Shown here: positions 1-64,000 of the stretch, piece by piece
How the letters are laid out: the number at the start of each line of letters is the position of its first letter
Numbering within the stretch: position 1 is the stretch's first letter
Assembly: GCA_002368355.1 (NCBI GenBank)
Contig: AP018281.1
Coordinates: 1,364,001-1,428,000 of the forward strand
Direction of reading: 5' to 3'
Length of the DNA: 64,000 nucleotides
From: Chondrocystis sp. NIES-4102
Lineage (GTDB): Bacteria; Cyanobacteriota; Cyanobacteriia; Cyanobacteriales; Xenococcaceae
Notes under the pieces: generated by a model
The model's input: only the letters and a program-made list of their open reading frames with translations
The model's database searches: none
Told to the model about the DNA's origin: nothing
Translations under genes and position numbers: made by a program

Positions 1-360
1 CCAAGAGTGTTCTTTTAGTACTTCTAGAGGAAAGTAATCAAGCATTGATTCATGGGTAGCTTCAAGATTAATTGGTGGTGCTAAACCTGCCTCTAGGGCT
101 TCTCGCCAACGCTCGGCACACAAACACCAACAGTCTCCTGGTTTTAGCCCAGGAAAATTATACATAGGCATCGGTGTAGTTAGATCATTACCCCTTTCTT
201 TACTAAAAGCTAGAAATTTTGCAGTAACTTCCGCACAAACAATATGTACTCCTTGATCTTGAGGACCAGTTTCACATTTACCCGTGCGATAAAATCCTGT
301 CATGGGTGATTGACAGCAGATCTTTAACTCTCCTCCCAAAACGTTTTTAGTTGATGTCAT
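1..360 (-). CDS. DUF2237 family protein (3' end outside window)
   Basis: This is the first 120 codons of a gene read leftwards; no stop is reached before the window edge. The start is the ATG at 358-360. The translation begins MTSTKNVLGGELK and carries the family's hallmark stretches: SPMTGFYRTGKCETGPQD, then HIVCAEVTAKFLAFS, then GNDLTTP and FPGLKPGDCWCLCAERW, then LEATHE. The conserved cysteines and the GDxWCLCAxRW block match DUF2237, a small bacterial family of about 120-130 residues with no established function. The cysteine pattern suggests metal binding, but that is inference. Only a few residues are likely missing at the C-terminus. It is transcribed in the same direction as the antiporter behind it, 134 bp apart. 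Confidence 0.85.
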   Translation of the reverse strand, partial: MTSTKNVLGGELKICCQSPMTGFYRTGKCETGPQDQGVHIVCAEVTAKFLAFSKERGNDLTTPMPMYNFPGLKPGDCWCLCAERWREALEAGLAPPINLEATHESMLDYFPLEVLKEHSW

Positions 361-494
361 ACTTTAATTGTGCATATCTATGGAATAAATCGTTAGTTAA
401 ATTGTATTGTAGCCAAGTTGCTGGGAAAGATTAAGGTAATTGGCAGATCATCTAGGGATAATAGCTTAATTTATTTAAAAATTTTTTATACTTA

Positions 495-2093
495 TCAAGA
501 ATCATGTATATTTCCCCCTTCTGCCTTTGTCATAATTTCCTGTAGCATTGGTGAAATATTTTCATCTAATTTACCAGCGCGAATAAATTCTGCATAGGTG
601 TTAGCTTCAATATCAAAAAGTTGTTCTTGTAGTTGCTCTATGGTTAATGAGCGCAAGGACTCATATTCTTGTTGCATCGAAACAATTTTGCCTTCGATAT
701 TTTCAAGCTCTTGTTTTACTAATTCTTGTTGATAGCGATAATATTCAGGATCAATCTCCAAAGCCAATTCATTGTTATCCAAGTACTTAATTATCCTGTT
801 TAAAGCCACTTTACGGGCGAGTAATTCGGAATATTCCTGACGCAATGGCTGATCACCAATTAAATCTAAACTTTTAAGTAACCATTTAATAGTTAATCCT
901 TTGACTAAAAGCGTAAATAAAACCACTCCAAAAACTGTATCTATAATTTCCTGTCTACCTGTAAACATAACAGGAACACTTAAGGCTACGGCAATGGAAA
1001 CAGACCCCCTTAAACCTCCCCACCAAAGTACAGTCAATTCTTTAAAATTAAGCTTAATTTGGCTAAATAAATTACTGATGCTGCCTAAACCAAAAATAAC
1101 GGCTGCTCTAGTTAAAATCACAGCAGCGATCGCAACTATAATTAAATCTGAGTTTCTTTGCAAACTAATAAAGTTTACTTGGTCACCTATTAATAAAAAT
1201 ACAATTGAATTGACAAAAAATGCCAAAAATTCCCAGAATTCGCTTAAAAATAATCGAGTACGGGGACTCATACCAATACGCGATCCAAAATTACCTAAAA
1301 TGATTCCTGCGGTCACTACAGCAATTACCCCCGACCCACCTAATTCTTCGGCAATTAAATATGTGCCATAAGCGGAGACTAAGGTTAAAGATTGCTCTAC
1401 TAAAGGTAAATCTAATCTCTGAGTTAGGTAGGAAATACCATAACCAATAAGACAACCGATAGCAAAACCAAGCCCAACAAAAGTTAGAAAGCTCAAGATA
1501 ATACTTGGCAAACTAATTTCACCATTACTCGCAGGACTTTTAATTAATAGTAAAAATGCTACTACTGCTACCCCGTCATTAAAAAGGCTTTCTCCTTCCA
1601 TGACAATTGTTAAACGTTTACTTGCTCCCAATTCCCGAAATAGTGCCATTACCGACACAGGATCAGTGGGAGATAGGCTTGCACCAACTAGCAAAGCAGT
1701 TAACAAAGTTAAATCTGTAAAATAACTTAAAGGGAATGCCACCCCCACAACAGCGATTAATACCCCGAAAACTGCGAATAAACCAACTGGTAAAAAACTA
1801 GCTTTAAGGTTGCGCCAACGAACATTCCAAGCAGCTTCAAATAATAAGGGCGGTAAGAAAATCTCTAAAATTAATTCTGGAGATAAGTTAATTAAGCGAA
1901 TATCAACAAATGCTAACCCCAGCCCCACAATAACTAATAATAAAGTATAAGGAATTTGCCGAAACCAAGTAAAAATCTGTGATATAGTTGCAACACTAAA
2001 TGATACTGAAAGTACTATTAAAAATTGCTCTAGATTTTCTTCGATAGAAACATCGGTTATGCTTGGTTTGACAGAAAAAAAGATTGCTTCCAT
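495..2093 (-). CDS. CPA1-family Na+/H+ antiporter (NhaP type)
   Basis: This 532-residue membrane protein exchanges Na+ (or K+) for H+ across the membrane. About twelve hydrophobic segments fill residues 20-420. CPA1 hallmarks are visible: LPPLLFEAAW, SPTDPVSVMALFRELG, EGESLFNDGVAVVAF (the acidic ion-binding ND motif) and LWWGGLRGSVSIA. A hydrophilic C-terminal tail of about 110 residues, rich in Glu, Gln and Leu and probably helical, follows the membrane domain; such tails are often regulatory in this family. The start is the ATG at 2091-2093. Cyanobacteria carry several NhaS paralogues, and which one this is cannot be decided here. A 450-bp gap separates it from the divergent receiver-domain gene. 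Confidence 0.88.
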   Translation of the reverse strand: MEAIFFSVKPSITDVSIEENLEQFLIVLSVSFSVATISQIFTWFRQIPYTLLLVIVGLGLAFVDIRLINLSPELILEIFLPPLLFEAAWNVRWRNLKASFLPVGLFAVFGVLIAVVGVAFPLSYFTDLTLLTALLVGASLSPTDPVSVMALFRELGASKRLTIVMEGESLFNDGVAVVAFLLLIKSPASNGEISLPSIILSFLTFVGLGFAIGCLIGYGISYLTQRLDLPLVEQSLTLVSAYGTYLIAEELGGSGVIAVVTAGIILGNFGSRIGMSPRTRLFLSEFWEFLAFFVNSIVFLLIGDQVNFISLQRNSDLIIVAIAAVILTRAAVIFGLGSISNLFSQIKLNFKELTVLWWGGLRGSVSIAVALSVPVMFTGRQEIIDTVFGVVLFTLLVKGLTIKWLLKSLDLIGDQPLRQEYSELLARKVALNRIIKYLDNNELALEIDPEYYRYQQELVKQELENIEGKIVSMQQEYESLRSLTIEQLQEQLFDIEANTYAEFIRAGKLDENISPMLQEIMTKAEGGNIHDS

Positions 2094-2545
2094 AAAGTCA
2101 GGATAATAAAGCTTTGATTATTACTTTTTTCACTATCTAATAGATTTCACTCTAGATAGTAGTTTTTGTTGAATTTAAATTTAGTAGTTTAAAAATAGTA
2201 TGTATAAATAATCACATACCCTCGTTTAGTTTAAATAAGATCTCCTGTAAATACAAAGTATTGAAAGTTTAAGACCTCAACTACAATACAAAAATGCCAT
2301 GATCCAATAATCATCTATAAGTGTTTTAGGTATATCTAACCACATTGAGAAAAGGTATAATTATTTAGTCAGCCACAAACAATTAATACGAGAGTATACT
2401 TACTTACATCTTGTCAAACGCTTCTTTATAATCATTTGAAGAGTTGATATGTAATAATTTTTTACTCAGATTATCGATTAAGATAATTTCACATATAAAT
2501 TTAAATTTTGTTGTAGCAGTAATTTAAGTTATTTAGGTATATTTA
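2094..2545. other. Divergent intergenic region, no gene seen
   Basis: This AT-rich stretch separates the leftward antiporter gene from the rightward receiver-domain gene and must hold both promoters. I see no RNA gene, strong hairpin or repeat in it. Confidence 0.5.
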
Positions 2546-3592
2546 ATGATTAATATATTGTTAGTAGACGATCAAGCTCTGTTGTGTGAGGTTTTAAAAA
2601 CTTGGCTTGATGTCGAACAAGGTCTGCAAGTGGTGGGAGTTGCTCATAATGGTCAAGAAGCAATTGAAAAAGTGGAGAAATTGCAACCTGACATTGTATT
2701 GATGGACATTGATATGCCACAAATGGATGGTTTAAATGCAACTAAAATTATTTCTCAACGCTTTCCCCACGTAAAAGTCATCTTTTTGAGCGGTTATGAT
2801 GACGATACCTATTTAGGAAAATCTTTGAGGGCTGGTGCAAAGGGATACTTACTAAAAAATACTACTGCTGAAGAGTTGGTATTAAAAATTCGCTCAGTTT
2901 ACAATAATATTAATTTGATGGATTCTGATAATGAAGAACAGTTATTAGATTCTATTAAAAATCAATTAGAAGGATTATTAAATAATTATCGCCAACAATT
3001 TGAGACTGAGATAGCAGAATATAGGAATTCTTTTACAGACTCTTATTTGATGGCAGAATTAGAAGAAAAATTTAATCAACGTCTCCAAGAAATTGAACAA
3101 AAATTTGTAGCTAATCAGGCGAGTAAAATTAGTAAAATTGAAAAGCAGAATCAATCTAGTTGGGAATCGATTCGCAAAGAGATTATTAGTGTTAACGGTC
3201 AATTTAATCAAGCAAATCGTAATTTAACTTCACAATTTAATCAGCAACTTGATGGTCTTAGGCAGGATTTAGATAATAGATTATCAAGTGCTTTAGATGA
3301 TTGGTCTCGTCAAAGAGCAGCGTTACAAGAATGGGCTGTACAACGGGATGAAATGCGCCCTTCAATGGAAGAATATGAGTTGAAAAACCGTCAGGAATTG
3401 ATGTCTGTAGTTAATCCTATTAAAGCTTCTTTTCGAGATGTAGACAAGCAATTAAAAACAATACGTAATTGGTTAATTGGCAGTAGTGTACTTACAGTAG
3501 TCGCTCTAACTGTTTCGAGTTATCTTTTATTTTCTCAAGTTAAATCTAATAATTCTTTCTTGCCTCCAAATCAAGATGTAGTTAGTAAGTAA
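2546..3592 (+). CDS. Receiver domain - coiled coil - membrane anchor protein
   Basis: This 348-residue protein has an unusual layout. Residues 1-118 form a response-regulator receiver domain with the acidic pair D8/D9, phospho-acceptor D54 (in VLMDIDMPQMDG) and K104 (in GYLLK). It most resembles NarL-type receivers, but no helix-turn-helix follows. Residues about 130-305 are polar, Gln/Glu/Asn-rich and predicted helical or coiled coil. A single hydrophobic helix follows at about 308-331 (LIGSSVLTVVALTVSSYLLF) with a short polar tail. So the receiver would be tethered to a membrane through a long stalk rather than acting on DNA. No histidine kinase is adjacent. The ATG at 2546 has no strong Shine-Dalgarno. 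Domain calls are secure; the role is unknown. Confidence 0.8.
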   Translation: MINILLVDDQALLCEVLKTWLDVEQGLQVVGVAHNGQEAIEKVEKLQPDIVLMDIDMPQMDGLNATKIISQRFPHVKVIFLSGYDDDTYLGKSLRAGAKGYLLKNTTAEELVLKIRSVYNNINLMDSDNEEQLLDSIKNQLEGLLNNYRQQFETEIAEYRNSFTDSYLMAELEEKFNQRLQEIEQKFVANQASKISKIEKQNQSSWESIRKEIISVNGQFNQANRNLTSQFNQQLDGLRQDLDNRLSSALDDWSRQRAALQEWAVQRDEMRPSMEEYELKNRQELMSVVNPIKASFRDVDKQLKTIRNWLIGSSVLTVVALTVSSYLLFSQVKSNNSFLPPNQDVVSK

Positions 3593-3713
3593 GACGAGTT
3601 GGTTGGTAATTTGAAGGTGTATATAGCAATGCTAGACAGTTAAGGAACATTTTTTAGCTTTATGCCATTTGTAGCTCGTAGACCTTAAAACATCTAAGTG
3701 ATTACTTTTATAT

Positions 3714-3771
3714 ATTAGCTATTAGCTATTAGCTTTGACGCGACCCTATTCCGTGCTAGGTAGCTTTTAGC
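3714..3771 (+). repeat. Dispersed intergenic module (TTAGCTA / TGACGCG / TAGGTAGC)
   Basis: Tandem TTAGCTA units are followed by TTTGACGCG, then CCGTGCTAGGTAGC and TTTTAGCC. The same module, with changes, recurs inverted at 33640-33698 and in the same sense near 35578-35638. It lies just upstream of the 25-bp repeat array here and next to heptamer repeats at the other two loci, so it behaves as part of a composite intergenic repeat. Confidence 0.6.
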
Positions 3772-3775
3772 CTTT

Positions 3776-3882
3776 CTCTCATTGTCCCCTTGTGGGATTA
3801 CTCTCATTGTCCCCTTGTGGGATTACTCTCATTGTCCCCTTGTGGGATTACTCGTTACTCTCATTGTCCCCTTGTGGGATTA
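3776..3882 (+). repeat. Four tandem copies of a 25-bp repeat
   Basis: The unit begins CTCTCATTGTCCCC and ends TTGTGGGATTA. Exact copies lie at 3776-3800, 3801-3825, 3826-3850 and, after a 7-bp gap, 3858-3882. Single copies occur at 14932-14956 (minus), 16837-16861 (plus), 31145-31165 (partial, plus) and 33602-33626 (minus), always between genes. The core TCCC-CTTGT-GGGA can form a short hairpin. There are no spacers, so it is not a CRISPR array. Confidence 0.85.
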
Positions 3883-3976
3883 CTCAACCGTTACTACCTC
3901 CCCTCTCCTGACTCCTACGTATAATCGATAATAACCTGAGTATCCTAAACATAAGGTAGGTTTATATCAAATAGCC

Positions 3977-4006
3977 AAGAAAAAAGGGTTTAGCAGAGCC
4001 AAACCC
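3977..4006 (-). terminator. Rho-independent terminator after ndhD
   Basis: Read on the minus strand, GGGTTT, a 9-nt loop and AAACCC are followed by TTTTTT. It lies about 125 nt beyond the ndhD stop. Confidence 0.7.
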
Positions 4007-4129
4007 AGAGTAATGGTTGAATAAATTAAAGTTTGTTTTTGATTCAAAATAAAATATTCTTAAATCACAAAATAAAGACTAATAACTAAATTTCAACCCG
4101 TTAATCATATTCTGCACAATAATATAGAA

Positions 4130-5740
4130 TTATTTTCTATTTATCCCTTCAATCTCAGGAGCAGTTAAAGATACCATTGAATAAATATTAGCTGGTGCTT
4201 TTGCTTGCTGTACTAAACTAGGTACGGAGTTACGAAGTCTAGCGGTCAATTGACCAAGACTAGAGTCATAAATTTGAGTTACTAGCTTAGGATATAAACC
4301 AATACCAATAATAGGAATTAGTAGACAAGCGATAATAAATACTTCTCTAGGTTCAGCATCTACTAAATTAGTATGATCTACCAACTCTTTATTTTCAGGG
4401 CCATAAAGCATTTCTCGCAACATAGATAGTAAGTAGATAGGAGTCAAGATTACACCTACAGCAGCAAGGAAGATTACTAAAACCTTGAAAGTAGAATTAT
4501 AAGCGTCACTCGTAGCAAAGCCTACAAATACCATTAATTCAGCAACGAAACCGCTCATTCCTGGTAATGCTAGAGAGGCAAAAGAACAAGTAGTCCACAT
4601 GGCGAAGATTTTCTTCATTTTTTGACCAACGCCACCCATTTCATCCAACATTAGTGTATGACTACGGTCATAGGTAGCACCAACCATAAAGAATAGACTT
4701 GCCCCAATGAGACCATGAGAAATCATCTGTAGCATAGCACCGCTTGTACCTAAATCTGTAAAAGAAGCAATACCAATTAAGACGAAACCCATGTGAGAAA
4801 TCGATGAATAGGCAATTTTCCGTTTGAGGTTGCGTTGAGCAAAAGAGGTTAGGGCTGCATAGACAATATTAACTACCCCCAAAATTACTAATACAGGTGC
4901 GAAGAAGGCATGAGCATCAGGCAACATACCAGCATTCATTCGCAGTAAGGCATAACCTCCCATTTTTAAGAGAATACCTGCGAGTAACATATGGGCAGGG
5001 GCGGTTGCTTCACCATGAGCATCGGGTAACCAGGTATGAAGAGGAAAGATAGGTAATTTGACACCGTAGGCAATTAAAAAGCCAGCATATAAAAATAATT
5101 GCAGATTAAAGGCATAATCTTTGGCTGCGATCGCTCTCATATCGAAGGTCACAACATCGCCATAAAACGCCATAGTTAAGCCAGCAATTAGGATAAACAG
5201 CGAACCTCCTGCGGTATATAAAATAAATTTAGTCGCTGCATAAAGACGCTTTTTGCCACCCCAAATTGACAAAATAAGATAGACAGGTACAAGCTCTAAT
5301 TCCCAAACTAGGAAAAATAGCAACATATCTTGTACAGCAAAAACAGCGATCTGTCCGCCATACATTGCCAGCATCAGAAAATAAAATAACTTGGGCTTAT
5401 AGGTGACAGGCCAAGCTGCCATAATTGCCAAAGTCGTAATAAAACCTGTCAATAGGATAAGAGGCATTGATAGCCCATCAGCACCCACCGACCAATTTAA
5501 ATCTAGTTGAGGTATCCAGCTATAGCTTTCAACCATCTGTAGATCGGGGTTTCTAAAGTCATAATCTTGATAAAAACCATAGACAATTAGTACAAAGTCT
5601 ATTAACCCAATGATTAGAGCATACCAACGCACGGTTTTACCTTCTTTGTCGGGAATTAAAGGCAAAAAAAGCGCAGCGACAATGGGAAATAGAATCGAAA
5701 TAGTTAACCAAGGAAAGTGTGTCATATGCTGAAAGAGCAA
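4130..5740 (-). CDS. ndhD: NAD(P)H-quinone oxidoreductase subunit 4 (NdhD)
   Basis: This 536-residue protein is an antiporter-like, proton-pumping subunit of the thylakoid NDH-1 complex, used in respiration and cyclic electron flow. It has about fourteen hydrophobic segments. Family landmarks are [19 protein letters not shown] at the N-terminus, [20 protein letters not shown], a conserved Glu in [48 protein letters not shown] and [15 protein letters not shown]. The N-terminal and loop sequences match the NdhD1 type rather than the CO2-uptake NdhD3/D4 types, judged from memory of Synechocystis NdhD1. The start is the ATG at 5738-5740. ndhF is not adjacent. A good terminator follows on the same strand. 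Confidence 0.95.
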
Positions 5741-5883
5741 AAATCTTATGAGATATCTATATATATTTCCTTTCTTCTTTTATATGTTCTTAGCTATTTC
5801 ATCCAACCCTGGACTTTCTTAATGAATTGTTTATAGCTTTGCTTTCTTTATTAACCAGTTATCAGTGATCAATTATTGGTTAT

Positions 5884-6741
5884 TTAGGCGATCGCTAGAT
5901 AATCTCCACGAATGAGACGAATTTGTGCCAAAGTGAAAATTATGGGGATCACACGACCATAGTTAGTTGCGATCGCTCGCCAACCGACATCAGCTACAAA
6001 ATATCCCCAAAGTATTGGCCCTAACAGACTAAAAACTCCTCTAGTTGCTCCGTAACGGGCTGCATTAACTGCCATACCTTTTTTTGCTGCTTGTAAGGCG
6101 AATTGATTACCTAAACCTGCTGCTGCTGTTGTTCCCCCTTTAATCAAGACTGTTTTAGCTGCTTGATAAGTAGCAAAGTGGATAGCAAATTGTTTAGCGA
6201 TATGTTTAAGTAACCAGGATTTTAAAAGTGCGCTTACGGCTACAATGCCACTACCTTTTAATAGGATTTTTATAGGGCTATGTTGTAATTGTACGGGTAA
6301 AGGCTCTGGAGGATGCGCCATTGCCAAAGAGCTACCTATTTGTGCCTGTAAATAGTTTTTTTCTTGGGAGGGTAATTTATCCCAGGCTTGAGTTACTAAA
6401 TGTAGAAAGATTTCTGCTTCAATATCTGTAGTGATCATGTTCTTTGAATAAGGAATCTTAAGATAATGACAAACCTTAATTAGTACTTCTCGATAAGTTA
6501 CTTCTTGAGTACGTCCTCGTAATACAGTTAGCCCATCTGCTGCTAAATAGCGAAATCGCTGATCTAGAGAATCTAACCATCCATTCCAATCTTGACTTTG
6601 AATATATAAAGGTTCTGGCGTTTGCCAATAATCAAGAGGATTAAAGCGACGACGAAATAGTATTTGAGTAATTTGCTGTAGTTCTTCTTCCGTGGCTAAA
6701 GCCAGTCCTGTTCTTAATTCATCCAATGTCGTCCCCTCCAC
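5884..6741 (-). CDS. YaaW-like membrane protein
   Basis: This 285-residue protein resembles the YaaW family of unknown function. The middle matches the family pattern: LTVLRGRTQEVTYREVLIKV followed by LKIPYSK and an acidic EAEIFLHLVTQAW helix. The C-terminal half is Ala/Gly-rich with several weakly hydrophobic segments (VAVSALLK, GGTTAAAGLG, FSLLGPILWGYFVADVGW), so membrane association is likely. The N-terminus (LDELRTGLALATEEELQQIT) is helical and acidic. It lies downstream of the kinase gene on the same strand with a 113-bp gap, so the two may be co-transcribed. The assignment rests on motif resemblance, and no activity can be inferred. Confidence 0.6.
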   Translation of the reverse strand: MEGTTLDELRTGLALATEEELQQITQILFRRRFNPLDYWQTPEPLYIQSQDWNGWLDSLDQRFRYLAADGLTVLRGRTQEVTYREVLIKVCHYLKIPYSKNMITTDIEAEIFLHLVTQAWDKLPSQEKNYLQAQIGSSLAMAHPPEPLPVQLQHSPIKILLKGSGIVAVSALLKSWLLKHIAKQFAIHFATYQAAKTVLIKGGTTAAAGLGNQFALQAAKKGMAVNAARYGATRGVFSLLGPILWGYFVADVGWRAIATNYGRVIPIIFTLAQIRLIRGDYLAIA

Positions 6742-6854
6742 AACACCGTTTTATCTCAGATGGTTGTACCTGCATTATCCTATTTTGAATCTGTAAAAGG
6801 AGTTCAAAATGAATGATAACGTAACAAAACTTGATTGTTTTATTTATAGCTGAA

Positions 6855-8156
6855 TCAAAATAATTTGATCCCAAAAGTTATACCTAAAGCGATCGCACTT
6901 AATACCCAGCCTAACTTTAATTTTAGACTGATAAACTCTTTTGTTGGAATTTGTAGCCAAAAATAGGCAACAGTTATAACTTCTGCCACAGCAACAGCGC
7001 AGGCTATAATCACCGCTTCTCCTCTTCCCCATAACCAACCACTAGTAATGGTTAAGAAAGCAGGAATTATTATAGCGAGAATCGTCGCTCCAGTTTTTGC
7101 CTCCTGATCCGCTTGAGTAATTGCCACTGCACCTAATTGAGTTATGGTAATAGCAGCAGCAGCAATTATAGCAATGGTAATATTAGTGAAAGTTGGTTGT
7201 GTTTGGGTGTAGGCAAATTTAATTCCCCAAACTGCTACGCTACTTAAAATAAATATACTTGTTCCACCTATGGCAATTTTAGGTTGCTCGATTAAATCTA
7301 ATGGGGAGCTATTTATCTGGGTAATTTGAATGTTTTGATCTCGAGTCGAATCAATTTCCTCAATAGCTATTAAAGCGTTTCTTGCAACTACCGCAGTGGC
7401 AAACCGCTTACTTACTTGAGGCTCAATCATCTTTTCTAACCAAGCCAATAATTCTGCTTCTAATTCAGGTAGCAATGATTTTAAATCTAATTGATAGGGG
7501 GTGTCCGCCGATGTCTTTTCAAGTATTTGATTTATGTCTTTATGGGTTAAAAGACAGACAATAGTAACTCCCAGACTATAAATATCTGAAGCCAGAATTG
7601 GCTGGATAATTTGTTCTGGGGCGATAAATCCTGGTGTACCTTTAAAAACACTACTACCAGCTACCTCTCGACTGCCGAAACTGGCAAATCCAAAATCAAC
7701 TAAATAAACATTCAAACCCTCATCTAACAGAATATTATCTGGTTTTAGATCACGATGTAATATAGGCGGACTTTGTTGCTGTAGATAAATTAAAACTGAT
7801 AAAAGATCTAAAGCAACTTTTTTAACCTCAGTAAGGGTTAATTGTCTATATTCACTAAGTTTAGAAGCTGGAATATATTCTTGAATTAAACAAAAACCCG
7901 AATCAGTTTCCAAATGTGCAATATATTTAGGAATACTCGGATGATTTAATTGTTGCAAAACCTGAATTTCTTGCTGTGAGGCTTGATATCCTGACCATGT
8001 AGATCCAAATTGTGCAAAACAAAATTGTTTAATTACTACAGTTTGATGATCATTGAGACTTACCCCTTTCCAAGTAATTCTTCCTCCTTCTCGATTGCGC
8101 CCCAACTCCGTATCAATTTGATATCCGTAATGTCTTAAATCGGGATAATCGTTCAT
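6855..8156 (-). CDS. Ser/Thr protein kinase with C-terminal membrane segments
   Basis: This 433-residue Hanks-type kinase has an intact catalytic core. The Gly-rich loop is degenerate (LGRNREGGRITWKG); the ATP-binding lysine is K43 (VVIKQF), the alpha-C glutamate is near E63, the catalytic loop HRDLKPDN is at 134-141 (D136), DFG is at 154-156 and the activation segment ends GTPGFIAPEQ. After the kinase domain (about 12-270) come five or six hydrophobic helices (about 295-433), so it is a membrane kinase with the catalytic domain presumably cytoplasmic. There are no extracellular sensor repeats. The start is the ATG at 8154-8156. Substrates are unknown. Confidence 0.9.
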   Translation of the reverse strand: MNDYPDLRHYGYQIDTELGRNREGGRITWKGVSLNDHQTVVIKQFCFAQFGSTWSGYQASQQEIQVLQQLNHPSIPKYIAHLETDSGFCLIQEYIPASKLSEYRQLTLTEVKKVALDLLSVLIYLQQQSPPILHRDLKPDNILLDEGLNVYLVDFGFASFGSREVAGSSVFKGTPGFIAPEQIIQPILASDIYSLGVTIVCLLTHKDINQILEKTSADTPYQLDLKSLLPELEAELLAWLEKMIEPQVSKRFATAVVARNALIAIEEIDSTRDQNIQITQINSSPLDLIEQPKIAIGGTSIFILSSVAVWGIKFAYTQTQPTFTNITIAIIAAAAITITQLGAVAITQADQEAKTGATILAIIIPAFLTITSGWLWGRGEAVIIACAVAVAEVITVAYFWLQIPTKEFISLKLKLGWVLSAIALGITFGIKLF

Positions 8157-8553
8157 TTTAAGTCTGATTGGTAATAATTATAGGAAAATCTCTTGAATAG
8201 TTAATTTATCTAAATAATTATCTTTTTTAGATCAATTTAGATTTAATTGTCTCTAAAACTAGAAGATTATATTGAACCAGTATTTTAAATTAAATTTCAC
8301 ATTATCTTTACACTTTCGATAAAGTTTATTATATTAAATAAAAATTTTTACTTATAAGCAAAAGGATAATTTTTAGGTATTGTAAAATACAAAGTAGTAG
8401 CAAAAGAGCAGTTATCTTGGTTAAAATTTACTATTCTTTATTAGGATTTTAAAAATGTAATATGGCTTTTAGATAAATCAAAATTATTAATATTTGCTAT
8501 TAGTCAACTTGCTTGGCGGTAACAAGGGACTTAAACAAATGTAGACTACAATA
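8157..8553. other. Divergent intergenic region, no gene seen
   Basis: About 400 bp of very AT-rich DNA lie between the leftward kinase gene and the rightward response-regulator pair. It must contain both promoters. I see no RNA gene, repeat or convincing terminator. Confidence 0.5.
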
Positions 8554-9018
8554 ATGTCAATTAAAAACATTTTATTAGTAGAAGATAATCCTGATGCTCG
8601 CGAGTTAATGAAATTAGCTTTTGAGCAAGCAGAAACTCCTCACAATCTGATTGTAGTATCTGATGGAATTGAGGCTTTAGATTACCTATTAAGACAAGTG
8701 GACTCAGCAAGCGTAAATCAGTCAGAGCTTAGTTACTTACCTGCTTTAATTATCTTGGATCTCAATTTACCTAAAATAAACGGTATAGAAGTTTTACGCA
8801 GAATTCGCGCCCACCCTCAGACTAAATTATTACCTGTAGTTATAATAAGCTCTTCAAATGAGCCACAAGACATCATTGACAGTTATATTAATGGTTGCAA
8901 CAGTTATATTAGAAAACCATTACACTTTACACAACTACAAAATTTTGTTAAAGAAATAAGTACGTATTGGTTGACTGTTAATCAGCTTCCACCTGTTTTT
9001 GGAGTCCTAAATGAGTAA
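8554..9018 (+). CDS. Rcp1-like single-domain response regulator
   Basis: This 154-residue protein is a stand-alone receiver domain of the Rcp1 type, the kind that pairs with cyanobacterial phytochrome and hybrid kinases. Acidic residues E10/D11, phospho-acceptor D69 (LIILDLNLP), S99/S100 (VVIISSSN) and K121 (SYIRKPL) are in place. The Rcp1 signature LNLPKINGIEVLRRIR is present. There is no output domain. Its last 8 bases, ATGAGTAA, overlap the start of the next gene, so the two are translationally coupled. It probably acts as a phosphotransfer partner for the receiver of the downstream protein; that is inference. Confidence 0.9.
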   Translation: MSIKNILLVEDNPDARELMKLAFEQAETPHNLIVVSDGIEALDYLLRQVDSASVNQSELSYLPALIILDLNLPKINGIEVLRRIRAHPQTKLLPVVIISSSNEPQDIIDSYINGCNSYIRKPLHFTQLQNFVKEISTYWLTVNQLPPVFGVLNE

Positions 9019-10759
9019 ACTTCTGCGAGTCTTGATGATTGAAGATTCAGAAGACGATGCCGAATTGTTGGCTATTGAGTTACAACGTGGCGGGTACGAC
9101 ATAGTTCATAAAAGGGTTGAAACTAGAGTGGATATGCAAACTGCTTTAGTGTCTACTCCCATGTGGGATATCATTTTAGCAGATTATTCCATGCCCCGAT
9201 TCAGCGCGATCGCAGCTTTAGAATTACTTAAGGAATTTGAATTAGATTTACCTTTTGTAATTGTTTCAGGAAAAATTGGCGAAGATACCGCCGTTGCTGC
9301 TATGAAAGCAGGAGCGCATGATTATTTAGTTAAAGGCCAATTATCTCGTTTAATCCCTGCGGTAGAAAGAGAGTTACGAGAGGCTATATTAAGAAAACAA
9401 TATCGTGCTGCTCAAAAAAGACTGAGATATTTAGCTTTTTACGATAAATTAACTAATTTACCAAATCGAACTTTATTTATTGAGCGTCTTAATGAGGAAA
9501 TCGTTCGTTGTCGAGAATTTAATAGTAAAATACAATCAAATTTGCTCGCTCAGATAAAACCTAACTTATTTGCTGTTTTATTACTTAGTATTGATCGTTT
9601 TCGCCGTATAAAACACAGTTTGGGCTATAGCTTAAGTGAGGAATTATTAATCGCTGTAGCCCATCGCTTGAAGCAATATGTTAGTGCAAAAAATTGTAAT
9701 TTAGTAGCCAGAATTAGCGAAGATGAATTTGCTTTATTATTTACAGATGTTTTAAGCAATGAACAAATTGTTAAGCAAGCAGAAGATATTTATCGTCAAT
9801 TAATTAAACCATTTGAAGTTAATAATAGTACAATTTGTTCAACGGTTAGTATTGGTATTGTTTTAAATCAAGGTGAAGAACAAGAACCAGAAAAAATATT
9901 GCAATCAGCAGATACGGCTATGCACTATGCCAAAGTTAATTTTGTCAAAACCTCTGTTTTGTTTGATCAAAAAATGCAGAGTAAGGCAGTAGAAAAACTT
10001 AGGTTAGAAAGTGATTTACAACAAGCTATTGATAACAAACAACTTTATCTTAATTATCAACCTATAGTTTCTCTATCCACAGGTAAAATAAACTCCCTGG
10101 AAGCTTTGGTACGTTGGCGACATGATTCTTTAGGTACAATTTCTCCAGATAAATTTATCCCAATATGCGAAGAAACTGGTCAAATTATTGCTCTTGGACA
10201 ATGGGTATTAACAGAAGCTTGTTATCAATTAGTATCTTGGCAAAAATCTTGTGGTGCTGACTGTTCTTTGATAATGAGTATTAATTTATCCAGAATCCAA
10301 ATTTATCACCCAGAATTAATTCCTCAAATAGATTTACTTTTAGAATCCTTAAATCTGGCTGGGAAAAATCTTAAACTAGAAATTACAGAAAGCACTTTGA
10401 TTGAAAATACTTCGGCTGTAACTAAAGTCTTAGAACAATTAAAAGAGCGGGAAATAAAATTATGTTTGGATGATTTTGGTACGGGATATTCTTCTTTAAA
10501 CTATTTACGTTATCTACCTGTTGATACTGTTAAGATAGATCGTTCTTTTATCGGCCCTGAAATTAATAATACCAATTACGATATCATTAAAGCAATTATA
10601 AATTTAGCCCATAGTTTAGGTTTAGATGTAGTTGCAGAAGGCATAGAGACTGAAGCTCAATTAGAAATACTGCGTGGTTTGGGTTGTGAATATGGACAAG
10701 GATATCTTTTTGCTTATCCCCTAAATAGTCGCGATGTATCAAATATGTTTCAGATATAA
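9011..10759 (+). CDS. Receiver-GGDEF-EAL protein, probable c-di-GMP phosphodiesterase
   Basis: This 582-residue protein turns over or senses cyclic di-GMP. Residues 1-125 are a receiver domain (DILLADYS-type acceptor in DIILADYSMP; K in HDYLVKGQ). Residues about 135-315 are a GGDEF domain whose active-site motif is SEDEF (about 236-240) instead of GGDEF, so cyclase activity is doubtful. Residues about 330-580 are an EAL domain with its metal-binding and catalytic residues: LEALVRW (about 362-368), INLS, EITES, DDFGTGYSSLNYL, VKIDRSFI, VAEGIET and GQGYLFAYPL. A phosphodiesterase with an inactive, possibly GTP-sensing GGDEF is the best reading. It starts inside the upstream Rcp1-like gene. Confidence 0.9.
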   Translation: MSKLLRVLMIEDSEDDAELLAIELQRGGYDIVHKRVETRVDMQTALVSTPMWDIILADYSMPRFSAIAALELLKEFELDLPFVIVSGKIGEDTAVAAMKAGAHDYLVKGQLSRLIPAVERELREAILRKQYRAAQKRLRYLAFYDKLTNLPNRTLFIERLNEEIVRCREFNSKIQSNLLAQIKPNLFAVLLLSIDRFRRIKHSLGYSLSEELLIAVAHRLKQYVSAKNCNLVARISEDEFALLFTDVLSNEQIVKQAEDIYRQLIKPFEVNNSTICSTVSIGIVLNQGEEQEPEKILQSADTAMHYAKVNFVKTSVLFDQKMQSKAVEKLRLESDLQQAIDNKQLYLNYQPIVSLSTGKINSLEALVRWRHDSLGTISPDKFIPICEETGQIIALGQWVLTEACYQLVSWQKSCGADCSLIMSINLSRIQIYHPELIPQIDLLLESLNLAGKNLKLEITESTLIENTSAVTKVLEQLKEREIKLCLDDFGTGYSSLNYLRYLPVDTVKIDRSFIGPEINNTNYDIIKAIINLAHSLGLDVVAEGIETEAQLEILRGLGCEYGQGYLFAYPLNSRDVSNMFQI

Positions 10760-10888
10760 TTCAGAATCGAGGAAACTTATAGAGAGCGATCGCTTTGCCG
10801 AAAGGAAACAAAACTACAATATTACCTTAAAAATAAAAATGTAAAATTCATACATTAGCATCCAGAATCAACTTGAGTTTCACCGAAC

Positions 10889-12511
10889 ATGATAAAAACT
10901 TTTCATCCTTCAGCAGCAGCACGTTTTAGAGAGTTACAAAATCAACTAAGAGAATGGACGAAATCGTCTGTGGAGGGTGAATTGTGGCGAAGTGTCGATA
11001 TATTTGAGGAGGATGACTACGATATCTTAGTTATTCCTTCTTTTAGTGTAGACCAGCAGGTGGGAGATAAAGTAGCAGGATTTTTACACTACGAAGAAAG
11101 ATTACTCTTTTCCCTCATACGTCTACGTAACCCTCTAACTAGGGTAATCTACATTACGGCTTTACCCCTTTGTCCAATAGTCATTGATTACTATCTGCAA
11201 TTGCTACCTGGAATTCCTTTTTCCCATGCTCGCGAGCGTCTACTATTAATTAGTACCTATGATGGTTCACTCAAACCTCTAACTCAAAAGATTTTAGAAC
11301 GTCCTCGACTAGTAGACAAAATTCGCCGTGCATTGCGTCCTAATAAATCTTATATGGTTTGTTATAATTCCACTGAACTTGAGCAAGAACTATCTTTAAA
11401 ACTAGATATCCCTCTTTTAGCAGCTTCGCCTGAATTCCTTTATTGGGGTTCAAAAAGTGGTAGTCGTGAAATCTTTGCCGAGGCTGGTATTCCTTATCCT
11501 GATGGTAGTTTTGGCGTTAATAATGTAGAAGATCTAGTTCTTGAATTACTTAATTTATGGCAAAGACAACCACATCTCAAACGTATTGTAGTTAAACTCA
11601 ACGAAGGTTTTTCAGGTGAAGGTAATGCGATTTTAGATCTTACCCCTATAAAAGAATACGCACCAAACCTATGCGAGCCTACAAAAACTAGTAATGCTTT
11701 GGCAAAACAACTAGAAAAAATGAATTTTCAGGGGCAAGGAGAAACCTGGGCAAGTTTTTCTGCTCGTATTCCCGAATTAGGGGCAATTGTTGAAGCTTTT
11801 GTCGAAGGAGAACACAAGCGATCGCCATCTGTACAGGGCTATATTCGACCTTCAGGAGAAGTAGAAATTGTTTCTACCCATGATCAAATTTTAGATGGTG
11901 ATGATGGGCAAGTATATCAAGGATGTTATTTTCCCGCCGATCCTGCTTACCGTTACCAAATACAAGAATTAGGGCTGAAGGTTGGGGAAGCACTAGCAGC
12001 TAAAGGCGCAATGGAGCGTTATGGAGTAGACTTTATGGCGGTTTTCGATCCTAAAACTAACCAATGGGATCTTCAAGCAATAGAAATAAACTTACGTAAA
12101 GGTGGCACAACTCACCCTTTTATGACCCTAAGATTATTAACTAACGGCACTTTTGATTACGATACAGGGAATTTTCTCACCCAACAAGGACAACCAAAGT
12201 ATTATATCGCCACGGATAATTTACAAAAGGATCAATATCGGGGTTTATTACCCAATGATTTAATGGATATTATTGCTCAAGAAAAATTACATTTCGACAG
12301 TATCAGTCTAACTGGCACAGTATTCCATTTAATGGGAACTTTATCTGAATACGGCAAACTCGGCTTAACTAGTATTGGTAATTCTTTGGCAGAGGCTCAA
12401 GATATATATGATCGCGTCGAAGCTGTATTAGATCGAGAAACAGCAGCCTTCGCCCCTACAGATGCAACCTCTGAAACTATATTGCCCATTAATTGGAGTA
12501 GTCATCAGTAA
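10889..12511 (+). CDS. ATP-grasp protein, PGM1-related peptide ligase type
   Basis: This 540-residue protein belongs to the ATP-grasp superfamily, which joins a carboxylate to an amine or similar nucleophile using ATP. The N-terminal about 170 residues carry conserved stretches such as DILVIPSFSVDQQVG and HYEERLLFSLIRLRNP, which are typical of cyanobacterial members annotated as PGM1-related peptide ligases. The ATP-grasp fold follows: GSREIFAEAGIPYPDGS, the ATP-lysine strand RIVVKLNEGFSGEGNAIL, and the metal-binding QAIEINLRKGGTTHPF. The start is the ATG at 10889. The substrate is unknown, and no peptide or carrier-protein gene is adjacent. Confidence 0.75.
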   Translation: MIKTFHPSAAARFRELQNQLREWTKSSVEGELWRSVDIFEEDDYDILVIPSFSVDQQVGDKVAGFLHYEERLLFSLIRLRNPLTRVIYITALPLCPIVIDYYLQLLPGIPFSHARERLLLISTYDGSLKPLTQKILERPRLVDKIRRALRPNKSYMVCYNSTELEQELSLKLDIPLLAASPEFLYWGSKSGSREIFAEAGIPYPDGSFGVNNVEDLVLELLNLWQRQPHLKRIVVKLNEGFSGEGNAILDLTPIKEYAPNLCEPTKTSNALAKQLEKMNFQGQGETWASFSARIPELGAIVEAFVEGEHKRSPSVQGYIRPSGEVEIVSTHDQILDGDDGQVYQGCYFPADPAYRYQIQELGLKVGEALAAKGAMERYGVDFMAVFDPKTNQWDLQAIEINLRKGGTTHPFMTLRLLTNGTFDYDTGNFLTQQGQPKYYIATDNLQKDQYRGLLPNDLMDIIAQEKLHFDSISLTGTVFHLMGTLSEYGKLGLTSIGNSLAEAQDIYDRVEAVLDRETAAFAPTDATSETILPINWSSHQ

Positions 12512-12523
12512 GACAGGAGAGGG

Positions 12524-12567
12524 GTAGTAGGTAGTAGGTAGTAGGCACGCTTGCACGCTTGTAGTAG
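12524..12567 (+). repeat. Short tandem repeats after the ATP-grasp gene
   Basis: Three tandem GTAGTAG heptamers (12524-12544), two GCACGCTT octamers (12545-12560) and a fourth GTAGTAG (12561-12567) lie in the gap between two convergent genes. Confidence 0.75.
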
Positions 12568-12638
12568 GTAATAATAATTAGTGATTACTTGGCAATTAGA
12601 AGCTAAAAGCGTATTGCTAATAGCTAATAACTAAATAT

Positions 12639-14804
12639 TTATTCCCAATTAAATTGCATACCTAAATAATCTTCTAACTGTTGATTATAAGGAGCAAAAT
12701 AATCTACTAACGTTTTTCTCAATTCTGCATCTACCTGATTATAAGAACCAGCATTAACTTTAGGGTAACTATCTAAAGGACAGTTGGCAACACCTAAAAA
12801 GTTAAAAACTTCGTTCATACTTGTCTGAGGATCGCTGTAAAAGTCTTCACTTTTAAGAATTAAAAATTGATCTCGACCTAATATTTCAATCCAAGGTTTA
12901 ATTTTATAGATATAAAGACTACTTAAAATATTATCTGGATTATAGAATCCCGTATTAGTAATTTCTGCTTCACTAATTGTTGCTAACCGCTCTATTTCTG
13001 TGGCGATCGCTGTTTTCAAATTTTGCTTAGTTAAGCCTGTATTGAATTTATGATAATGCCATGAAATTGCTCGATCAGCAGGATTTCTTAAAAGTAAAAT
13101 GATTTTTACTTGGGGGAAGGTATCTTTAATTCTTTGTGCTACTAGAGGAAAGCGTAGATAATTGGGGGTGGCTTCTCCTGTAAGAAAATCTTCTCGATCT
13201 GTGAGGCTGGGGAAATGCGCTAGATACCAATCAATTCCTTTGTCATAATTTTTCCAATAGAAATCTATTTCTTTGATATGGGATAGCAAAATTTGGGGAT
13301 GACGATCTAAGTAATAGAAAAGAGAAGATGTGCCACTTTTAGATGCCCCTGGAATAATAAAATCAGGAGCAGAACTTTTAGCCTCTTTCCACGTATATTT
13401 AGCTAAATGGGGATAGGATTGAATTGCCCGTTGATAACAAGCGGTATTGTAACAATTGATCGCTTCTGCTAAATTATCTTTTTGAGTTAAGGCATCACCT
13501 AAATTTCCCCAAGCAAGGGTAATATCTGGATATTTGGCGACTATTTGTTGATAAAAAGCAATTATATTATCTAGTTGCTCTTCGGCAATGGGGGTGTATT
13601 GTAAGGCAATGTAGGCATCTCTAAAATAGGGATCTAATTCAATTGACTTTTGATAAACAGCGATCGCTCGATCAAAGTGGCTTTTTGCCCTGAGTAATTT
13701 TGCTAGTTGATAATATAAAATTACCGTCGGTTGGGGATGTTGGGCTACTGTCTGCTGATATCTCTCAAAAGCTTTACTTTCTACAGATGAGTTGGGGTTA
13801 TTTTTGATTACTTCGTGATAAAGCGCGATCGCTCTATCAAACTGTTGCAAATGTTGATAAATTAAACCCATCTCCAACAATATTTCGTGCGCCTGCGGTT
13901 GTATTTGCCTCGCTTTTTGATAAGCCAGTAATGCTTTCTCCCATTGCTGTTGTTGTTGCCAAATTAACCCTAACTGATAATAAACTTGCCAATAATCTGC
14001 TTTAAATGCGATCGCTTTTTGATAACATCCCAGTGCTTCGTTATATTCTTTTATCTGAGATAAAGTTAATCCCCAATGATAGTAAATTTCGGCAGATGGG
14101 GCTAATTCCGCAGCATGACGATAGTATTCTCTTGCTTGGTTATATTCCTTTAGTTGAGATGAAGTTAATGCCCAATGATAATAAATCTCGGCGGATGGAG
14201 ATAATTGTGCAGCATGACGATAATTATTACTTGCCCTTACCCACTGTTGGTTAGCTGCCAAAGCTTGAGCCAAAGCCAAATAATATTGAGCATTTTGGGG
14301 ATTATGTTTAACTCCCTGACGATACACTTCAATCGCCCGTTCATTTTTCCCCTGTTGAGTGAGAAAAGTAGCCAAGGTTTGATAGGCTTGCCAATAGTCA
14401 GGCTGCATCTTTAAAGCATTTTGATAACAAGCGATCGCCTTAGCTGGTTTGTTTTGGGAGGCTAAAGTTTGACCTAACTTATAATATTCTTGAGCCGTAA
14501 TAGATAATGGTTCTAATTCCCAGGCTTGATATAAATGATCAGCAGCTTGACTCTCATTACCTTGAATTGCGAAAATTTCTGCAAGCTGACGATAGGCTAT
14601 TGCTAAATTAGGTTCGATAGTAATTGCTTGACGATAAGCCTCTTTCGCTAGTTGCCATCTTTGTTGTTGGACGTATAAATCACCTAAAGTTAAATAAGCT
14701 GATGCTATTGAGGGATTTACCGATATTTCCTCTAGACAAACGGCGATCGCTTGCTCTATTTGGGCTGTTAAAAATGAAGATTTAGATAATGGCACTTGTT
14801 TCAT
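12639..14804 (-). CDS. TPR - sulfotransferase fusion protein
   Basis: This 721-residue protein fuses about ten TPR repeats (residues 10-450) to a PAPS-dependent sulfotransferase domain (about 480-720). The 5'-phosphosulfate binding loop is visible as PGASKSGTSSLFYYL, the 3'-phosphate motif as RNPADRAISWHYHKF, and GEATPNYL and KVNAGSY follow as in bacterial glycan sulfotransferases. It would transfer sulfate to a carbohydrate or other hydroxyl acceptor, with the TPR array as an interaction scaffold. Two adjacent TPR units (RHAAQLSPSAEIYYHWAL and RHAAELAPSAEIYYHWGL) are nearly identical, pointing to a recent 102-bp duplication. The next gene on the strand is a TPR-methyltransferase of similar design. 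The start is the ATG at 14802-14804. Confidence 0.88.
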   Translation of the reverse strand: MKQVPLSKSSFLTAQIEQAIAVCLEEISVNPSIASAYLTLGDLYVQQQRWQLAKEAYRQAITIEPNLAIAYRQLAEIFAIQGNESQAADHLYQAWELEPLSITAQEYYKLGQTLASQNKPAKAIACYQNALKMQPDYWQAYQTLATFLTQQGKNERAIEVYRQGVKHNPQNAQYYLALAQALAANQQWVRASNNYRHAAQLSPSAEIYYHWALTSSQLKEYNQAREYYRHAAELAPSAEIYYHWGLTLSQIKEYNEALGCYQKAIAFKADYWQVYYQLGLIWQQQQQWEKALLAYQKARQIQPQAHEILLEMGLIYQHLQQFDRAIALYHEVIKNNPNSSVESKAFERYQQTVAQHPQPTVILYYQLAKLLRAKSHFDRAIAVYQKSIELDPYFRDAYIALQYTPIAEEQLDNIIAFYQQIVAKYPDITLAWGNLGDALTQKDNLAEAINCYNTACYQRAIQSYPHLAKYTWKEAKSSAPDFIIPGASKSGTSSLFYYLDRHPQILLSHIKEIDFYWKNYDKGIDWYLAHFPSLTDREDFLTGEATPNYLRFPLVAQRIKDTFPQVKIILLLRNPADRAISWHYHKFNTGLTKQNLKTAIATEIERLATISEAEITNTGFYNPDNILSSLYIYKIKPWIEILGRDQFLILKSEDFYSDPQTSMNEVFNFLGVANCPLDSYPKVNAGSYNQVDAELRKTLVDYFAPYNQQLEDYLGMQFNWE

Positions 14805-15151
14805 GTATTTTATCTGGTTATTTCAAGCTACATAGGTCAAGCTGACTAACTTAAAAACTTTTAAATTTAATATTAGGTAAAAGGATGATTCGGTGCTTGA
14901 TAATTAGGAGACAGGAGAGGGGAGAGGGGAGTAATCCCACAAGGGGACAATGAGAGTAACGCGCTACTTATTACTTGTAAGGAGTTGGTAGTTAGAAGGT
15001 AATGTTAATTGAAGGCTAAAAGCTAATAATTAAATATCTTGATCTCGATTAATATTGCTAAATCCCTGCATCAAAGCAATTAAAAAAAAATGTCAGATTT
15101 AAATAGCTATATTTTTAATTTTTTACCCATGATAATCAATTTCCAATCCAT
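14805..15151. other. Intergenic region with one inverted 25-bp repeat copy
   Basis: The stretch between the two TPR genes contains GGAGAGGGGAGAGGGGAG purine-rich tandem units (about 14915-14931) and one minus-strand copy of the 25-bp repeat (14932-14956). I see no gene here. Confidence 0.6.
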
Positions 15152-16618
15152 TTATATTTTGCGAATTATCAATTGATGCATTTGGGGAGAGCGAGATACT
15201 TGTTGCCATTGTCCTTTAATTGAATTGAGGAACAAATCAATTCCTACTTGGGGATTTTGTTGATTATCGGCGGGGTTACGCCATCCATAATAATTAAAAA
15301 TAATTAATCCCCCTGGCTGTAGAAGTTGCCAAGCAATTCGCGTATTTTTCTCACTATAGTCGATAAGTTTACAGCGATCTTGAAGATTAATTAAATTAAA
15401 ACTATTTGGGGGACAATCCGCCAGAAGTTGATGAATATTGCCTTCTAATAAAGTTACTTTCGATTTTGCACCAGTTTTAGCTATATTTTCTCGTAATTGG
15501 GGCTGAAAACCTTGATCAATACAGGTCAGGCGATCGCAGGAGCGGGTTAAAATAGTATCGAGTAACCAACAACAAGACATCCCTTGATAAGAACCAACTT
15601 CGATCGCGTTAATAGATGCAAAAGTTGTCACTAAGGGCTTTAAACATTCTTCCCAGAGTGTAATACGATGACTAAAAACATCCTGTGTAAAAAAATAATC
15701 GTGGGTAACACATTGATGCCAACCGCGATGTTGACAAACCTTTTGAAAATTAATAGCTGCTTCTGATAATCTGCCTTTTTCCCGTAAAGCATTACCTAAA
15801 TGGGCGTAAACCCAGGGATATTCCTCTACTAAATTTAAGATAGCGTAGCAGGTAGAAATTGCTTCATCCCATTTTTGCAACAGTAAGAAAGTCTTAACCA
15901 AATCACGGTAAGCCCAAGGAAAATCAGGGGAATCTTGAATTGTTTGACGAAAACAGGCGATCGCTTCAGGGTAACATTGTTGTTGAAGATAAATTGTTCC
16001 TAATTTATAGTGCGCCCGTGTTTCCGTAGGTTCTAGATCTAAAATTTGTTCATAACAAGCTCTAGCTTGCTCTAATTGATGTTGACGTTGATATATTTCC
16101 CCCAAATCATAAAAAGGAGCAATAAACTTATGATCCCCTAGACTCGCCTTTTGATACAGCGCGATCGCTTCTGGAATTTTACCGCTCAACTCCATAGCTT
16201 TGGCTAATTTATAGTAACCACTCTGATTAACCAATTTAGGATTAATTTGGGTTGCTTTATACCAACAGTCCATTTCCGCTTCTCGTTGTTGAAGTTGACC
16301 GTTGATTTGAGCTAGAGAAGCATACAGACTAGCTGAATTGGGTATATACTTCAAGGCATTTTCAAAGCAATTACGGGCTGCCGTCCAATTTTCATCTAAA
16401 ATATATAGCTCTCCTAGCTGACAATACACTTCTCCCACATTTGCTTGAGTTTCCGACGCTAGAGAATGCCAAACAATAGCCCGCTCAAATTGACCCATGC
16501 CCTGGAGTAAATTACCCAAGTTATAAAACGCTGTTTGCCATTGATGTCGATTATCTAATTCTGCTGTGATTGAATGCTCACAGTCGATAATTGCTTGAAC
16601 TAAATAGCTAGAATCCAC
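15152..16618 (-). CDS. TPR - class I methyltransferase fusion protein
   Basis: This 488-residue protein has about eight TPR repeats (residues 15-290) and a C-terminal SAM-dependent methyltransferase-like domain (about 300-488). Motif I reads INAIEVGSYQGMSCCWLLD, the acidic second-strand residue is in LTCIDQGF, and a later strand is FNLINLQD with LQPGGLIIFNYYGW, as in the Methyltransf_24 group often found with glycan synthesis genes. The start is a GTG at 16616-16618, with no ATG near. It lies upstream of the TPR-sulfotransferase in the same direction, but a 347-bp repeat-bearing gap makes co-transcription uncertain. A shared role in modifying surface or secreted glycans is plausible inference. 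Confidence 0.8.
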   Translation of the reverse strand: MDSSYLVQAIIDCEHSITAELDNRHQWQTAFYNLGNLLQGMGQFERAIVWHSLASETQANVGEVYCQLGELYILDENWTAARNCFENALKYIPNSASLYASLAQINGQLQQREAEMDCWYKATQINPKLVNQSGYYKLAKAMELSGKIPEAIALYQKASLGDHKFIAPFYDLGEIYQRQHQLEQARACYEQILDLEPTETRAHYKLGTIYLQQQCYPEAIACFRQTIQDSPDFPWAYRDLVKTFLLLQKWDEAISTCYAILNLVEEYPWVYAHLGNALREKGRLSEAAINFQKVCQHRGWHQCVTHDYFFTQDVFSHRITLWEECLKPLVTTFASINAIEVGSYQGMSCCWLLDTILTRSCDRLTCIDQGFQPQLRENIAKTGAKSKVTLLEGNIHQLLADCPPNSFNLINLQDRCKLIDYSEKNTRIAWQLLQPGGLIIFNYYGWRNPADNQQNPQVGIDLFLNSIKGQWQQVSRSPQMHQLIIRKI

Positions 16619-16927
16619 GGGTAATAATTATAATTAACTGTTATTTTTAGTTGTACTCGCCAAGAAAGAGATCGCCAAGATATAGCAATATAGATGCTAG
16701 ATTATAACAAGTTTAATTTAAATCGCTACTTAATTAGTTAGGTACAATTACTTATCAAATGTAAACCATTGATTCTGTATTTCTTAGTAGCCTCTAGCTT
16801 TGAGCTTCTTAGCTCTTAACTTTTAGTTACTCGTTACTCTCATTGTCCCCTTGTGGGATTACTCTTTACCTAACTCCTGACTCCTGACTCCTGATTCCTG
16901 ACTCCTGACTCCTAACTTCAAATAAAC
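16619..16927. repeat. Intergenic region with 25-bp repeat and heptamer array
   Basis: This region contains one plus-strand copy of the 25-bp repeat (16837-16861) and a run of ACTCCTG-type heptamers (about 16873-16917), immediately after the end of the ABC-F gene. The rest is AT-rich and holds no gene that I can see. Confidence 0.75.
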
Positions 16928-18847
16928 TTATCCTTCTCTTTCAGCCAATTCCAACCAACGCTCTGTTGCTGTTTCAATTTTTGTATTTAAGCTGGCTAGT
17001 TTTTGGGATAATTCTTGAACCAAAGTAAAATCACTGCAATTAATGGCTAAATCCGCTTCTAGTTTGGCTTTGTCTGCCTCCATCTGGTCAATTGTGGCTT
17101 CTAACTTTTCATATTCTCGTCGCTCAAAATTAGATAGAGGTTTAATCTTGAGTTGAGTATTACTATTAGTATTCTGAGGTTTACTTGATCTTGGCTTAGA
17201 GGGGGCTGATTCTGTTTTAGCAGTTTTCACCGCTTGCTTTTGATGATCCAAATAAACAGAATAATTACCAGGATAACTACGGACATTACCGCCAGATTCG
17301 ATCGCCAGAATAAAATCCACAGTCCGATCTAGAAAATAGCGATCGTGGGAAACTACGATTACACAACCATTAAAGTTATCTAAATAGTCTTCTAAAATTG
17401 TCAGAGTCTGCACGTCTAGATCATTAGTTGGTTCATCTAAAATCAAGACATTGGGGGCCCCCATCAATACTTGTAAAAGAAATAAACGGCGTTTTTCTCC
17501 CCCAGACAGTTGATTAATTGGTGCATACTGTTGATTGGGAGAGAATAAGAACTTTTCTAACATCTGAGAAGCTGTAATTTTATTACCATCGGCAGTGCTA
17601 ACCACCTCCGCCACTTCTTTTATGTAGTCAATAACTCTTTGTTCTTGATTGAGAGCGGATAACAAAGTATCTGAATGCTGGTCAAAATAACCAATGTGAA
17701 TTGTTTGTCCTATGTCTACCTGACCGTGATCGGGAGTAATTCTACCTGTAATAATATTCATCAGGGTAGATTTACCTGCACCATTGCCCCCAATGATACC
17801 AATGCGATCTTTTGGAGTAAATTTATAACTAAAATCCTGAATTAAAACCCGATCATTATAAGCCTTGCTGATATTTTCCAGTTCAATAACCTTTTTACCA
17901 ATGCGTCTACCTGGGGTATCAATATCAACCTCAAGCTGTGCCTGTTTAAACTCCTGCTCCTGCATATCTTTGATGCGACCGATGCGAGCTTTTTGTTTAG
18001 TACTACGGGCTTTTGGCCCTTTTTTGAGCCATTCTAATTCCCGTCTGAGGATACCTTGATATTTTTGGAAACTGCTATCGGCTGAAGCGGATTGTGCTGC
18101 TTTCTTTTCTAGATAGTAAGCATAGTTACCAGTATAAGTATACAAATCAGCGCGATCTATTTCTAAGATTCGGTTGGTTACTTGATCCAAAAAATAGCGA
18201 TCGTGGGTAATTAATAAAATCGCACCAGAAAAGCGCGCTAGATAGTCCTGCAACCATTCGACAGACTCGGCATCTAAATGGTTAGTCGGCTCATCCATTA
18301 GTAATAAATCTGGTTCATTCAATAAGGCAGTAGCCAGAGCAATGCGCTTACGATAACCACCTGAAAGATCTCCTACCTTGGCATCAAAATCTACAATACC
18401 TAACTTGGTTAAAATTATTTTTGCTTTGGTTTCTAATTCCCATGCGCCTAGAATTTCTATTTTTTCTGATACCGTAGCCAGGCGTGACATCAAAGCTTCT
18501 AAAGATGCTCCTGTTGAGTGAGAAATTTTTAGGGATAACTCTTCATACTCCCGTACTAATTTCATTTGCTCACCACTATCGGCAAACACTTGATCAATCA
18601 CGGTTAAATTTTCATCAATTACTGGCTGTTGGGGAAGATAGATGATTTTAGCCCCAGATGTAACCAAACGTTGACCGCCGTCGATAGGCTCAATTCCAGC
18701 AATCATTTTTAACAGTGTGGATTTACCAGAGCCATTAACCCCAATTAACCCTACTTTATCGTTGGGATCGATACTAAAGCTGGCATCTCTAAGTACTTCT
18801 TTAATACCAAAGTCTTTTTTAATGTTTTGTAGCGTTAAAATGCTCAT
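16928..18847 (-). CDS. ABC-F family ATPase, Uup-like
   Basis: This 639-residue protein is a soluble ABC-F factor with two ATPase domains and no membrane segments; such proteins act on ribosomes. Domain 1 has GVNGSGKST, LSGGYRKR and LLMDEPTNHLD. An arginine/lysine-rich linker (WLKKGPKARSTKQKARIGR) is typical of the tRNA-contacting linker. Domain 2 has GGNGAGKST, LSGGEKRRLF and LILDEPTNDLD. The C-terminal about 90 residues are charged and helical (EKLEATIDQMEADKAKLEAD), a coiled coil as in Uup, which in E. coli is linked to DNA structure and transposon excision. Length and tail favour Uup over EttA. The start is the ATG at 18845-18847. Confidence 0.88.
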   Translation of the reverse strand: MSILTLQNIKKDFGIKEVLRDASFSIDPNDKVGLIGVNGSGKSTLLKMIAGIEPIDGGQRLVTSGAKIIYLPQQPVIDENLTVIDQVFADSGEQMKLVREYEELSLKISHSTGASLEALMSRLATVSEKIEILGAWELETKAKIILTKLGIVDFDAKVGDLSGGYRKRIALATALLNEPDLLLMDEPTNHLDAESVEWLQDYLARFSGAILLITHDRYFLDQVTNRILEIDRADLYTYTGNYAYYLEKKAAQSASADSSFQKYQGILRRELEWLKKGPKARSTKQKARIGRIKDMQEQEFKQAQLEVDIDTPGRRIGKKVIELENISKAYNDRVLIQDFSYKFTPKDRIGIIGGNGAGKSTLMNIITGRITPDHGQVDIGQTIHIGYFDQHSDTLLSALNQEQRVIDYIKEVAEVVSTADGNKITASQMLEKFLFSPNQQYAPINQLSGGEKRRLFLLQVLMGAPNVLILDEPTNDLDVQTLTILEDYLDNFNGCVIVVSHDRYFLDRTVDFILAIESGGNVRSYPGNYSVYLDHQKQAVKTAKTESAPSKPRSSKPQNTNSNTQLKIKPLSNFERREYEKLEATIDQMEADKAKLEADLAINCSDFTLVQELSQKLASLNTKIETATERWLELAEREG

Positions 18848-18993
18848 TTATCCTGTTTTCCGTATTTTTTTTGGGCAATTATTCGATTATTTAGACTTCA
18901 GCTAAAATTAAGGTAAACAATTATTGGCATAATTAACAACCAAGATACATATTTAAAATTTTAATTTTTTTTAGAATAATTTATTAATTGTTT

Positions 18994-19428
18994 ATGGTTA
19001 ATCCCACAGTTTTATGGTTAATTGCAGGCGGGATTTTCTGTTGTTTAGAACTAGTTTTTCCCACTGCCTTTGTTAGTTTTATGATGGGAGTTGCTGCTTT
19101 TATAGTGGCGATAATTTCTCTTGTTTTTCCTAACCATAGTTTATTAATGGGTTTGTGGTTAATTTTAGCAACTGGATTAACTCTCACATCAAGGCGTTTT
19201 TTTACTCCCAAACGTTCAAAAGTTTTAACGGGGGATGATACACAGGCTATAGCAGTTAGTGGTATTCCCGCAGGTAGTGTGGGGCGAGTTTTATATGAGG
19301 GCAATTCTTGGCAAGCTAAATGTGCTGATGAAACCAGAGATATTGCTCCTAATGAGCCTCTATATATAGTTCGTAGACAAGGGAATACCTTGATTGTTTT
19401 ACCCAGCCAAATGCTAGATATCGACTAG
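18994..19428 (+). CDS. NfeD-like membrane protein
   Basis: This protein of about 144 residues has an NfeD-type layout: two or three hydrophobic helices in the first 65 residues (LWLIAGGIFCCLELVFPTAF, SFMMGVAAFIVAIISLVF, LLMGLWLILATGLTL), then a small soluble OB-like domain (GIPAGSVGRVLYEGNSWQAK to LYIVRRQGNTLIVLP). NfeD proteins assist membrane protein quality control with SPFH/stomatin proteins; no stomatin gene is adjacent here. A TTG lies in frame at 18988, but the ATG at 18994 is the likelier start. It diverges from the ABC-F gene and converges on hisS. Confidence 0.8.
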   Translation: MVNPTVLWLIAGGIFCCLELVFPTAFVSFMMGVAAFIVAIISLVFPNHSLLMGLWLILATGLTLTSRRFFTPKRSKVLTGDDTQAIAVSGIPAGSVGRVLYEGNSWQAKCADETRDIAPNEPLYIVRRQGNTLIVLPSQMLDID

Positions 19429-19478
19429 GATACGCTGCATTTAAACTGGGTGTTAATACCTTACTAGACTACCGTAGG

Positions 19479-20756
19479 CTAATTTTTCTTTAAATTAAGA
19501 ATTTTGCTTTTCAATTCTGCCGTCATTGCCAATAAATCAGCTTGGGCGATCGCTTGTTGCTCCCCTGAAATTAACCATTTTAAATTAACGGTTTTATTGT
19601 CTGCCTCTGCCTCCCCAATAACTAAACAGGCTACTGCCCCACTGCGATCGGCACGTTTAAATTGTTTACCAAAAGCACCACTGCTTAAATCTAGTTCAAC
19701 ACCAATACCAGCATTGCGTAATTTTTGTGCGAGTAATAATCCTTGGGCTTCTGCGATTTCTCCGCGCGACACCAGATAGAGATCGGGGGTAATTACAGGA
19801 TTAGCCTGCAACTTCTGCAATAATAATACCAACCTTTCCAGACCTATTGCCCAACCGACTGCGGGAGTCTCTGCACCTCCTAATTGGGCTACTAAGCCAT
19901 CATAGCGTCCACCACCACAAACCGTTGCTTGTGCGCCTAGATCGTTAGATTTAATTTCAAAGGCGGTATGGGTATAGTAATCTAAACCTCTAACTAAACA
20001 GTGATTAAGTAGATAGGGAATATCCAAATCCGTTAATAGCTGCAATACGGTATCAAAGTTTCTTTTCGATTCTAAACTCAAGCTCTCGTAAATTTTGGGG
20101 GCATTTTGGGCAATTTCCTGAGTTTTTGGGTCTTTACTATCTAAAATCCTCAACGGGTTACGAGTTAAACGGTCTTTGCTATCTTGATCCAAATCATCCT
20201 TATAAGGTTCAAGATAACTAATTAATCTCTCACGATATAAAGCGCGATCGCTACCATTACCGACAGAATTAATTTCCAACTCTAAATTTTTTAAACCTAG
20301 AGATCTTAAAATATCTACCGCCAAGGCAATAACTTCTACATCTGCACGGGGTGTATGAGTTCCTAATAACTCTAAACCTAGCTGATGAAACTGTCTTTGA
20401 CGACCTGCTTGAGGACGTTCATAACGAAACATTGCCCCTGTATACCAAAGACGCTGTACTCCCCCTTGTGCATGGAGTTTATTACTTATATATGCCCTGA
20501 CTACTCCTGCTGTACCTTCTGGACGCAAAGTTAATGAGCGATCGCCTCTATCTTTAAAGGTATACATTTCTTTGCCCACTACATCTGTAGCTTCTCCAAT
20601 ACCACGCTCAAATAAAGCTGTTTGTTCAAAGATGGGGGGACGAATCTCTTGGTATACCGCACGACCTAATATATCTCTGGCTGTATCTTCTATTAATTGC
20701 CAGTAACCAACTTCCTCTGGCAATATATCTCTTGTTCCTCTAAGTGCTTGAATCAT
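19479..20756 (-). CDS. hisS: Histidyl-tRNA synthetase
   Basis: This 425-residue class II aminoacyl-tRNA synthetase charges tRNA-His. The N-terminus IQALRGTRDILPEE is the standard HisRS start. Motif 1 lies in IRPPIFEQTALFERGIGE; motif 2 is in MFRYERPQAGRQRQFHQ with class-specific ELLGTHTPRADVEVIALA; the histidine-binding signature is VRGLDYYTHTAFE; motif 3 is VGWAIGLERLVLLL. The C-terminal anticodon-binding domain (about 325-425) contains GIGVELDLSSGAFGKQFKRA. The start is the ATG at 20754-20756. Downstream on its strand it converges with the NfeD-like gene; upstream lies a long heptamer array. Confidence 0.96.
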   Translation of the reverse strand: MIQALRGTRDILPEEVGYWQLIEDTARDILGRAVYQEIRPPIFEQTALFERGIGEATDVVGKEMYTFKDRGDRSLTLRPEGTAGVVRAYISNKLHAQGGVQRLWYTGAMFRYERPQAGRQRQFHQLGLELLGTHTPRADVEVIALAVDILRSLGLKNLELEINSVGNGSDRALYRERLISYLEPYKDDLDQDSKDRLTRNPLRILDSKDPKTQEIAQNAPKIYESLSLESKRNFDTVLQLLTDLDIPYLLNHCLVRGLDYYTHTAFEIKSNDLGAQATVCGGGRYDGLVAQLGGAETPAVGWAIGLERLVLLLQKLQANPVITPDLYLVSRGEIAEAQGLLLAQKLRNAGIGVELDLSSGAFGKQFKRADRSGAVACLVIGEAEADNKTVNLKWLISGEQQAIAQADLLAMTAELKSKILNLKKN

Positions 20757-20836
20757 TAAATCCGTAATTATATTGATTTTAAATACGCTATAGCAATACT
20801 GGACAATATTTGTTTTTATTATTAGCTTTGGGCTTC

Positions 20837-20926
20837 TCCTAACTCCTGACTCCTGACTCTTGACTCCTAACTCCTAACTCCTAACTCCTGTCTCCTGACT
20901 CCCCCTTCCTGACTCCTGACTCGTGA
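20837..20926 (-). repeat. Heptamer tandem array (ACTCCTG/ACTCCTA variants)
   Basis: About twelve consecutive heptamers, mostly CTCCTGA, CTCCTAA and CTCCTGT variants with two CCCCCTT interruptions, fill the space between hisS and the ABC ATPase gene. It is the STRR type of cyanobacterial intergenic repeat; sister arrays lie at about 16873, 33548 and 35640. Confidence 0.8.
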
Positions 20927-21805
20927 CTAATTTAATTGACGTCCTGTCAGTTCAACAAATATATCTTCTAAATTAGAATCACGGATCATTATGCCTGTTT
21001 TATCATTTAGAGAGTCTAAATAATTATTAGCTGCCTGGCTATCTGCAAAAAACTTACTTTCTAATCCCTCCTCCGTTTGTTTAAGGGCGATCGCTTTACC
21101 ATATTGCTGTCTTAATTCTTCTAATGTGCCGAGTTTGATTAACTTCCCTGCATCCATAATGCCAATACGCCCTGGTTTGCCATTTCCTGAACGTTGACAT
21201 AGAAACTCCACTTCTTCCATATAATGACTGGTAATTACAATAGTCATCCCCTTGCTATTTAAATCCTGAATAATTTCCCACAGACGGCGACGGGTTTGAG
21301 GATCTAAACCTACCGTAGGTTCATCTAAAAATAAGATTTTGGGTTCATGTAATAAGGCTCTAGCAATCTGAAGCCGACGTTTCATACCACCAGAAAGGGT
21401 TTTTACCAAAGAATCACGGCGATCGCTTAAGTTGACGTATTCTAACCAACGTTTAATCCTTGTCTGTCTTTGTGGGTTAGGAATGTGGTGCATTCTGCCA
21501 TGAAATTCTAAGTTTTCCCACACCGATAATTCCCCATCTACGCTAATTTGTTGCAGCACTACGCCTATACTACGCTTAACTAAATTGGGATGACGCAGTA
21601 CATCATAACCTGCAATTTTAATTGTTCCTTGATCTGGTTTAGCTAAGGTTATTAGCATCCGAATAGTGGTAGATTTTCCAGCACCGTTTGGCCCTAATAA
21701 ACCAAAGATTTCTCCGTAATCTATAGCTAAAGAAAGATGATCAACTACAGAAACCTGATTGTATATTTTGCAGACATTTGATATTAAGACCGAGGTATCG
21801 TTCAT
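20927..21805 (-). CDS. ABC-2 type exporter ATP-binding protein (DrrA-like)
   Basis: This 292-residue ATPase has GLLGPNGAGKST (Walker A), LVKTLSGGMKRRLQIARAL (signature), KILFLDEPTVGLDPQTRR (Walker B and D-loop) and the switch histidine in TIVITSHYMEE. The sequence and its C-terminal end (LEDIFVELTGRQL) are typical of DrrA/NodI-like subunits, which work with an ABC-2 membrane permease to export lipids, polysaccharides or drugs. No permease gene is next to it: hisS lies downstream and a small Trp-rich protein upstream. The partner must be encoded elsewhere, or the subunit is shared. The start is the ATG at 21803-21805. Confidence 0.9.
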   Translation of the reverse strand: MNDTSVLISNVCKIYNQVSVVDHLSLAIDYGEIFGLLGPNGAGKSTTIRMLITLAKPDQGTIKIAGYDVLRHPNLVKRSIGVVLQQISVDGELSVWENLEFHGRMHHIPNPQRQTRIKRWLEYVNLSDRRDSLVKTLSGGMKRRLQIARALLHEPKILFLDEPTVGLDPQTRRRLWEIIQDLNSKGMTIVITSHYMEEVEFLCQRSGNGKPGRIGIMDAGKLIKLGTLEELRQQYGKAIALKQTEEGLESKFFADSQAANNYLDSLNDKTGIMIRDSNLEDIFVELTGRQLN

Positions 21806-21944
21806 CTCTACTTTATATTTAAAGGGATATTTAACATGAAAACTAAAAACTAATTATCTTTGATAATGTTATTATTTTGTTAGGGGAATTTATGAAAAAC
21901 TTATTACTATAAACTCTCCCGATTATTTCAACATATAAACAATC

Positions 21945-22223
21945 TTAATAGCTATAATAATTGTCATCATTACTATTTTCTAATTGTTCTATCTCTTGAA
22001 GAGTTTTCCATCCAGCTATCCAAAGAGAATCATCTCTAAGTTGGCTAGCATTTAACCAAAAGCGCGTCTGTGGATCACAAGATGCAACCATTTCAGCAAA
22101 AATCCATTTGCCTTGGTTCTTACGGTTAACCACTTGAAAATGTCGCCAACCCCAGTTTTTTTGTTTAGCAGTCCATTTAGAACCAATTAAATAAGGGAAC
22201 TTTTGTTTTTGTTTTTTCGACAT
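21945..22223 (-). CDS. Trp-rich small protein, TIGR02450 family
   Basis: This 92-residue protein has six or more tryptophans in the family pattern (LIGSKWTAKQKNWGWRHFQV, GKWIFAEMVASCD, RFWLNASQLRD, WIAGWKTLQEI). It is a conserved family of unknown function, common in cyanobacteria and marine bacteria. I take the ATG at 22221-22223 as start because GGAAG lies 6 nt before it. An upstream in-frame TTG at 22235 would add only MEVK and overlap that ribosome-binding site. It is divergent from the polysaccharide export gene. Confidence 0.8.
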   Translation of the reverse strand: MSKKQKQKFPYLIGSKWTAKQKNWGWRHFQVVNRKNQGKWIFAEMVASCDPQTRFWLNASQLRDDSLWIAGWKTLQEIEQLENSNDDNYYSY

Positions 22224-22292
22224 TTTAACTTCCAAAGATAATAATGTTAATCTGGTCGCAATAATCTATATTTTTTTGATTGTGATATTTTT

Positions 22293-23897
22293 ATGAAAAA
22301 TAAATCTGTTTGGTATCAATTATTTTTAAAACGAGTTAATAGCTACAACGCGATCGCTCTTAATTTACCCAAGTTACTCACTTTATCATTATGTTTGGCT
22401 GTAACTACCCCAGTTATCGCTCAAGACAACACTATACAGCTACGTGATGCTGATTCTAGTCAATCATCTAGTAATAGCGTATCACCTACTAAAAAGCCAG
22501 GTGAAATAAATTATCAGACATTACCCCCCCTAGAAAATCAAACTACGCCCACCACACCAAACACCCTCGCTCCTTTACCCCCTCCAGAAAACGTTCAATT
22601 TGCCACTCAAGAAACTAACTACACTCTTGGTGCAGGGGATAGAATCAACCTCAATATCTTCCAAGTAGAAGAATATAGTGGGGAATATCCCGTGTTAGTT
22701 GATGGCACTATTAGTTTACCTTTGGTTGGTAATGTTGATGTGCGTGGACTAAGTTTAAAAGAAACTTCCGATACAGTAGCTAAAAAGTACGCAACCTATC
22801 TTAAGCGTCCAATTATTACTGTAGGCTTAGTTGCGCCTCGTCCTTTGAAAATCAGTATTGCAGGAGAGGTTGATAATCCAGGATCTTATGAAGTTCCTCT
22901 AACTGCTGAAAATCCTCAATTTCCTACTGTAACTAGTATGCTACAACAGGCGGGTGGAATTACCACTATTGCGGATGTACGTAATGTTAGGGTAACTCGA
23001 ACCATTAAAGGCAAGGAAGTAGTATATAATTCCAATCTTTGGGATCTGCTAAATAAACGCCAAATCAATCAAGATATTTCGTTGCGAGACGGCGATACTA
23101 TTTTTGTACCAACAGCAGAAGCAATTAATATTGCCGAATTAAATAGATTAGCCAAAACAAGTTATGGTTTACAAACCGATAAACCTATTCAAGTGGCTGT
23201 AGTTGGTGAGGTATATAGACCTGGTACTCACTTTGTACAACCAGAATTATTGAGTAGAAACAACGTAGGTAGCCAGGAAAGACAAGAATCTATTCCCCCA
23301 AGACTTACTCAAGCCATAGGTATTGCTAAAGGAATTAAACCTCTAGCTAATGTCGAAGCAGTGGAAGTAAGACGTAGCACCTGGGATGGATCGGAGAAAA
23401 TTATCGCAGTCAACCTATGGGAATTAATACAGTCGGGAGATACTAGTCAAGATCTAATCTTGCAAGAAGGAGATAAAATTATTATCCCCAGAGCAGATAA
23501 AATCAGTAAAGAAAGAAGTCGCGCGATCGCTTCTGGTACAATTTCCCCAGAAAAAATAACAGTCAATGTTGTAGGGGAAGTCGTTACCCCAGGACCCCAA
23601 GAGGTTGAACCTAATACTCCTCTTAACAATGCAATTTTAGCTGCTGGTGGTTTTAATACCCAACGTGCCAACACTAAAGAGGTAGAATTAGTTAGCCTAC
23701 AACCCGATGGAACTGTGGAAAAACGCAAAATCGAAGTGGATTTTGGAGCAGAGGTTAACGATGAGACTAACCCTATCCTAGGACAAAACGATGTGGTTGT
23801 TGTTGGTCGTTCTGGCTCTACTTCTGCTTTAGATAGCGTCGGTAAAGTCACTAGTCCTCTTGGCGGACTCTTTGGTTTGTTTAACCTTATCTTCTAA
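22293..23897 (+). CDS. Polysaccharide export protein with SLBB domains (Wza/GumB type)
   Basis: This 534-residue secreted or outer-membrane protein exports capsular or exopolysaccharide. A signal peptide with a long N-region ends near TTPVIAQ (residues about 25-45). A Pro/Gln-rich linker follows, then the Poly_export domain (YTLGAGDRINLNIFQVEEYSGEYPVLVDG, split here by description only) with SLPLVGNVDVRGLS, then three SLBB-type beta-grasp repeats starting KISIAGEVDNPGSYEV, QVAVVGEVYRPGTHFV and ITVNVVGEVVTPGPQEV. There is no lipobox cysteine at the cleavage site, unlike E. coli Wza. It is followed by a Wzc-type kinase, its normal functional partner. Confidence 0.9.
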   Translation: MKNKSVWYQLFLKRVNSYNAIALNLPKLLTLSLCLAVTTPVIAQDNTIQLRDADSSQSSSNSVSPTKKPGEINYQTLPPLENQTTPTTPNTLAPLPPPENVQFATQETNYTLGAGDRINLNIFQVEEYSGEYPVLVDGTISLPLVGNVDVRGLSLKETSDTVAKKYATYLKRPIITVGLVAPRPLKISIAGEVDNPGSYEVPLTAENPQFPTVTSMLQQAGGITTIADVRNVRVTRTIKGKEVVYNSNLWDLLNKRQINQDISLRDGDTIFVPTAEAINIAELNRLAKTSYGLQTDKPIQVAVVGEVYRPGTHFVQPELLSRNNVGSQERQESIPPRLTQAIGIAKGIKPLANVEAVEVRRSTWDGSEKIIAVNLWELIQSGDTSQDLILQEGDKIIIPRADKISKERSRAIASGTISPEKITVNVVGEVVTPGPQEVEPNTPLNNAILAAGGFNTQRANTKEVELVSLQPDGTVEKRKIEVDFGAEVNDETNPILGQNDVVVVGRSGSTSALDSVGKVTSPLGGLFGLFNLIF

Positions 23898-23916
23898 TTA
23901 AATTCAACCTCAAAAT

Positions 23917-23964
23917 TAGCCCATTGCTCACCTATATAGTCAAAGTCTAAGTAGCAATGGGTTA
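23917..23964 (+). terminator. Possible terminator hairpin after the export gene
   Basis: TAGCCCATTGCT and AGCAATGGGTTA form a 9-bp-plus stem with a loop of about 24 nt, 20 nt after the stop. There is no clear T-run, so termination may be weak. Confidence 0.4.
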
Positions 23965-24121
23965 ACATACGTTTATTACTTACAAGTTAAAAGAATAAGG
24001 CGGCGTTATGAAAGCAATTTTTTAGATATCGGCTTTTAAGGCATAATGAAGGCTATATCTCTGTTAAAAAACTTTAGTACAGCAATATATATAGGTTTTT
24101 ACTTGTTTGTTTACTTGTTGC

Positions 24122-24149
24122 TTTGGCTTTTGTACCAATAAGATATAAT
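24122..24149 (+). promoter_or_regulatory. Candidate promoter of the tyrosine kinase gene
   Basis: A perfect TATAAT (24144-24149) has a weak -35 region around 24122-24128. The start of transcription would be near 24156, some 20 nt before the ATG at 24175. This suggests the kinase gene has its own promoter besides any read-through. Confidence 0.4.
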
Positions 24150-24174
24150 CCCTGTTGTGAGGATTGATAAAATA

Positions 24175-26523
24175 ATGCCCGATAGAAGTTCAGATCATTT
24201 TACCTATCTACCTTTCAAAACTAAAAACGGCAATGGTATTAATAGAAACGGTAATGAGAATTATGTTTATTCTCTACCTGGTATTAATCAGCCAAATAAG
24301 GAAGCTAATGAGGATAATCTCGATCTGCGCCTACTTACCAGCGTCATTAAACACCGTATCCGCCTAATCAGTACAATAACTTTAGGCTTAACCGCAGCTA
24401 CAGCAATTTTTACTTTTTTACAAAAACCTAAATATCAAGGTAGTTTCCAGCTTTTAGTAGAACCTGTGGCTGAAGAACAGGAAAGTCCTTTAGCCTTGTT
24501 GCAACAGGATTTAAATGGCTTAGATTACCAAACCCAAGTAGAAGTATTAAGCAGCCCTAGGGTACTTAACCCTGTTATCGCCAAACTTAGACAAAAATAT
24601 CCTGAAATTGAATATCAAACGTTAATTAAACCTAAAAAATCTCCGCTTAAGATAAAACAGTTAGATGAAACTAAAATCTTAGAAATATCTTATATAGATC
24701 CAGATCCCGAAAAAATCCAATTTGTTTTAAATAATTTAAACGCAGCTTATCTAAGATATTCCCTAGAAGAAAAAAGAGCTAAAGCTAAACAAGGTATTGA
24801 TTTTGTTCAAAGTCAATTGCCAGATCAAAGAAAACAAGTAGATGATTTGCAAAGTAAGGTACAAAAATTTCGTCAACAACATAATCTACTAGATCCGCAA
24901 CAACAAGCAGGAATATTAGCCACACAACAGGTAGATTTTGAACAAAAGTTATTTGATACTCAAGCTAAAATCAAAGAAACCAAGTCTTTATACACGTTAC
25001 TACAGCAGCAATTAGGATTACAGCCAAATCAAGCACTTGCAGCTAGTTATTTAAGTGAATCACCACGCTATCAAAACTTATTAAACGAATTACAGCAAGT
25101 GGAAGTAGAGTTAGCCAAAGAATCGACTCGCTTTTTACCTGATAACCCGATTGTTAAAACTTTAGAGGAAAAAAGAGAAAAGTTAAGTACACTTTTGCAG
25201 CAGGAAGCTAAGGGAGTTTTAGGTGGTAATTTAGCCAATACTGTCGATAATACCCCTAATTTGACTTCTCCTAGTTCCTTACGTTTAGAACTAAATCAAA
25301 AGTATATTGAGGCTGCTAATGAACTGGAAATTTTGCAAATTAGAGAGAAAGCTTTAAACGTGGGGTTAGCCCAAATTAACCAATGGACAGAACAAATGCC
25401 TGTTATTGCCCGTCAGTATACGGATTTAACGCGGGAATTGAAGGTAGCCACACAAACCCTAACTCGCTTTTTAACCGCTCAAGAAGAATTAGAACTACAA
25501 GGAGCGCAAAATGCTTTACCTTGGCAAACTATCTTTGAACCTAAAGTATTAGAACAACCTATTTCCCCTAATCCTGTACGTAATTTAGCTTTAAGCTTAT
25601 TTTCTGGATTGTTATTAGGTATTAGTGCTGCATTACTGGCAGAGCGTTTAGACCCAGTTTATCACTCCTTTGAGGAATTAAAAGAAAGTGTTAATTTACC
25701 AATATTAGGTATAATTCCTGTTCAAAAAGATCTCCAACCCTTACATCAGTTGCAACTTCAGCCCAAAAAAGAAAAAATGGGTTTACCTCAGTTAAAAGTT
25801 GGGGATGTTCCTTTAAATTTCAACAATACTTCGATAGTAACTTCTAAAATTGGTTCACAACGCTATATAGCATCTCCTTTTTTGGAATCTTTTCGTTCCC
25901 TCAATACTAATTTAAAGCTACTAGGTTCTGATAATACTAGTTTGTCTTTAATTATTAGTTCTTCGATTCCCTCTGAGGGTAAATCTACTATTGCTGCTAA
26001 TCTGGCTCAAGCTGCTGCTGCTATGGGGCAAAGGGTGTTACTGCTAGATGCAGATTTACGTCGTCCGCAAGCTCATTTATGGCTTGGAGTTGAGAATCAA
26101 CAAGGTTTGAGTAATATTTTGGCTACAGGCTTAGATGTTCAAGATGCAATTATTCAAGTTCCTGAATGGGAAAACCTGTGGGTGATTACCGCAGGTGATA
26201 TTCCGCCCGATCCTACAAGACTACTTTCTTCTCAAAAGATGTCTAGGTTGATGGAGTATCTTAGAAGCAGTGGTAAGTATGATTTAATTATTTACGACAC
26301 TCCGCCTATACTGGGCTTTGCTGATGGTCGAATTCTATCAAGTCATACGGATGGGATAGTTTTAGTGGTAAAAATTGGTCAAACCGATCGCGGTTTGGTA
26401 AAAGAAAATATTGACAACATAAAAATGTCTAACATCCCTATATTAGGCATAGTGGCAAATCATGCTAATTCTAATGCCAATTCCAATCACTACTATAGTC
26501 ATTATTATGCTGAACGAAAATAG
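24175..26523 (+). CDS. Wzc-type polysaccharide co-polymerase / tyrosine autokinase
   Basis: This protein of about 782 residues controls exopolysaccharide chain length and export. A Wzz domain begins with a TM helix (about 65-85) and ends with a second (NLALSLFSGLLLGISAALL). Between them lies a long periplasmic coiled coil. The cytoplasmic BY-kinase follows: Walker A SSSIPSEGKSTIAANLAQAA, Walker A' LLLDADLRRPQAH and Walker B LIIYDTPPILG. The C-terminus is a tyrosine cluster (HYYSHYYAERK), the usual autophosphorylation site. I chose the ATG at 24175 because AGGA lies at 24160-24163; an upstream GTG at 24157 lacks a ribosome-binding site. It works with the SLBB export protein upstream; no Wzx, Wzy or glycosyltransferase is adjacent. 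Confidence 0.93.
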   Translation: MPDRSSDHFTYLPFKTKNGNGINRNGNENYVYSLPGINQPNKEANEDNLDLRLLTSVIKHRIRLISTITLGLTAATAIFTFLQKPKYQGSFQLLVEPVAEEQESPLALLQQDLNGLDYQTQVEVLSSPRVLNPVIAKLRQKYPEIEYQTLIKPKKSPLKIKQLDETKILEISYIDPDPEKIQFVLNNLNAAYLRYSLEEKRAKAKQGIDFVQSQLPDQRKQVDDLQSKVQKFRQQHNLLDPQQQAGILATQQVDFEQKLFDTQAKIKETKSLYTLLQQQLGLQPNQALAASYLSESPRYQNLLNELQQVEVELAKESTRFLPDNPIVKTLEEKREKLSTLLQQEAKGVLGGNLANTVDNTPNLTSPSSLRLELNQKYIEAANELEILQIREKALNVGLAQINQWTEQMPVIARQYTDLTRELKVATQTLTRFLTAQEELELQGAQNALPWQTIFEPKVLEQPISPNPVRNLALSLFSGLLLGISAALLAERLDPVYHSFEELKESVNLPILGIIPVQKDLQPLHQLQLQPKKEKMGLPQLKVGDVPLNFNNTSIVTSKIGSQRYIASPFLESFRSLNTNLKLLGSDNTSLSLIISSSIPSEGKSTIAANLAQAAAAMGQRVLLLDADLRRPQAHLWLGVENQQGLSNILATGLDVQDAIIQVPEWENLWVITAGDIPPDPTRLLSSQKMSRLMEYLRSSGKYDLIIYDTPPILGFADGRILSSHTDGIVLVVKIGQTDRGLVKENIDNIKMSNIPILGIVANHANSNANSNHYYSHYYAERK

Positions 26524-26560
26524 ATATTATGTATGATATTAATATCTACCGTTTTTGATA

Positions 26561-27082
26561 ATGAACTTACCAATAATTTCTTCAACTTTTTTCTTAACCC
26601 TGTTGATGATGATTGGGTTATTTTTCTTTATTCGTGCTTCAGTTAAAGATCGCACTAAAGAAATTAAACTTTTACCTAATGAATCTGAGGATGTGCTACT
26701 CAAAACCTTACAAGAGTATTTTGAGTCTAGATCTTATCAATTAACTGCTATTGATGCAGCCAATAAACAAATTACTTTTAGAGGATTTGTACAACCTAGC
26801 CTCTTTTTAGCTATATTATTAACTATTTTGGCAATCGTTGGTTTATCTTGTTTAACTTTAGTTTTGCTACTGTTATTTCCTAATAATTCTGGTATCTTTT
26901 GGTTATTATTATTATTTGCTCCCTTAGCTGGTATTTTTTATTGGCGACAAGCTGGACGTTGGGAAGAAATATTACTCAAAGTTATTACTAAAAAAGATAG
27001 CCCTAACTTGGTTGGTGTTATTGCTCATCGCGATGAATTAATTCAATTACAAGCAAATTTGCCACTACAAACAGTAGATTAA
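26561..27082 (+). CDS. CCB1-like cytochrome b6f cofactor assembly protein
   Basis: This membrane protein of about 173 residues has an N-terminal TM helix (IISSTFFLTLLMMIGLFFFI), a soluble segment starting RASVKDRTKEIKLLP, and two further helices (FLAILLTILAIVGLSCLTLVL and a Leu-rich one after it). The RASVKDRTKE start after the first helix and the overall layout match the CCB1 (DUF3529) family, which in plastids is needed to attach heme c(i) to cytochrome b6. I use the ATG at 26561; a TTG two codons earlier is also open. It follows the kinase gene by 37 bp and may be co-transcribed, though its function is unrelated. The family call rests on recalled motif similarity. Confidence 0.65.
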   Translation: MNLPIISSTFFLTLLMMIGLFFFIRASVKDRTKEIKLLPNESEDVLLKTLQEYFESRSYQLTAIDAANKQITFRGFVQPSLFLAILLTILAIVGLSCLTLVLLLLFPNNSGIFWLLLLFAPLAGIFYWRQAGRWEEILLKVITKKDSPNLVGVIAHRDELIQLQANLPLQTVD

Positions 27083-27099
27083 AATTTATTTGTATACTA

Positions 27100-27135
27100 A
27101 AGGGGACAGCTTTTAACCATCCCCTTGTTATTTTT
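27100..27135 (+). terminator. Rho-independent terminator
   Basis: AAGGGGA and TCCCCTT form a 7-bp stem with a 13-nt loop, followed by a T-rich stretch (TTGTTATTTTT). It closes the polysaccharide/CCB1 transcription unit. Confidence 0.65.
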
Positions 27136-27186
27136 AAAATCTATTTTATTTAATTTGCCAGTGTTTACTATTAAGTAATTTAGCTT

Positions 27187-27513
27187 TCAATGTGTAGCAG
27201 CGATCGCCACGGTTTTATCATTATCCCATTCTTGAAGCTCGATCGACTGTAAACTTGGGAAAAGAAAATGATTCTCTTCTACATATTGCGCTCCAAATAA
27301 CCCTTTTTCTGCCCAAAAATAGCGGTCTGTAGTATGTTCGTTCCTTTTTACTACTAAAACCGCAGGAGGTTCAATACCTAGGGAGGCTATATAGTTGCGT
27401 GCTGCGGTAACTGGCTTATCATCACCGCTTTCAATGTGATGTTGAGGAACGAGTTCTAATATTTTACGACCTTCTTGGCGACGACGGCTTTTACGTTTAC
27501 GTTTCCTTGCCAA
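27187..27513 (-). CDS. DUF3155 family protein
   Basis: This 108-residue protein starts with a strongly basic block (MARKRKRKSRRRQEGRK) followed by ILELVPQHHIESGDDKPVTA, ARNYIASLGIEPPAVLVVKR and a YFWAEKGLFGAQYVEEN segment. These are the conserved parts of DUF3155, a family restricted essentially to cyanobacteria. The basic N-terminus suggests nucleic-acid or ribosome binding, which is only inference. The start is the ATG at 27511-27513. It converges with the CCB1-like gene. Confidence 0.88.
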   Translation of the reverse strand: MARKRKRKSRRRQEGRKILELVPQHHIESGDDKPVTAARNYIASLGIEPPAVLVVKRNEHTTDRYFWAEKGLFGAQYVEENHFLFPSLQSIELQEWDNDKTVAIAATH

Positions 27514-27801
27514 CCCCTTTACCTCCTAATATTTACTTAGAAAAGACTGTGTTACTGGTTACTAATTTGTTATCGATTGTATCGTAATGAACAAAAAAAA
27601 GTCAACACCTCTAATAAAAAAATATCTGAAGAAATTGCCAGGCAATATTTATTAAAAACCTTTTATTTAATAAATTATGATGGAAAAAAGATTAGGTCTT
27701 AAAAAGGATATATAGATACTTTCTTAAGTTAATGGTTGCTTATTTTTAGTTGCCATATAACTTTTTATAAGTCTATATAAATCTTGATCTCTGGAGCATT
27801 A

Positions 27802-29082
27802 ATGTCAAATAATCATCTTTCAAGTAATGAATTTGCAACCATTTGTCAGTCTCAGATAACATTATTATCAAATAGTCTGGGGGCGGTTTGGAGTGTTGTA
27901 TATTTAGCCGAAGAAGTAAATGAAGGTAAATCAGCACAACTTTTTCCGTTTACGATTTATCCTCAAACCGAAGATAAAAGTTTATTTGAGCTTCCTGTAG
28001 TGCGCTTGAGTGAAAGTTGGCAACAATTGCAGTCGCAATTATCAACTCAATTACTTCCAGCTAATTTTGTTACGGCTTCTAATCATGTCTCATCCGCAGA
28101 GTCTAATTATGCCAAAACTAAACAACTGATTGTACCTTTGATTCATCAAGAAACTTTTATTGGTTTATTGGTAACTGGGCGTGAAGATCGTCAATGGCAA
28201 CCTGCGGAATTAGAACAAGTAGAAGAAGTTGCGCGAACATTAGCGATCGCTCGCTATTTGGAATTACAATATCATTGGACAAAAGAGGAATTAATTGAAC
28301 AAAAGAATCTTAGACGGGTAGAACAAGATCGTTTAGATAATTTACTCCATCAATTACGTAATCCTTTAACTGCTTTACGCACATTTAGTAAACTACTATT
28401 AAAACGTCTTTTACCAGAAGATCCAAAACATCAACTAGCCCAAAGTCTTTTAAAACAAAGCGATCGCTTTCAAGAATTATTAGAACAATTTGAGGCAGAT
28501 GCTGTCAAAGATAAAGACGTTAGTGCTACTATCCCCAGATTACCAGGTAGTGAAAACACTGTAGCTCCAAGTAATTTTTTATTACCAAGTGCTGAGGATA
28601 TGTTAAACCCAGTAGATTTAAACTTGCTGCTTGAACCTTTATTAGATACGGCAAGAGCGATCGCCGAAGATAGAAAGATTGAGCTTAAAAGTAATATTGC
28701 GCCAGATCTTCCCCAAATACAGGGAGACGCTTCGGCTTTACGGGAAATTTTTACTAATTTAATTGATAATGCCTTAAAATATACTCCTTTAGGTGGTAGG
28801 ATACAGCTTGATTTAGTGACTAAAGCCAATATGTTGGGAATTGCAATTAGGGATACTGGTTATGGCATTCCTCTGGGATATCAAAGTCGCATTTTTGAAC
28901 GACATTATCGAGGTATGCAGGCTCAGAGCAATATTCCAGGTACAGGTTTGGGGCTGGCGATCGCTCATGAATTGGTTACCAGGATGCAGGGAGAAATTGA
29001 ATTAATTAGTCCTAATAGTTTATCTCCAGATAGCCCAGGAACAACATTTATAGTTTGGCTACCCCTTTCAACTCATAATTGA
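27802..29082 (+). CDS. GAF-type sensor histidine kinase
   Basis: This soluble two-component kinase has about 426 residues. Residues 5-165 look like a GAF sensor domain (AVWSVVYLAEE to QLIVPLIHQETFIGLLVTGRE). The HisKA dimerisation domain holds the phosphorylatable histidine in LLHQLRNPLTALRTFSK. The HATPase domain has the N box (REIFTNLIDNALKYTPLGG), G1 (IRDTGYGIP) and G2 (GTGLGLAIAHELV). There is no TM segment, so the signal is cytoplasmic. I chose the ATG at 27802 because CTGGAG lies just upstream; an in-frame TTG at 27784 lacks such a site. No response regulator is adjacent; a glycosyltransferase gene begins 13 bp downstream. Confidence 0.9.
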   Translation: MSNNHLSSNEFATICQSQITLLSNSLGAVWSVVYLAEEVNEGKSAQLFPFTIYPQTEDKSLFELPVVRLSESWQQLQSQLSTQLLPANFVTASNHVSSAESNYAKTKQLIVPLIHQETFIGLLVTGREDRQWQPAELEQVEEVARTLAIARYLELQYHWTKEELIEQKNLRRVEQDRLDNLLHQLRNPLTALRTFSKLLLKRLLPEDPKHQLAQSLLKQSDRFQELLEQFEADAVKDKDVSATIPRLPGSENTVAPSNFLLPSAEDMLNPVDLNLLLEPLLDTARAIAEDRKIELKSNIAPDLPQIQGDASALREIFTNLIDNALKYTPLGGRIQLDLVTKANMLGIAIRDTGYGIPLGYQSRIFERHYRGMQAQSNIPGTGLGLAIAHELVTRMQGEIELISPNSLSPDSPGTTFIVWLPLSTHN

Positions 29083-29095
29083 CAAGTATTGATTA

Positions 29096-30094
29096 ATGCG
29101 GAAATTATATTTTTTGCTTCCAGGTACAAAGGGAAAATTTGCAGGAGGAGGGTTATGGGCAGAATTAAATACCCATGCTTTAGCACAAGAAATTTGTCAA
29201 ACTGAAATAGTAACTTATCGACAAAAGGAAGCGGGGCATCTTTTCTTAGCTGATTTGTTACCAATTAATAAAACAGATGAGTTTATTTTTATAATTGGTT
29301 GGGGTTTTGATGTTCCTAAAATTATTAATCAACTTCGAGGGCAAAATATTATTTATCATGCTCATAGTAGCAATTATGGGTTTAACATCCCTTCAGATAT
29401 TCCAATTATTACTGTTAGCCGTAACACGATGGGTTATTGGGGACAACAGGCAGCCAATGGCTTAATTTACTATTTACCTAATCAAATTGGCGATGAGTTT
29501 CGTAATTTGCATCAGCCTAGGGATATTGATATTTTAGTACAAACACGTAAGTCTTCGGAATATTTATTACAGCAGTTAATTCCTGCCCTACAGTCACAGT
29601 TTCGAGTGGAAATAATAGATCGCTACGTTGAAGATTTAGCAGGCTTATTTAATCGTAGTAAAATATATCTTTATGATTCAGCAGAATATTGGGCAGTTAG
29701 TGGTGTTACCGAAGGATTTGGGTTACCTCCCTTAGAGGCTTTGGCTTGCGGTTGTCAGGTGTTTTCTAGTTTAAATCATGGATTAGCGGATTATTTAGAT
29801 CCTGGATTTAACTGTCATAAAATCGCAGTTTATAGCTTAGAATATGATCTAATTAGAATTAGTCAGGTATTGCAACAGACATCAGGTAATAAAACTCCAG
29901 AATCATTGCTAGCTGAGTATCGTCGTGAGCAGTTATTAATTAGATTTAGGGAAATACTGAGAGAGATTAATGACTTTTTTACCTGGCGATCGCAGCAGAA
30001 TTTAAATAATATTCCGCCTTTAGATAAGCGACGTTTAAATAGTTTAAAAATAAAAAGATTCCTAACAAAAATCAAACAAAAACTAAATCGCTAA
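29096..30094 (+). CDS. GT4-like glycosyltransferase
   Basis: This 332-residue protein resembles GT-B glycosyltransferases. The N-terminal half has a glycine-rich loop after the first strand (FLLPGTKGKFAGGGLWAEL) and HAHSSNYGFNIP. The C-terminal half has the donor-binding signature of family 4 enzymes: VTEGFGLPPLEALACGCQVF followed by HGLADYL. The GT4 EX7E motif is visible as E-GFGLPPL-E. The acceptor is unknown. It starts 13 bp after the histidine kinase and probably shares its transcript. Its 3' end overlaps the convergent IMPase-like gene by 4 bp. The C-terminal about 35 residues are very basic, perhaps for membrane contact. Confidence 0.75.
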   Translation: MRKLYFLLPGTKGKFAGGGLWAELNTHALAQEICQTEIVTYRQKEAGHLFLADLLPINKTDEFIFIIGWGFDVPKIINQLRGQNIIYHAHSSNYGFNIPSDIPIITVSRNTMGYWGQQAANGLIYYLPNQIGDEFRNLHQPRDIDILVQTRKSSEYLLQQLIPALQSQFRVEIIDRYVEDLAGLFNRSKIYLYDSAEYWAVSGVTEGFGLPPLEALACGCQVFSSLNHGLADYLDPGFNCHKIAVYSLEYDLIRISQVLQQTSGNKTPESLLAEYRREQLLIRFREILREINDFFTWRSQQNLNNIPPLDKRRLNSLKIKRFLTKIKQKLNR

Positions 30095-30966
30095 TTAATA
30101 TTATTCAATTGTTGACAAGCTGCGAGTAAATCCTGATAAACAGCCTGAGAATTAGCAACGATCGCGCCATTATAACTATAATTTTCACAGGTAAATGGAG
30201 GTGGCAAAGGTAAACCATTCAAATCCGTTACCAAACAACCATTTTCTGCTGCCATAAAAGCTAAAGCTGCACTATCAATAAATTTACCTCTTTTAGTTAT
30301 CCACCCAATTAAATCCCCTGAAAAGATGCCATTATAATTAGGTAATTTTTTCTTGCCTGAATAACAATTTTCCAGATCAATAACTTGATATTTATTAATT
30401 AATGCAGGTTTTAAATATGCCATGCCCCAACCTAACAAAATAGTTGGACTAGGATTAATTACCTTGAGTGGTATACATTGATCTAAATCTTGATATAAAT
30501 TCCCGTAATAAACCCCCTGATTTCTTAACATATAATAATAACAATTTTGGGCAGGAGAAAGAGCGATCGCAGCTTCACAATTATCTCGACTCCAAATAGT
30601 CAAAATGATTTGATAATTATCAAAACCATCTAAATAATATTGTGTCCCATCAATCGGATCTAAACTAATTAAATAATTATCCTCAGCTTCTAATTTTGTA
30701 CTTAAAAAATACTTAGTATTACGGGACTTTTCATATTCTTCGCCATAAAAACTAAGTTGGGGAAAAGTTCCAAGTAAAGCAACTTCAACTAAAGTTTGAA
30801 TTGAAAGATCTGCGTCTGTTAAGGCTGCTGATAAAATATTATCTTCTGCATCTTTAGCTGGTAGAGAAGCAATTTTAGTTTGAATTTCTAGGGCATAATT
30901 GGCAGCCACTTTTAAATGAGGTAGTAGGGTTTGAATTATCTGACGAGGAGAAGGTTTAGAAGACAT
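30091..30966 (-). CDS. Inositol monophosphatase / CysQ-like phosphatase
   Basis: This 291-residue member of the Mg2+-dependent, Li+-sensitive phosphatase family has the metal-binding residues: FYGEEYE (GEE), SLDPIDGTQYYLDG (DPIDGT) and GKFIDSAALAFMAAENGCLV, where the usual WD motif is changed to ID but the aspartate is kept. Substrates in the family are inositol phosphates, fructose bisphosphate or PAP. With a sulfotransferase in the region, PAP would be an attractive substrate, but that is speculation. The start is the ATG at 30964-30966. Its last codons overlap the end of the convergent glycosyltransferase gene. Confidence 0.8.
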   Translation of the reverse strand: MSSKPSPRQIIQTLLPHLKVAANYALEIQTKIASLPAKDAEDNILSAALTDADLSIQTLVEVALLGTFPQLSFYGEEYEKSRNTKYFLSTKLEAEDNYLISLDPIDGTQYYLDGFDNYQIILTIWSRDNCEAAIALSPAQNCYYYMLRNQGVYYGNLYQDLDQCIPLKVINPSPTILLGWGMAYLKPALINKYQVIDLENCYSGKKKLPNYNGIFSGDLIGWITKRGKFIDSAALAFMAAENGCLVTDLNGLPLPPPFTCENYSYNGAIVANSQAVYQDLLAACQQLNNIN

Positions 30967-31119
30967 ATAACAATTTTTATATGAAATTAATAGCTTATTT
31001 ATATCCTATTAGGGAAAATTTGTTAGCTGGTAATTTTGTTCTTTAAGAAGTTATGCCGATTTTTCTAGCTGTTAGCTTGATGGTGGAAGGTAGGGTAGTT
31101 GATTTTAGCTTCTTAGCTT

Positions 31120-31170
31120 TTCACTACTCCCCCCTCCTGACTTACATTGTCCCCTTGTGGGATTACCTAC
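31120..31170 (+). repeat. Partial 25-bp repeat next to a pyrimidine-rich tract
   Basis: CTACTCCCCCCTCCTGAC is followed by CATTGTCCCC...GGGATTA (31145-31165), which is the 25-bp unit minus its first four bases. It lies just after the stop of the M3 peptidase gene. Confidence 0.7.
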
Positions 31171-31184
31171 TACCCAAACCCTGA

Positions 31185-32876
31185 CTACAAATTCAAAAAT
31201 TTCTGGGCGACTTTTACCACTGTTGCCAATGATCCAGATTTAAAAGGTGATACAAGATTAGCGGAAGCTACTAAGCTTTGGAATGGTGCTTGTCCGCCTC
31301 GTTGACATAGAGCAATATATTCTTCTAATGTGGAAGTAAAATCAGACTGGGCTTTTACCCAAAACTGCATGGCACAACACAAAGCCAATGTGTAATCAAT
31401 ATAGTAGAAGGGAGAACAATAAATATGTTGTTTTTCTTGCCACAAGCCACCTTGAGCAGGATGGGTTAAATCTGCGTAATTACGCCAAGGAAGATAAAGA
31501 GCTTCCATTTGTTGCCACATCTGGTTTCTTTCTTGAGGAGTGGCATCAGGGTTAGCATAGACTAAATGTTGGAAATGGTCTACAGCACAGCCATAGGGTA
31601 GAAATAAAATTGATTCTGCTAAGTGAATTTCCCGAAAACGAGCAGCATCCTCACCAAAAAACTTATCCATTTGTAGCCAGGTAAGAAATTCTAAACTCAT
31701 AGAATGAATTTCACAAGATTCTAAAGTCGGCCAAAGATAATCAATTATCGGTTGTTTACGACTTTGCCAAGCCTGAAAAGCATGACCCATTTCGTGGGTA
31801 AATACTTCCACATCGCCTTTTGTGCCATTAAAATTTGCAAAGATATAGGGGACACCCGCAGTAGGAAAACTTGTACAAAATCCACCACCAGCTTTACCTG
31901 CACGGGTTTTAAGATCTAATAAGTCCCCCTGCACCATCATTTGAAAGAAACTACCTAACTCTGGGTGCATGGTATCGAACATTGTTTGGGCTTGTTGTAA
32001 CATCCAGTCGTGATCGCCTTGGGGTTTGGGGTTTCCTTGAAGATCAAAGACAGATTCATCCCAAAAGTTTACTTGCTCTAGGTCTAGTTTTTGGGCTTTT
32101 CTGGCAATGATTTTTTCCGCCAGGGGGACTACTTGGTTAACTACTTCTTGGCGGTAATTGGCAACATCAGCTTGAGTATAATCAATCCGTTGCATACGCT
32201 TATACCCCAAGCCTATATAGTTTTCATAACCTAGTTTGACTGCCATTGAGTGACGGAGTTTAACTAGTTGGTCATAAATACTATCTAATTGTGATTTACT
32301 TTGTGTAAAAAAATCCCAGCGTGCTTTTTCTGCTTGATAACGTATGGTGCGATCGCGCTCCTGGGAATATTTACGAATACCTGAAAGGTTGAGAGTTTCA
32401 CCCTGAAATTCTATTTTGGCTGAGGCTAATAACTCGACATATTGATTGACTAATTTAGATTCCTGTACTAAATCTTCCTCAATAACAGGCTCGAAGGCTG
32501 TAATATCTGCTGACCATAAACTAAAAGCCTGTTGACCTAAAATAGTTTCCAAGTCGGATTTATTAGGACTGTTTAATAAGCGTTTTTTCAAAGCGATCGC
32601 CAAGGCAGTTAATTTGGGCTGGAGTTCATCGGCATATTGTTGTGCTTGTTTATACTCAGGGTTGGTTGTGTCTTGACTAAAATGTAAGGAGGTTAAAGCA
32701 GACCAACTATCTAAGCGACGACGTAAATCTTCCCACTGCTGCAAGGCTTTAGAGTAGGCTTCGGTGCTTAAGGCTTGATCTAAAGCTTGATTAATACTTG
32801 CGTATTCTGCCGTAACTTGTTCTAGGGTAGGAGTTTCTACTTTGATATCGGCAATATTAATTTGAGTTTGCATCAT
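31185..32876 (-). CDS. M3 family oligoendopeptidase
   Basis: This 563-residue zinc metallopeptidase degrades oligopeptides in the cytoplasm. The thermolysin-like site HEMGH is in VFTHEMGHAFQAW, and the third ligand Glu is expected in LESCEIHSMSLEFL, as in the M3B group. GTKGDVEVFTHEMGH and YIDYTLALCCAMQFW match this family's conserved blocks. The N-terminal about 200 residues are helical (PepF/M3 N-domain). Two ATGs occur in tandem (32874-32876 and 32871-32873), and either could be used. It is divergent from the DNA glycosylase gene. Confidence 0.9.
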   Translation of the reverse strand: MMQTQINIADIKVETPTLEQVTAEYASINQALDQALSTEAYSKALQQWEDLRRRLDSWSALTSLHFSQDTTNPEYKQAQQYADELQPKLTALAIALKKRLLNSPNKSDLETILGQQAFSLWSADITAFEPVIEEDLVQESKLVNQYVELLASAKIEFQGETLNLSGIRKYSQERDRTIRYQAEKARWDFFTQSKSQLDSIYDQLVKLRHSMAVKLGYENYIGLGYKRMQRIDYTQADVANYRQEVVNQVVPLAEKIIARKAQKLDLEQVNFWDESVFDLQGNPKPQGDHDWMLQQAQTMFDTMHPELGSFFQMMVQGDLLDLKTRAGKAGGGFCTSFPTAGVPYIFANFNGTKGDVEVFTHEMGHAFQAWQSRKQPIIDYLWPTLESCEIHSMSLEFLTWLQMDKFFGEDAARFREIHLAESILFLPYGCAVDHFQHLVYANPDATPQERNQMWQQMEALYLPWRNYADLTHPAQGGLWQEKQHIYCSPFYYIDYTLALCCAMQFWVKAQSDFTSTLEEYIALCQRGGQAPFQSLVASANLVSPFKSGSLATVVKVAQKFLNL

Positions 32877-32923
32877 AATCAGTGCAAGAAGGTAATTACA
32901 CTTAAGATTTTAACTAAGTTTGG

Positions 32924-33700
<777 letters not shown>

Positions 33701-33704
33701 CTAA

Positions 33705-35249
33705 CTACAATTCCATTACATGGAAAGCTACACCATTATTGCCTTCCATTGAGAAATTGGGTAGGTTGTTTTGGATGTAGTTAATTTCGTTTGCATCACT
33801 TGTAAATAAGTGTGATTTTGATTCAGAGTTGTACATTCTGTAAACTGGGATAGTACCTAGATCTGCTTGTGCTGTTTCAAAAGCATAGAACTTAATGCCT
33901 TCGTACTGATAGTTCTTGAGGTTATCGTAGATATTTTGTCTTTCAGCTTCATCCATAGTGTAGATATGTGCGCCAGTATCTTTGTTAAAGAAGCGATACA
34001 CCTCTTCTGCTCCTGCTATTGTTGCTCCTGTGATATCTTTATTGCTAGTTAAAACGCTAAATTTCTCAGATTCATACTTATACTTGAGTTCACCAGTTAG
34101 ACTTTTGCCTTTGATGGTATTTACTTCATTATTGTCAGAGGTATATAAATGGAATCCTTTCTCCTGTTGATAGAAGCGGTGGATATGTCCTAGTTGTAGT
34201 CCTTTGTTGTTAGATGTACGAACTGTGATGTTATCTCCTTCTAATTGATTTTGACTGCCAGTGTTGTTATTGATATCTACGTTGGTTAGTAATGCAGTAC
34301 CATTGGTAAAAGTTTCTAATCCACTACCGCTAGGTGCAGTATTGCCAGAGATTAGAGTGTCTTTAATGGTTATAGCAGCGTTATCAGACACTCCTATTCC
34401 CCCAGCACCAGTAGTAGCAACGTTATTAGTAATTTTTGTGTCGATAATTTCTGCTGTTGAATCTGTGTCCCCAATAAATATTCCACCACCATAGGTTGCT
34501 TTGTTTCCACTAATAACACTGTTGGATATGACAGCTTTAGAATTTACTGCGATTCCAATTCCTCCGCCTATACCTTGGTCAATATTAATAGTATTATTAG
34601 TAATTTGAGTGTTATCGATTATTATCTCAGAGGTACTAGTTAAATAGATTCCTGAGCCACTATTATTATTAATTATGGTATCAGTAATAGTATTTTTGCC
34701 AGCTTTAGATGTAATTACTCCAATTAAAGATTTATTACTTTCAATCACACTATCATCAATGGTTAGCGTGCCATTCATGTTATAGATAGCACCGCCAGCA
34801 GAAGTAGCTCCATCGGCAATGGTATTATTACGAAATATGCTGTCATTGATAACTAAAGTTGCGCCTTCTGAATATACTCCACCGCCACGTTTAGTAGTAG
34901 CGTTGTTTTGGACTACAACATTATTAAGAGTTAAATTTTCAACGGTATATACTGCACCACCAATTTCAACTGGTCTTCCGCCTGTTAAAGTTAGGTTATT
35001 GAAAGTAACATCAATTAAACTAGTTGCAGCATTATCGATTTTGAATAGACGGTCTAATCCTGTTTGAGTGATTACGGAATTAGTGCCTGTAATGATTAAC
35101 GAATCAGTAATATTAATTCCAGTAGTTAGGGTAACATTGCCAGATAAATTAATAGTATCTAGTCCTGGAGTGGAATTAGCATCGATAATAGCTTGACGTA
35201 GAGAACCTGCACCAGAATCATTAGAATTAATTACGTTAAAAGTTGCCAT
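33705..35249 (-). CDS. Parallel beta-helix protein with three C-terminal DUF5648-type repeats
   Basis: This 514-residue protein starts NVINSNDSGAGSLRQAI, the leader of many secreted beta-helix proteins. Residues about 40-345 are a right-handed beta-helix made of repeats such as GGAVYTVENLTLNN, GGGVYSEGATLVI, GGAIYNMNGTLTIDDS and GGGIFIGDTDSTAEI. The C-terminal about 150 residues hold three copies of a lectin-like module (DUF5648 pattern): HRFYQQEKGFHLYTSDNNE, YRFFNKDTGAHIYTMDEAE and YRMYNSESKSHLFTSDANE. There is no classical signal peptide, so export by a type I or other route is likely but not shown. A role in surface adhesion or glycan binding is inference. The start is the ATG at 35247-35249. 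Confidence 0.8.
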   Translation of the reverse strand: MATFNVINSNDSGAGSLRQAIIDANSTPGLDTINLSGNVTLTTGINITDSLIITGTNSVITQTGLDRLFKIDNAATSLIDVTFNNLTLTGGRPVEIGGAVYTVENLTLNNVVVQNNATTKRGGGVYSEGATLVINDSIFRNNTIADGATSAGGAIYNMNGTLTIDDSVIESNKSLIGVITSKAGKNTITDTIINNNSGSGIYLTSTSEIIIDNTQITNNTINIDQGIGGGIGIAVNSKAVISNSVISGNKATYGGGIFIGDTDSTAEIIDTKITNNVATTGAGGIGVSDNAAITIKDTLISGNTAPSGSGLETFTNGTALLTNVDINNNTGSQNQLEGDNITVRTSNNKGLQLGHIHRFYQQEKGFHLYTSDNNEVNTIKGKSLTGELKYKYESEKFSVLTSNKDITGATIAGAEEVYRFFNKDTGAHIYTMDEAERQNIYDNLKNYQYEGIKFYAFETAQADLGTIPVYRMYNSESKSHLFTSDANEINYIQNNLPNFSMEGNNGVAFHVMEL

Positions 35250-35845
35250 GTTTATATATATATTAAAAGTAGTTTAAATAAAATTTCCAGCACAAAATAC
35301 TAGGCTTTTTACCCTAGAGCTTACATTCACCATCGTTCTATTTAGTAATTAAAATAGATGACTAAAAACTAAAAATAAAAACGAGACAATTAAGATTAAA
35401 TCTCAACTTAATAGTGTAAATGTTTAAGATATTTCCGATTGTATTATGGTAATTTGTCAAATAGGTAAAGTTTCAGATAAGAATATTTATCTAGGGAAGG
35501 ATTAACTTAATGGGAAATTTATAATTGAGCTTTTTAACTTTTAGCGTTAAATAAACTTGGTTGTTAATTAATTGGTTTTTAGTTTTTAGCTATGACGCGC
35601 AGCTAACCCGTGATAGGTAGCTATTAGCTTTTAGCTTTACTCCCCCTTCCTGACTCCTGTCTCCCCCTTCCTGACTCCTGTCTCCCCCTTCCTGTCTCCT
35701 GTCTCCCCCTTCCTGACTCCTGACTCCCCCTTCCTGACTCCTGTCTCCTGAAGTAATTAATTTTTGTAAAGACTAGAAAAAAAAGCTAGAATCTCTAAAA
35801 ATGCGACTTTAGACTAAGAATAATCGCCGTACTTGAATATAAAGC
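35250..35845. repeat. Intergenic region with repeat module and long heptamer array
   Basis: The first 300 bp are AT-rich and hold the promoter side of the beta-helix gene. The TTAGC/TGACGCG module lies at about 35578-35638. An array of TCCTGACTCCTGTCTCCCCC-type units runs from about 35640 to 35750. No gene is seen; sbcC begins about 95 bp after the array. Confidence 0.75.
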
Positions 35846-38800
35846 ATGATTCCGTTGCAGCTAACTTTAAAAAACTTTTTGAGTTATCAAGATGCTAGCC
35901 TAAATTTTTGTGGACTACATACTGCTTGTATTTGTGGGGCGAATGGTGCAGGTAAATCATCCCTATTAGAAGCTATTACCTGGGTTATATGGGGTAAATG
36001 TCGGGCGGTTACGGAGGATGATGTAATTAATGGGGGAGCAAATAGTGTCCGTGTGGATTTTGATTTTAGCTGTAATAATCAAACCTATCGTGTAATTCGT
36101 TCTCGTACTAGGGGTAAAACTAGCTCTTTGGAGTTTCAGGTGGCAACTAAGACAGGTAACTTTCGCTCTATTACCGCTAAAAATTTACGGGCTACCCAGG
36201 ATGATGTTATTTCTTGTTTAAAGTTAGATTACGATACTTTTACTAATTCTGCCTATCTACGTCAGGGAAGGGCGGATGAGTTTATGTTACGTCGTCCTAG
36301 TGAACGCAAGCAAATTTTAGCAGATTTATTGAAGTTGGATCGTTATGAAGAGTTGGCGGGAAAAGCTAAGGATACAGCCAAGGAATATAAAGTAAAGCTA
36401 GAACAACTGCAACAAAATCTAGAGCCATTATTGGAAGAAGTGGCAAAAAGACAAGAGATTTCTGCACAATTAGCCCAATTACAGCAGCAATTAACCGAAT
36501 CACAAGCATTACAAGAGCAAGCACGTCATCGACTTGGGCAATTACAAGCCATAGATTATCAACGTCAGAATTGGGAAAAACAATTAACTATTCAACAAAC
36601 CCAACATCAAAATTTAACTCAGGATTGCGATCGCGCTACTAAGGATATTAAAGTTTTAGAGGAACAATTGCAATCTTTAACCGCTTTAATTGCACAACAA
36701 GCAGCCATAGTTACAGGCTATAATCAGTTATTGGCAGGACAAGCACAGGCAAACGAATTAGCCCAAAAGTTTACTCAAGATCAAGCAGCCCAGCAGCAAA
36801 AACAACAGTTAGAAAAGCAGTTAGGACAACAAAAAAATGAGTTAAGTCTGCAAATTAGTCAAAGTCAAACTCGTTTAGAAGGGCTGGAGCAACAGGAAGA
36901 AGAAATTGCTAAAGTTTTAACTAAAACCGAAGATGTGGAAGCAGGTGTAATTAAGTTAGAAGCCTGTCGTAAAAAGTTAGCAGAATTTGATCGGCTACAA
37001 CAATATATTTCTCCTCTAACTCAACGTAAAAATGACCTACAGATCAGAATAAATCGTGAAGAAGCTCAATTAACGGCAAAATTGGAACAATTGCATGATT
37101 CTGTACAAAAATTAGCCTTAGATATCGAAAAAGTTCCCGAAAAACGCCAGCAACTATTAACCGTCGATGCTCAAATAGAAGCTTTAGATAAAAAACGCAT
37201 CTATCAAAAAAGAGTAGAGGAAAAAGGGACAGAAAGAAAAGAATTTCAGTCTAAACTACAAGAAAATCAAAGGCTGTATGAAAAACAGTTACATGAACTT
37301 GCTCATAAACTGGAAATGCTATCTAACCCAGATGCTATTTGTCCTCTGTGCGAGCGTGAATTAGATGCTCATCATCGTCATCAGGTGGTAAGTAAAACCC
37401 AACAACAACAGCAGGATATTCAAGAACAAATTTGGGTTATCCGTGAACAATTATCAACTTGCGATCGCGAATTACAATTATTACGTCAAGAATATCAAGA
37501 GATTAGTCAAGCAATTTCTCCCTATAATTCTCTTCAGCAGCAATTTGGACAATTGGAAGCTCAATTGGAAGCTACAGAGGATATTTATGAGCAGTTACAA
37601 GTTACCCAAGCGGAAAAACAACAGTTGGAATTAGCTCTGCAATCTGGTCATTATGCCCTAGAATTAAAAACAGAAATTAAACAACTTGAAGGGGAATTAC
37701 AAACCCTTAATTATGATGAGGAAACCCACGGATTATTAAGAGGAGAAGTTCTTAATTTACGCTGGGCAGAAATTAAACAAGCTAAAATTGAAGATGCTAA
37801 GAAGCGACAGGCGAAATTAGATACCCAAAAACCTCAATTACTCCAAGAACTCGCCGAGTTACAAACTAATTTAGAAAAGTTACATATTAATTCCCCCCTA
37901 CAGCAAAAAATTGATACCCTAAACCAAGAAATTAAGGAGTTGGGATACGATAGCCATACCCATCAAAATCTTTTAGCTAATCTTCAACAGTTGCAAGTAT
38001 GGGAATTTAAATATCAGCAATTACAAAAAGCTCAACAGGATTTTCCCCAAATTCAAGCTAAATTATTTGAGCTACAAGAATTATTACAACAAAAAATTCA
38101 AGCCAGAAATAACTTACAAATCCAAATTCAAGATCACCTCGCCCAACGAGAAAATATTGCTGATAATCGTCAGGAAATTCAAACTTTAGAATCACAAATT
38201 TATCAACGTCGTCAACAGTTGGATGATTTACTTTCTCTTAGTGGCAGACTGCAACAAACTCTTTCTCAGATAGATAATTTAGAACTACAACATCAAGAAG
38301 CAGAAAAACAATTACAAATATATGAAAAGCAATATCGGATCTATCACGAGTTAACTTTGGCTTTCGGTAAAAATGGTATTCAAGCATTAACTATAGAAAA
38401 TATTCTGCCTCAATTAGAAGCCGAAACCAATCATATATTAGCAAGACTTACAGGTAATCAATTTCATGTTCAGTTTTTAACTCAAAAAGCAACCAAAGCA
38501 GCCACTAAAAAGAAAACTAAATTAATTGACACTTTAGATATTGTTATTGCTGATGCTAGTGGTACTCGCCCCTACGAAACCTATTCAGGTGGGGAAGCAT
38601 TTCGGATTAATTTCTCAGTGCGCCTAGCTTTAGCTAAACTTCTCGCTCAACGTTCAGGAACATCACTACAAATGTTAATTGTCGATGAAGGTTTTGGTAC
38701 ACAAGATGCCGAAGGTTGTAATCGTTTAGTAGCTGCAATTAATGCGATCGCTTCAGATTTTGCTTGTATTCTTACTGTTACCCATATGCCCCAATTTAAA

Positions 38801-38869
38801 GAGGCTTTCCAAACTAGAATTGAGGTATATAAAGATCAAACAGGCTCAAGTTTGCGTGTGTCTAATTAA
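35846..38869 (+). CDS. sbcC: Exonuclease SbcC (Rad50-type SMC ATPase)
   Basis: This 1007-residue Rad50-like ATPase works with the SbcD nuclease to cut DNA hairpins and ends. The N-terminal half of the ATPase has IPLQLTLKNFLSYQDASL and GANGAGKSSLLEAITW (Walker A). A coiled coil of about 650 residues, extremely rich in Gln, Glu and Leu, is broken by the zinc hook CPLC at about 498-501. The C-terminal half has the signature YSGGEAFRINFSVRLALAKL and Walker B MLIVDEGFGTQD. Length and layout are normal. sbcD is not adjacent. The start is the ATG at 35846. Confidence 0.95.
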   Translation: MIPLQLTLKNFLSYQDASLNFCGLHTACICGANGAGKSSLLEAITWVIWGKCRAVTEDDVINGGANSVRVDFDFSCNNQTYRVIRSRTRGKTSSLEFQVATKTGNFRSITAKNLRATQDDVISCLKLDYDTFTNSAYLRQGRADEFMLRRPSERKQILADLLKLDRYEELAGKAKDTAKEYKVKLEQLQQNLEPLLEEVAKRQEISAQLAQLQQQLTESQALQEQARHRLGQLQAIDYQRQNWEKQLTIQQTQHQNLTQDCDRATKDIKVLEEQLQSLTALIAQQAAIVTGYNQLLAGQAQANELAQKFTQDQAAQQQKQQLEKQLGQQKNELSLQISQSQTRLEGLEQQEEEIAKVLTKTEDVEAGVIKLEACRKKLAEFDRLQQYISPLTQRKNDLQIRINREEAQLTAKLEQLHDSVQKLALDIEKVPEKRQQLLTVDAQIEALDKKRIYQKRVEEKGTERKEFQSKLQENQRLYEKQLHELAHKLEMLSNPDAICPLCERELDAHHRHQVVSKTQQQQQDIQEQIWVIREQLSTCDRELQLLRQEYQEISQAISPYNSLQQQFGQLEAQLEATEDIYEQLQVTQAEKQQLELALQSGHYALELKTEIKQLEGELQTLNYDEETHGLLRGEVLNLRWAEIKQAKIEDAKKRQAKLDTQKPQLLQELAELQTNLEKLHINSPLQQKIDTLNQEIKELGYDSHTHQNLLANLQQLQVWEFKYQQLQKAQQDFPQIQAKLFELQELLQQKIQARNNLQIQIQDHLAQRENIADNRQEIQTLESQIYQRRQQLDDLLSLSGRLQQTLSQIDNLELQHQEAEKQLQIYEKQYRIYHELTLAFGKNGIQALTIENILPQLEAETNHILARLTGNQFHVQFLTQKATKAATKKKTKLIDTLDIVIADASGTRPYETYSGGEAFRINFSVRLALAKLLAQRSGTSLQMLIVDEGFGTQDAEGCNRLVAAINAIASDFACILTVTHMPQFKEAFQTRIEVYKDQTGSSLRVSN

Positions 38870-39387
38870 TTGTTTTTTTTAAAAGCTAATTCCTCAACAA
38901 GCTTTCAAAAGTGTTACTTGCATCTGATTGTCAATAGTAATTTAAGTATTTATTATAGATTTTTTTGAATTTGTAGTAGTTGTGTGTAAGTTTGATAACT
39001 GTCTGCAATTTAAATAAGGGGTTAAAGTGGCTTATCAGTATAGTTTTAGCTAATTGTTTCGATTGTGTGTCTAAATAATATATTTACTACATCAATTATA
39101 CACAACCCAAAAATATTTGATATTATTGACAGTAATTTACATTAATAAAATTATTTATAGCTCTAGCTGTTCTCAACTCGTGCCAAGTATAAATAAATAT
39201 CTAGCAACTATTAACTTCTAAAAAAACAATAATTTAGCTTTTATCTCATCACCAAGAAAGATGATCAATCTGGATCTAACTGTTGCAAGCTACTTAATTT
39301 GCAGGAGCTAAATTCTCATATCTATCTGAACTAAACAGAATATCAAAAACAAAAAGAAATTTTTATATATAACCAAATCTTAAAATA
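38870..39387. other. Intergenic region, no gene seen
   Basis: About 520 bp of AT-rich DNA precede the PhyH-like gene. I see no convincing ORF, RNA gene or repeat. A long 5' leader or regulatory region for the downstream gene is possible. Confidence 0.45.
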
Positions 39388-40311
39388 ATGTCTAATAAAA
39401 CTTTAAATTCCCTACTATCATTTACTACTGAAAATAGACAATCAAGATTCCATCTAACAGATGCACAAACACAACTGTTACCAAGTTCAAAAGATATACA
39501 ATTCTTTCAAGAACATGGTTGGTTTATAGCCCCAAAAGTAATCGATGAAGACTTAATTGATGCCCTATTTATTGCGAGCGAAGAATTATATATGGGCAAA
39601 AAAGATGCAGAAATACCGAGTGGAGGTTGTAGTAATTGGCAGCCAGGCGATTCTAGCGCAGTACGTAATAACGAATATATTTCCTTTCAAAAGTTAGCAT
39701 TTAGGCAACTTGCTTTACAACCAATTATAGGTGCGATCGCAGCGAAATTAATGAATACCGATACAGTTAGATATTTCCAAGATCAACTAATCAGTAAAGA
39801 ACCAAATCAGCCCAATACTACTAAAATTGGTTGGCATACAGATAGATCCTACCATTCCAATTGCACATCCCATAAATTACTAACTGTTTGGATTCCCCTC
39901 CATGATGTTAGCGAAGAACATGGACCCTTGGTAATGATTGATGGCAGTCATAAATGGTCGCAAACAGATCATATGCGAGGTTTCAATCATAATAACCACC
40001 AAGAGATAGAACAAAAATACCAACAACAAGGACAAACATTACGTAAAGTCCCCATCACACTTAAAAAAGGACAAATCAGTTTCCATAGTTCTTCTATAGT
40101 TCACGGTAGCTATGAAAATCGTAGTAACATTATGCGTAGAGCAGTAGTAATGAATGTCCAAGACGGAGAAAACCGCCATCAACCCTATTGGAATAATGGT
40201 AAACAAATTCATCACTTTTTAGATAATTTTTGTCGTAAGCAAGCTAACGGACTTCCCGACTATAGCGATCCTGCAATCTTTCCTGTAATTTGGTCGGAAA
40301 AATCTCAATAA
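39388..40311 (+). CDS. Phytanoyl-CoA dioxygenase family (PhyH) protein
   Basis: This 307-residue protein is a probable Fe(II)/2-oxoglutarate-dependent oxygenase. The iron-binding HxD is in IGWHTDRSYHSN, and the distal histidine is in SSSIVHGSYENRS, followed by an arginine suited to bind 2-oxoglutarate. The jelly-roll strand LLTVWIPLHDVSEEHGPLVM with IDGSHKW is typical of PhyH proteins. EHGWFIAPKVIDEDLIDAL near the N-terminus also fits. The substrate is not predictable: family members hydroxylate lipids, ectoine and many secondary metabolites. The gene stands alone, with over 500 bp of empty upstream DNA. Confidence 0.85.
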   Translation: MSNKTLNSLLSFTTENRQSRFHLTDAQTQLLPSSKDIQFFQEHGWFIAPKVIDEDLIDALFIASEELYMGKKDAEIPSGGCSNWQPGDSSAVRNNEYISFQKLAFRQLALQPIIGAIAAKLMNTDTVRYFQDQLISKEPNQPNTTKIGWHTDRSYHSNCTSHKLLTVWIPLHDVSEEHGPLVMIDGSHKWSQTDHMRGFNHNNHQEIEQKYQQQGQTLRKVPITLKKGQISFHSSSIVHGSYENRSNIMRRAVVMNVQDGENRHQPYWNNGKQIHHFLDNFCRKQANGLPDYSDPAIFPVIWSEKSQ

Positions 40312-40568
40312 TCATAAAAAAATCATAAAAAAAAGGGGTGACAATTTTCGCGTCCCTTCATTTATGACAAGGTTGATTTAAGAGACTATTCACCCTGACA
40401 AAAATTATAACCTCAAAAATTTCTCTATTCCTTAATCCTGCAATAATTAGAGTTCTCCAGGCATTATTAAATTAAGCTCTTAAAGTACATCTCAGGTTAT
40501 ACCAACGGAATTTATAACTGTGAAAAGATGAAATAAGTATTAACAACGAATATACAAATTCAATTACA

Positions 40569-42464
40569 ATGAGTGTTAAAAATCAACCGCCAGGGTCAAG
40601 ACCTCGCTTAATTTCCAATATATTATTTTTAATTGCAGGATTATTTTTATTTACTAATTTACTTTTCCCCCAATTATTTGGTACTCCCATTCCTCAAGTA
40701 CCCTATAGTATGTTTATCGACCAAGTGGAAGATGGTAATGTAGCCAGAGCCTCGGTCGGTCAAAACGAGATTCTTTATGAATTAAAAACAGTAGCCGAAC
40801 AACAGCCCCAAATCCTTAGAACTAATCCTATCTTCGATTTAGAATTACCAAAGCGTTTAGAGGCTAATGGAGTAGAATTTGCTGCTGCACCACCCCCTAA
40901 AAATGGTTGGGTAGGTAATATTTTGAGTTGGGTTATTCCCCCGCTAATTTTTGTAGCTATCTGGCAATTCTTTATTAGTCGCAGTGCAGGTGGAGCGCAG
41001 GGAGCATTATCTCTAACCAAAAGCCGAGCTAAAGTATATGTTGAGGGAGATTCAACTAAAGTTACTTTCGATGATGTAGCTGGTGTGGAAGAAGCCAAAG
41101 CGGAATTAACCGAGATTGTTGAGTTTCTAAAAACCCCCGAAAGATATAAAGCAATTGGTGCGAGAATTCCTAAAGGAGTTTTATTAGTCGGCCCTCCTGG
41201 GACTGGTAAAACCCTAATGGCAAAAGCTGTAGCTGGAGAAGCTGGTGTTGCCTTTTTTAGTATTTCTGGTTCAGAATTTGTCGAATTATTCGTTGGTGCT
41301 GGTGCAGCTAGAGTTAGAGACTTATTTGAACAAGCAAAACAAAAAGCCCCCTGTATTGTTTTTATCGATGAATTAGATGCCATTGGTAAATCTCGTGCTG
41401 GTGGATCTGGATTTGTTGGTGGCAATGATGAGCGAGAGCAGACTCTTAATCAGTTACTTACAGAAATGGATGGTTTTGCTGCTGGCGATGCTACAGTGAT
41501 TGTTTTAGCTGCTACTAACCGCCCAGAAACCTTAGATCCTGCCCTATTGCGTCCTGGTAGATTTGACCGTCAAGTGTTAGTAGATCGTCCAGATTTAGCT
41601 GGTCGTCAAAAGATTCTTGAAATCTATGCAGCAAAAGTCAAACTAGATGCTGATGTAGATCTTAAACAAATTGCTACTCGCACTCCTGGTTTTGCAGGCG
41701 CAGACTTATCTAATTTAGTCAATGAATCTGCTTTACTTGCTGCTAGAAACCAAAGAGATAAAGTTACCCAAGCAGACTTTAACGAAGCTATAGAAAGAGT
41801 TATAGCTGGTTTAGAGAAGAAAAGCCGTGTCCTTGCAGATAAGGAGAAGAAAATCGTCGCTTATCATGAAGTTGGTCATGCTTTAGTTGGTGCAGTTATG
41901 CCAGGAGGGGGTAAAGTTGCTAAAATCTCTATCGTACCTCGTGGGATGGCAGCTTTAGGATATACTCTTCAAACTCCGACTGAAGACCGCTTTTTAATGT
42001 CAGAATCAGAATTAAGAGATCAGATTGCAACCATGCTGGGTGGACGCTCTGCTGAGGAAGTTGTCTTTAATAGTATTACTACTGGTGCATCCAACGACTT
42101 ACAAAGAGCAACCGACCTTGCAGAAAGAATGGTTACAACCTATGGTATGAGTAAAGTTTTGGGCCCATTAGCCTACGAGAAAGGACAGCAAAATAACTTT
42201 TTAGGTCAAGGTATGGGAAATCCTCGCCGAATGGTTAGTGAACAAACAGCTAAAGCGATCGATGAAGAGGTTAAAGAGATTGTCGAAACCGCTCATCAGC
42301 AAGCCCTAGATATTCTTAATCATAACCGCGAGTTATTAGAAACAATTACTCAAGAAATTCTAGAAGTGGAAGTTATTGAAGGAGATAGATTACAATCTTT
42401 TCTAGATCAAGCTAAACTACCACAGCAATATCAGCAAGAAAAATCTGAACAATTGATAGCTTAA
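40569..42464 (+). CDS. ftsH: ATP-dependent zinc metalloprotease FtsH
   Basis: This 631-residue membrane AAA+ protease degrades damaged membrane proteins, including photosystem II subunits. Two N-terminal TM helices flank a periplasmic/lumenal domain (about 15-35 and 118-138). The AAA domain has GPPGTGKT (about 207-214), Walker [12 protein letters not shown], and the SRH in [20 protein letters not shown]. The protease domain has the zinc site HEVGH (about 432-436). The C-terminus is Gln-rich. The N-terminus resembles the FtsH1/FtsH3 types more than the FtsH2 type, but paralogue assignment is tentative. A terminator-like hairpin follows. Confidence 0.95.
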
Positions 42465-42501
42465 TCTCCATAAATAAGAGATTGGGATTAATTATAATAC
42501 T

Positions 42502-42553
42502 AACCGTTTGTTTCAAGGGAGTAATAAGACTCAGGAACAAGCGGTTAATTATT
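42502..42553 (+). terminator. Probable terminator after ftsH
   Basis: AACCGTTTGTT pairs with AACAAGCGGTT (11 bp including one G-T) around a loop of about 23 nt, followed by AATTATTT. It lies about 40 nt after the stop. Confidence 0.5.
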
Positions 42554-42725
42554 TAATAATATCAAAGGCGTGAAAATAATAAGGGGATTATGACGGGTTT
42601 GGTTTATTAGCTCTTAGCTTTTATAGATATTTCAAGATATAATTTCTTCATCTTTCCAGCTAATCCTTTATAAGCTATTTAAAGCTGGATAATTGATTGC
42701 TAATGGTCAGAAATACATTGAATTA

Positions 42726-43406
42726 TTATTGCAAACTAATATCTTTAAATTCAATATTAATTTCAGGTTCAGCATTTCTATCTGGATCTTTTGAGAAGTA
42801 GAGCTTACGAGAATTTAATATATAAAATCCTCCAACTTTTTGATGTTCATCAATTGAATATACTTCTTGAATTAGTTGATTCTTTTGAGCATCTTTTATA
42901 GTAGAAAGATATTCCGAAGCTAAGTAACCTGAAGGGGTATCTATAGTTTTAAGAGTATCAACGGTTACTGATACATTATTCTTCATTAAACGATTTACCT
43001 GAATAATCTTGTCATTTTGTACCTTATAAGAGGCTAATTCTTCTCCTTGCTTTTCGATATTCGCAACACCAGAATCGATTTCCTTAACTATAAACTGGCT
43101 AGATTCATGTAATTGTTTAAAAGGTATATTTTGCCTATGATTTATTTCCATCATTAGTTGATTATTAATTAAATCTAGAATCATCGGATCTTCGATATTT
43201 TCTACTTTTATCTCTAATGTGGGAGTCACTACGACATTGCCTATATCTTCTTTACCCTCATAAGTTGCCACAACTTTAGCAGTATAGCCAGGAAAATCTT
43301 GATTCCAGGTGTAGCGATTATTATAAGCATTTTTAAATATATTCTCTGCTGCTCCTTTATTTTCATTTGAATTAACTAACTTGGGATATATAGTTGATGT
43401 AGTCAA
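42726..43406 (-). CDS. DUF3386 family protein
   Basis: This 226-residue protein belongs to DUF3386, found in cyanobacteria and plastid-bearing plants. Conserved stretches are NAYNNRYTWNQDFPGYTAKV, a mid-region IEDPMILDLINNQLMMEINH, DTPSGYLASEYL and KVGGFYILNSRKLYF. The function is unknown. The only usual in-frame start is the TTG at 43404-43406. Upstream the frame stays open for 22 codons with a signal-peptide-like stretch (KLLIILGINLIFL), but that part contains no ATG or GTG. So either the protein starts at TTG without a signal, or the original start codon has been lost. It stands alone, 260 bp after ftsH. Confidence 0.75.
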   Translation of the reverse strand: MTTSTIYPKLVNSNENKGAAENIFKNAYNNRYTWNQDFPGYTAKVVATYEGKEDIGNVVVTPTLEIKVENIEDPMILDLINNQLMMEINHRQNIPFKQLHESSQFIVKEIDSGVANIEKQGEELASYKVQNDKIIQVNRLMKNNVSVTVDTLKTIDTPSGYLASEYLSTIKDAQKNQLIQEVYSIDEHQKVGGFYILNSRKLYFSKDPDRNAEPEINIEFKDISLQ

Positions 43407-43861
43407 AAATATTAGATTAATCCCTAAGATTATAAGTAATTTGCTTATGGGTTGATTAACATATAATGATTTAGTTTATATAATAATGTATCTTGCTACA
43501 AAGCTGAAAAACAAATTTCTATTTATGATAAATTACGAATATAGATAGCTCACAAAAGTGTAATGGTAAGATTAATTTTAAAATATGTTGAGCTTAGTTA
43601 CTAATCTTCATTAGAAATAAGATTACTATATTGTTAGTTAATATAATTGACGATTTTAGTATTAGCAAGATGTTAAATAATTTATATGTAATAGTTAGCT
43701 GAAGATTTAATTAGAAAATAAATAATAGAAATATGCTGAATAGTTATAACTTTTTACATATCCAACGAGCATAAAATAATTAAAGACTATAAATAATCGC
43801 CAAAAAAATATTAGATAAACTAGTAGTACTAAATAAAGAGCGATCGCCCTAATAAAAAATA
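43407..43861. other. Intergenic region, no gene seen
   Basis: About 450 very AT-rich bases lie between the DUF3386 gene and the terminator of the CHAT operon. I see no ORF, RNA or repeat beyond the hydrophobic extension noted for DUF3386. Confidence 0.45.
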
Positions 43862-43909
43862 ATAAAAAAAAGCATTATCCCAAGATCAAAAACTGATAGG
43901 TAATGCTTT
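43862..43909 (-). terminator. Terminator of the TpsB-CHAT operon
   Basis: On the minus strand AAAGCATTA and TAATGCTTT pair across a loop of about 23 nt and are followed by TTTTTT. It lies about 35 nt past the CHAT gene stop. Confidence 0.65.
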
Positions 43910-43944
43910 GCGCTTACAAGTAACTATTTCTAGCTATTAGGAAT

Positions 43945-46710
43945 TTAAAGCCAATTTCCTATTAAAACAAAAGGGGCCCAATAATAAGGATGACGATATA
44001 AAGAATCAGGATCCAAGATGAGATCTAGTTGTGCTTCACGTAGAGCCTTAGCTTTACTAATTTGAGTATTACTAGCCAAGTTCTTATAAAACTTACCCAT
44101 CAAGTGGGCTGTGGCTTCGTCATTTGCTCCCCATAAAGTTGCAATGGTGCTACGCGCTCCTGCCCTAACTGCTACACCTGCTAAACCTAAGATTGCCTGA
44201 TTATCTCCTTCAGCAGTGTTACAGGCACTTAAAACTAGCAATTCGATAGGTTGAGAACGTTTTAGATTACCTGCACGTAATAATCTATCGAAGCGGTTAA
44301 CATTAATTAGAGGGCTACCTTGCTCTGCGCCACTAAGAATAAAGGTTTGATCAGAAGTTGAGCCAAATTGACCGTGGGTAGCTAAATGAACCACAGGAAA
44401 GTCTGATTGTTGTAGTTTTTCTTGCAGTTTGGTTTCAGTAAATTCTTGATTGAGCAGAATCTCAGAATCTTGGAAAATACTTTTAATGGTATTTAATTCA
44501 TCTTCTACTTTAGGAATAGGCGGGAAACGATAGGCTGGGAAATCTTTTGTAACTCCAGCAGCCAAAACCTTAATGGGCTTTCTATTTAAAGGTTGAGGAG
44601 AAGTTAATTGTAATCCAGAACTCAAAGCAATATTGTAGCCTTTCTCAATTAGGTATTTTTGTTCCTTTGCATCATAGAGTAGAGACATGGGTATATTACG
44701 CAGAGAACCATCTAAAACAAATACCAAAGTTTTAACTTCACTCGCTTGTAGGTCTTTTTCCACAGGCTCAATTAGCCAATTATAAATTTCAGTAGCCAGA
44801 GGTAAGATATCGGTACGCAAAGATTCCTGCTGCGTTTTTTTAATTCTAGCTATCTCTACTTTTGCCTCGGGAGTACCGCGCATACCTCGAATAGCTTCAG
44901 CAAAGCCAGGATTAGTTAATGAACGACGACGCAATTGCTTAATAACGTTATTAACTTTTGCCTGAGTTAAATTAGCAGTTGTATAATGACGAACGGGTTT
45001 ACCAGGTATGGTTAGAATAACTTCTAAGCGATCTTTTAAGAGGATAGGATAAATTACCGCAGCTTGAGCATCCACATCATCAATGATCACAGGCTTTTCA
45101 GACACTTGAGAGCAAGGATCGCGGAAAAAGTTATCAAGCTTAACAAGTTGTAATGATTCCAAGACATCGCGAGCTTGAATTAACTGCGCTGGGGAAGGTT
45201 TATCTTGGAGTAAGAGGCTAATGTACTCACGGAAGATTGGTTCTACAGGCGTAGTAGCAAGATCACTTCTTAGGGCTTTAATAGTATTAAAAGCAGCTTC
45301 ATAGGCATTTAAAGCATTATCTCGTTTATTTTCGGCTGCTAGGATTTTACCTAATTGAGCATTCCAACGATAGGCGATTTCTGGGTATTCGGCAGTTGGG
45401 GCTAATTGTAAAGCTTGTTGAGTCAATTGACGGGCTGAAGAATATTGTCCTTTTTGTTCATAAAGACTACCTAAATACCCCATTGCTTCGGCTTCAGCGA
45501 CAAGATTATTAATTTTATGTGAATGCTTAATAGCCGTTGCTAAAATTTGAGCGGTATCGGACTCAATGTTACCTTGACGAATCAGACTTTTGGCAAAATT
45601 AATCCTACCGTAAATTCCTGCACGGGTAGCAGGTAACTTAGCTATTTTAGGTTCAAGAATCTTAGTGGTAGCTGCAATTTGAGGTTGCAATTGTTGGTTT
45701 AATTCTTGTTCTAGCCTAACTGCACCGCCTTTAATCTGTTCTAAAAATTCAGGATCGGTAATTTCTAATAGAGAAATATTTTGATTGAGTTCAAGGATCG
45801 CACTTTGCCAAAATTCCTGAATATCTAGTAAATAACTGAGGGTATTTAGTTGAGCCTTAAGTCCATCTAATTGATCAACAGCAAGTTGAGATGCTTGCTG
45901 ATAATATGATAAAGCTAATTCATAGCTAGATAATACAGATTCTGCTGATCCACCATAGTTAGCAATTGCATCTAAGACTACGGTTTGTGGGGGAAACTTA
46001 TTTTGATTTTCAATGGCGATCGCTCTTTCTGCATTGCCTAAACTGAGTAATACGGCTGTTTTCTGCGTAGATTCCTCTAGTTTTTCTGTGCTTTCTAAGC
46101 TTAATTCTAATGCCTTGACTGCAACTCTGGGATACCCACTCGCACGAATATAATCCCCTAAACGTAGTAATCCTGTAACTTTATCATTGCTATCTGGATG
46201 TTGTTTAATTGCCGAGACAGCAGGAAAAAGTTTTTCATCTGCTTCCTCAGTTAAAGGTACAATTCCTTGTAACTGTGGTTCAACAATTTGAGCTTTTTCC
46301 AAAATTTCACTACAACTAGTCTGATCATTGAGGTTAAATGCGGTTAATAAGCTTTGACATGATTGGGGATATAAACCTAATGCTTGTTGAGCGGTAGCGG
46401 TATTTAAATTAGTTTCCCTTGCACCTTGAACATCCCCTGCTGCTATATAGGCTACCGTCGCCTGTTGCCAAACTTGAATTGCTTGATCTAATTTGCCAGA
46501 TTCATAGTACTTTTGCCCCTTGAGGGTTAATTGTACAGGTGTTGGTGATTCTGCCTCTGGTGGAGTTTGCGATCGCACTGGTAGGGATAAAGCGGTAGTC
46601 ATCCCCAGACTAACTAACACGATAAAACCAACGGTAGTTTTACTCCATTTAAAAGTTGTCAACCAGCTAATTTTATTTCCTAATAATTTGGTGATTAACT
46701 TCAAATTCAT
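43945..46710 (-). CDS. Secreted TPR - CHAT protease-like protein
   Basis: This 921-residue protein has an N-terminal signal peptide or anchor (VGFIVLVSLGMTTALSLPVR), TPR-like helical repeats through the first about 500 residues, and a C-terminal CHAT domain (caspase HetF-associated with TPR). The catalytic dyad appears intact: H779 in VVHLATHG and C830 in LLVLSACNTAEGD, with the conserved GLAGVAVRAGARSTIATLW after it. CHAT domains are caspase-clan cysteine proteases. It is the second gene of an operon, 26 bp after a TpsB-type outer-membrane transporter. TpsB and CHAT genes recur together in cyanobacteria, usually with a filamentous haemagglutinin-like TpsA, which is absent here. Confidence 0.88.
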   Translation of the reverse strand: MNLKLITKLLGNKISWLTTFKWSKTTVGFIVLVSLGMTTALSLPVRSQTPPEAESPTPVQLTLKGQKYYESGKLDQAIQVWQQATVAYIAAGDVQGARETNLNTATAQQALGLYPQSCQSLLTAFNLNDQTSCSEILEKAQIVEPQLQGIVPLTEEADEKLFPAVSAIKQHPDSNDKVTGLLRLGDYIRASGYPRVAVKALELSLESTEKLEESTQKTAVLLSLGNAERAIAIENQNKFPPQTVVLDAIANYGGSAESVLSSYELALSYYQQASQLAVDQLDGLKAQLNTLSYLLDIQEFWQSAILELNQNISLLEITDPEFLEQIKGGAVRLEQELNQQLQPQIAATTKILEPKIAKLPATRAGIYGRINFAKSLIRQGNIESDTAQILATAIKHSHKINNLVAEAEAMGYLGSLYEQKGQYSSARQLTQQALQLAPTAEYPEIAYRWNAQLGKILAAENKRDNALNAYEAAFNTIKALRSDLATTPVEPIFREYISLLLQDKPSPAQLIQARDVLESLQLVKLDNFFRDPCSQVSEKPVIIDDVDAQAAVIYPILLKDRLEVILTIPGKPVRHYTTANLTQAKVNNVIKQLRRRSLTNPGFAEAIRGMRGTPEAKVEIARIKKTQQESLRTDILPLATEIYNWLIEPVEKDLQASEVKTLVFVLDGSLRNIPMSLLYDAKEQKYLIEKGYNIALSSGLQLTSPQPLNRKPIKVLAAGVTKDFPAYRFPPIPKVEDELNTIKSIFQDSEILLNQEFTETKLQEKLQQSDFPVVHLATHGQFGSTSDQTFILSGAEQGSPLINVNRFDRLLRAGNLKRSQPIELLVLSACNTAEGDNQAILGLAGVAVRAGARSTIATLWGANDEATAHLMGKFYKNLASNTQISKAKALREAQLDLILDPDSLYRHPYYWAPFVLIGNWL

Positions 46711-46736
46711 AGTTGTCCTAAAAATTTAATATGGGT

Positions 46737-48518
46737 TTAAAAAGGAAAATATTCTAGGGAAAAATACAATCCATTTTCTTGTAAAGTATCGTTGGTATCT
46801 TTAACCTCAATTAAGGGAATACCGTAATCTAAGCGCGCAGTTAGGGAATTACTAAGATCTAGCTGTACTCCAATCCCTAATGATGCTACGGTATCTTCTG
46901 GCTGATTTGGATTATCGGAATTACTCCAACTAGTACCAAAATCAAGAAAAGGAATGGCTGTAAGACTACTTTGCTGTTGATTCCAGCGATAAACAGGAAT
47001 GCGGACTTCACCAGACATTAAAAGCCCATTATCACCCAGTAAAACATCCTGACGATATCCTCTAACACTTTCCGCACCGCCAAGACTAAATCTTTCTAAA
47101 GGAACAAGATCGTCACTTGAAAGTTGCAAATCGGAACGCAGAAATAAATTAATATTGGAATCAGACTTTAATTGTCGTAACCATTGCACTTGTCCACGCC
47201 AGGAAACAAATTTACTATCAGGTTCTTGTACTCCTACCGTAGCATCAAAAACATCTAAACCCGTACTCAATTGCGATCGCGCTGCTAATACATCTTTGCG
47301 AGTTCTTCTTGTCCAATCTTGAAAGAAACGCAAAGCAGAAATTTTGGTTTCACCATCAGCATCAGCACCAGGGGATAAGGATGGAAAAGGTCTATTTTCT
47401 AAAGAAACATCATTAGATTGACGGGAAAATTCTAAACCTAAAGCAAACTCTTGAGTAGATTCAGAATTAGCACGCACTAATAGGGGTTGTCTTACAGTTA
47501 ATTGCCATTCATCGGTTTGAGATTCGATATCCAAACTCTCAAAATTACCTTCGATAATGTCACTATCTACATGACGATAACGTAATCCTACCGTGCCATC
47601 TAGGGAATTTATAGGAATAGTATAACTTGTGTCAAAGTCATTACTACCTTCAGTATTTTTAAAAATAAAACTAAATTTATCCGCATAACCCAAAACATTA
47701 TTATGATTTAATTCCAAACCTCGTTGGATACTGCCTACACTAGGATTACGATTATTATCTACAAATAAAACAGGGTCAAATGCTTTAGCTTGCTTAACAT
47801 CTACATTCAATTTCCAGCGATCGCGACTTGAACCTACGGATAATTCTGTATTAATACTTTCAATTAGAGGGTTAAGTTGTAGAATTTGTAACGCCGACTG
47901 TAATTCATTAATATTAAAAGGAGATTTCGTACCTCTACCTAAACGAGAGCGGATATAACCTTCCTTTAAACGACCATCAACATTAATTTTAATTTCATCT
48001 ATGCTTCCTTCTATGGCTTGCAGAGTTACCACTCCTCGATCTACATTTTGTGAAGGAACAACTACCGCCGAATTAACATAACCTTTACTGGTATATAACT
48101 TAGTAAATTTCGTTTCCAATTCCAAAAGATCCGCAAAAGTTACAGAGCGATCGCGATAATCTTTCAAAATCTCTTCTACTTCTGCTGCTTCTAAAACTGT
48201 ATTCCCTTCTAGCTTAAATTTTACTTTAAATGCTGCTTCGGATGGTACTGTTGAGGGTGATGGATCAGTAGCAGGAATATCTAATAATTCTTCTATTGGG
48301 GGTAATGGTTTAATTCTGGGTTTTTTTTCCCGATCAGGTAAGGGAGTTTGGGGTAATCTATCAATATTAGTATCTCGCGGTAACTGAGGTGTCTGCGCTA
48401 AATAAAAGCTTTTAGTATTAGCCTTAACTTTACTTGCTTGGGCAATCATTAAGCTTGCGACCACTACAGATATCAAAGATATTCTTCTTAATAGTCGGTA
48501 GGATGAACAATTATTCAT
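46737..48518 (-). CDS. TpsB-type outer-membrane transporter (ShlB/FhaC/HecB family)
   Basis: This 593-residue outer-membrane protein secretes TpsA exoproteins in two-partner secretion. A signal peptide (SLISVVVASLMIAQASKVKA) is followed by a Pro-rich segment, then POTRA domains (FKVKFKLEGNTVLEAAEVEE, about 95-170; and IEGSIDEIKINVDGRLKEGYI, described in parts, about 175-245). The C-terminal beta-barrel carries the family's GGAESVRGYRQDVLLGDNG motif and a terminal phenylalanine (YFPF). The start is the ATG at 48516-48518. The downstream gene encodes a secreted CHAT protein; no large haemagglutinin-like substrate gene is next to it. Confidence 0.92.
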   Translation of the reverse strand: MNNCSSYRLLRRISLISVVVASLMIAQASKVKANTKSFYLAQTPQLPRDTNIDRLPQTPLPDREKKPRIKPLPPIEELLDIPATDPSPSTVPSEAAFKVKFKLEGNTVLEAAEVEEILKDYRDRSVTFADLLELETKFTKLYTSKGYVNSAVVVPSQNVDRGVVTLQAIEGSIDEIKINVDGRLKEGYIRSRLGRGTKSPFNINELQSALQILQLNPLIESINTELSVGSSRDRWKLNVDVKQAKAFDPVLFVDNNRNPSVGSIQRGLELNHNNVLGYADKFSFIFKNTEGSNDFDTSYTIPINSLDGTVGLRYRHVDSDIIEGNFESLDIESQTDEWQLTVRQPLLVRANSESTQEFALGLEFSRQSNDVSLENRPFPSLSPGADADGETKISALRFFQDWTRRTRKDVLAARSQLSTGLDVFDATVGVQEPDSKFVSWRGQVQWLRQLKSDSNINLFLRSDLQLSSDDLVPLERFSLGGAESVRGYRQDVLLGDNGLLMSGEVRIPVYRWNQQQSSLTAIPFLDFGTSWSNSDNPNQPEDTVASLGIGVQLDLSNSLTARLDYGIPLIEVKDTNDTLQENGLYFSLEYFPF

Positions 48519-48798
48519 GAGTGTCTTTATCGTACAGTCATATTAGCTAAGGGTGATTCATGCAACAAAGTATTTAAATAAACCATCATTGTTGACTTGG
48601 ACAATTCAATCACTTTTAAATTTCAACTTATAGCCTCATTAATCTTCACAGATGATTTGGACAACATCTAATCTCCAGTGATTTAACAAGCTTACTACGA
48701 TCGCACTTCACAAAATAAATAAAAATGTTAAAGCTTTTTTTTACACGGCACTGAATTTATACAGTCACAGATTATAGAAATGCCCTTTGGTTAATTTC
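48519..48798. other. Intergenic region, no gene seen
   Basis: AT-rich DNA separates the TpsB gene from the tRNA-Gly promoter. A TTGGACAA motif occurs twice (about 48597 and 48656). Nothing else is recognisable. Confidence 0.4.
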
Positions 48799-48832
48799 TT
48801 GACATAATCCAAAATAATTATGCTAATATAAT
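48799..48832 (+). promoter_or_regulatory. Candidate tRNA-Gly promoter
   Basis: TTGACA (48799-48804) and a perfect TATAAT (48827-48832) precede the tRNA by about 25 nt. The 22-bp spacing is long; TAATAT at 48824-48829 would give 19 bp. Confidence 0.4.
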
Positions 48833-48857
48833 TTAGGCAAATAAAGCATTGCCTTGT

Positions 48858-48928
48858 GCGGGTGTTGTGTAATGGTAAGACCTTAGCCTTCCAAGCTAAT
48901 GACGCGGGTTCGATTCCCGCCACCCGCT
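48858..48928 (+). tRNA. tRNA-Gly (anticodon UCC)
   Basis: This 71-nt gene has a GCGGGTG/CACCCGC acceptor stem, a D arm containing AATGGTAAG, an anticodon stem TTAGC/GCTAA with loop CTTCCAA (anticodon TCC at 48890-48892), and a T arm GCGGG-TTCGATT-CCCGC. The discriminator is T at 48928, and CCA is not encoded. Confidence 0.97.
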
Positions 48929-48990
48929 CTTAAAAAAACTCAGGAGCAAGACTAAATGTTAGTTTACCCCTGGTTGAAAAGATTTAGAAT

Positions 48991-50463
48991 TTAGCTTTTA
49001 GTTATTGGATCAACACCAATATCCACAACTTTGATATCCTTCCCTAAACTACTGAGTGAGGGATTCATTGCTTGAGTATTACCAACAACCAAAGTTACCA
49101 ATTGCTCGGGTTGAAGATATTGTTTGGCAACTTTTAAAATATCCGCCTCAGTCGTGTTTTGCACTTGATTTTGATATTGAAAAATAAAGTCTTCGGGATA
49201 ATCAAAATATTCATAACGCATCAAACGCGATATAGTCTGACTAGGAGTTTGAAAGTTAAACACAAAAGAATTGAGAATAGATTCTTTAGCATTAACTAAT
49301 TCTTGCTGGGTGATAGTGTCTGTACGCAACTTATTAATTTCAGCAACAATTGATTTAATAAAAGGAACAGTGTTATTAGTTTGAGTTTGTCCACCAGCAA
49401 TAAATAAACCATCAAAGTCATAACTAGGACTCCAAGCACCATAGACACTGTAAGCCAAACCTTGGCGCGATCGCACTTCATTAAATAAACGTCCACCAAA
49501 ACCGTTTAAAACCCCATTTAAAACACTAAGAGTGGGATAATCTGGACTTTTAAATTGACCTCCCAAATGACCCATAAGAATATTACTTTGAGTTAATTGA
49601 GGACGATCAATAACAAAAAGACCTTGAATATTTTCTTGATTAGTAGTGGGTATTTCTAAATTGGGTAAAGGTTGATTATTTTGCCAGTCACCCAAAGAGT
49701 CCTGCACCTGCTTAATCATAGTGTCCGTATCAAAATCCCCTACTAAACCCAAAATTATATTTTCTGGACGAACATAACTTTGATAAAAATTTACAACATC
49801 CTGACGAGAAATATTATCTAAAGTTTTATACTCAATCGTACGGGCATAGGGGCTAGGTGCGCCATAAATTACTTTATTAAATTCTCTGCTGACAATATCA
49901 TTAGGATTATCATTACGACGAGCAATTGCACCCTGTTGTTGTTTAAGAGCGATCGCTAGTTGTTCGGCTGCAAACGCTGGCTGACGTAAAACTTCAGTAA
50001 ACAAAGGGAATACTGTATTTAAATCTTCCGTCAAAGTTTCAAAGCTTGCAGTACCTGAAGCGATATCAATATTAGTTTCTACCGAAGCAGCCTTTTTTTC
50101 TAAAATTGAATTTAATTCGTTGGCAGAATGATTTTGTGTTCCTCCACTACGCATTACGATCCCTGTCAATTCGGCTAATCCCACCTTATCCGCAGGTTCA
50201 AAACGAGAACCCGTACGAATTAAAGCTGTACCACTAATTAAAGGTAGATCCCTATCCTCTAAGAGATAAACCACCATCCCATTATCTAATTCATAACGTT
50301 GATAGTCTGGTAATTCTATCTCTGGTAGGGGTTCAAATTCCAATTGTGTATAGTGTTTTGGTGTATCTGCAACCGCCGTTAAATGGATGCCAAACGACAA
50401 TAAAACTGTAGCCAATAAGGTAACTAAAGACAAACTCAACCAAGACAATAGTTTTTTGCTCAT
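48991..50463 (-). CDS. M16 peptidase-like protein lacking the zinc site
   Basis: This 490-residue protein has an N-terminal signal peptide (SLSLVTLLATVLLSFGIHL) and two M16 (pitrilysin/insulinase) domains. The region that should read HxxEH is VGLAELTGIVMRSGGTQNHS, with no histidine or glutamate in the right place, so it should be catalytically inactive. The second domain keeps LMRYEYFDYPEDFIFQYQ and YLQPEQLVTLVVG. In many bacteria such inactive M16 proteins pair with an active M16 partner encoded next door. Here no partner is adjacent: the tRNA gene lies downstream and a CNNM-like gene is divergent upstream. The start is the ATG at 50461-50463. Confidence 0.88.
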   Translation of the reverse strand: MSKKLLSWLSLSLVTLLATVLLSFGIHLTAVADTPKHYTQLEFEPLPEIELPDYQRYELDNGMVVYLLEDRDLPLISGTALIRTGSRFEPADKVGLAELTGIVMRSGGTQNHSANELNSILEKKAASVETNIDIASGTASFETLTEDLNTVFPLFTEVLRQPAFAAEQLAIALKQQQGAIARRNDNPNDIVSREFNKVIYGAPSPYARTIEYKTLDNISRQDVVNFYQSYVRPENIILGLVGDFDTDTMIKQVQDSLGDWQNNQPLPNLEIPTTNQENIQGLFVIDRPQLTQSNILMGHLGGQFKSPDYPTLSVLNGVLNGFGGRLFNEVRSRQGLAYSVYGAWSPSYDFDGLFIAGGQTQTNNTVPFIKSIVAEINKLRTDTITQQELVNAKESILNSFVFNFQTPSQTISRLMRYEYFDYPEDFIFQYQNQVQNTTEADILKVAKQYLQPEQLVTLVVGNTQAMNPSLSSLGKDIKVVDIGVDPITKS

Positions 50464-50729
50464 ATATAGTGGATTTAAATAGCTTTACTATTTTATCTAT
50501 CAAGCATTAAGTCTTGTCTAGTCTTGAATCAAGTGAGCTTATCTTTACTCTTAGTCTTTTGATTTTTTATTGCTGGGTTTTTTTAAAATAACAGATGTGT
50601 CAATGTCTCTGTTGTAACTAAATAAATAGTACAGTAATCATTAATGCTGCAATATAATCCAGCATCGCCAAAATAAAGTAATAATATTACGGTAAGTAGA
50701 ATACATATTAAGAAATCATAAGTATATCA

Positions 50730-52028
50730 ATGTCTTCCATCGCCACCGAAATTATTTTAGTTTTGATTTTAATTATTGCTAATGGTATCTTTTCAGGTTC
50801 AGAGATTTCGGTAATTTCTGCTCGTAAAGTTCGTTTAGAACAGATGGCTAATAAAGGCAACCGCAAAGCAAGAATTGCACTAAAATTAGCAAATGCTCCC
50901 AATAATTTTCTCTCAACTGTCCAAATAGGAATTACTCTTATTGGTATTCTTAGTGGTGCTGTTGCAGGCGCAACGATAGCAGAAAGATTAAAACTACTTT
51001 TAGAGCAAAATCCTATTTTAAAACCCTATAGTCAAGGACTTAGTGTTGCAGTAGTAGTCGGAACTATTACGTATTTATCATTAGTGATTGGAGAATTATT
51101 ACCAAAACGCATCGCTCTTAATAATCCAGAACAAATTGCTTGCTCGGTTGCCAAACCAATGCAATTTCTGTCTCGTCTGACAGCACCCTTAGTTCAGTTA
51201 CTGAGTATATCAACGGAGCTATTGCTTAAGCTATTGGGAATTAGAGATTCAGAAGAACCATCTGTGACGGAAGAGGAAATTAAGGTGCTGATTCGTCAAG
51301 GGGCTGAGTCGGGGATGTTTGAAGAATCCGAACAAGAAATGGTAGAACGAGTATTTCGATTGGGCGATCGCTCTATCAAATCCATAATGACTCCTCGTAC
51401 AAAAATCGTCTGGTTAGATATTGAATCTCCCATGACAGAAATTTTACCAAAGATCAATGGTAGTAATTATTCTCGCTTCCCAGTTGCACGTGGAAGTATA
51501 GATCAATGTGTGGGAATTATTCGCGGTAGCAAACTTTTGGGTACTCAATTGTTTAATAAGAATGCTCAAATAGAATCTTTGATACAACCACCTCTATATG
51601 TAGCTGACAGCACTCGTGCCTTGAATGTGTTAGAACAGTTCAAACAAACTGGGATACATATTGCCTTAGTAACGGATGAATACGGTGGAATCGAAGGTTT
51701 AGTAACCCTGACGGACTTGATGGAAGCAATTGTGGGGGATTTACCTTTGGTAGAAATTCAAGAAGAGCCTATGGTGATAATTCGGGAGGATGGATCTTGG
51801 TTATTGGATGGGTTACTAGGAATTGATGAATTTAAAGAGATTTTTAATGACAAATCACTCCCTCAAATGGAATCCTACGCCTACCATACATTAGGTGGCT
51901 TTGTGATGCACTCTTTAACCCATGTTCCTCAATCTGGTGAATATTTTGAGTGGGGTGGATTGCGATTTGAAGTTATGGATATGGATGGTATAAGAGTCGA
52001 TAAGGTACTGGTAACTCTAATTAAATGA
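50730..52028 (+). CDS. CNNM/CorC-like membrane protein (DUF21-CBS-CorC_HlyC)
   Basis: This 432-residue protein has four hydrophobic segments in a DUF21/CNNM membrane domain (residues 1-180; FSGSEISVISARKVRLEQMA is the family hallmark near residues 20-40). A CBS pair follows (about 205-330; IKSIMTPRTKIVWLD, VTDEYGGIEGLVTLTDLMEA), then a C-terminal CorC_HlyC domain (about 345-430). The family is annotated as hemolysin-like, but its members are now seen as Mg2+ transporters or regulators of divalent cation export. The CBS pair may bind nucleotides. The start is the ATG at 50730. Confidence 0.9.
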   Translation: MSSIATEIILVLILIIANGIFSGSEISVISARKVRLEQMANKGNRKARIALKLANAPNNFLSTVQIGITLIGILSGAVAGATIAERLKLLLEQNPILKPYSQGLSVAVVVGTITYLSLVIGELLPKRIALNNPEQIACSVAKPMQFLSRLTAPLVQLLSISTELLLKLLGIRDSEEPSVTEEEIKVLIRQGAESGMFEESEQEMVERVFRLGDRSIKSIMTPRTKIVWLDIESPMTEILPKINGSNYSRFPVARGSIDQCVGIIRGSKLLGTQLFNKNAQIESLIQPPLYVADSTRALNVLEQFKQTGIHIALVTDEYGGIEGLVTLTDLMEAIVGDLPLVEIQEEPMVIIREDGSWLLDGLLGIDEFKEIFNDKSLPQMESYAYHTLGGFVMHSLTHVPQSGEYFEWGGLRFEVMDMDGIRVDKVLVTLIK

Positions 52029-52243
52029 AAAATATATAAGATTAAAAAGATCACTGCTAATTATCAGCAAGTTTAACAAGAGCAAAAAACTATGCAGTAT
52101 TTTTCAGCAAAACATTAATTATCGCTACCAGTTAAAATCGGGTGGGCAACACTATAGTTAAATATCACATTCCTAAAGATGATCAGTCTCAAGAATGCTC
52201 TTGCCCACTTGATTGATAGTTATTACCTAAATAGAAAAATAAA

Positions 52244-52780
52244 TTATTTCTTAGGAGATAACATCATCATCATATTACGACCTTCTCGTTTCGGATATTG
52301 CTGCACTTCGGCATACTCTTCCAAATCTTTCGCCATACGGTGCAATAAATCTTCCGCTAATTTTGAGTGTTGAATTTCTCGACCACGAAAACTAATAGTA
52401 GCTTTTACCTTATCTCCAGACTTTAGAAAACGTTGAGCATTTTTAACCCGCACATTATAGTCATGCTCTTCAATTTTATAGCGCATCTTGACTTCTTTAA
52501 CGTCAGCGTTATGCTGTTTTTTCTTAGCTTCCTTAAGTTTTTTATCTTGCTCATATTTATATTTCCCATAGTCCATAATCTTACAGACAGGGGGATCGGC
52601 GGTTTCGCTGACTAAGACCAAATCCAAGCCTTTTTCTACAGCTATAGCGAGAGCTTCTTTTGGGGTGATGATCCCCAACTGCTCACCTTCAGAGTCGATA
52701 ACACGAATATTAGGGAAGCGAATTCTTTCGTTAGTTTTGGTTAGATCGCGACTAGTGGTACTGCGTTTTCTTTCTCTCAC
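52244..52780 (-). CDS. infC: Translation initiation factor IF-3
   Basis: This 178-residue factor binds the 30S subunit and controls start-codon choice. Conserved blocks are [86 protein letters not shown] and the C-terminal [12 protein letters not shown]. The predicted start is a GTG (52778-52780), but the only Shine-Dalgarno-like AAAGGAAAG sits about 14 nt before it. An in-frame ACG two codons upstream has better spacing. infC in E. coli uses the rare start AUU for autoregulation, so a non-standard start here is worth testing. rpmI and rplT do not follow. Confidence 0.95.
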
Positions 52781-53005
52781 AGGCGTATTGTTTCTTTCCT
52801 TTTAAATTAGATATGATTGTTAACTAAAATGTAAGATGATTAATAGCTAGATTAATTACTAACTATTTTACCGAGCTTATTGTTAATAGAGGTTAAATTA
52901 ACTTTATCTTTTAACTTAACTTATTTTCCTATCCTAACAATAGATATACTTTAGATATACTTTTAGTAACAATAGTATAGTATTTATATATTTTTTACTA
53001 AAAAC

Positions 53006-53911
53006 TTGGAAATCAAGCAATCTTGGCACGAACGGGTAGGAAATCAAAGAGACTGGGTGTGGAGGGGATGGCAAACTCGCTATAGTTTCTTAAGAGCCAA
53101 ACAAAAACCAACTTCAGTATCTAATCCACCAATAATTTTTATTCATGGATTTGGGGCGAGTATTGAACACTGGCGTTACAATCTACCTGTTATTTCTCAA
53201 CACTATACAGTTTATGCTCTCGATTTGCTTGGTTTTGGTGCATCGAGAAAAGCAGATGTTGAATATAGTGCAGCATTATGGACAGAGCAGTTACATGATT
53301 TTTGGCAGACTTTTATTGGCACACCTGTAATTTTGGTTGGTAATTCTATCGGCTCTCTGATTTGTTTAACTGCCACTACAACTTATCCAGAGATGGTTCA
53401 AGGTTTAGTAATGTTAAGTTTACCAGATGTATCAGTAAGAGAAGATATTCTACCGCCGTTGGTACGTCCTTTAGTAACAAATTTAGAAAATCTAGTCGCT
53501 TCACCTATACTGATCAAAAATATTTTAAAAATAGTCAGAAAGCCAAATATTATTCGGCGTTGGGCAGCAATAGCCTATCCTAATAAAGAAGCATTAACAG
53601 ATGAACTGATAGAAATATTATCTACTCCTGCGTATGATGAGGGTTCAGAAAAAACTTTATTGCGTTTATCGAGAAGCGTTAGAACAGTTGATTTTGCTCT
53701 TTCAGTTAGAGATTTATTACCTCAAGTAACCATCCCAATGCTACTAATTTGGGGATTGCAAGATAGAATGGTGCCACCTTTACAAGCAAAAGCGATCGCC
53801 TCTTTGAATGCGCGCATCAAACTTGTAGAATTAGAAGCAGGTCATTGTCCCCATGATGAATATCCTGATCTATTCAATTCTCTTTTATTAGAGTGGCTCA
53901 AATCTATATAA
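53006..53911 (+). CDS. Alpha/beta hydrolase
   Basis: This 301-residue alpha/beta-fold hydrolase has the oxyanion region FIHGFGASIEHWRYN, the nucleophile elbow GNSIGS (ILVGNSIGSLI), an acid in IWGLQDRMVPP and the catalytic histidine in LEAGHCPHDEYPD. The N-terminal WVWRGWQTRYSFLRAK is typical of a conserved cyanobacterial/plastid group of unsettled substrate; relatives include chlorophyll-dephytylating enzymes, but a specific reaction cannot be claimed. The start is a TTG at 53006 with no clear ribosome-binding site. It precedes ndhO by 41 bp and may be co-transcribed. Confidence 0.85.
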   Translation: MEIKQSWHERVGNQRDWVWRGWQTRYSFLRAKQKPTSVSNPPIIFIHGFGASIEHWRYNLPVISQHYTVYALDLLGFGASRKADVEYSAALWTEQLHDFWQTFIGTPVILVGNSIGSLICLTATTTYPEMVQGLVMLSLPDVSVREDILPPLVRPLVTNLENLVASPILIKNILKIVRKPNIIRRWAAIAYPNKEALTDELIEILSTPAYDEGSEKTLLRLSRSVRTVDFALSVRDLLPQVTIPMLLIWGLQDRMVPPLQAKAIASLNARIKLVELEAGHCPHDEYPDLFNSLLLEWLKSI

Positions 53912-53952
53912 TCGTTAATAATCAAAGTTTTAAAGATAACCTTTAATTAATT

Positions 53953-54168
53953 ATGGCAGCTATTAAAAAGGGATCACTAGTTCGGGTGGTTAAGGAAAAA
54001 TTGCAAGGTAGTCTTGAATCACAAGCGAGTGATCTGCGTTTTCCCTCTTATTTGCTTGAGAGTAAAGGAGCAGTGGTAGAACTTAATGATGAATATGCTT
54101 TGGTTCAATTCTATGTCCCCACTCCTAATGTCTGGTTGCGTTTAGACCAATTAGAAGTTGCAAAGTAA
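53953..54168 (+). CDS. ndhO: NAD(P)H-quinone oxidoreductase subunit O
   Basis: This 71-residue protein is a small peripheral subunit specific to the cyanobacterial and plastid NDH-1 complex. The whole sequence matches the family: [40 protein letters not shown], and [20 protein letters not shown]. The start is the ATG at 53953. A hairpin between it and the convergent DUF785 gene may end both transcripts. Confidence 0.96.
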
Positions 54169-54191
54169 CTGAATCAATCACCTATATACTT

Positions 54192-54234
54192 AAGGCTGTA
54201 AAGTCTAGGCAATTTCGCTTACGACTTACAGCTT
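54192..54234. terminator. Bidirectional terminator-like hairpin
   Basis: AAGGCTGTAAAGTC pairs with GACTTACAGCTT (one bulged A) around a loop of about 17 nt. It lies between two convergent genes. There is no strong T-run on either side. Confidence 0.45.
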
Positions 54235-54249
54235 GCTCCTAGATCACTG

Positions 54250-54720
54250 TTAATGATGGCTTTGCAAGAAAGATTTGCCAGCATCAATCAAAAATCGATT
54301 ACGCACCGCTTGTCTACCCAATAGCATCCGAAACCCCATCACATCTCGGTTAGTTAGGGTAAGCTCAATAGACCACTGGTATTCTCCCAATTTTACCCAT
54401 GTTTTAACTACAGGTCTTAGCTGTGTTGTGCCACCTGAGTTACGTATTTTTCTATACTCCAAAAGTTCAGCTTCGGCGGTAACAGTGTAATGATTATTAC
54501 GTTGTATTGGATGCACTTGAAACCGAATAATTGATTTACCGTCTTTTTGTAATTCTTTAATCGCGAAAGCGTGCAGTGCAGAGGATCTTGCACCTGTATC
54601 TATTTTTACTTTAATTTGTTCAATGCCTAATTTCGGCAAGGTAATGATTTCTCGCCAACCAAGAATTGGGGTTATGTGCGATTTTTTCAAGGACTGATAA
54701 TCATTTTGAGGATTAAACAC
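54250..54720 (-). CDS. RimB/DUF785 retropepsin-like protein
   Basis: This 156-residue protein belongs to the family annotated as ATP-dependent zinc protease (DUF785, related to RimB). It begins LGWREIITLPKLGIEQIKVK, then has the aspartic-protease-like motif KIDTGARSSALHA, and ends RDVMGFRMLLGRQAVRNRFL, the conserved GR-R motif. It has neither an ATP-binding nor a zinc-binding motif; the fold is retropepsin-like. In some bacteria these genes sit with RimK-type ligases, but none is adjacent here. The start is a GTG at 54718-54720. Confidence 0.8.
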   Translation of the reverse strand: MFNPQNDYQSLKKSHITPILGWREIITLPKLGIEQIKVKIDTGARSSALHAFAIKELQKDGKSIIRFQVHPIQRNNHYTVTAEAELLEYRKIRNSGGTTQLRPVVKTWVKLGEYQWSIELTLTNRDVMGFRMLLGRQAVRNRFLIDAGKSFLQSHH

Positions 54721-54928
54721 AGAATATCTAATTATAGCGGTAACATTAGTAGTGATAAATCATTACGCCTAAAATGACAAACTTTTTTCAATTTGTTACA
54801 TCAGCTTAATTACTTAAAACATTGCGTTAAATTACTGAAGATTTTATTAACTATTTTTCGTAAGATAATAGGTGAAAGAGGATCAACCTAAGTTTGTTAT
54901 TGTAGGTAAGCTTGAAATATAGCCAAGC

Positions 54929-54963
54929 AAAAGAAAAAGGCATCAGCAACTACTACTGATACC
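54929..54963 (-). terminator. Rho-independent terminator of a candidate ncRNA
   Basis: On the minus strand GGTATCAG, a 9-nt loop and CTGATGCC (7 of 8 pairs) are followed by TTTTTCTTTT. No protein gene precedes it on that strand, so it should end a non-coding transcript. Confidence 0.65.
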
Positions 54964-55095
54964 TCTGGAGTCCCACGAACTGTAATGTACCAAAAGCTTG
55001 GTACTCATACAGGATAGTCCGAATGATCTCCTGTAATGTACCAAATCTTATCATTGAATGCTATTGATGGCTATCTTTGATATGAGATCTTATGT
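54929..55095 (-). ncRNA. Candidate structured ncRNA with alternative hairpins
   Basis: A minus-strand transcript starting after the perfect TATAAT at 55102-55107 and ending at the terminator 54929-54963 would be about 165 nt. Three arms lie in it: 55029-55044, 54998-55014 and 54980-54993. The middle arm can pair with either outer arm (TTGGTAC + ACAGGA with TCCTGT + GTACCAA, or CTGT + TACCAA with TTGGTA + ACAG), giving two mutually exclusive hairpins. No ORF covers the region. I do not recognise a known family (not tmRNA, and no rod-like 6S fold). It is divergent from hisH. Confidence 0.45.
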
Positions 55096-55383
55096 TAAAT
55101 GATTATATAGAATCAGCTAAGTGTTAATACTAGTAAGCAAAATCAGCTATATTAGCACTTAGTAATAGAGATCAGCAGAAAAAGAAATTATTTAAATCGT
55201 CTCAGGTTGGTGAAATAAAAATATTGAGTAAAAGAGCAAGGATGCAGCTAATAATCGTGCTTGCGCTTCTTTTGGAGAGAACTGATGTATCTAGGATAAT
55301 AATTTATAGATATATTAAGTCAGCCTTTTTTTTAGTAAGATTTATTATTGAGAAAAGAGCGTAAAATCTGGGGGGGTTAATTC

Positions 55384-56037
55384 ATGGTTAACGTAGCTGT
55401 TATTGACTACGATATGGGCAATCTTCATTCTGCTTGTAAAGGAATAGAAAAAGCAGGTGGGGAAACAAAAATAACTAATTCACCTTCAGATATTCTAGAA
55501 GCAGATGCCTTGGTGTTACCTGGGGTGGGGGCTTTTGATCCTGCGATGCAACATATCAGAGAAAGAGCTTTAGAAGCACCAATAAAAAAAGCGATCGCCC
55601 AGGGAAAACCTTTTTTAGGGATTTGTTTAGGGCTACAAATTTTGTTTGAAGGTTCAGATGAAGGAAATGAGAAAGGGTTAGGTATAATTCCAGGATATGT
55701 ACATCGTTTCCAAAGTGAACCTGGAATTACTATTCCGCAAATGGGTTGGAATCAGATAAACCTTGTTCAAGCAAAACTGTCTTTATGGTCAAAATTACCA
55801 GCAGATCCTTATGTTTATTTTGATCACTCTTTTTATGTAGAACCTCATGATCCGAGGGTAAAAGCAGCAACAGTAACCCACGGAAGCCAAACAGTCACAG
55901 CAGCGATCGCGTGTAATAATGTCATGGCAGTACAGTTTCATCCAGAAAAGTCAGCAGATTATGGATTACAGATACTGGCAAATTTTGTGGCGATCGCTAA
56001 TCAACAGCAAAGTTTAGTTTCCCCAAGCCATCGGTAG
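55384..56037 (+). CDS. hisH: Imidazole glycerol phosphate synthase subunit HisH
   Basis: This 217-residue glutamine amidotransferase supplies ammonia to HisF in histidine synthesis. It starts VAVIDYDMGNLHSACKGIEK, has VLPGVGAFDPAMQ, the nucleophile cysteine in FLGICLGLQILFEGS, and the catalytic His/Glu in AVQFHPEKSADYG. The start is the ATG at 55384 with a G-run about 8 nt before it. It stands alone, as is common for cyanobacterial his genes, which are scattered. Confidence 0.95.
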   Translation: MVNVAVIDYDMGNLHSACKGIEKAGGETKITNSPSDILEADALVLPGVGAFDPAMQHIRERALEAPIKKAIAQGKPFLGICLGLQILFEGSDEGNEKGLGIIPGYVHRFQSEPGITIPQMGWNQINLVQAKLSLWSKLPADPYVYFDHSFYVEPHDPRVKAATVTHGSQTVTAAIACNNVMAVQFHPEKSADYGLQILANFVAIANQQQSLVSPSHR

Positions 56038-56099
56038 TCAGTAAATCAATAGGGTTAGTACAGTGTTTGTTACTAGGTTTTAATTAATAGCTTAAAATA

Positions 56100-56429
56100 C
56101 TAATCTGCAAATTCATAATTTATTTGCTGATTACCAAAAACTCCATATATTTCAATTACAGTAATTGCTTTGGCTCGAGAAACCAAATTACTAACTTCTT
56201 GAATTTCATTATTATTAACTATTGCCCATGACCAGCGAACACGCTCGGCAGAAAGTTGATTATTTGGTTCTTTTTGAGCAACAATTTTAATAAAATGCTT
56301 AGGATCATGGTGACCAAAAGCGTACCACCCAAAACTATCAAGACTAATAAACATTTTAAGTTCTAACTGCTTATTTGCTTTAGTTGTTGGTTTGAGGTTT
56401 AAAATACTAAGCCAGAATTTATTGAGCAT
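56100..56429 (-). CDS. Hypothetical protein
   Basis: This 109-residue protein is not recognised. From residue 26 (MFISLDSFGWYAFGHHDPKH) it looks like a compact soluble domain with strands and a helix (NNNEIQEVSNLVSRAKAITV); the first 25 residues are basic and may be absent if the internal ATG is used. It converges with hisH and lies 46 bp downstream of the acyl-CoA dehydrogenase-like gene on the same strand. There is no signal peptide or TM segment. Confidence 0.45.
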   Translation of the reverse strand: MLNKFWLSILNLKPTTKANKQLELKMFISLDSFGWYAFGHHDPKHFIKIVAQKEPNNQLSAERVRWSWAIVNNNEIQEVSNLVSRAKAITVIEIYGVFGNQQINYEFAD

Positions 56430-56475
56430 GAAACTAACTTTCCATGAGTGTTTTTTACAGAATTAATCTTTGCCT

Positions 56476-57660
56476 TTATGAATATTGAGTTACTAAGGGT
56501 AATTGCTCATTAAGTACCCAGTTACCAATTTCCTTGAGTTTATAATCAACTGGATCATGAAGAGTAAAGGTTCTTAAATCTCGCCAATAGCGATCAAAAC
56601 CATATTTATTAGCAGTAGCACGACTCCCTAATACCTCAAATATACGACTACTAAGATTTAAGCCCACGCGAGTTGCTAGAATTTTAGCTGCAAAAACTGC
56701 GATTGCTACTTCTCCCCTTTCCTTAAAAGTTAAATTTACATCTTTTTCCCAGGCTATTTGTACCTGTTGAGCGACTTTATCCGCTAAAGAGATCGCTGCT
56801 TGAATTTCAACCCATAACTCACCATAATGATGCAAAATATAAGGATCTTCTGTAGCTTCCTTTACTCCTGAAGTGATCCAAGGTTTAGTAATGGTTCTGG
56901 TGTAATTTTGGGCTGTAACAAAAGCTCCCTCAGCTATACCAAGATAAATATAAGTTTTAGTCAACTGAGCAATGATGCCTAGGAAAGAGGAAAAAGCGTG
57001 ATCCGCAGGATTAGGATAGCCAAAAATCTCATCTTTGCTAACGATCACTTTCTCAAAAGTAAAACTACTACTATCTGTTCGTCGTTGTCCAAAATTGTCC
57101 CAATCTTGATTGGAAATTAATCCAGGACGATCTTTTGGAATTACAAACATCACAGGCAATTCAAGCCCATCTTGTATAGCAGTAAACACGCGCCGATCTG
57201 CGCTCTCGACTCCAGTACCAAAACCTTTAATACCATTAACTAGAAAGTGATCTCCGTTAGGACTAATTTTTAATCTGGTATCCCTAGTGTTAATGGCATT
57301 TGCCCAAAATAAATCTTGTTGAGCAGTTTCTCGATAAAATAATTCTTTTTGTTTTGACGTTCCTGCAACATGACCCAAAGCAGTTAAATTGAGATGGTTA
57401 CCATATAATTGACCGAGCGAACCATCTACTTGAGAAAGTTTTTGAACAATTTTTAACGCTTCTACCCAGCTAAGACCAATACCGCCATATTCTTTGGGTA
57501 CTATTAAAGGCAGTAAACCGCGATCGCGTAATTTCTCTATCTCATCAGTGGGAAGACCTGCTTTTACATCTCGTTCCACCGCAGTTTGTGCCAATTCGAG
57601 AACTAGAGAATCTGCTACAGTTGAATAATATTTGAATTTATTACGTTCGAGTAATTCCAT
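56476..57660 (-). CDS. Acyl-CoA dehydrogenase-like flavoprotein (SfnB/DszC group)
   Basis: This 394-residue flavoprotein has the acyl-CoA dehydrogenase fold: a helical N-domain (LPTDEIEKLRDRGLLPLIVP, KEYGGIGLSWVEAL), a beta-domain (GVESADRRVFTAI, DWDNFGQRRTDSSSFTFEKV) and a C-terminal helical domain (EVLGSRATANKYGFDRYWRD, TLHDPVDYKLKEIGNWVLN). The HDPVDYKxxEIGNW ending is typical of the DszC/SfnB group, which oxidises organosulfur compounds with reduced flavin rather than acyl-CoA. A strong AAGGAGG lies 7 nt before the ATG (57658-57660) and overlaps the end of the upstream cutA remnant. It appears intact, unlike its neighbours. Confidence 0.82.
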   Translation of the reverse strand: MELLERNKFKYYSTVADSLVLELAQTAVERDVKAGLPTDEIEKLRDRGLLPLIVPKEYGGIGLSWVEALKIVQKLSQVDGSLGQLYGNHLNLTALGHVAGTSKQKELFYRETAQQDLFWANAINTRDTRLKISPNGDHFLVNGIKGFGTGVESADRRVFTAIQDGLELPVMFVIPKDRPGLISNQDWDNFGQRRTDSSSFTFEKVIVSKDEIFGYPNPADHAFSSFLGIIAQLTKTYIYLGIAEGAFVTAQNYTRTITKPWITSGVKEATEDPYILHHYGELWVEIQAAISLADKVAQQVQIAWEKDVNLTFKERGEVAIAVFAAKILATRVGLNLSSRIFEVLGSRATANKYGFDRYWRDLRTFTLHDPVDYKLKEIGNWVLNEQLPLVTQYS

Positions 57661-57672
57661 TGAAAAACCTCC

Positions 57673-57978
57673 TTAAGTTGTTGATAGAAACTGGGGAGAA
57701 ATCTGTACAATTAACCAATCCAAAAAATCCTGATCAACATTAGTCAGAGAAATTTCAGTCAAATTAGTATTGCCTAAATGCTGTCGAATAGTTTGTTCGA
57801 TTGCATCTTGGTAATCATCTTGAGTTTTAATAATCAAAGCTATTTTTGGGTGTTGAGTAATTTCCTGTTGCCAACCGTAGATGAAGGGAAGAGGAAACCA
57901 ATTAACACAAACTGCCAGTTCTTTTTCAAGCAGCGATCGCAAAATTTGACTACCTTTGTCCCAGGTATCTACTGCGGT
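57673..57978 (-). pseudogene. 5'-truncated CutA-like divalent cation tolerance protein
   Basis: The translation VDTWDKGSQILRSLLEKELA then VCVNWFPLPFIYGWQQEIT and IALIIKTQDDYQDAIE aligns with CutA1 (LAACVN, YxWxGxI, KT motifs). The frame stays open leftwards to its stop, but the first strand (usually M-x-VLTTV) is missing. Homology begins at about 57978, directly next to a 42-bp hairpin (57983-58024), and an in-frame TGA lies beyond it. The only usual start inside is a TTG at 57940-57942, which would drop the first helix. So this is most likely a cutA broken at its 5' end, perhaps still translated from the TTG. Its stop overlaps the ribosome-binding site of the next gene. Confidence 0.6.
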
Positions 57979-57982
57979 CGCA

Positions 57983-58024
57983 GTGACGGAAGCCCCTGGA
58001 TGTGAAATCCAGGGGTCGCGTCAC
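57983..58024. repeat. 42-bp hairpin, IS-end-like, at the cutA break
   Basis: GTGACG and CGTCAC enclose CCCCTGGAT-GTGAA-ATCCAGGGG, a perfect 9-bp stem. The pattern recalls the subterminal hairpins of IS200/IS605-type elements. No transposase gene is present. Confidence 0.6.
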
Positions 58025-58063
58025 AGTCACGTAGTAGAATTTCATAGTTTTTCAGGATAACTT

Positions 58064-58289
58064 TTACAATTTGCCAAAAGAGCGCGACGAGGGAATAGGT
58101 TTAAAATTTATCAAAAGTTTATAGCTTAATTTAAGTTGTCTTTTTGCTCTGATTCTCCAGTAATCACTAATGTTGAGATAGCGGTGACTGGTTAGTTCAA
58201 TCGCTCCATCAGCTAACTCTGGTTCGATATTTTCAAACAACAATTTGTCCTCCTTAGTTAAAAAATCGAATTGAGCATCACTGGTATAG
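58064..58289 (-). CDS. Unrecognised short reading frame
   Basis: An open frame of about 75 codons lies between the sfnB remnant and the cutA remnant (FNYTSDAQFDFLTKEDKLLF, ELADGAIELTSHRYLNISDYW). It is continuous with an overlapping frame inside the sfnB remnant, so its true start is unclear. It could be the tail of another disrupted gene. I recognise no family. Confidence 0.25.
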
Positions 58290-58844
58290 TTAAAGCCAAG
58301 GATGGCGGGGTGGGTTAAGATTATTGAGAAAATAATTGCCCACGGCATAATATTTCCATCGCACTGGATCGTGCATATGGGTACGAGCATTGCGCCAGTG
58401 GCGATTGTAGTTAAACTCCTCTAGGGTAGACTTAGTACCTGCTAGTTCAAACAGTTTATTAGTTGCTAGTAAAGATGCCTCGGCAGCTAAGGCTTTAGCT
58501 TCTGCTACAGCAATGGATGCTTCTGCCACAGTAGATTCAGATAAATTAGAGGCGATCGCTTTGTCTATATATTCCCCAGCGCGACTCAGCAGTGCTTCAG
58601 CCCCATGAACCTGAATTTGCACCTGACCAAAGTTATAAATAAGCAAAGGATCTTGATAACCGTGTTCCACATTGCTATCAATCCAAGGTCTTGTACGGTG
58701 GCGTACAAAATCAATCGTATCTCTTACTGCAGCTTTAGCAATACCTACATCTACAGCAGCTTGAATAATCTGAGCGATCGCTTGTTCATCGCTTTTAATT
58801 ACATGAGCTTTTGGCTCGGTTTCAACATTTACTAATATTGTCAT
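58290..58844 (-). pseudogene. sfnB: Internally deleted sfnB (sulfur acquisition oxidoreductase)
   Basis: SfnB proteins are acyl-CoA dehydrogenase-like enzymes of about 390-410 residues. This frame has only 184. The first about 23 residues (MTILVNVETEPKAHVIKSDE) are a normal SfnB N-terminus (AHVI-x-D). The next residues (IIQAAVDVGIAKAAVRDTID) already belong to the C-terminal helical domain, which then runs intact to the end (FELAGTKSTLEEFNYNRHWR, HDPVRWKYYAVGNYFLN). So about 200 residues, including the flavin/substrate beta-domain, have been lost by an in-frame deletion. The product cannot be a working enzyme. It follows the sfnG remnant by 18 bp in the same direction. Confidence 0.75.
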
Positions 58845-58862
58845 AGTTAATCCTAATATTCC

Positions 58863-59555
58863 TCAAACATTTACTAATTCTTCAGTTGTACGAAGGCTTT
58901 CAAGCTTATGCACTAGAGGAATTACATTACGACCAAAGGCAGGCAAATCATCGCTATAGTGTAAAAAGCCCCCAAGAATAAGGTCTACCCCTACTTCATG
59001 GAACTTTTGAATCTTTTCTGCTACTTGTTCTTTAGTCCCAATTAAGCCAGAGCGGAAACCGTCGTTATACTGCACTAAATCTTCAAAATTGGAATTTGCC
59101 CACATCCCCACTTTTTCGCTAGTAGAAGCACCTGCTTGTTTTACGGCATCCCCAAATCCTTTAACAGCTTCTTTATCTGCTTTAGCTATAATTTCTTGCA
59201 AGACAGCATGAGCCTCTTTTTGCGAATCTCGAACCAAAATAAAAGCATTCAAACCAAACTTAATTTTGCGTCCTTCTTTACGGGCTAAAGTAGATACTTC
59301 CTGGATCTGCTCTTTCACCCCCTCAACAGTGTTGCCATTCATAAAATACCAATCAGATACACGAGATGCCATAATGCGAGCAGCTTTGGAATTACCGCCT
59401 TGGAATATTTCTGGATAGGGATGTGCAACGGGTTTTGGTTTAACCCAACCGCCATTGATGCGGTAAAAATCGCCTCGAAAGTGGAACTCTTCATCACTCC
59501 ACATACCTTTTAAGACGCGGATAAATTCTTCCGAACGTCGATAGCGTTTATCATG
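58863..59555 (-). pseudogene. sfnG: 5'-truncated sfnG (dimethylsulfone monooxygenase)
   Basis: The frame encodes the C-terminal about 230 residues of SfnG, a flavin-dependent luciferase-like monooxygenase that converts dimethylsulfone to methanesulfinate. Matching blocks are HDKRYRRSEEFIRVLKG, YPEIFQGGNSKAARIMASR, SDWYFMNGNTVEGVKEQI, VGMWANSNFEDLVQYNDGF and GLIGTKEQVAEKI. Full-length SfnG has about 360 residues. Homology stops at the histidine at 59553-59555, and an in-frame TAG lies at 59565-59567. The first about 130 residues are absent and replaced by mobile-element DNA. An internal ATG at 59502-59504 could start a shorter peptide lacking most of the TIM-barrel N-half. Confidence 0.75.
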
Positions 59556-59603
59556 AAAATGCGACTACAGTACGAAGCCCATACACCAAGGGTTTTACAG
59601 CTT

Positions 59604-59646
59604 TAAGGAATATTAAGGAAGGGTTATTTTCCTTGAACATTCCTTA
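59604..59646. terminator. Long hairpin near the element boundary
   Basis: TAAGGAATATTAAGGAA pairs imperfectly with TTCCTTGAACATTCCTTA around a short loop. It may end the small gene at 59710-59937 or belong to the element end. The decamer ATTCCTTATT recurs at 59639-59648 and 59705-59714. Confidence 0.4.
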
Positions 59647-59709
59647 TTAGTTCATAAGTACCAGGCTAATTAACCGCTTTAATAGGGGCTTTTAGTCCTT
59701 AGTCATTCC

Positions 59710-59937
59710 TTATTCTGTGTAGTCTTCATTTTCTGGGTCTCTAACAAATTTTGCAGTAAAATCTATTCTTGCTTTTTTTCTTCTTGGATAAAAGTAAAGT
59801 TCTACTTGGTCAAGCCCTATAAGACAGTCCTGTAAGCTTTTATTCCTGTAGGCTGCTAAAAGCCTTAAAGCTTGGTGCATTTGAGGGGTAACAGTTATCT
59901 TGATTAGCTTGTTTTTTCCCTGTTCATTCATACTCAC
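59710..59937 (-). CDS. Small protein with ribbon-helix-helix-like N-terminus
   Basis: This 75-residue protein has a segment KLIKITVTPQMHQALRLLAA followed by YRNKSLQDCLIGLDQVELYF. The strand-helix-helix pattern (ITVTPQMHQALRLLAAYRNKS) resembles CopG/Arc-type DNA-binding proteins, often copy-number or partition regulators on plasmids. The C-terminal part is basic, then acidic. The start could be the GTG at 59935-59937 or the ATG at 59929-59931. One of the 30-bp palindromes (59985-60014) lies about 50 bp upstream and could be its operator. The call is tentative. Confidence 0.45.
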   Translation of the reverse strand: MSMNEQGKNKLIKITVTPQMHQALRLLAAYRNKSLQDCLIGLDQVELYFYPRRKKARIDFTAKFVRDPENEDYTE

Positions 59938-59968
59938 TAGTACCTATATTCTGTTTATTTGTTTAGTC

Positions 59969-60157
59969 TTAGTAGGCATATATAAAAACGTTATACATTA
60001 ACGTATAACGTTTTAGGTAACGTCCCCTACTTCTGTACATATTTCCGTCTAGACGAATTGGTATATACAAATTACTAAGTAGCTCTATTAATTCCTCACC
60101 AGCCCCCAGGGGTTCATATCGCCTAAATTCGGCGGTCTTTATATAAGCTATTTCCAC
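59969..60157 (-). CDS. Doubtful small ORF across a palindrome
   Basis: This 62-codon frame has a plausible helical N-part (LGAGEELIELLSNLYIPIRL), but its last about 12 codons run through the 30-bp palindrome and give an odd Tyr-rich end. I recognise no family and it may not be translated. Confidence 0.2.
   Translation of the reverse strand: MEIAYIKTAEFRRYEPLGAGEELIELLSNLYIPIRLDGNMYRSRGRYLKRYTLMYNVFIYAY
59985..60014 (-). repeat. 30-bp palindromic site, copy 1
   Basis: Twelve-base arms AAAACGTTATAC / GTATAACGTTTT surround a 6-bp spacer. On the minus strand the left flank is CGTTACCT and the right flank TATATATGCC, shared with copies 2-4. Confidence 0.9.
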
Positions 60158-60228
60158 TACCCCCTCCCCAGCCCTAGGGGCTACCAGGGAATGCCACCCG
60201 ATAACCCCTACTTAACTATCTGTTAGGT

Positions 60229-60390
60229 TCAGTTAGCTAGAGCTTTTAGGGCTAATTCAATCTTTTTGATTTCATGCTGACGCTCTGTCAGTAATGCTAG
60301 CCTTTCGTCCTTATCGCCAGGGTCAGCAATCATTGAAACCATCTTTATCTGTAGGTCGTTATTTTTTTGGTATTGCTCACAGGCGGACAA
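60229..60390 (-). CDS. Small helical protein, unrecognised
   Basis: This frame of about 53 codons is too short to stand out but looks coding: SACEQYQKNNDLQIKMVSMI, then ADPGDKDERLALLTERQHE and IKKIELALKALAN. It is strongly amphipathic and helical. The start is uncertain (TTG at 60388-60390; the frame is open for 11 more codons upstream). It could be a small element-encoded accessory protein or the tail of a decayed gene. Confidence 0.35.
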   Translation of the reverse strand: MSACEQYQKNNDLQIKMVSMIADPGDKDERLALLTERQHEIKKIELALKALAN

Positions 60391-60423
60391 GATATAGGTG
60401 TTGTCTAAATTAGCCAGAGATGA

Positions 60424-61151
60424 TTAAGAAATAACGTTGAAGATAACGAGTAGATATATAAGTAGGTATCTCAAGTACTATAGGTTGAGAACGTAAATAC
60501 TCATGTAAGTCTTTCTACTGTTCATTAAAAAGAAGTAATCTAGAATGAGCTTTATATCGCTAGTAGAGACAGTCTAATATCTTTTATGACTCTTCAAATA
60601 AACAAAAAGGTTAGACGCTTATTTTTCACATCTGTTATTGACTAAAACACATCCTACCAAAAACCAATTAAATACTACTGCTATGTATCTATCGACAATT
60701 AGTAAAGACGATAGATGTTATATACCCCTACATTTAGTCATTTCTAATTAACGTCCATTACTTACAAAAGCAATAAAACTAACCCTTACTCTTAACGAAA
60801 TAACCATAGACTCAGAAGATATACAAATAAAGCTCAAACCCTCAACCAACCAAAACAGATAGAATAAATAACCGCATGGCTTAATATCCAACAGATACAA
60901 AATAGTCCCATGTTCCAATTGTTTTAAAAGAAGGTTAGTTTATTACAACTAACCCGTAATCTGAACCTACTCATAGATATATTAGTCAGCTACCAATAAA
61001 ACCAACAAAAGCAATATCTCTAAGTACACTTACTATGAATTCATAGCTGGTCAATTAACGAGCATCTAGATGCTTAATGTAAGCTCAATAGTACTTAATT
61101 AACCTTACAGACTGTAGGTTATATTCACCCTAATCAAGATAAATTACAGCT
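60424..61151. other. Gene-poor element region
   Basis: More than 700 bp of AT-rich DNA without a convincing ORF. It includes one copy of TTACAGACTGTAGGT (61105-61119), a dyad that recurs at 62657-62671 on the other side of the rep gene. It could contain a replication origin, but nothing decisive is visible. Confidence 0.4.
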
Positions 61152-61190
61152 AGATAAAGACTGGCAATAATGTTTATTCAAGTTGCCAGT
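61152..61190 (-). terminator. Terminator after the replication gene
   Basis: On the minus strand ACTGGCAA and TTGCCAGT form a perfect 8-bp stem with a 15-nt loop, followed by CTTTATC. It lies about 70 nt beyond the rep stop. Confidence 0.55.
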
Positions 61191-61261
61191 ACTTAATACC
61201 TGTATACCCTTCAAACAATGCTTAATGTATCCTTATAGTCATCTTTAACCCTCAAGATAAA

Positions 61262-62260
61262 TTAATTATTATCAAGTAGCTGATTATCAATAGTTACTAA
61301 TACCTTATCTATAAAATCTTGCCAGAAAAATAACCTATCAGTTCTTTTCTTGGTCATATTCTTCTGACTGCTAATATTATCTTTATTCCTAAAGTCTATG
61401 CTAGATAAAGCAGCTTCAGCTAAGACTATAGCAAAACTTACAATTAAATCATTAGCTAGAGTCTTATCCACTTCTAAGTTAGCTATTTGATTAAATAACC
61501 CTTGGGCTTTTTGCCTTTTCAATTCAGCTTCATATCTGACAAAATCTTTACCCTTGGTGTAGATTCTGATAAATAAACTTGAACGTCTAGAACCTATGGC
61601 TAAAGTACCTTCAAACTGATTATCAGTGATTTTGAAATAGCTATCATCTATTACCGAAAACCCAAAATTGTAACCAAGCTTAAAAGCTTTTTTCATCTCA
61701 ATAACAGGTATAAGCTTATGTGAATAATCATCTATGGCTACATCAATCCGATGGCATTTAAACGTCCAATTAATGTTTAGGTAGCTAATAACCTTTTGCT
61801 GTTTTAGTAGGCTTAATTTGGCAAAATAAGCCCCTGATAGGTCAAGCATTATGTCATAGACGTGTCTAATGTTTTTACCTCGATTTTTGGCTTTCTTTGT
61901 ATAACCTAAAGTTATTCCTGAACTTGATGTAATTATGTTTTGATATTTCTTACTTTGGGGCATCTTAGGGTCAGGATGCCAAGGCTTGTTTATTGTTTTT
62001 GTTTCCTGCTTATCAAACACAAAATCTACTAGTGAGTCAAAAGATTTCTTAGTTAAATTATTACTACTTAAACGTAGATAATCTAAGTGAATAAAATTCT
62101 TGAGAAATTTAAATTGGGAGTAAGTTTTAGTAGGTAAAAGATAGTTAAAGCTATTAGTAGTAAGAGAAAGAGTATTATGAAGGGATAGCGTGGTATTACT
62201 AGAACAATTTTCTACAACTAATAACTGCTTGTTGCTGCTTTGGATATTTGGTTTTATCAT
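61262..62260 (-). CDS. Replication initiation factor (Rep_trans / RstA type)
   Basis: This 332-residue protein resembles rolling-circle replication initiators of the Rep_trans family (pT181 RepC, phage RstA). Typical blocks are HVYDIMLDLSGAYF, FKCHRIDVAIDDYS (conserved R-D-D pattern), FEGTLAIGSRRSSLFIRIYT and KGKDFVRYEAELKRQKA. The family nicks the double-strand origin with a tyrosine, and Tyr in RIYTKG lies in the expected region. The N-terminal about 100 residues are Asn/Ser-rich. It implies that the surrounding DNA replicates or once replicated as a plasmid or phage. The start is the ATG at 62258-62260; a terminator follows. Confidence 0.65.
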   Translation of the reverse strand: MIKPNIQSSNKQLLVVENCSSNTTLSLHNTLSLTTNSFNYLLPTKTYSQFKFLKNFIHLDYLRLSSNNLTKKSFDSLVDFVFDKQETKTINKPWHPDPKMPQSKKYQNIITSSSGITLGYTKKAKNRGKNIRHVYDIMLDLSGAYFAKLSLLKQQKVISYLNINWTFKCHRIDVAIDDYSHKLIPVIEMKKAFKLGYNFGFSVIDDSYFKITDNQFEGTLAIGSRRSSLFIRIYTKGKDFVRYEAELKRQKAQGLFNQIANLEVDKTLANDLIVSFAIVLAEAALSSIDFRNKDNISSQKNMTKKRTDRLFFWQDFIDKVLVTIDNQLLDNN

Positions 62261-62439
62261 GATGCTTAGTGATTAAAAGTGAGTTCTCTTGACAGGGCTT
62301 ATTTTTTTTTGTCTGTTTACCCTAACCTAGTATTCCTGTACTGTTATAGCTGCTTAACTTTAAGCTGTCGAATTAGGATACAAGTACTCGTAGAAATTGG
62401 AACTAAGCTTTACTTACAGTTACCCTATACCCGTTACCT

Positions 62440-62469
62440 AAAACGTAATATAAAAACGTATTACGTTTT
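62440..62469 (+). repeat. 30-bp palindromic site, copy 2
   Basis: Eleven-base arms AAAACGTAATA / TATTACGTTTT surround an 8-bp spacer. Left flank CCGTTACCT, right flank TAGATAC. Confidence 0.9.
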
Positions 62470-62575
62470 TAGATACCCTCCCTTACTCACTAATTACCTT
62501 AGTTAGATTCTCTTGGGTATGTATAAAAAAATACTTATTTACTTTGTAGATTAACCACTAGTGTACCCGTTACCT

Positions 62576-62605
62576 AAATAGTGACACTTTAAAGTGACAC
62601 TATTT
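62576..62605 (+). repeat. 30-bp palindromic site, copy 3
   Basis: AAATAGTG-A-CACTTT pairs with AAAGTG-A-CACTATTT, a full 30-bp palindrome with one A/A mismatch per arm. Left flank CCCGTTACCT, right flank TATATATGCC. Confidence 0.9.
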
Positions 62606-62656
62606 TATATATGCCCCCTTACATTGACTTGAGATGAATTTAAGCTTTTTGTTAGG

Positions 62657-62671
62657 TTACAGACTGTAGGT
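62657..62671 (+). repeat. 15-bp dyad repeat flanking rep (second copy)
   Basis: TTACAGACTGTAGGT is identical to 61105-61119. The core TACAG-A-CTGTA is an inverted repeat. The two copies bracket the rep gene, as operator or replication sites would. Confidence 0.6.
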
Positions 62672-63035
62672 ATTTCAGATAACATTCTTTAGGGGCTTGT
62701 TATTGGTTATTTTACGTCTTCGCTCTCGTTCGTCCAGTATCTCCGTTTCACCTCGACTCTACGAGCTAGTACTTGACTAACTATCGCTTAGACTATTTTT
62801 TTATTTAGGCAGCCCTCAAGGAATATTATCACTCATTATATATGCGACCTATAGGACGTAATTTGATTAGAACGTACTTTAGCAGTCACAACTATTAGCA
62901 TCAGTATAATGATTATTGATTATCTGATGTATTTTAGTATTATCGTTTGTTACTAGCTTGAGATGATTGAGCAACTAATAATTGAAACTAAAAAAGAACT
63001 TAGTACTGTTTTGGGTGAGTTGGTAGGCGTATCTA

Positions 63036-63065
63036 AAATAGTTGCACGTTTTTGTGCAACTATTT
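63036..63065 (-). repeat. 30-bp palindromic site, copy 4
   Basis: Twelve-base arms AAATAGTTGCAC / GTGCAACTATTT surround a 6-bp spacer. On the minus strand the left flank is CCATTACCT and the right flank TAGATACGCC. Confidence 0.9.
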
Positions 63066-63233
63066 AGGTAATGGGTAATGCTCGTAAATAATCTTATAAA
63101 AATAACTCTCTATTACTCAAGCTTTGCTGTTGACGCAGCCCTAGTATATATATCCTGCCGAGGGTAGCTAATTTAAAATTATTAGTTGTGCTTTATGTTT
63201 ATAGTAGCTATTAGTGTAATGTTTACTATTGTC

Positions 63234-63271
63234 AGAAAAAAATCAAAGACTCTTATAAGGAATCTTTGATT
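63234..63271 (-). terminator. Terminator after the recombinase gene
   Basis: On the minus strand AATCAAAGA and TCTTTGATT pair across a 13-nt loop and are followed by TTTTT. It lies about 110 nt past the recombinase stop. Confidence 0.6.
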
Positions 63272-63380
63272 AGCTTGGTTACTTGTATTTAAGATTTGAT
63301 TACTTTATTTGTTTATATTCGTTTTGATATATCTCTATCGTTCTCGTGTAAGCTATCTGACAGCAAACGGCTATTAGTTC

Positions 63381-64000
63381 TTATTTCTGTTTCCTGCTAT
63401 CTTCTATCGCTTCATACATTTTGAGCTTAGTCTTGAGCATTTCGTTTTCATTTTCAAGATGACTTATTTTGTCTTTTAAGGCTTTGATTTCTATGTTGGC
63501 TTTATCTAGTTCAGAACGGCTTTCTTTGTCCTTAGAAATCGAATCTAGCATTCCCTGTAGCTTTACTTCGGTACTCATGTGTCGCAGGTAGTTGTTACTG
63601 TTCATCTGTAGCGAATGACCTAAGCTGTCAGCTAAAACTTTAGGCTTGTAGCCTAGTAGATGTCCTCTGTGATTATAGGCATGACGCAAAGCGTGAGGTG
63701 TGAATCCGTAACCGCGTCTAATGAACCAGTGGCAGGACTTACCAGTGCAACTGTAAGTTCCCTGACTGTTACCTAATGTCTTCAAAGGATTCTCGATATC
63801 AGGCAGATTAAAAGACTGTAAAAGATTAAATTCTTGTACCCAATCCGAACCCTCTGGAGAAAGAGGCATAGCCATCCTATAGCCAGTTTTAGTAGTGTGC
63901 TTAATACAAAGTATACGGTCTTTGTTTTCTGGGTCTAGTATCGCAGGGATTACCACGTCACCTAATGTATGCTGAGTAGCCGTTTCATCGTCGTCACCAT
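63381..64000 (-). CDS. Tyrosine recombinase/integrase (5' end outside window)
   Basis: This is the C-terminal part (about 206 residues visible) of a tyrosine recombinase. The frame is open to the window edge, so the N-terminal DNA-binding domain and first catalytic arginine may lie outside. The catalytic box is clear: FTPHALRHAYNHRGHLLGY (HxxR), DSLGHSLQMNSNNYLRHMS (second His and the nucleophile Tyr in NYLRH). An odd cysteine pair (YSCTGKSCHWF) precedes it. The C-terminal about 50 residues form a coiled coil (IKALKDKISHLENENEMLKT), an unusual tail for an integrase. It presumably integrates or excises the element. Confidence 0.8.
   Translation of the reverse strand, partial: GDDDETATQHTLGDVVIPAILDPENKDRILCIKHTTKTGYRMAMPLSPEGSDWVQEFNLLQSFNLPDIENPLKTLGNSQGTYSCTGKSCHWFIRRGYGFTPHALRHAYNHRGHLLGYKPKVLADSLGHSLQMNSNNYLRHMSTEVKLQGMLDSISKDKESRSELDKANIEIKALKDKISHLENENEMLKTKLKMYEAIEDSRKQK

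Follow-up and report, generated by a model that had tools for sequence, protein, structure and literature searches.

Four palindromes in an integrated element

The window analysed here, a stretch of 64,000 nucleotides from Chondrocystis sp. NIES-4102 (contig AP018281.1, positions 1,364,001 to 1,428,000), contains an integrated element that interrupts a luciferase-like monooxygenase gene and encodes a Rep_trans replication initiation factor, a tyrosine-recombinase-like integrase (Int) and a small ribbon-helix-helix-like (RHH-like) protein (Table 1). The genome carries three copies of this element (A, B and C), among which the Rep_trans protein is identical. Neither the RHH-like proteins nor the larger integrases were named above cut-off by Pfam or NCBIfam; Int produced weak matches to XerA_Arch and GmtY, below cut-off, and the RHH-like protein is predicted, with low confidence (mean pLDDT 61), to adopt an E-H-H structure.

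Table 1. Features of the integrated element, in window coordinates
Feature	Position	Strand	Remarks
9-bp direct repeat TTATCATGA, left copy, probable attL	59548..59556	.	read by eye
RHH-like protein, 75 aa	59710..59937	minus	weak Pfam RHH matches, E 0.007 and 0.012, below cut-offs
Site 1	59985..60014	minus	two boxes, half-site x code TAAT
Rep_trans replication initiation factor, 332 aa	61262..62260	minus	PF02486, E 3e-7, 30.6 bits (cut-off 29.6)
Site 2	62440..62469	plus	x code AAAA; Rep start 194 bp downstream of centre
Site 3	62576..62605	plus	x code GGGG
Site 4	63036..63065	minus	x code TGGT; ~315 bp past the Int 3' end
Tyrosine-recombinase-like integrase (Int), 493 aa	63381..64000, on to 64862 outside the window	minus	signature residues by eye
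9-bp direct repeat TTATCATGA, right copy	64955-64963, outside the window		read by eye

Four 30-bp palindromes belong to this element, and the initial annotation had placed them at the correct coordinates and on the correct strands. When the 64-kb window was scanned for palindromes of 28-34 bp scoring at least 10, these four and an AT-rich one at 27647 came up, while ten simulated windows (first-order Markov) yielded 0-3 such palindromes each. Since the four sites fall within 3.1 kb and have common TTACCT...TA(T/G)ATA flanks, as against 0-3 palindromes by simulation, their clustering is not attributable to chance. Pairing is imperfect in two of them: an A.A mismatch interrupts site 3, and in site 2 there is a T.G pair plus central bases left unpaired. 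Site 1 together with its flanks forms a dyad of ~48 bp (59976-60023). The flanks of the sites in general show weak dyad symmetry as well (RCRT at -24..-21, AYGC at +21..+24). The RHH-like gene lies 62 bp downstream of the centre of site 1; for sites 3 and 4, no ORF start or end was detected within the distance limits of the gene-proximity check. The palindromes are not at the element ends, the nearest being ~430 bp from a TTATCATGA repeat, and hence do not qualify as attachment sites of the integrase.

The stem of site 1 differs in each of the three element copies, the sequence of site 3 is identical in all of them, and A, B and C have two sites in common. In copy B, the whole RHH-like ORF is swapped for a different 75-aa ORF, and site 1 is changed too; beyond the exchanged ORF and the altered site-1 stem, copies A and B show a single difference in the next 3.2 kb.

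Architecture of the sites

For comparative purposes, we assembled 51 places, 40 of them distinct sites, from this genome and its relatives, comprising 12 places in this genome and 39 hand-picked from 77 two-strand matches (L036 8168 was dropped). The model search scored no more than 150 candidates in any one genome, so that site counts are lower bounds. Sites of 27, 29 and 30 bp slipped out of register when aligned together in MAFFT, so two separate models were built, and the model alignments omit site g2c and the tentative sites g13 and g22. With up to 150 candidates scored, the present genome gave 17 matches. Of these, 12 cover the full length and lie at the three element loci; the other 5 are partial and fall on the opposite strand of the same sites. 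The models found copies in relatives; the strict site pattern matched this genome alone among 60 searched. A looser pattern, TACCT N22-32 AKATAYSC, occurs in every one of the 27 family genomes and is uninformative for that reason.

Each arm of a site is mostly a short odd-length palindrome in itself, a box of the form GT-x-N-x'-AC. The two boxes are adjacent, 13-14 bp apart within the ~48-bp dyad, which amounts to four copies of a half-site word, y-GT-x. All four half-sites have the same base x in 33 of the 40 distinct sites, compared with a mean of 14.9 and a maximum of 24 over 5000 permutations that preserve arm pairing only, and base y is four-fold identical in 28/40 (permutation mean 19.5, maximum 27), in a test that treats related sites as independent and ignores shared ancestry. 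The GT is retained in 135 of 160 half-sites. The box centre is nearly free, being complementary between arms in 25/40 sites and identical in 12/40; the model search rewards pairing at the box centre, yet that pairing comes out low, and four-fold identity as such receives no reward.

The initial annotation had stems varying with pairing, length and flanks conserved, an idea that would fail if relatives held no compensatory changes. Such changes do exist in related elements, with length and flanks nearly fixed: x is complementary from arm to arm at the outer position in 38/40 sites and at the inner in 37/40, rates that are biased upwards because the model search rewards arm pairing. Covariation measured 0.425 and 0.580, whereas slid partners gave no more than 0.088 and 0.125, and the single-stranded DNA folds better than shuffled sequences (z -3.8 to -7.4). 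These results, together with a Rep of the rolling-circle type in the element, are what would be expected of sites that fold, as single strands or cruciforms, and are recognised by that structure, such as recombination or replication hairpins, which was the principal reading of the initial annotation. So would two palindromes of plasmid pFIS3754-01, which have different perfect stems, shared flanks and no box symmetry. Hairpin or single-stranded structure as the main constraint is nevertheless opposed by the four-fold test and the nearly free box centre: a hairpin has no need of four-fold identity, the box-centre base, in mid-stem, is unpaired in 15/40 sites, and bases near the dyad are paired where a loop would leave them free (second base 33/40, third 31/40, innermost 20/40). 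Site 2 by itself is also predicted to adopt a different hairpin. We therefore did not retain structure recognition as the explanation and consider it unlikely; if that is right, arm-to-arm covariation in a DNA palindrome can reflect repeated half-sites and not folding, which calls for caution in reading it.

The repeats might alternatively be ordinary binding sites whose arms are homogenised by mutation, through template switching or slippage among the four repeats, with no selection for identity. Stems do evolve fast, as the three site-1 stems in one genome attest, and box centres occur both as inverted and as direct copies. Such copying should, however, extend to the box centre, the very position at which the boxes are least alike. 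Moreover, two loci of one genome, L093 and L097, are 95.8% identical over 1.1 kb spanning a site, and within its 27-mer exactly four coordinated changes set them apart: each half-site has one, at x, and the centres are unchanged (the adjoining left flank is also different). Homogenisation by mutation thus appears quite improbable.

Position of the sites relative to genes

Of 43 site centres, not one falls within an ORF of 100 aa or longer, compared with 27.5 expected. Many centres are 12-49 bp past stop codons, others precede a gene, and four are 43-69 bp upstream of RHH-like genes; copies A and B, L106 and L107 each have an RHH-like gene adjoining a site. The Rep of L041, 32% identical, has a chimeric site 195 bp upstream. 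The asymmetric flank faces either way relative to genes, so the sites have no fixed orientation, including none of the kind set by the 3' end of a cassette. Proximity to stop codons would suit a role at gene ends, as transcription terminators or as RNA hairpins, but a terminator scan for stem plus T-run called none of the four sites in the window, none matches Rfam at the gathering score, the flanks face either way and the site at L093 10070 lies between divergent genes, which makes this reading highly improbable.

Intergenic location would also suit recombination sites at module borders, across which cassettes are exchanged between elements. At site 1, homology between copies A and C stops 39.5 bp from its centre, chimeric sites occur in L095 and L041, and L036/L037 homology ends at a dyad. 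Overall, however, 14 of 179 alignment ends fall within 50 nt of sites against 7.3 expected (p 0.06, not significant), a count in which many rows are non-independent and from which ends with collinear continuation, including the site-4 end of A versus C, were excluded. Orientation to genes is not fixed, several different integrases are involved, the att repeat is elsewhere (59548), and repeated sequences recombine in any case. We regard exchange at module borders as distinctly unlikely.

Integron attC sites have variable stems and conserved ends and lie near gene 3' ends. The sites described here are similar in each of these respects, pairing being conserved as the stem varies, but differ from attC in having no fixed gene orientation, a four-fold rather than two-fold stem constraint and no demonstrated cassette array.

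Distribution in related elements

The initial annotation had confined the sites to the element with Rep, which holds in this genome; in relatives, however, phage-like elements without this Rep also carry sites, which counts against a Rep origin hairpin and against folded sites more generally. Genome G006 has sites although the Rep search found no match there, and the elements with sites in G007 are far from the sole Rep match of that genome. Site-bearing elements use several integrase types, which, like the mixed orientation of the sites to genes, also speaks against folded sites. With up to 150 candidates scored per genome, 2-5 sites were found per element. The Rep query matched two small, distant plasmids in the plasmid collection and two loci among genome contigs, corresponding to G003 and G011 contigs, and had no match in the phage collection or IMG/VR.

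An ATPase of the phage-like elements, whose P-loop was recognised by eye and whose PHROG matches are weak, occurs in 29 genomes among 388 from the order; it has no match among INPHARED phages, and none was confirmed in one IMG/VR scan with a reach of close relatives only. Of 19 stretches around distant ATPase matches, four have boxes of their own, in 3-5 places each, and some of these distant elements carry intergenic tandem arrays of 2-4 palindromic boxes with other words; one of 17 chosen positions in such elements lies inside an ORF of 100 aa or more, compared with 12.3 expected. The direct tandem boxes of L153 and the three-box arrays of L144 also argue against folded sites. We found no literature report of such sites.

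As judged by base x, four of five phage-like elements with at least two scored sites keep one word (L093, L100, L101 and L106, in which one half-site deviates; L107 is the exception). In contrast, six of seven Rep elements mix words (copies A, B and C, L036, L038 and L041; the exception is L039). L104, an unclassified contig end with two words, was omitted from these counts.

A possible operator function

Operator sites, which the initial annotation had named as an alternative, fit these observations better than folded structures do. Repressors of the MetJ, CopG and Arc type, which are RHH proteins, bind tandem palindromic boxes of ~8-13 bp, usually at one promoter. The short palindromic box arrays and, beside a site in four elements, a putative RHH gene resemble such operators. 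On balance, we favour the interpretation that the palindromes are dispersed, element-specific operators, stoperator-like in action and bound by a protein that may be of the ribbon-helix-helix class. Each palindrome would be a double operator of two odd-length palindromic boxes with four half-sites. A DNA-binding protein acting as a dimer or tetramer, whose gene most likely resides in the element itself or in a co-resident related element, would occupy such sites between transcription units. We infer that binding would shut down the integrated element, both at promoters and via roadblocks at gene ends, as at mycobacteriophage stoperators, and would confer immunity; words would diverge among sites and elements as repressor specificity, and with it immunity type, diverges. 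The stem would resemble a covarying hairpin because all four half-sites must change together when specificity shifts. The sites may thereby let the silencing protein tell one element from another.

Several observations count against operators. Sites 2-4 are unchanged between copies A and B despite the different RHH gene, copy C has no ORF of at least 30 aa in the 0.7 kb past site 1, and we saw no protein common to all elements. Sites 3 and 4 have no ORF boundary nearby. Six sites have boxes that lack self-symmetry, and in four of these the arms still mirror each other, box centre included, as in a hairpin; the pFIS3754-01 palindromes point the same way. Relaxed specificity or several proteins would also be required, since a single Rep element carries several words. 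In a further scenario, suggested by the word counts above, an undescribed cyanobacterial prophage family would have the Rep elements as its satellites or competitors, with mixed words so that repressors of several immunity types can silence or release them; we consider it fairly unlikely.

According to two studies, the stoperators of Cluster A mycobacteriophages are 13-14 bp long, without dyad symmetry, monomer-bound, present in 20-30 copies per genome, oriented with transcription and mostly not promoter-associated (PMC6550527, PMC9283540). As there described, they share with our sites a multiplicity of copies, a group-specific consensus and a site adjoining the repressor gene, for which the RHH-like gene is a candidate here; they differ from our ~48-bp dyads with four half-sites, found at 2-5 per element in both orientations. 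Being symmetric, and in both orientations, the palindromes are not members of the stoperator family. Nostoc cyanophages A-1 and N-1 (65-68 kb) contain repeated motifs, 21 in N-1, typically between ORFs and inconsistently oriented to genes, for which the authors raise stoperators as a possibility; the motifs are described as asymmetric, with a conserved region of 11 bp in N-1 (PMC4916379). Compared by description rather than sequence, these are likewise intergenic repeats of no consistent orientation, but unlike them the palindromes reported here are symmetric.

If the operator interpretation is right, a broad family of phage-like elements that integrate, for which we had no confirmed match in the collections searched, exists in cyanobacteria, and the regulation of these elements would be readable from the genome as dispersed four-part operator words. 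Superinfection immunity and its evolution would become testable, and the question would arise of how four half-sites, and several sites, shift specificity together.

Palindromes of an integrated Rep element

The four palindromes reported in the initial annotation are present at the positions and on the strands listed in the table. A scan of the 64-kb window for palindromes of 28-34 bp returned these sites and one AT-rich extra, compared with 0-3 in each of ten Markov simulations. Each has TTACCT as one flank and TA(T/G)ATA(C/T) as the opposite flank. Pairing, described earlier as conserved in all stems, is mostly so, but site 3 contains one A.A mismatch, and site 2 contains a T.G pair as well as central bases that are unpaired. 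The sites are carried by an element of about 5.4 kb, which is inserted in a luciferase-like monooxygenase gene and flanked, as read by eye, by two copies of TTATCATGA. The genome contains three copies of this element, A (in the window), B and C, with no difference in Rep sequence. Copies A and B show only one difference between positions 2150 and 5400 of locus L009 and have nearly identical Rep regions; their integrases have diverged, site 1 and its surroundings are unlike, and the ORF for the ribbon-helix-helix-like (RHH-like) protein is precisely replaced in copy B by an unlike 75-aa ORF (L010 12790-13017). Copy C encodes a different integrase of 469 aa and has yet another stem at site 1, unlike those of A and B, with no ORF of at least 30 aa in the 0.7 kb beyond this site. 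A region of ~1 kb (window 60200-61260) without an ORF of 60 aa is nearly identical in all three copies.

Positions of the sites and element features, examples of distances between site centres and genes, and boxes in distant ATPase loci
Feature	Locus	Position or distance	Remark
Site 1	window	59985-60014	minus strand
Site 2	window	62440-62469	plus strand
Site 3	window	62576-62605	plus strand
Site 4	window	63036-63065	minus strand
TTATCATGA repeat	window; outside window	59548-59556; 64955-64963	read by eye
Rep_trans protein	element		PF02486
Tyrosine-recombinase-like integrase, 493 aa	element		weak matches only
RHH-like protein, 75 aa	window	59710-59937	weak evidence
82-96 aa gene	5 loci	12-15 bp	stop codon to site centre
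133-aa gene	2 loci	27 bp	stop codon to site centre
777-aa gene		30 bp	stop codon to site centre
Rep		32, 47, 80 bp	stop codon to site centre
Integrase		49 bp	stop codon to site centre
RHH-like gene	L106, L107	43 bp	site centre to start codon
RHH-like gene	copies A, B	62 and 69 bp	site centre to start codon
Rep	own element; L041	194-195 bp	site centre to start codon; chimeric site in L041
GTTTGATTCAAAC pairs	L155	four places	plus one pair with GTTTCA
Three matching boxes	L144	two places	two boxes 24 bp apart at two more places
AAAACGTTTCTG arrays	L153	three places
ATTATCCAAT boxes	L143	three places

Related sites with and without Rep

A search of 388 genomes of the order recovered Rep relatives in 12, counting the own genome. 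Three of the Rep relatives (58, 54 and 32% identity) are accompanied by 27-29 bp palindromes whose outer and inner bases differ and whose flank is close to AGATACGC, as is the broken Rep of genome G007, whose gene (L039, about 7130-8121) lies in two pieces in different frames. Pair counts, made on 7 sites in one alignment and 8 in another, showed 94.5% and 93.8% of cells to be paired. The covariation scores were 0.425 and 0.580, whereas slid partners reached no more than 0.088 and 0.125, bearing out the proposed compensatory stem changes in relatives. A model of the relatives' sites has matches in 9 of the 27 genomes of the family. Confinement of the sites to the Rep element holds in the own genome, where all 12 full-length matches of the site model lie within loci A, B and C and the remaining five fall on the opposite strand of those sites, but not among relatives, where many matched loci lack this Rep. 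These loci include phage-like elements (L093, L097 and L106) with an integrase of 469 aa, like that of copy C. L106 and a further locus, L107, carry a lysozyme and an ATPase, the lysozyme being assigned by a Pfam match on a piece of L106, where it is spread over two overlapping ORFs (11715-12366). L106 (2801-17521), L107, L093, L100, L101 and the ATPase relatives form a family of integrated phage-like elements, roughly 15 kb in length, with genes for lysozyme, ATPase, GemA-like, RHH-like and large coiled-coil proteins; no member of this family turned up in the phage collections searched. Chimeric sites, with halves resembling different site types, occur at L041 6202-6258 and L095 365-421, and at about 7324 in L037 homology ends at the dyad of a site.

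Four half-sites in each stem

Across 51 places, reduced to 40 distinct cores, each arm is mostly an odd palindrome, GT-x-N-x'-AC, giving four half-sites, y-GT-x, per site, with GT retained in 135 of 160 half-sites. Arm to arm, x is complementary in 38/40 outer and 37/40 inner positions and y in 38/40 and 30/40, while the box centre N is complementary in only 25/40; inside one arm, x and x' match in 35/40 and 34/40. The base x is equal in all four half-sites of 33/40 sites, against a mean of 14.9 and a maximum of 24 in 5000 shuffles that permuted the inner pair among sites and kept hairpin pairing; for y the count is 28/40 (shuffles: mean 19.5, maximum 27). The clearest single case of four-fold change is the pair L093 and L097, two loci of one genome that share 95.8% identity across 1.1 kb spanning the site: their 27-mers have exactly four differences, one in each half-site, and the adjoining left flank differs too. 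To preserve a hairpin, two-fold changes would suffice. Boxes are not self-symmetric in six sites, yet four of these keep perfect arm-to-arm symmetry, so pairing may still matter.

A hairpin is still the simplest reading for two perfect 24-bp palindromes (L051 1942-1965 and 2107-2130) of the Fischerella plasmid pFIS3754-01 (NZ_AP017306.1), a free plasmid of 2.8 kb that encodes a Rep_trans-type Rep. Their stems are unlike (TTGC.....TTATAA.....GCAA), their flanks are conserved over 15-20 nt and neither has box symmetry.

Intergenic placement and distant elements

With copies B and C omitted, none of 43 site centres fell at least 20 bp within an ORF of 100 aa or longer, whereas random placement in that stretch and a further 3 kb would put 27.5 there. 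Site orientation relative to genes is variable, and in the window sites 3 and 4 are near neither a gene start nor a gene end.

Of the 388 genomes of the order, 29, from 20 genera, encode the ATPase of the phage-like elements; it had no match among INPHARED phages and none confirmed in an IMG/VR scan that reaches close relatives only. Our distant sample comprised 19 stretches surrounding ATPase matches and one more surrounding a model match, 20 in all. In four of the 19 (L155, L144, L153 and L143), tandem palindromic boxes of their own, with a period of 12-13 bp, recur at 3-5 places. L140 and L141 contain a pair of similar palindromes spaced about 55 bp, and some boxes occur in L142. Mean matches after shuffling were 0-0.7 for L155, L143, L153 and L140, 2.25 for L144 and 1.7 for L142. 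Of 17 positions scored in five of these loci, one fell within an ORF of 100 aa or longer (12.3 expected). No evident repeated word was seen in the other distant stretches, where palindromes are fewer or absent.

Judged by x, words are mixed within one element in six of seven Rep elements and one word is kept in four of five phage-like elements, a comparison of few elements, some of them copies of each other. The mixing would fit Rep elements that act as satellites and respond to more than one prophage type, but we consider this unlikely, and the ATPase has no match in the window's own genome.

Probable dispersed operators

The closest described system is that of the stoperators of Cluster A mycobacteriophages, which are asymmetric, number 20-30 per genome and are targets of a monomeric repressor that blocks elongation as well (PMC6550527, PMC9283540). 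For Nostoc phages A-1 and N-1, motifs lying between genes have been discussed as possible stoperators by the authors who described them (PMC4916379). The present sites differ from the mycobacteriophage stoperators in dyad symmetry and orientation, and we therefore do not class them as stoperators. Half-sites are identical within a site, words differ between elements, placement is intergenic, and a site adjoins the small RHH-like gene, whose ORF is swapped between copies that also differ at that site. The overall pattern is that of dispersed repressor operators, at which a protein, perhaps of the ribbon-helix-helix class, would bind and silence the element.
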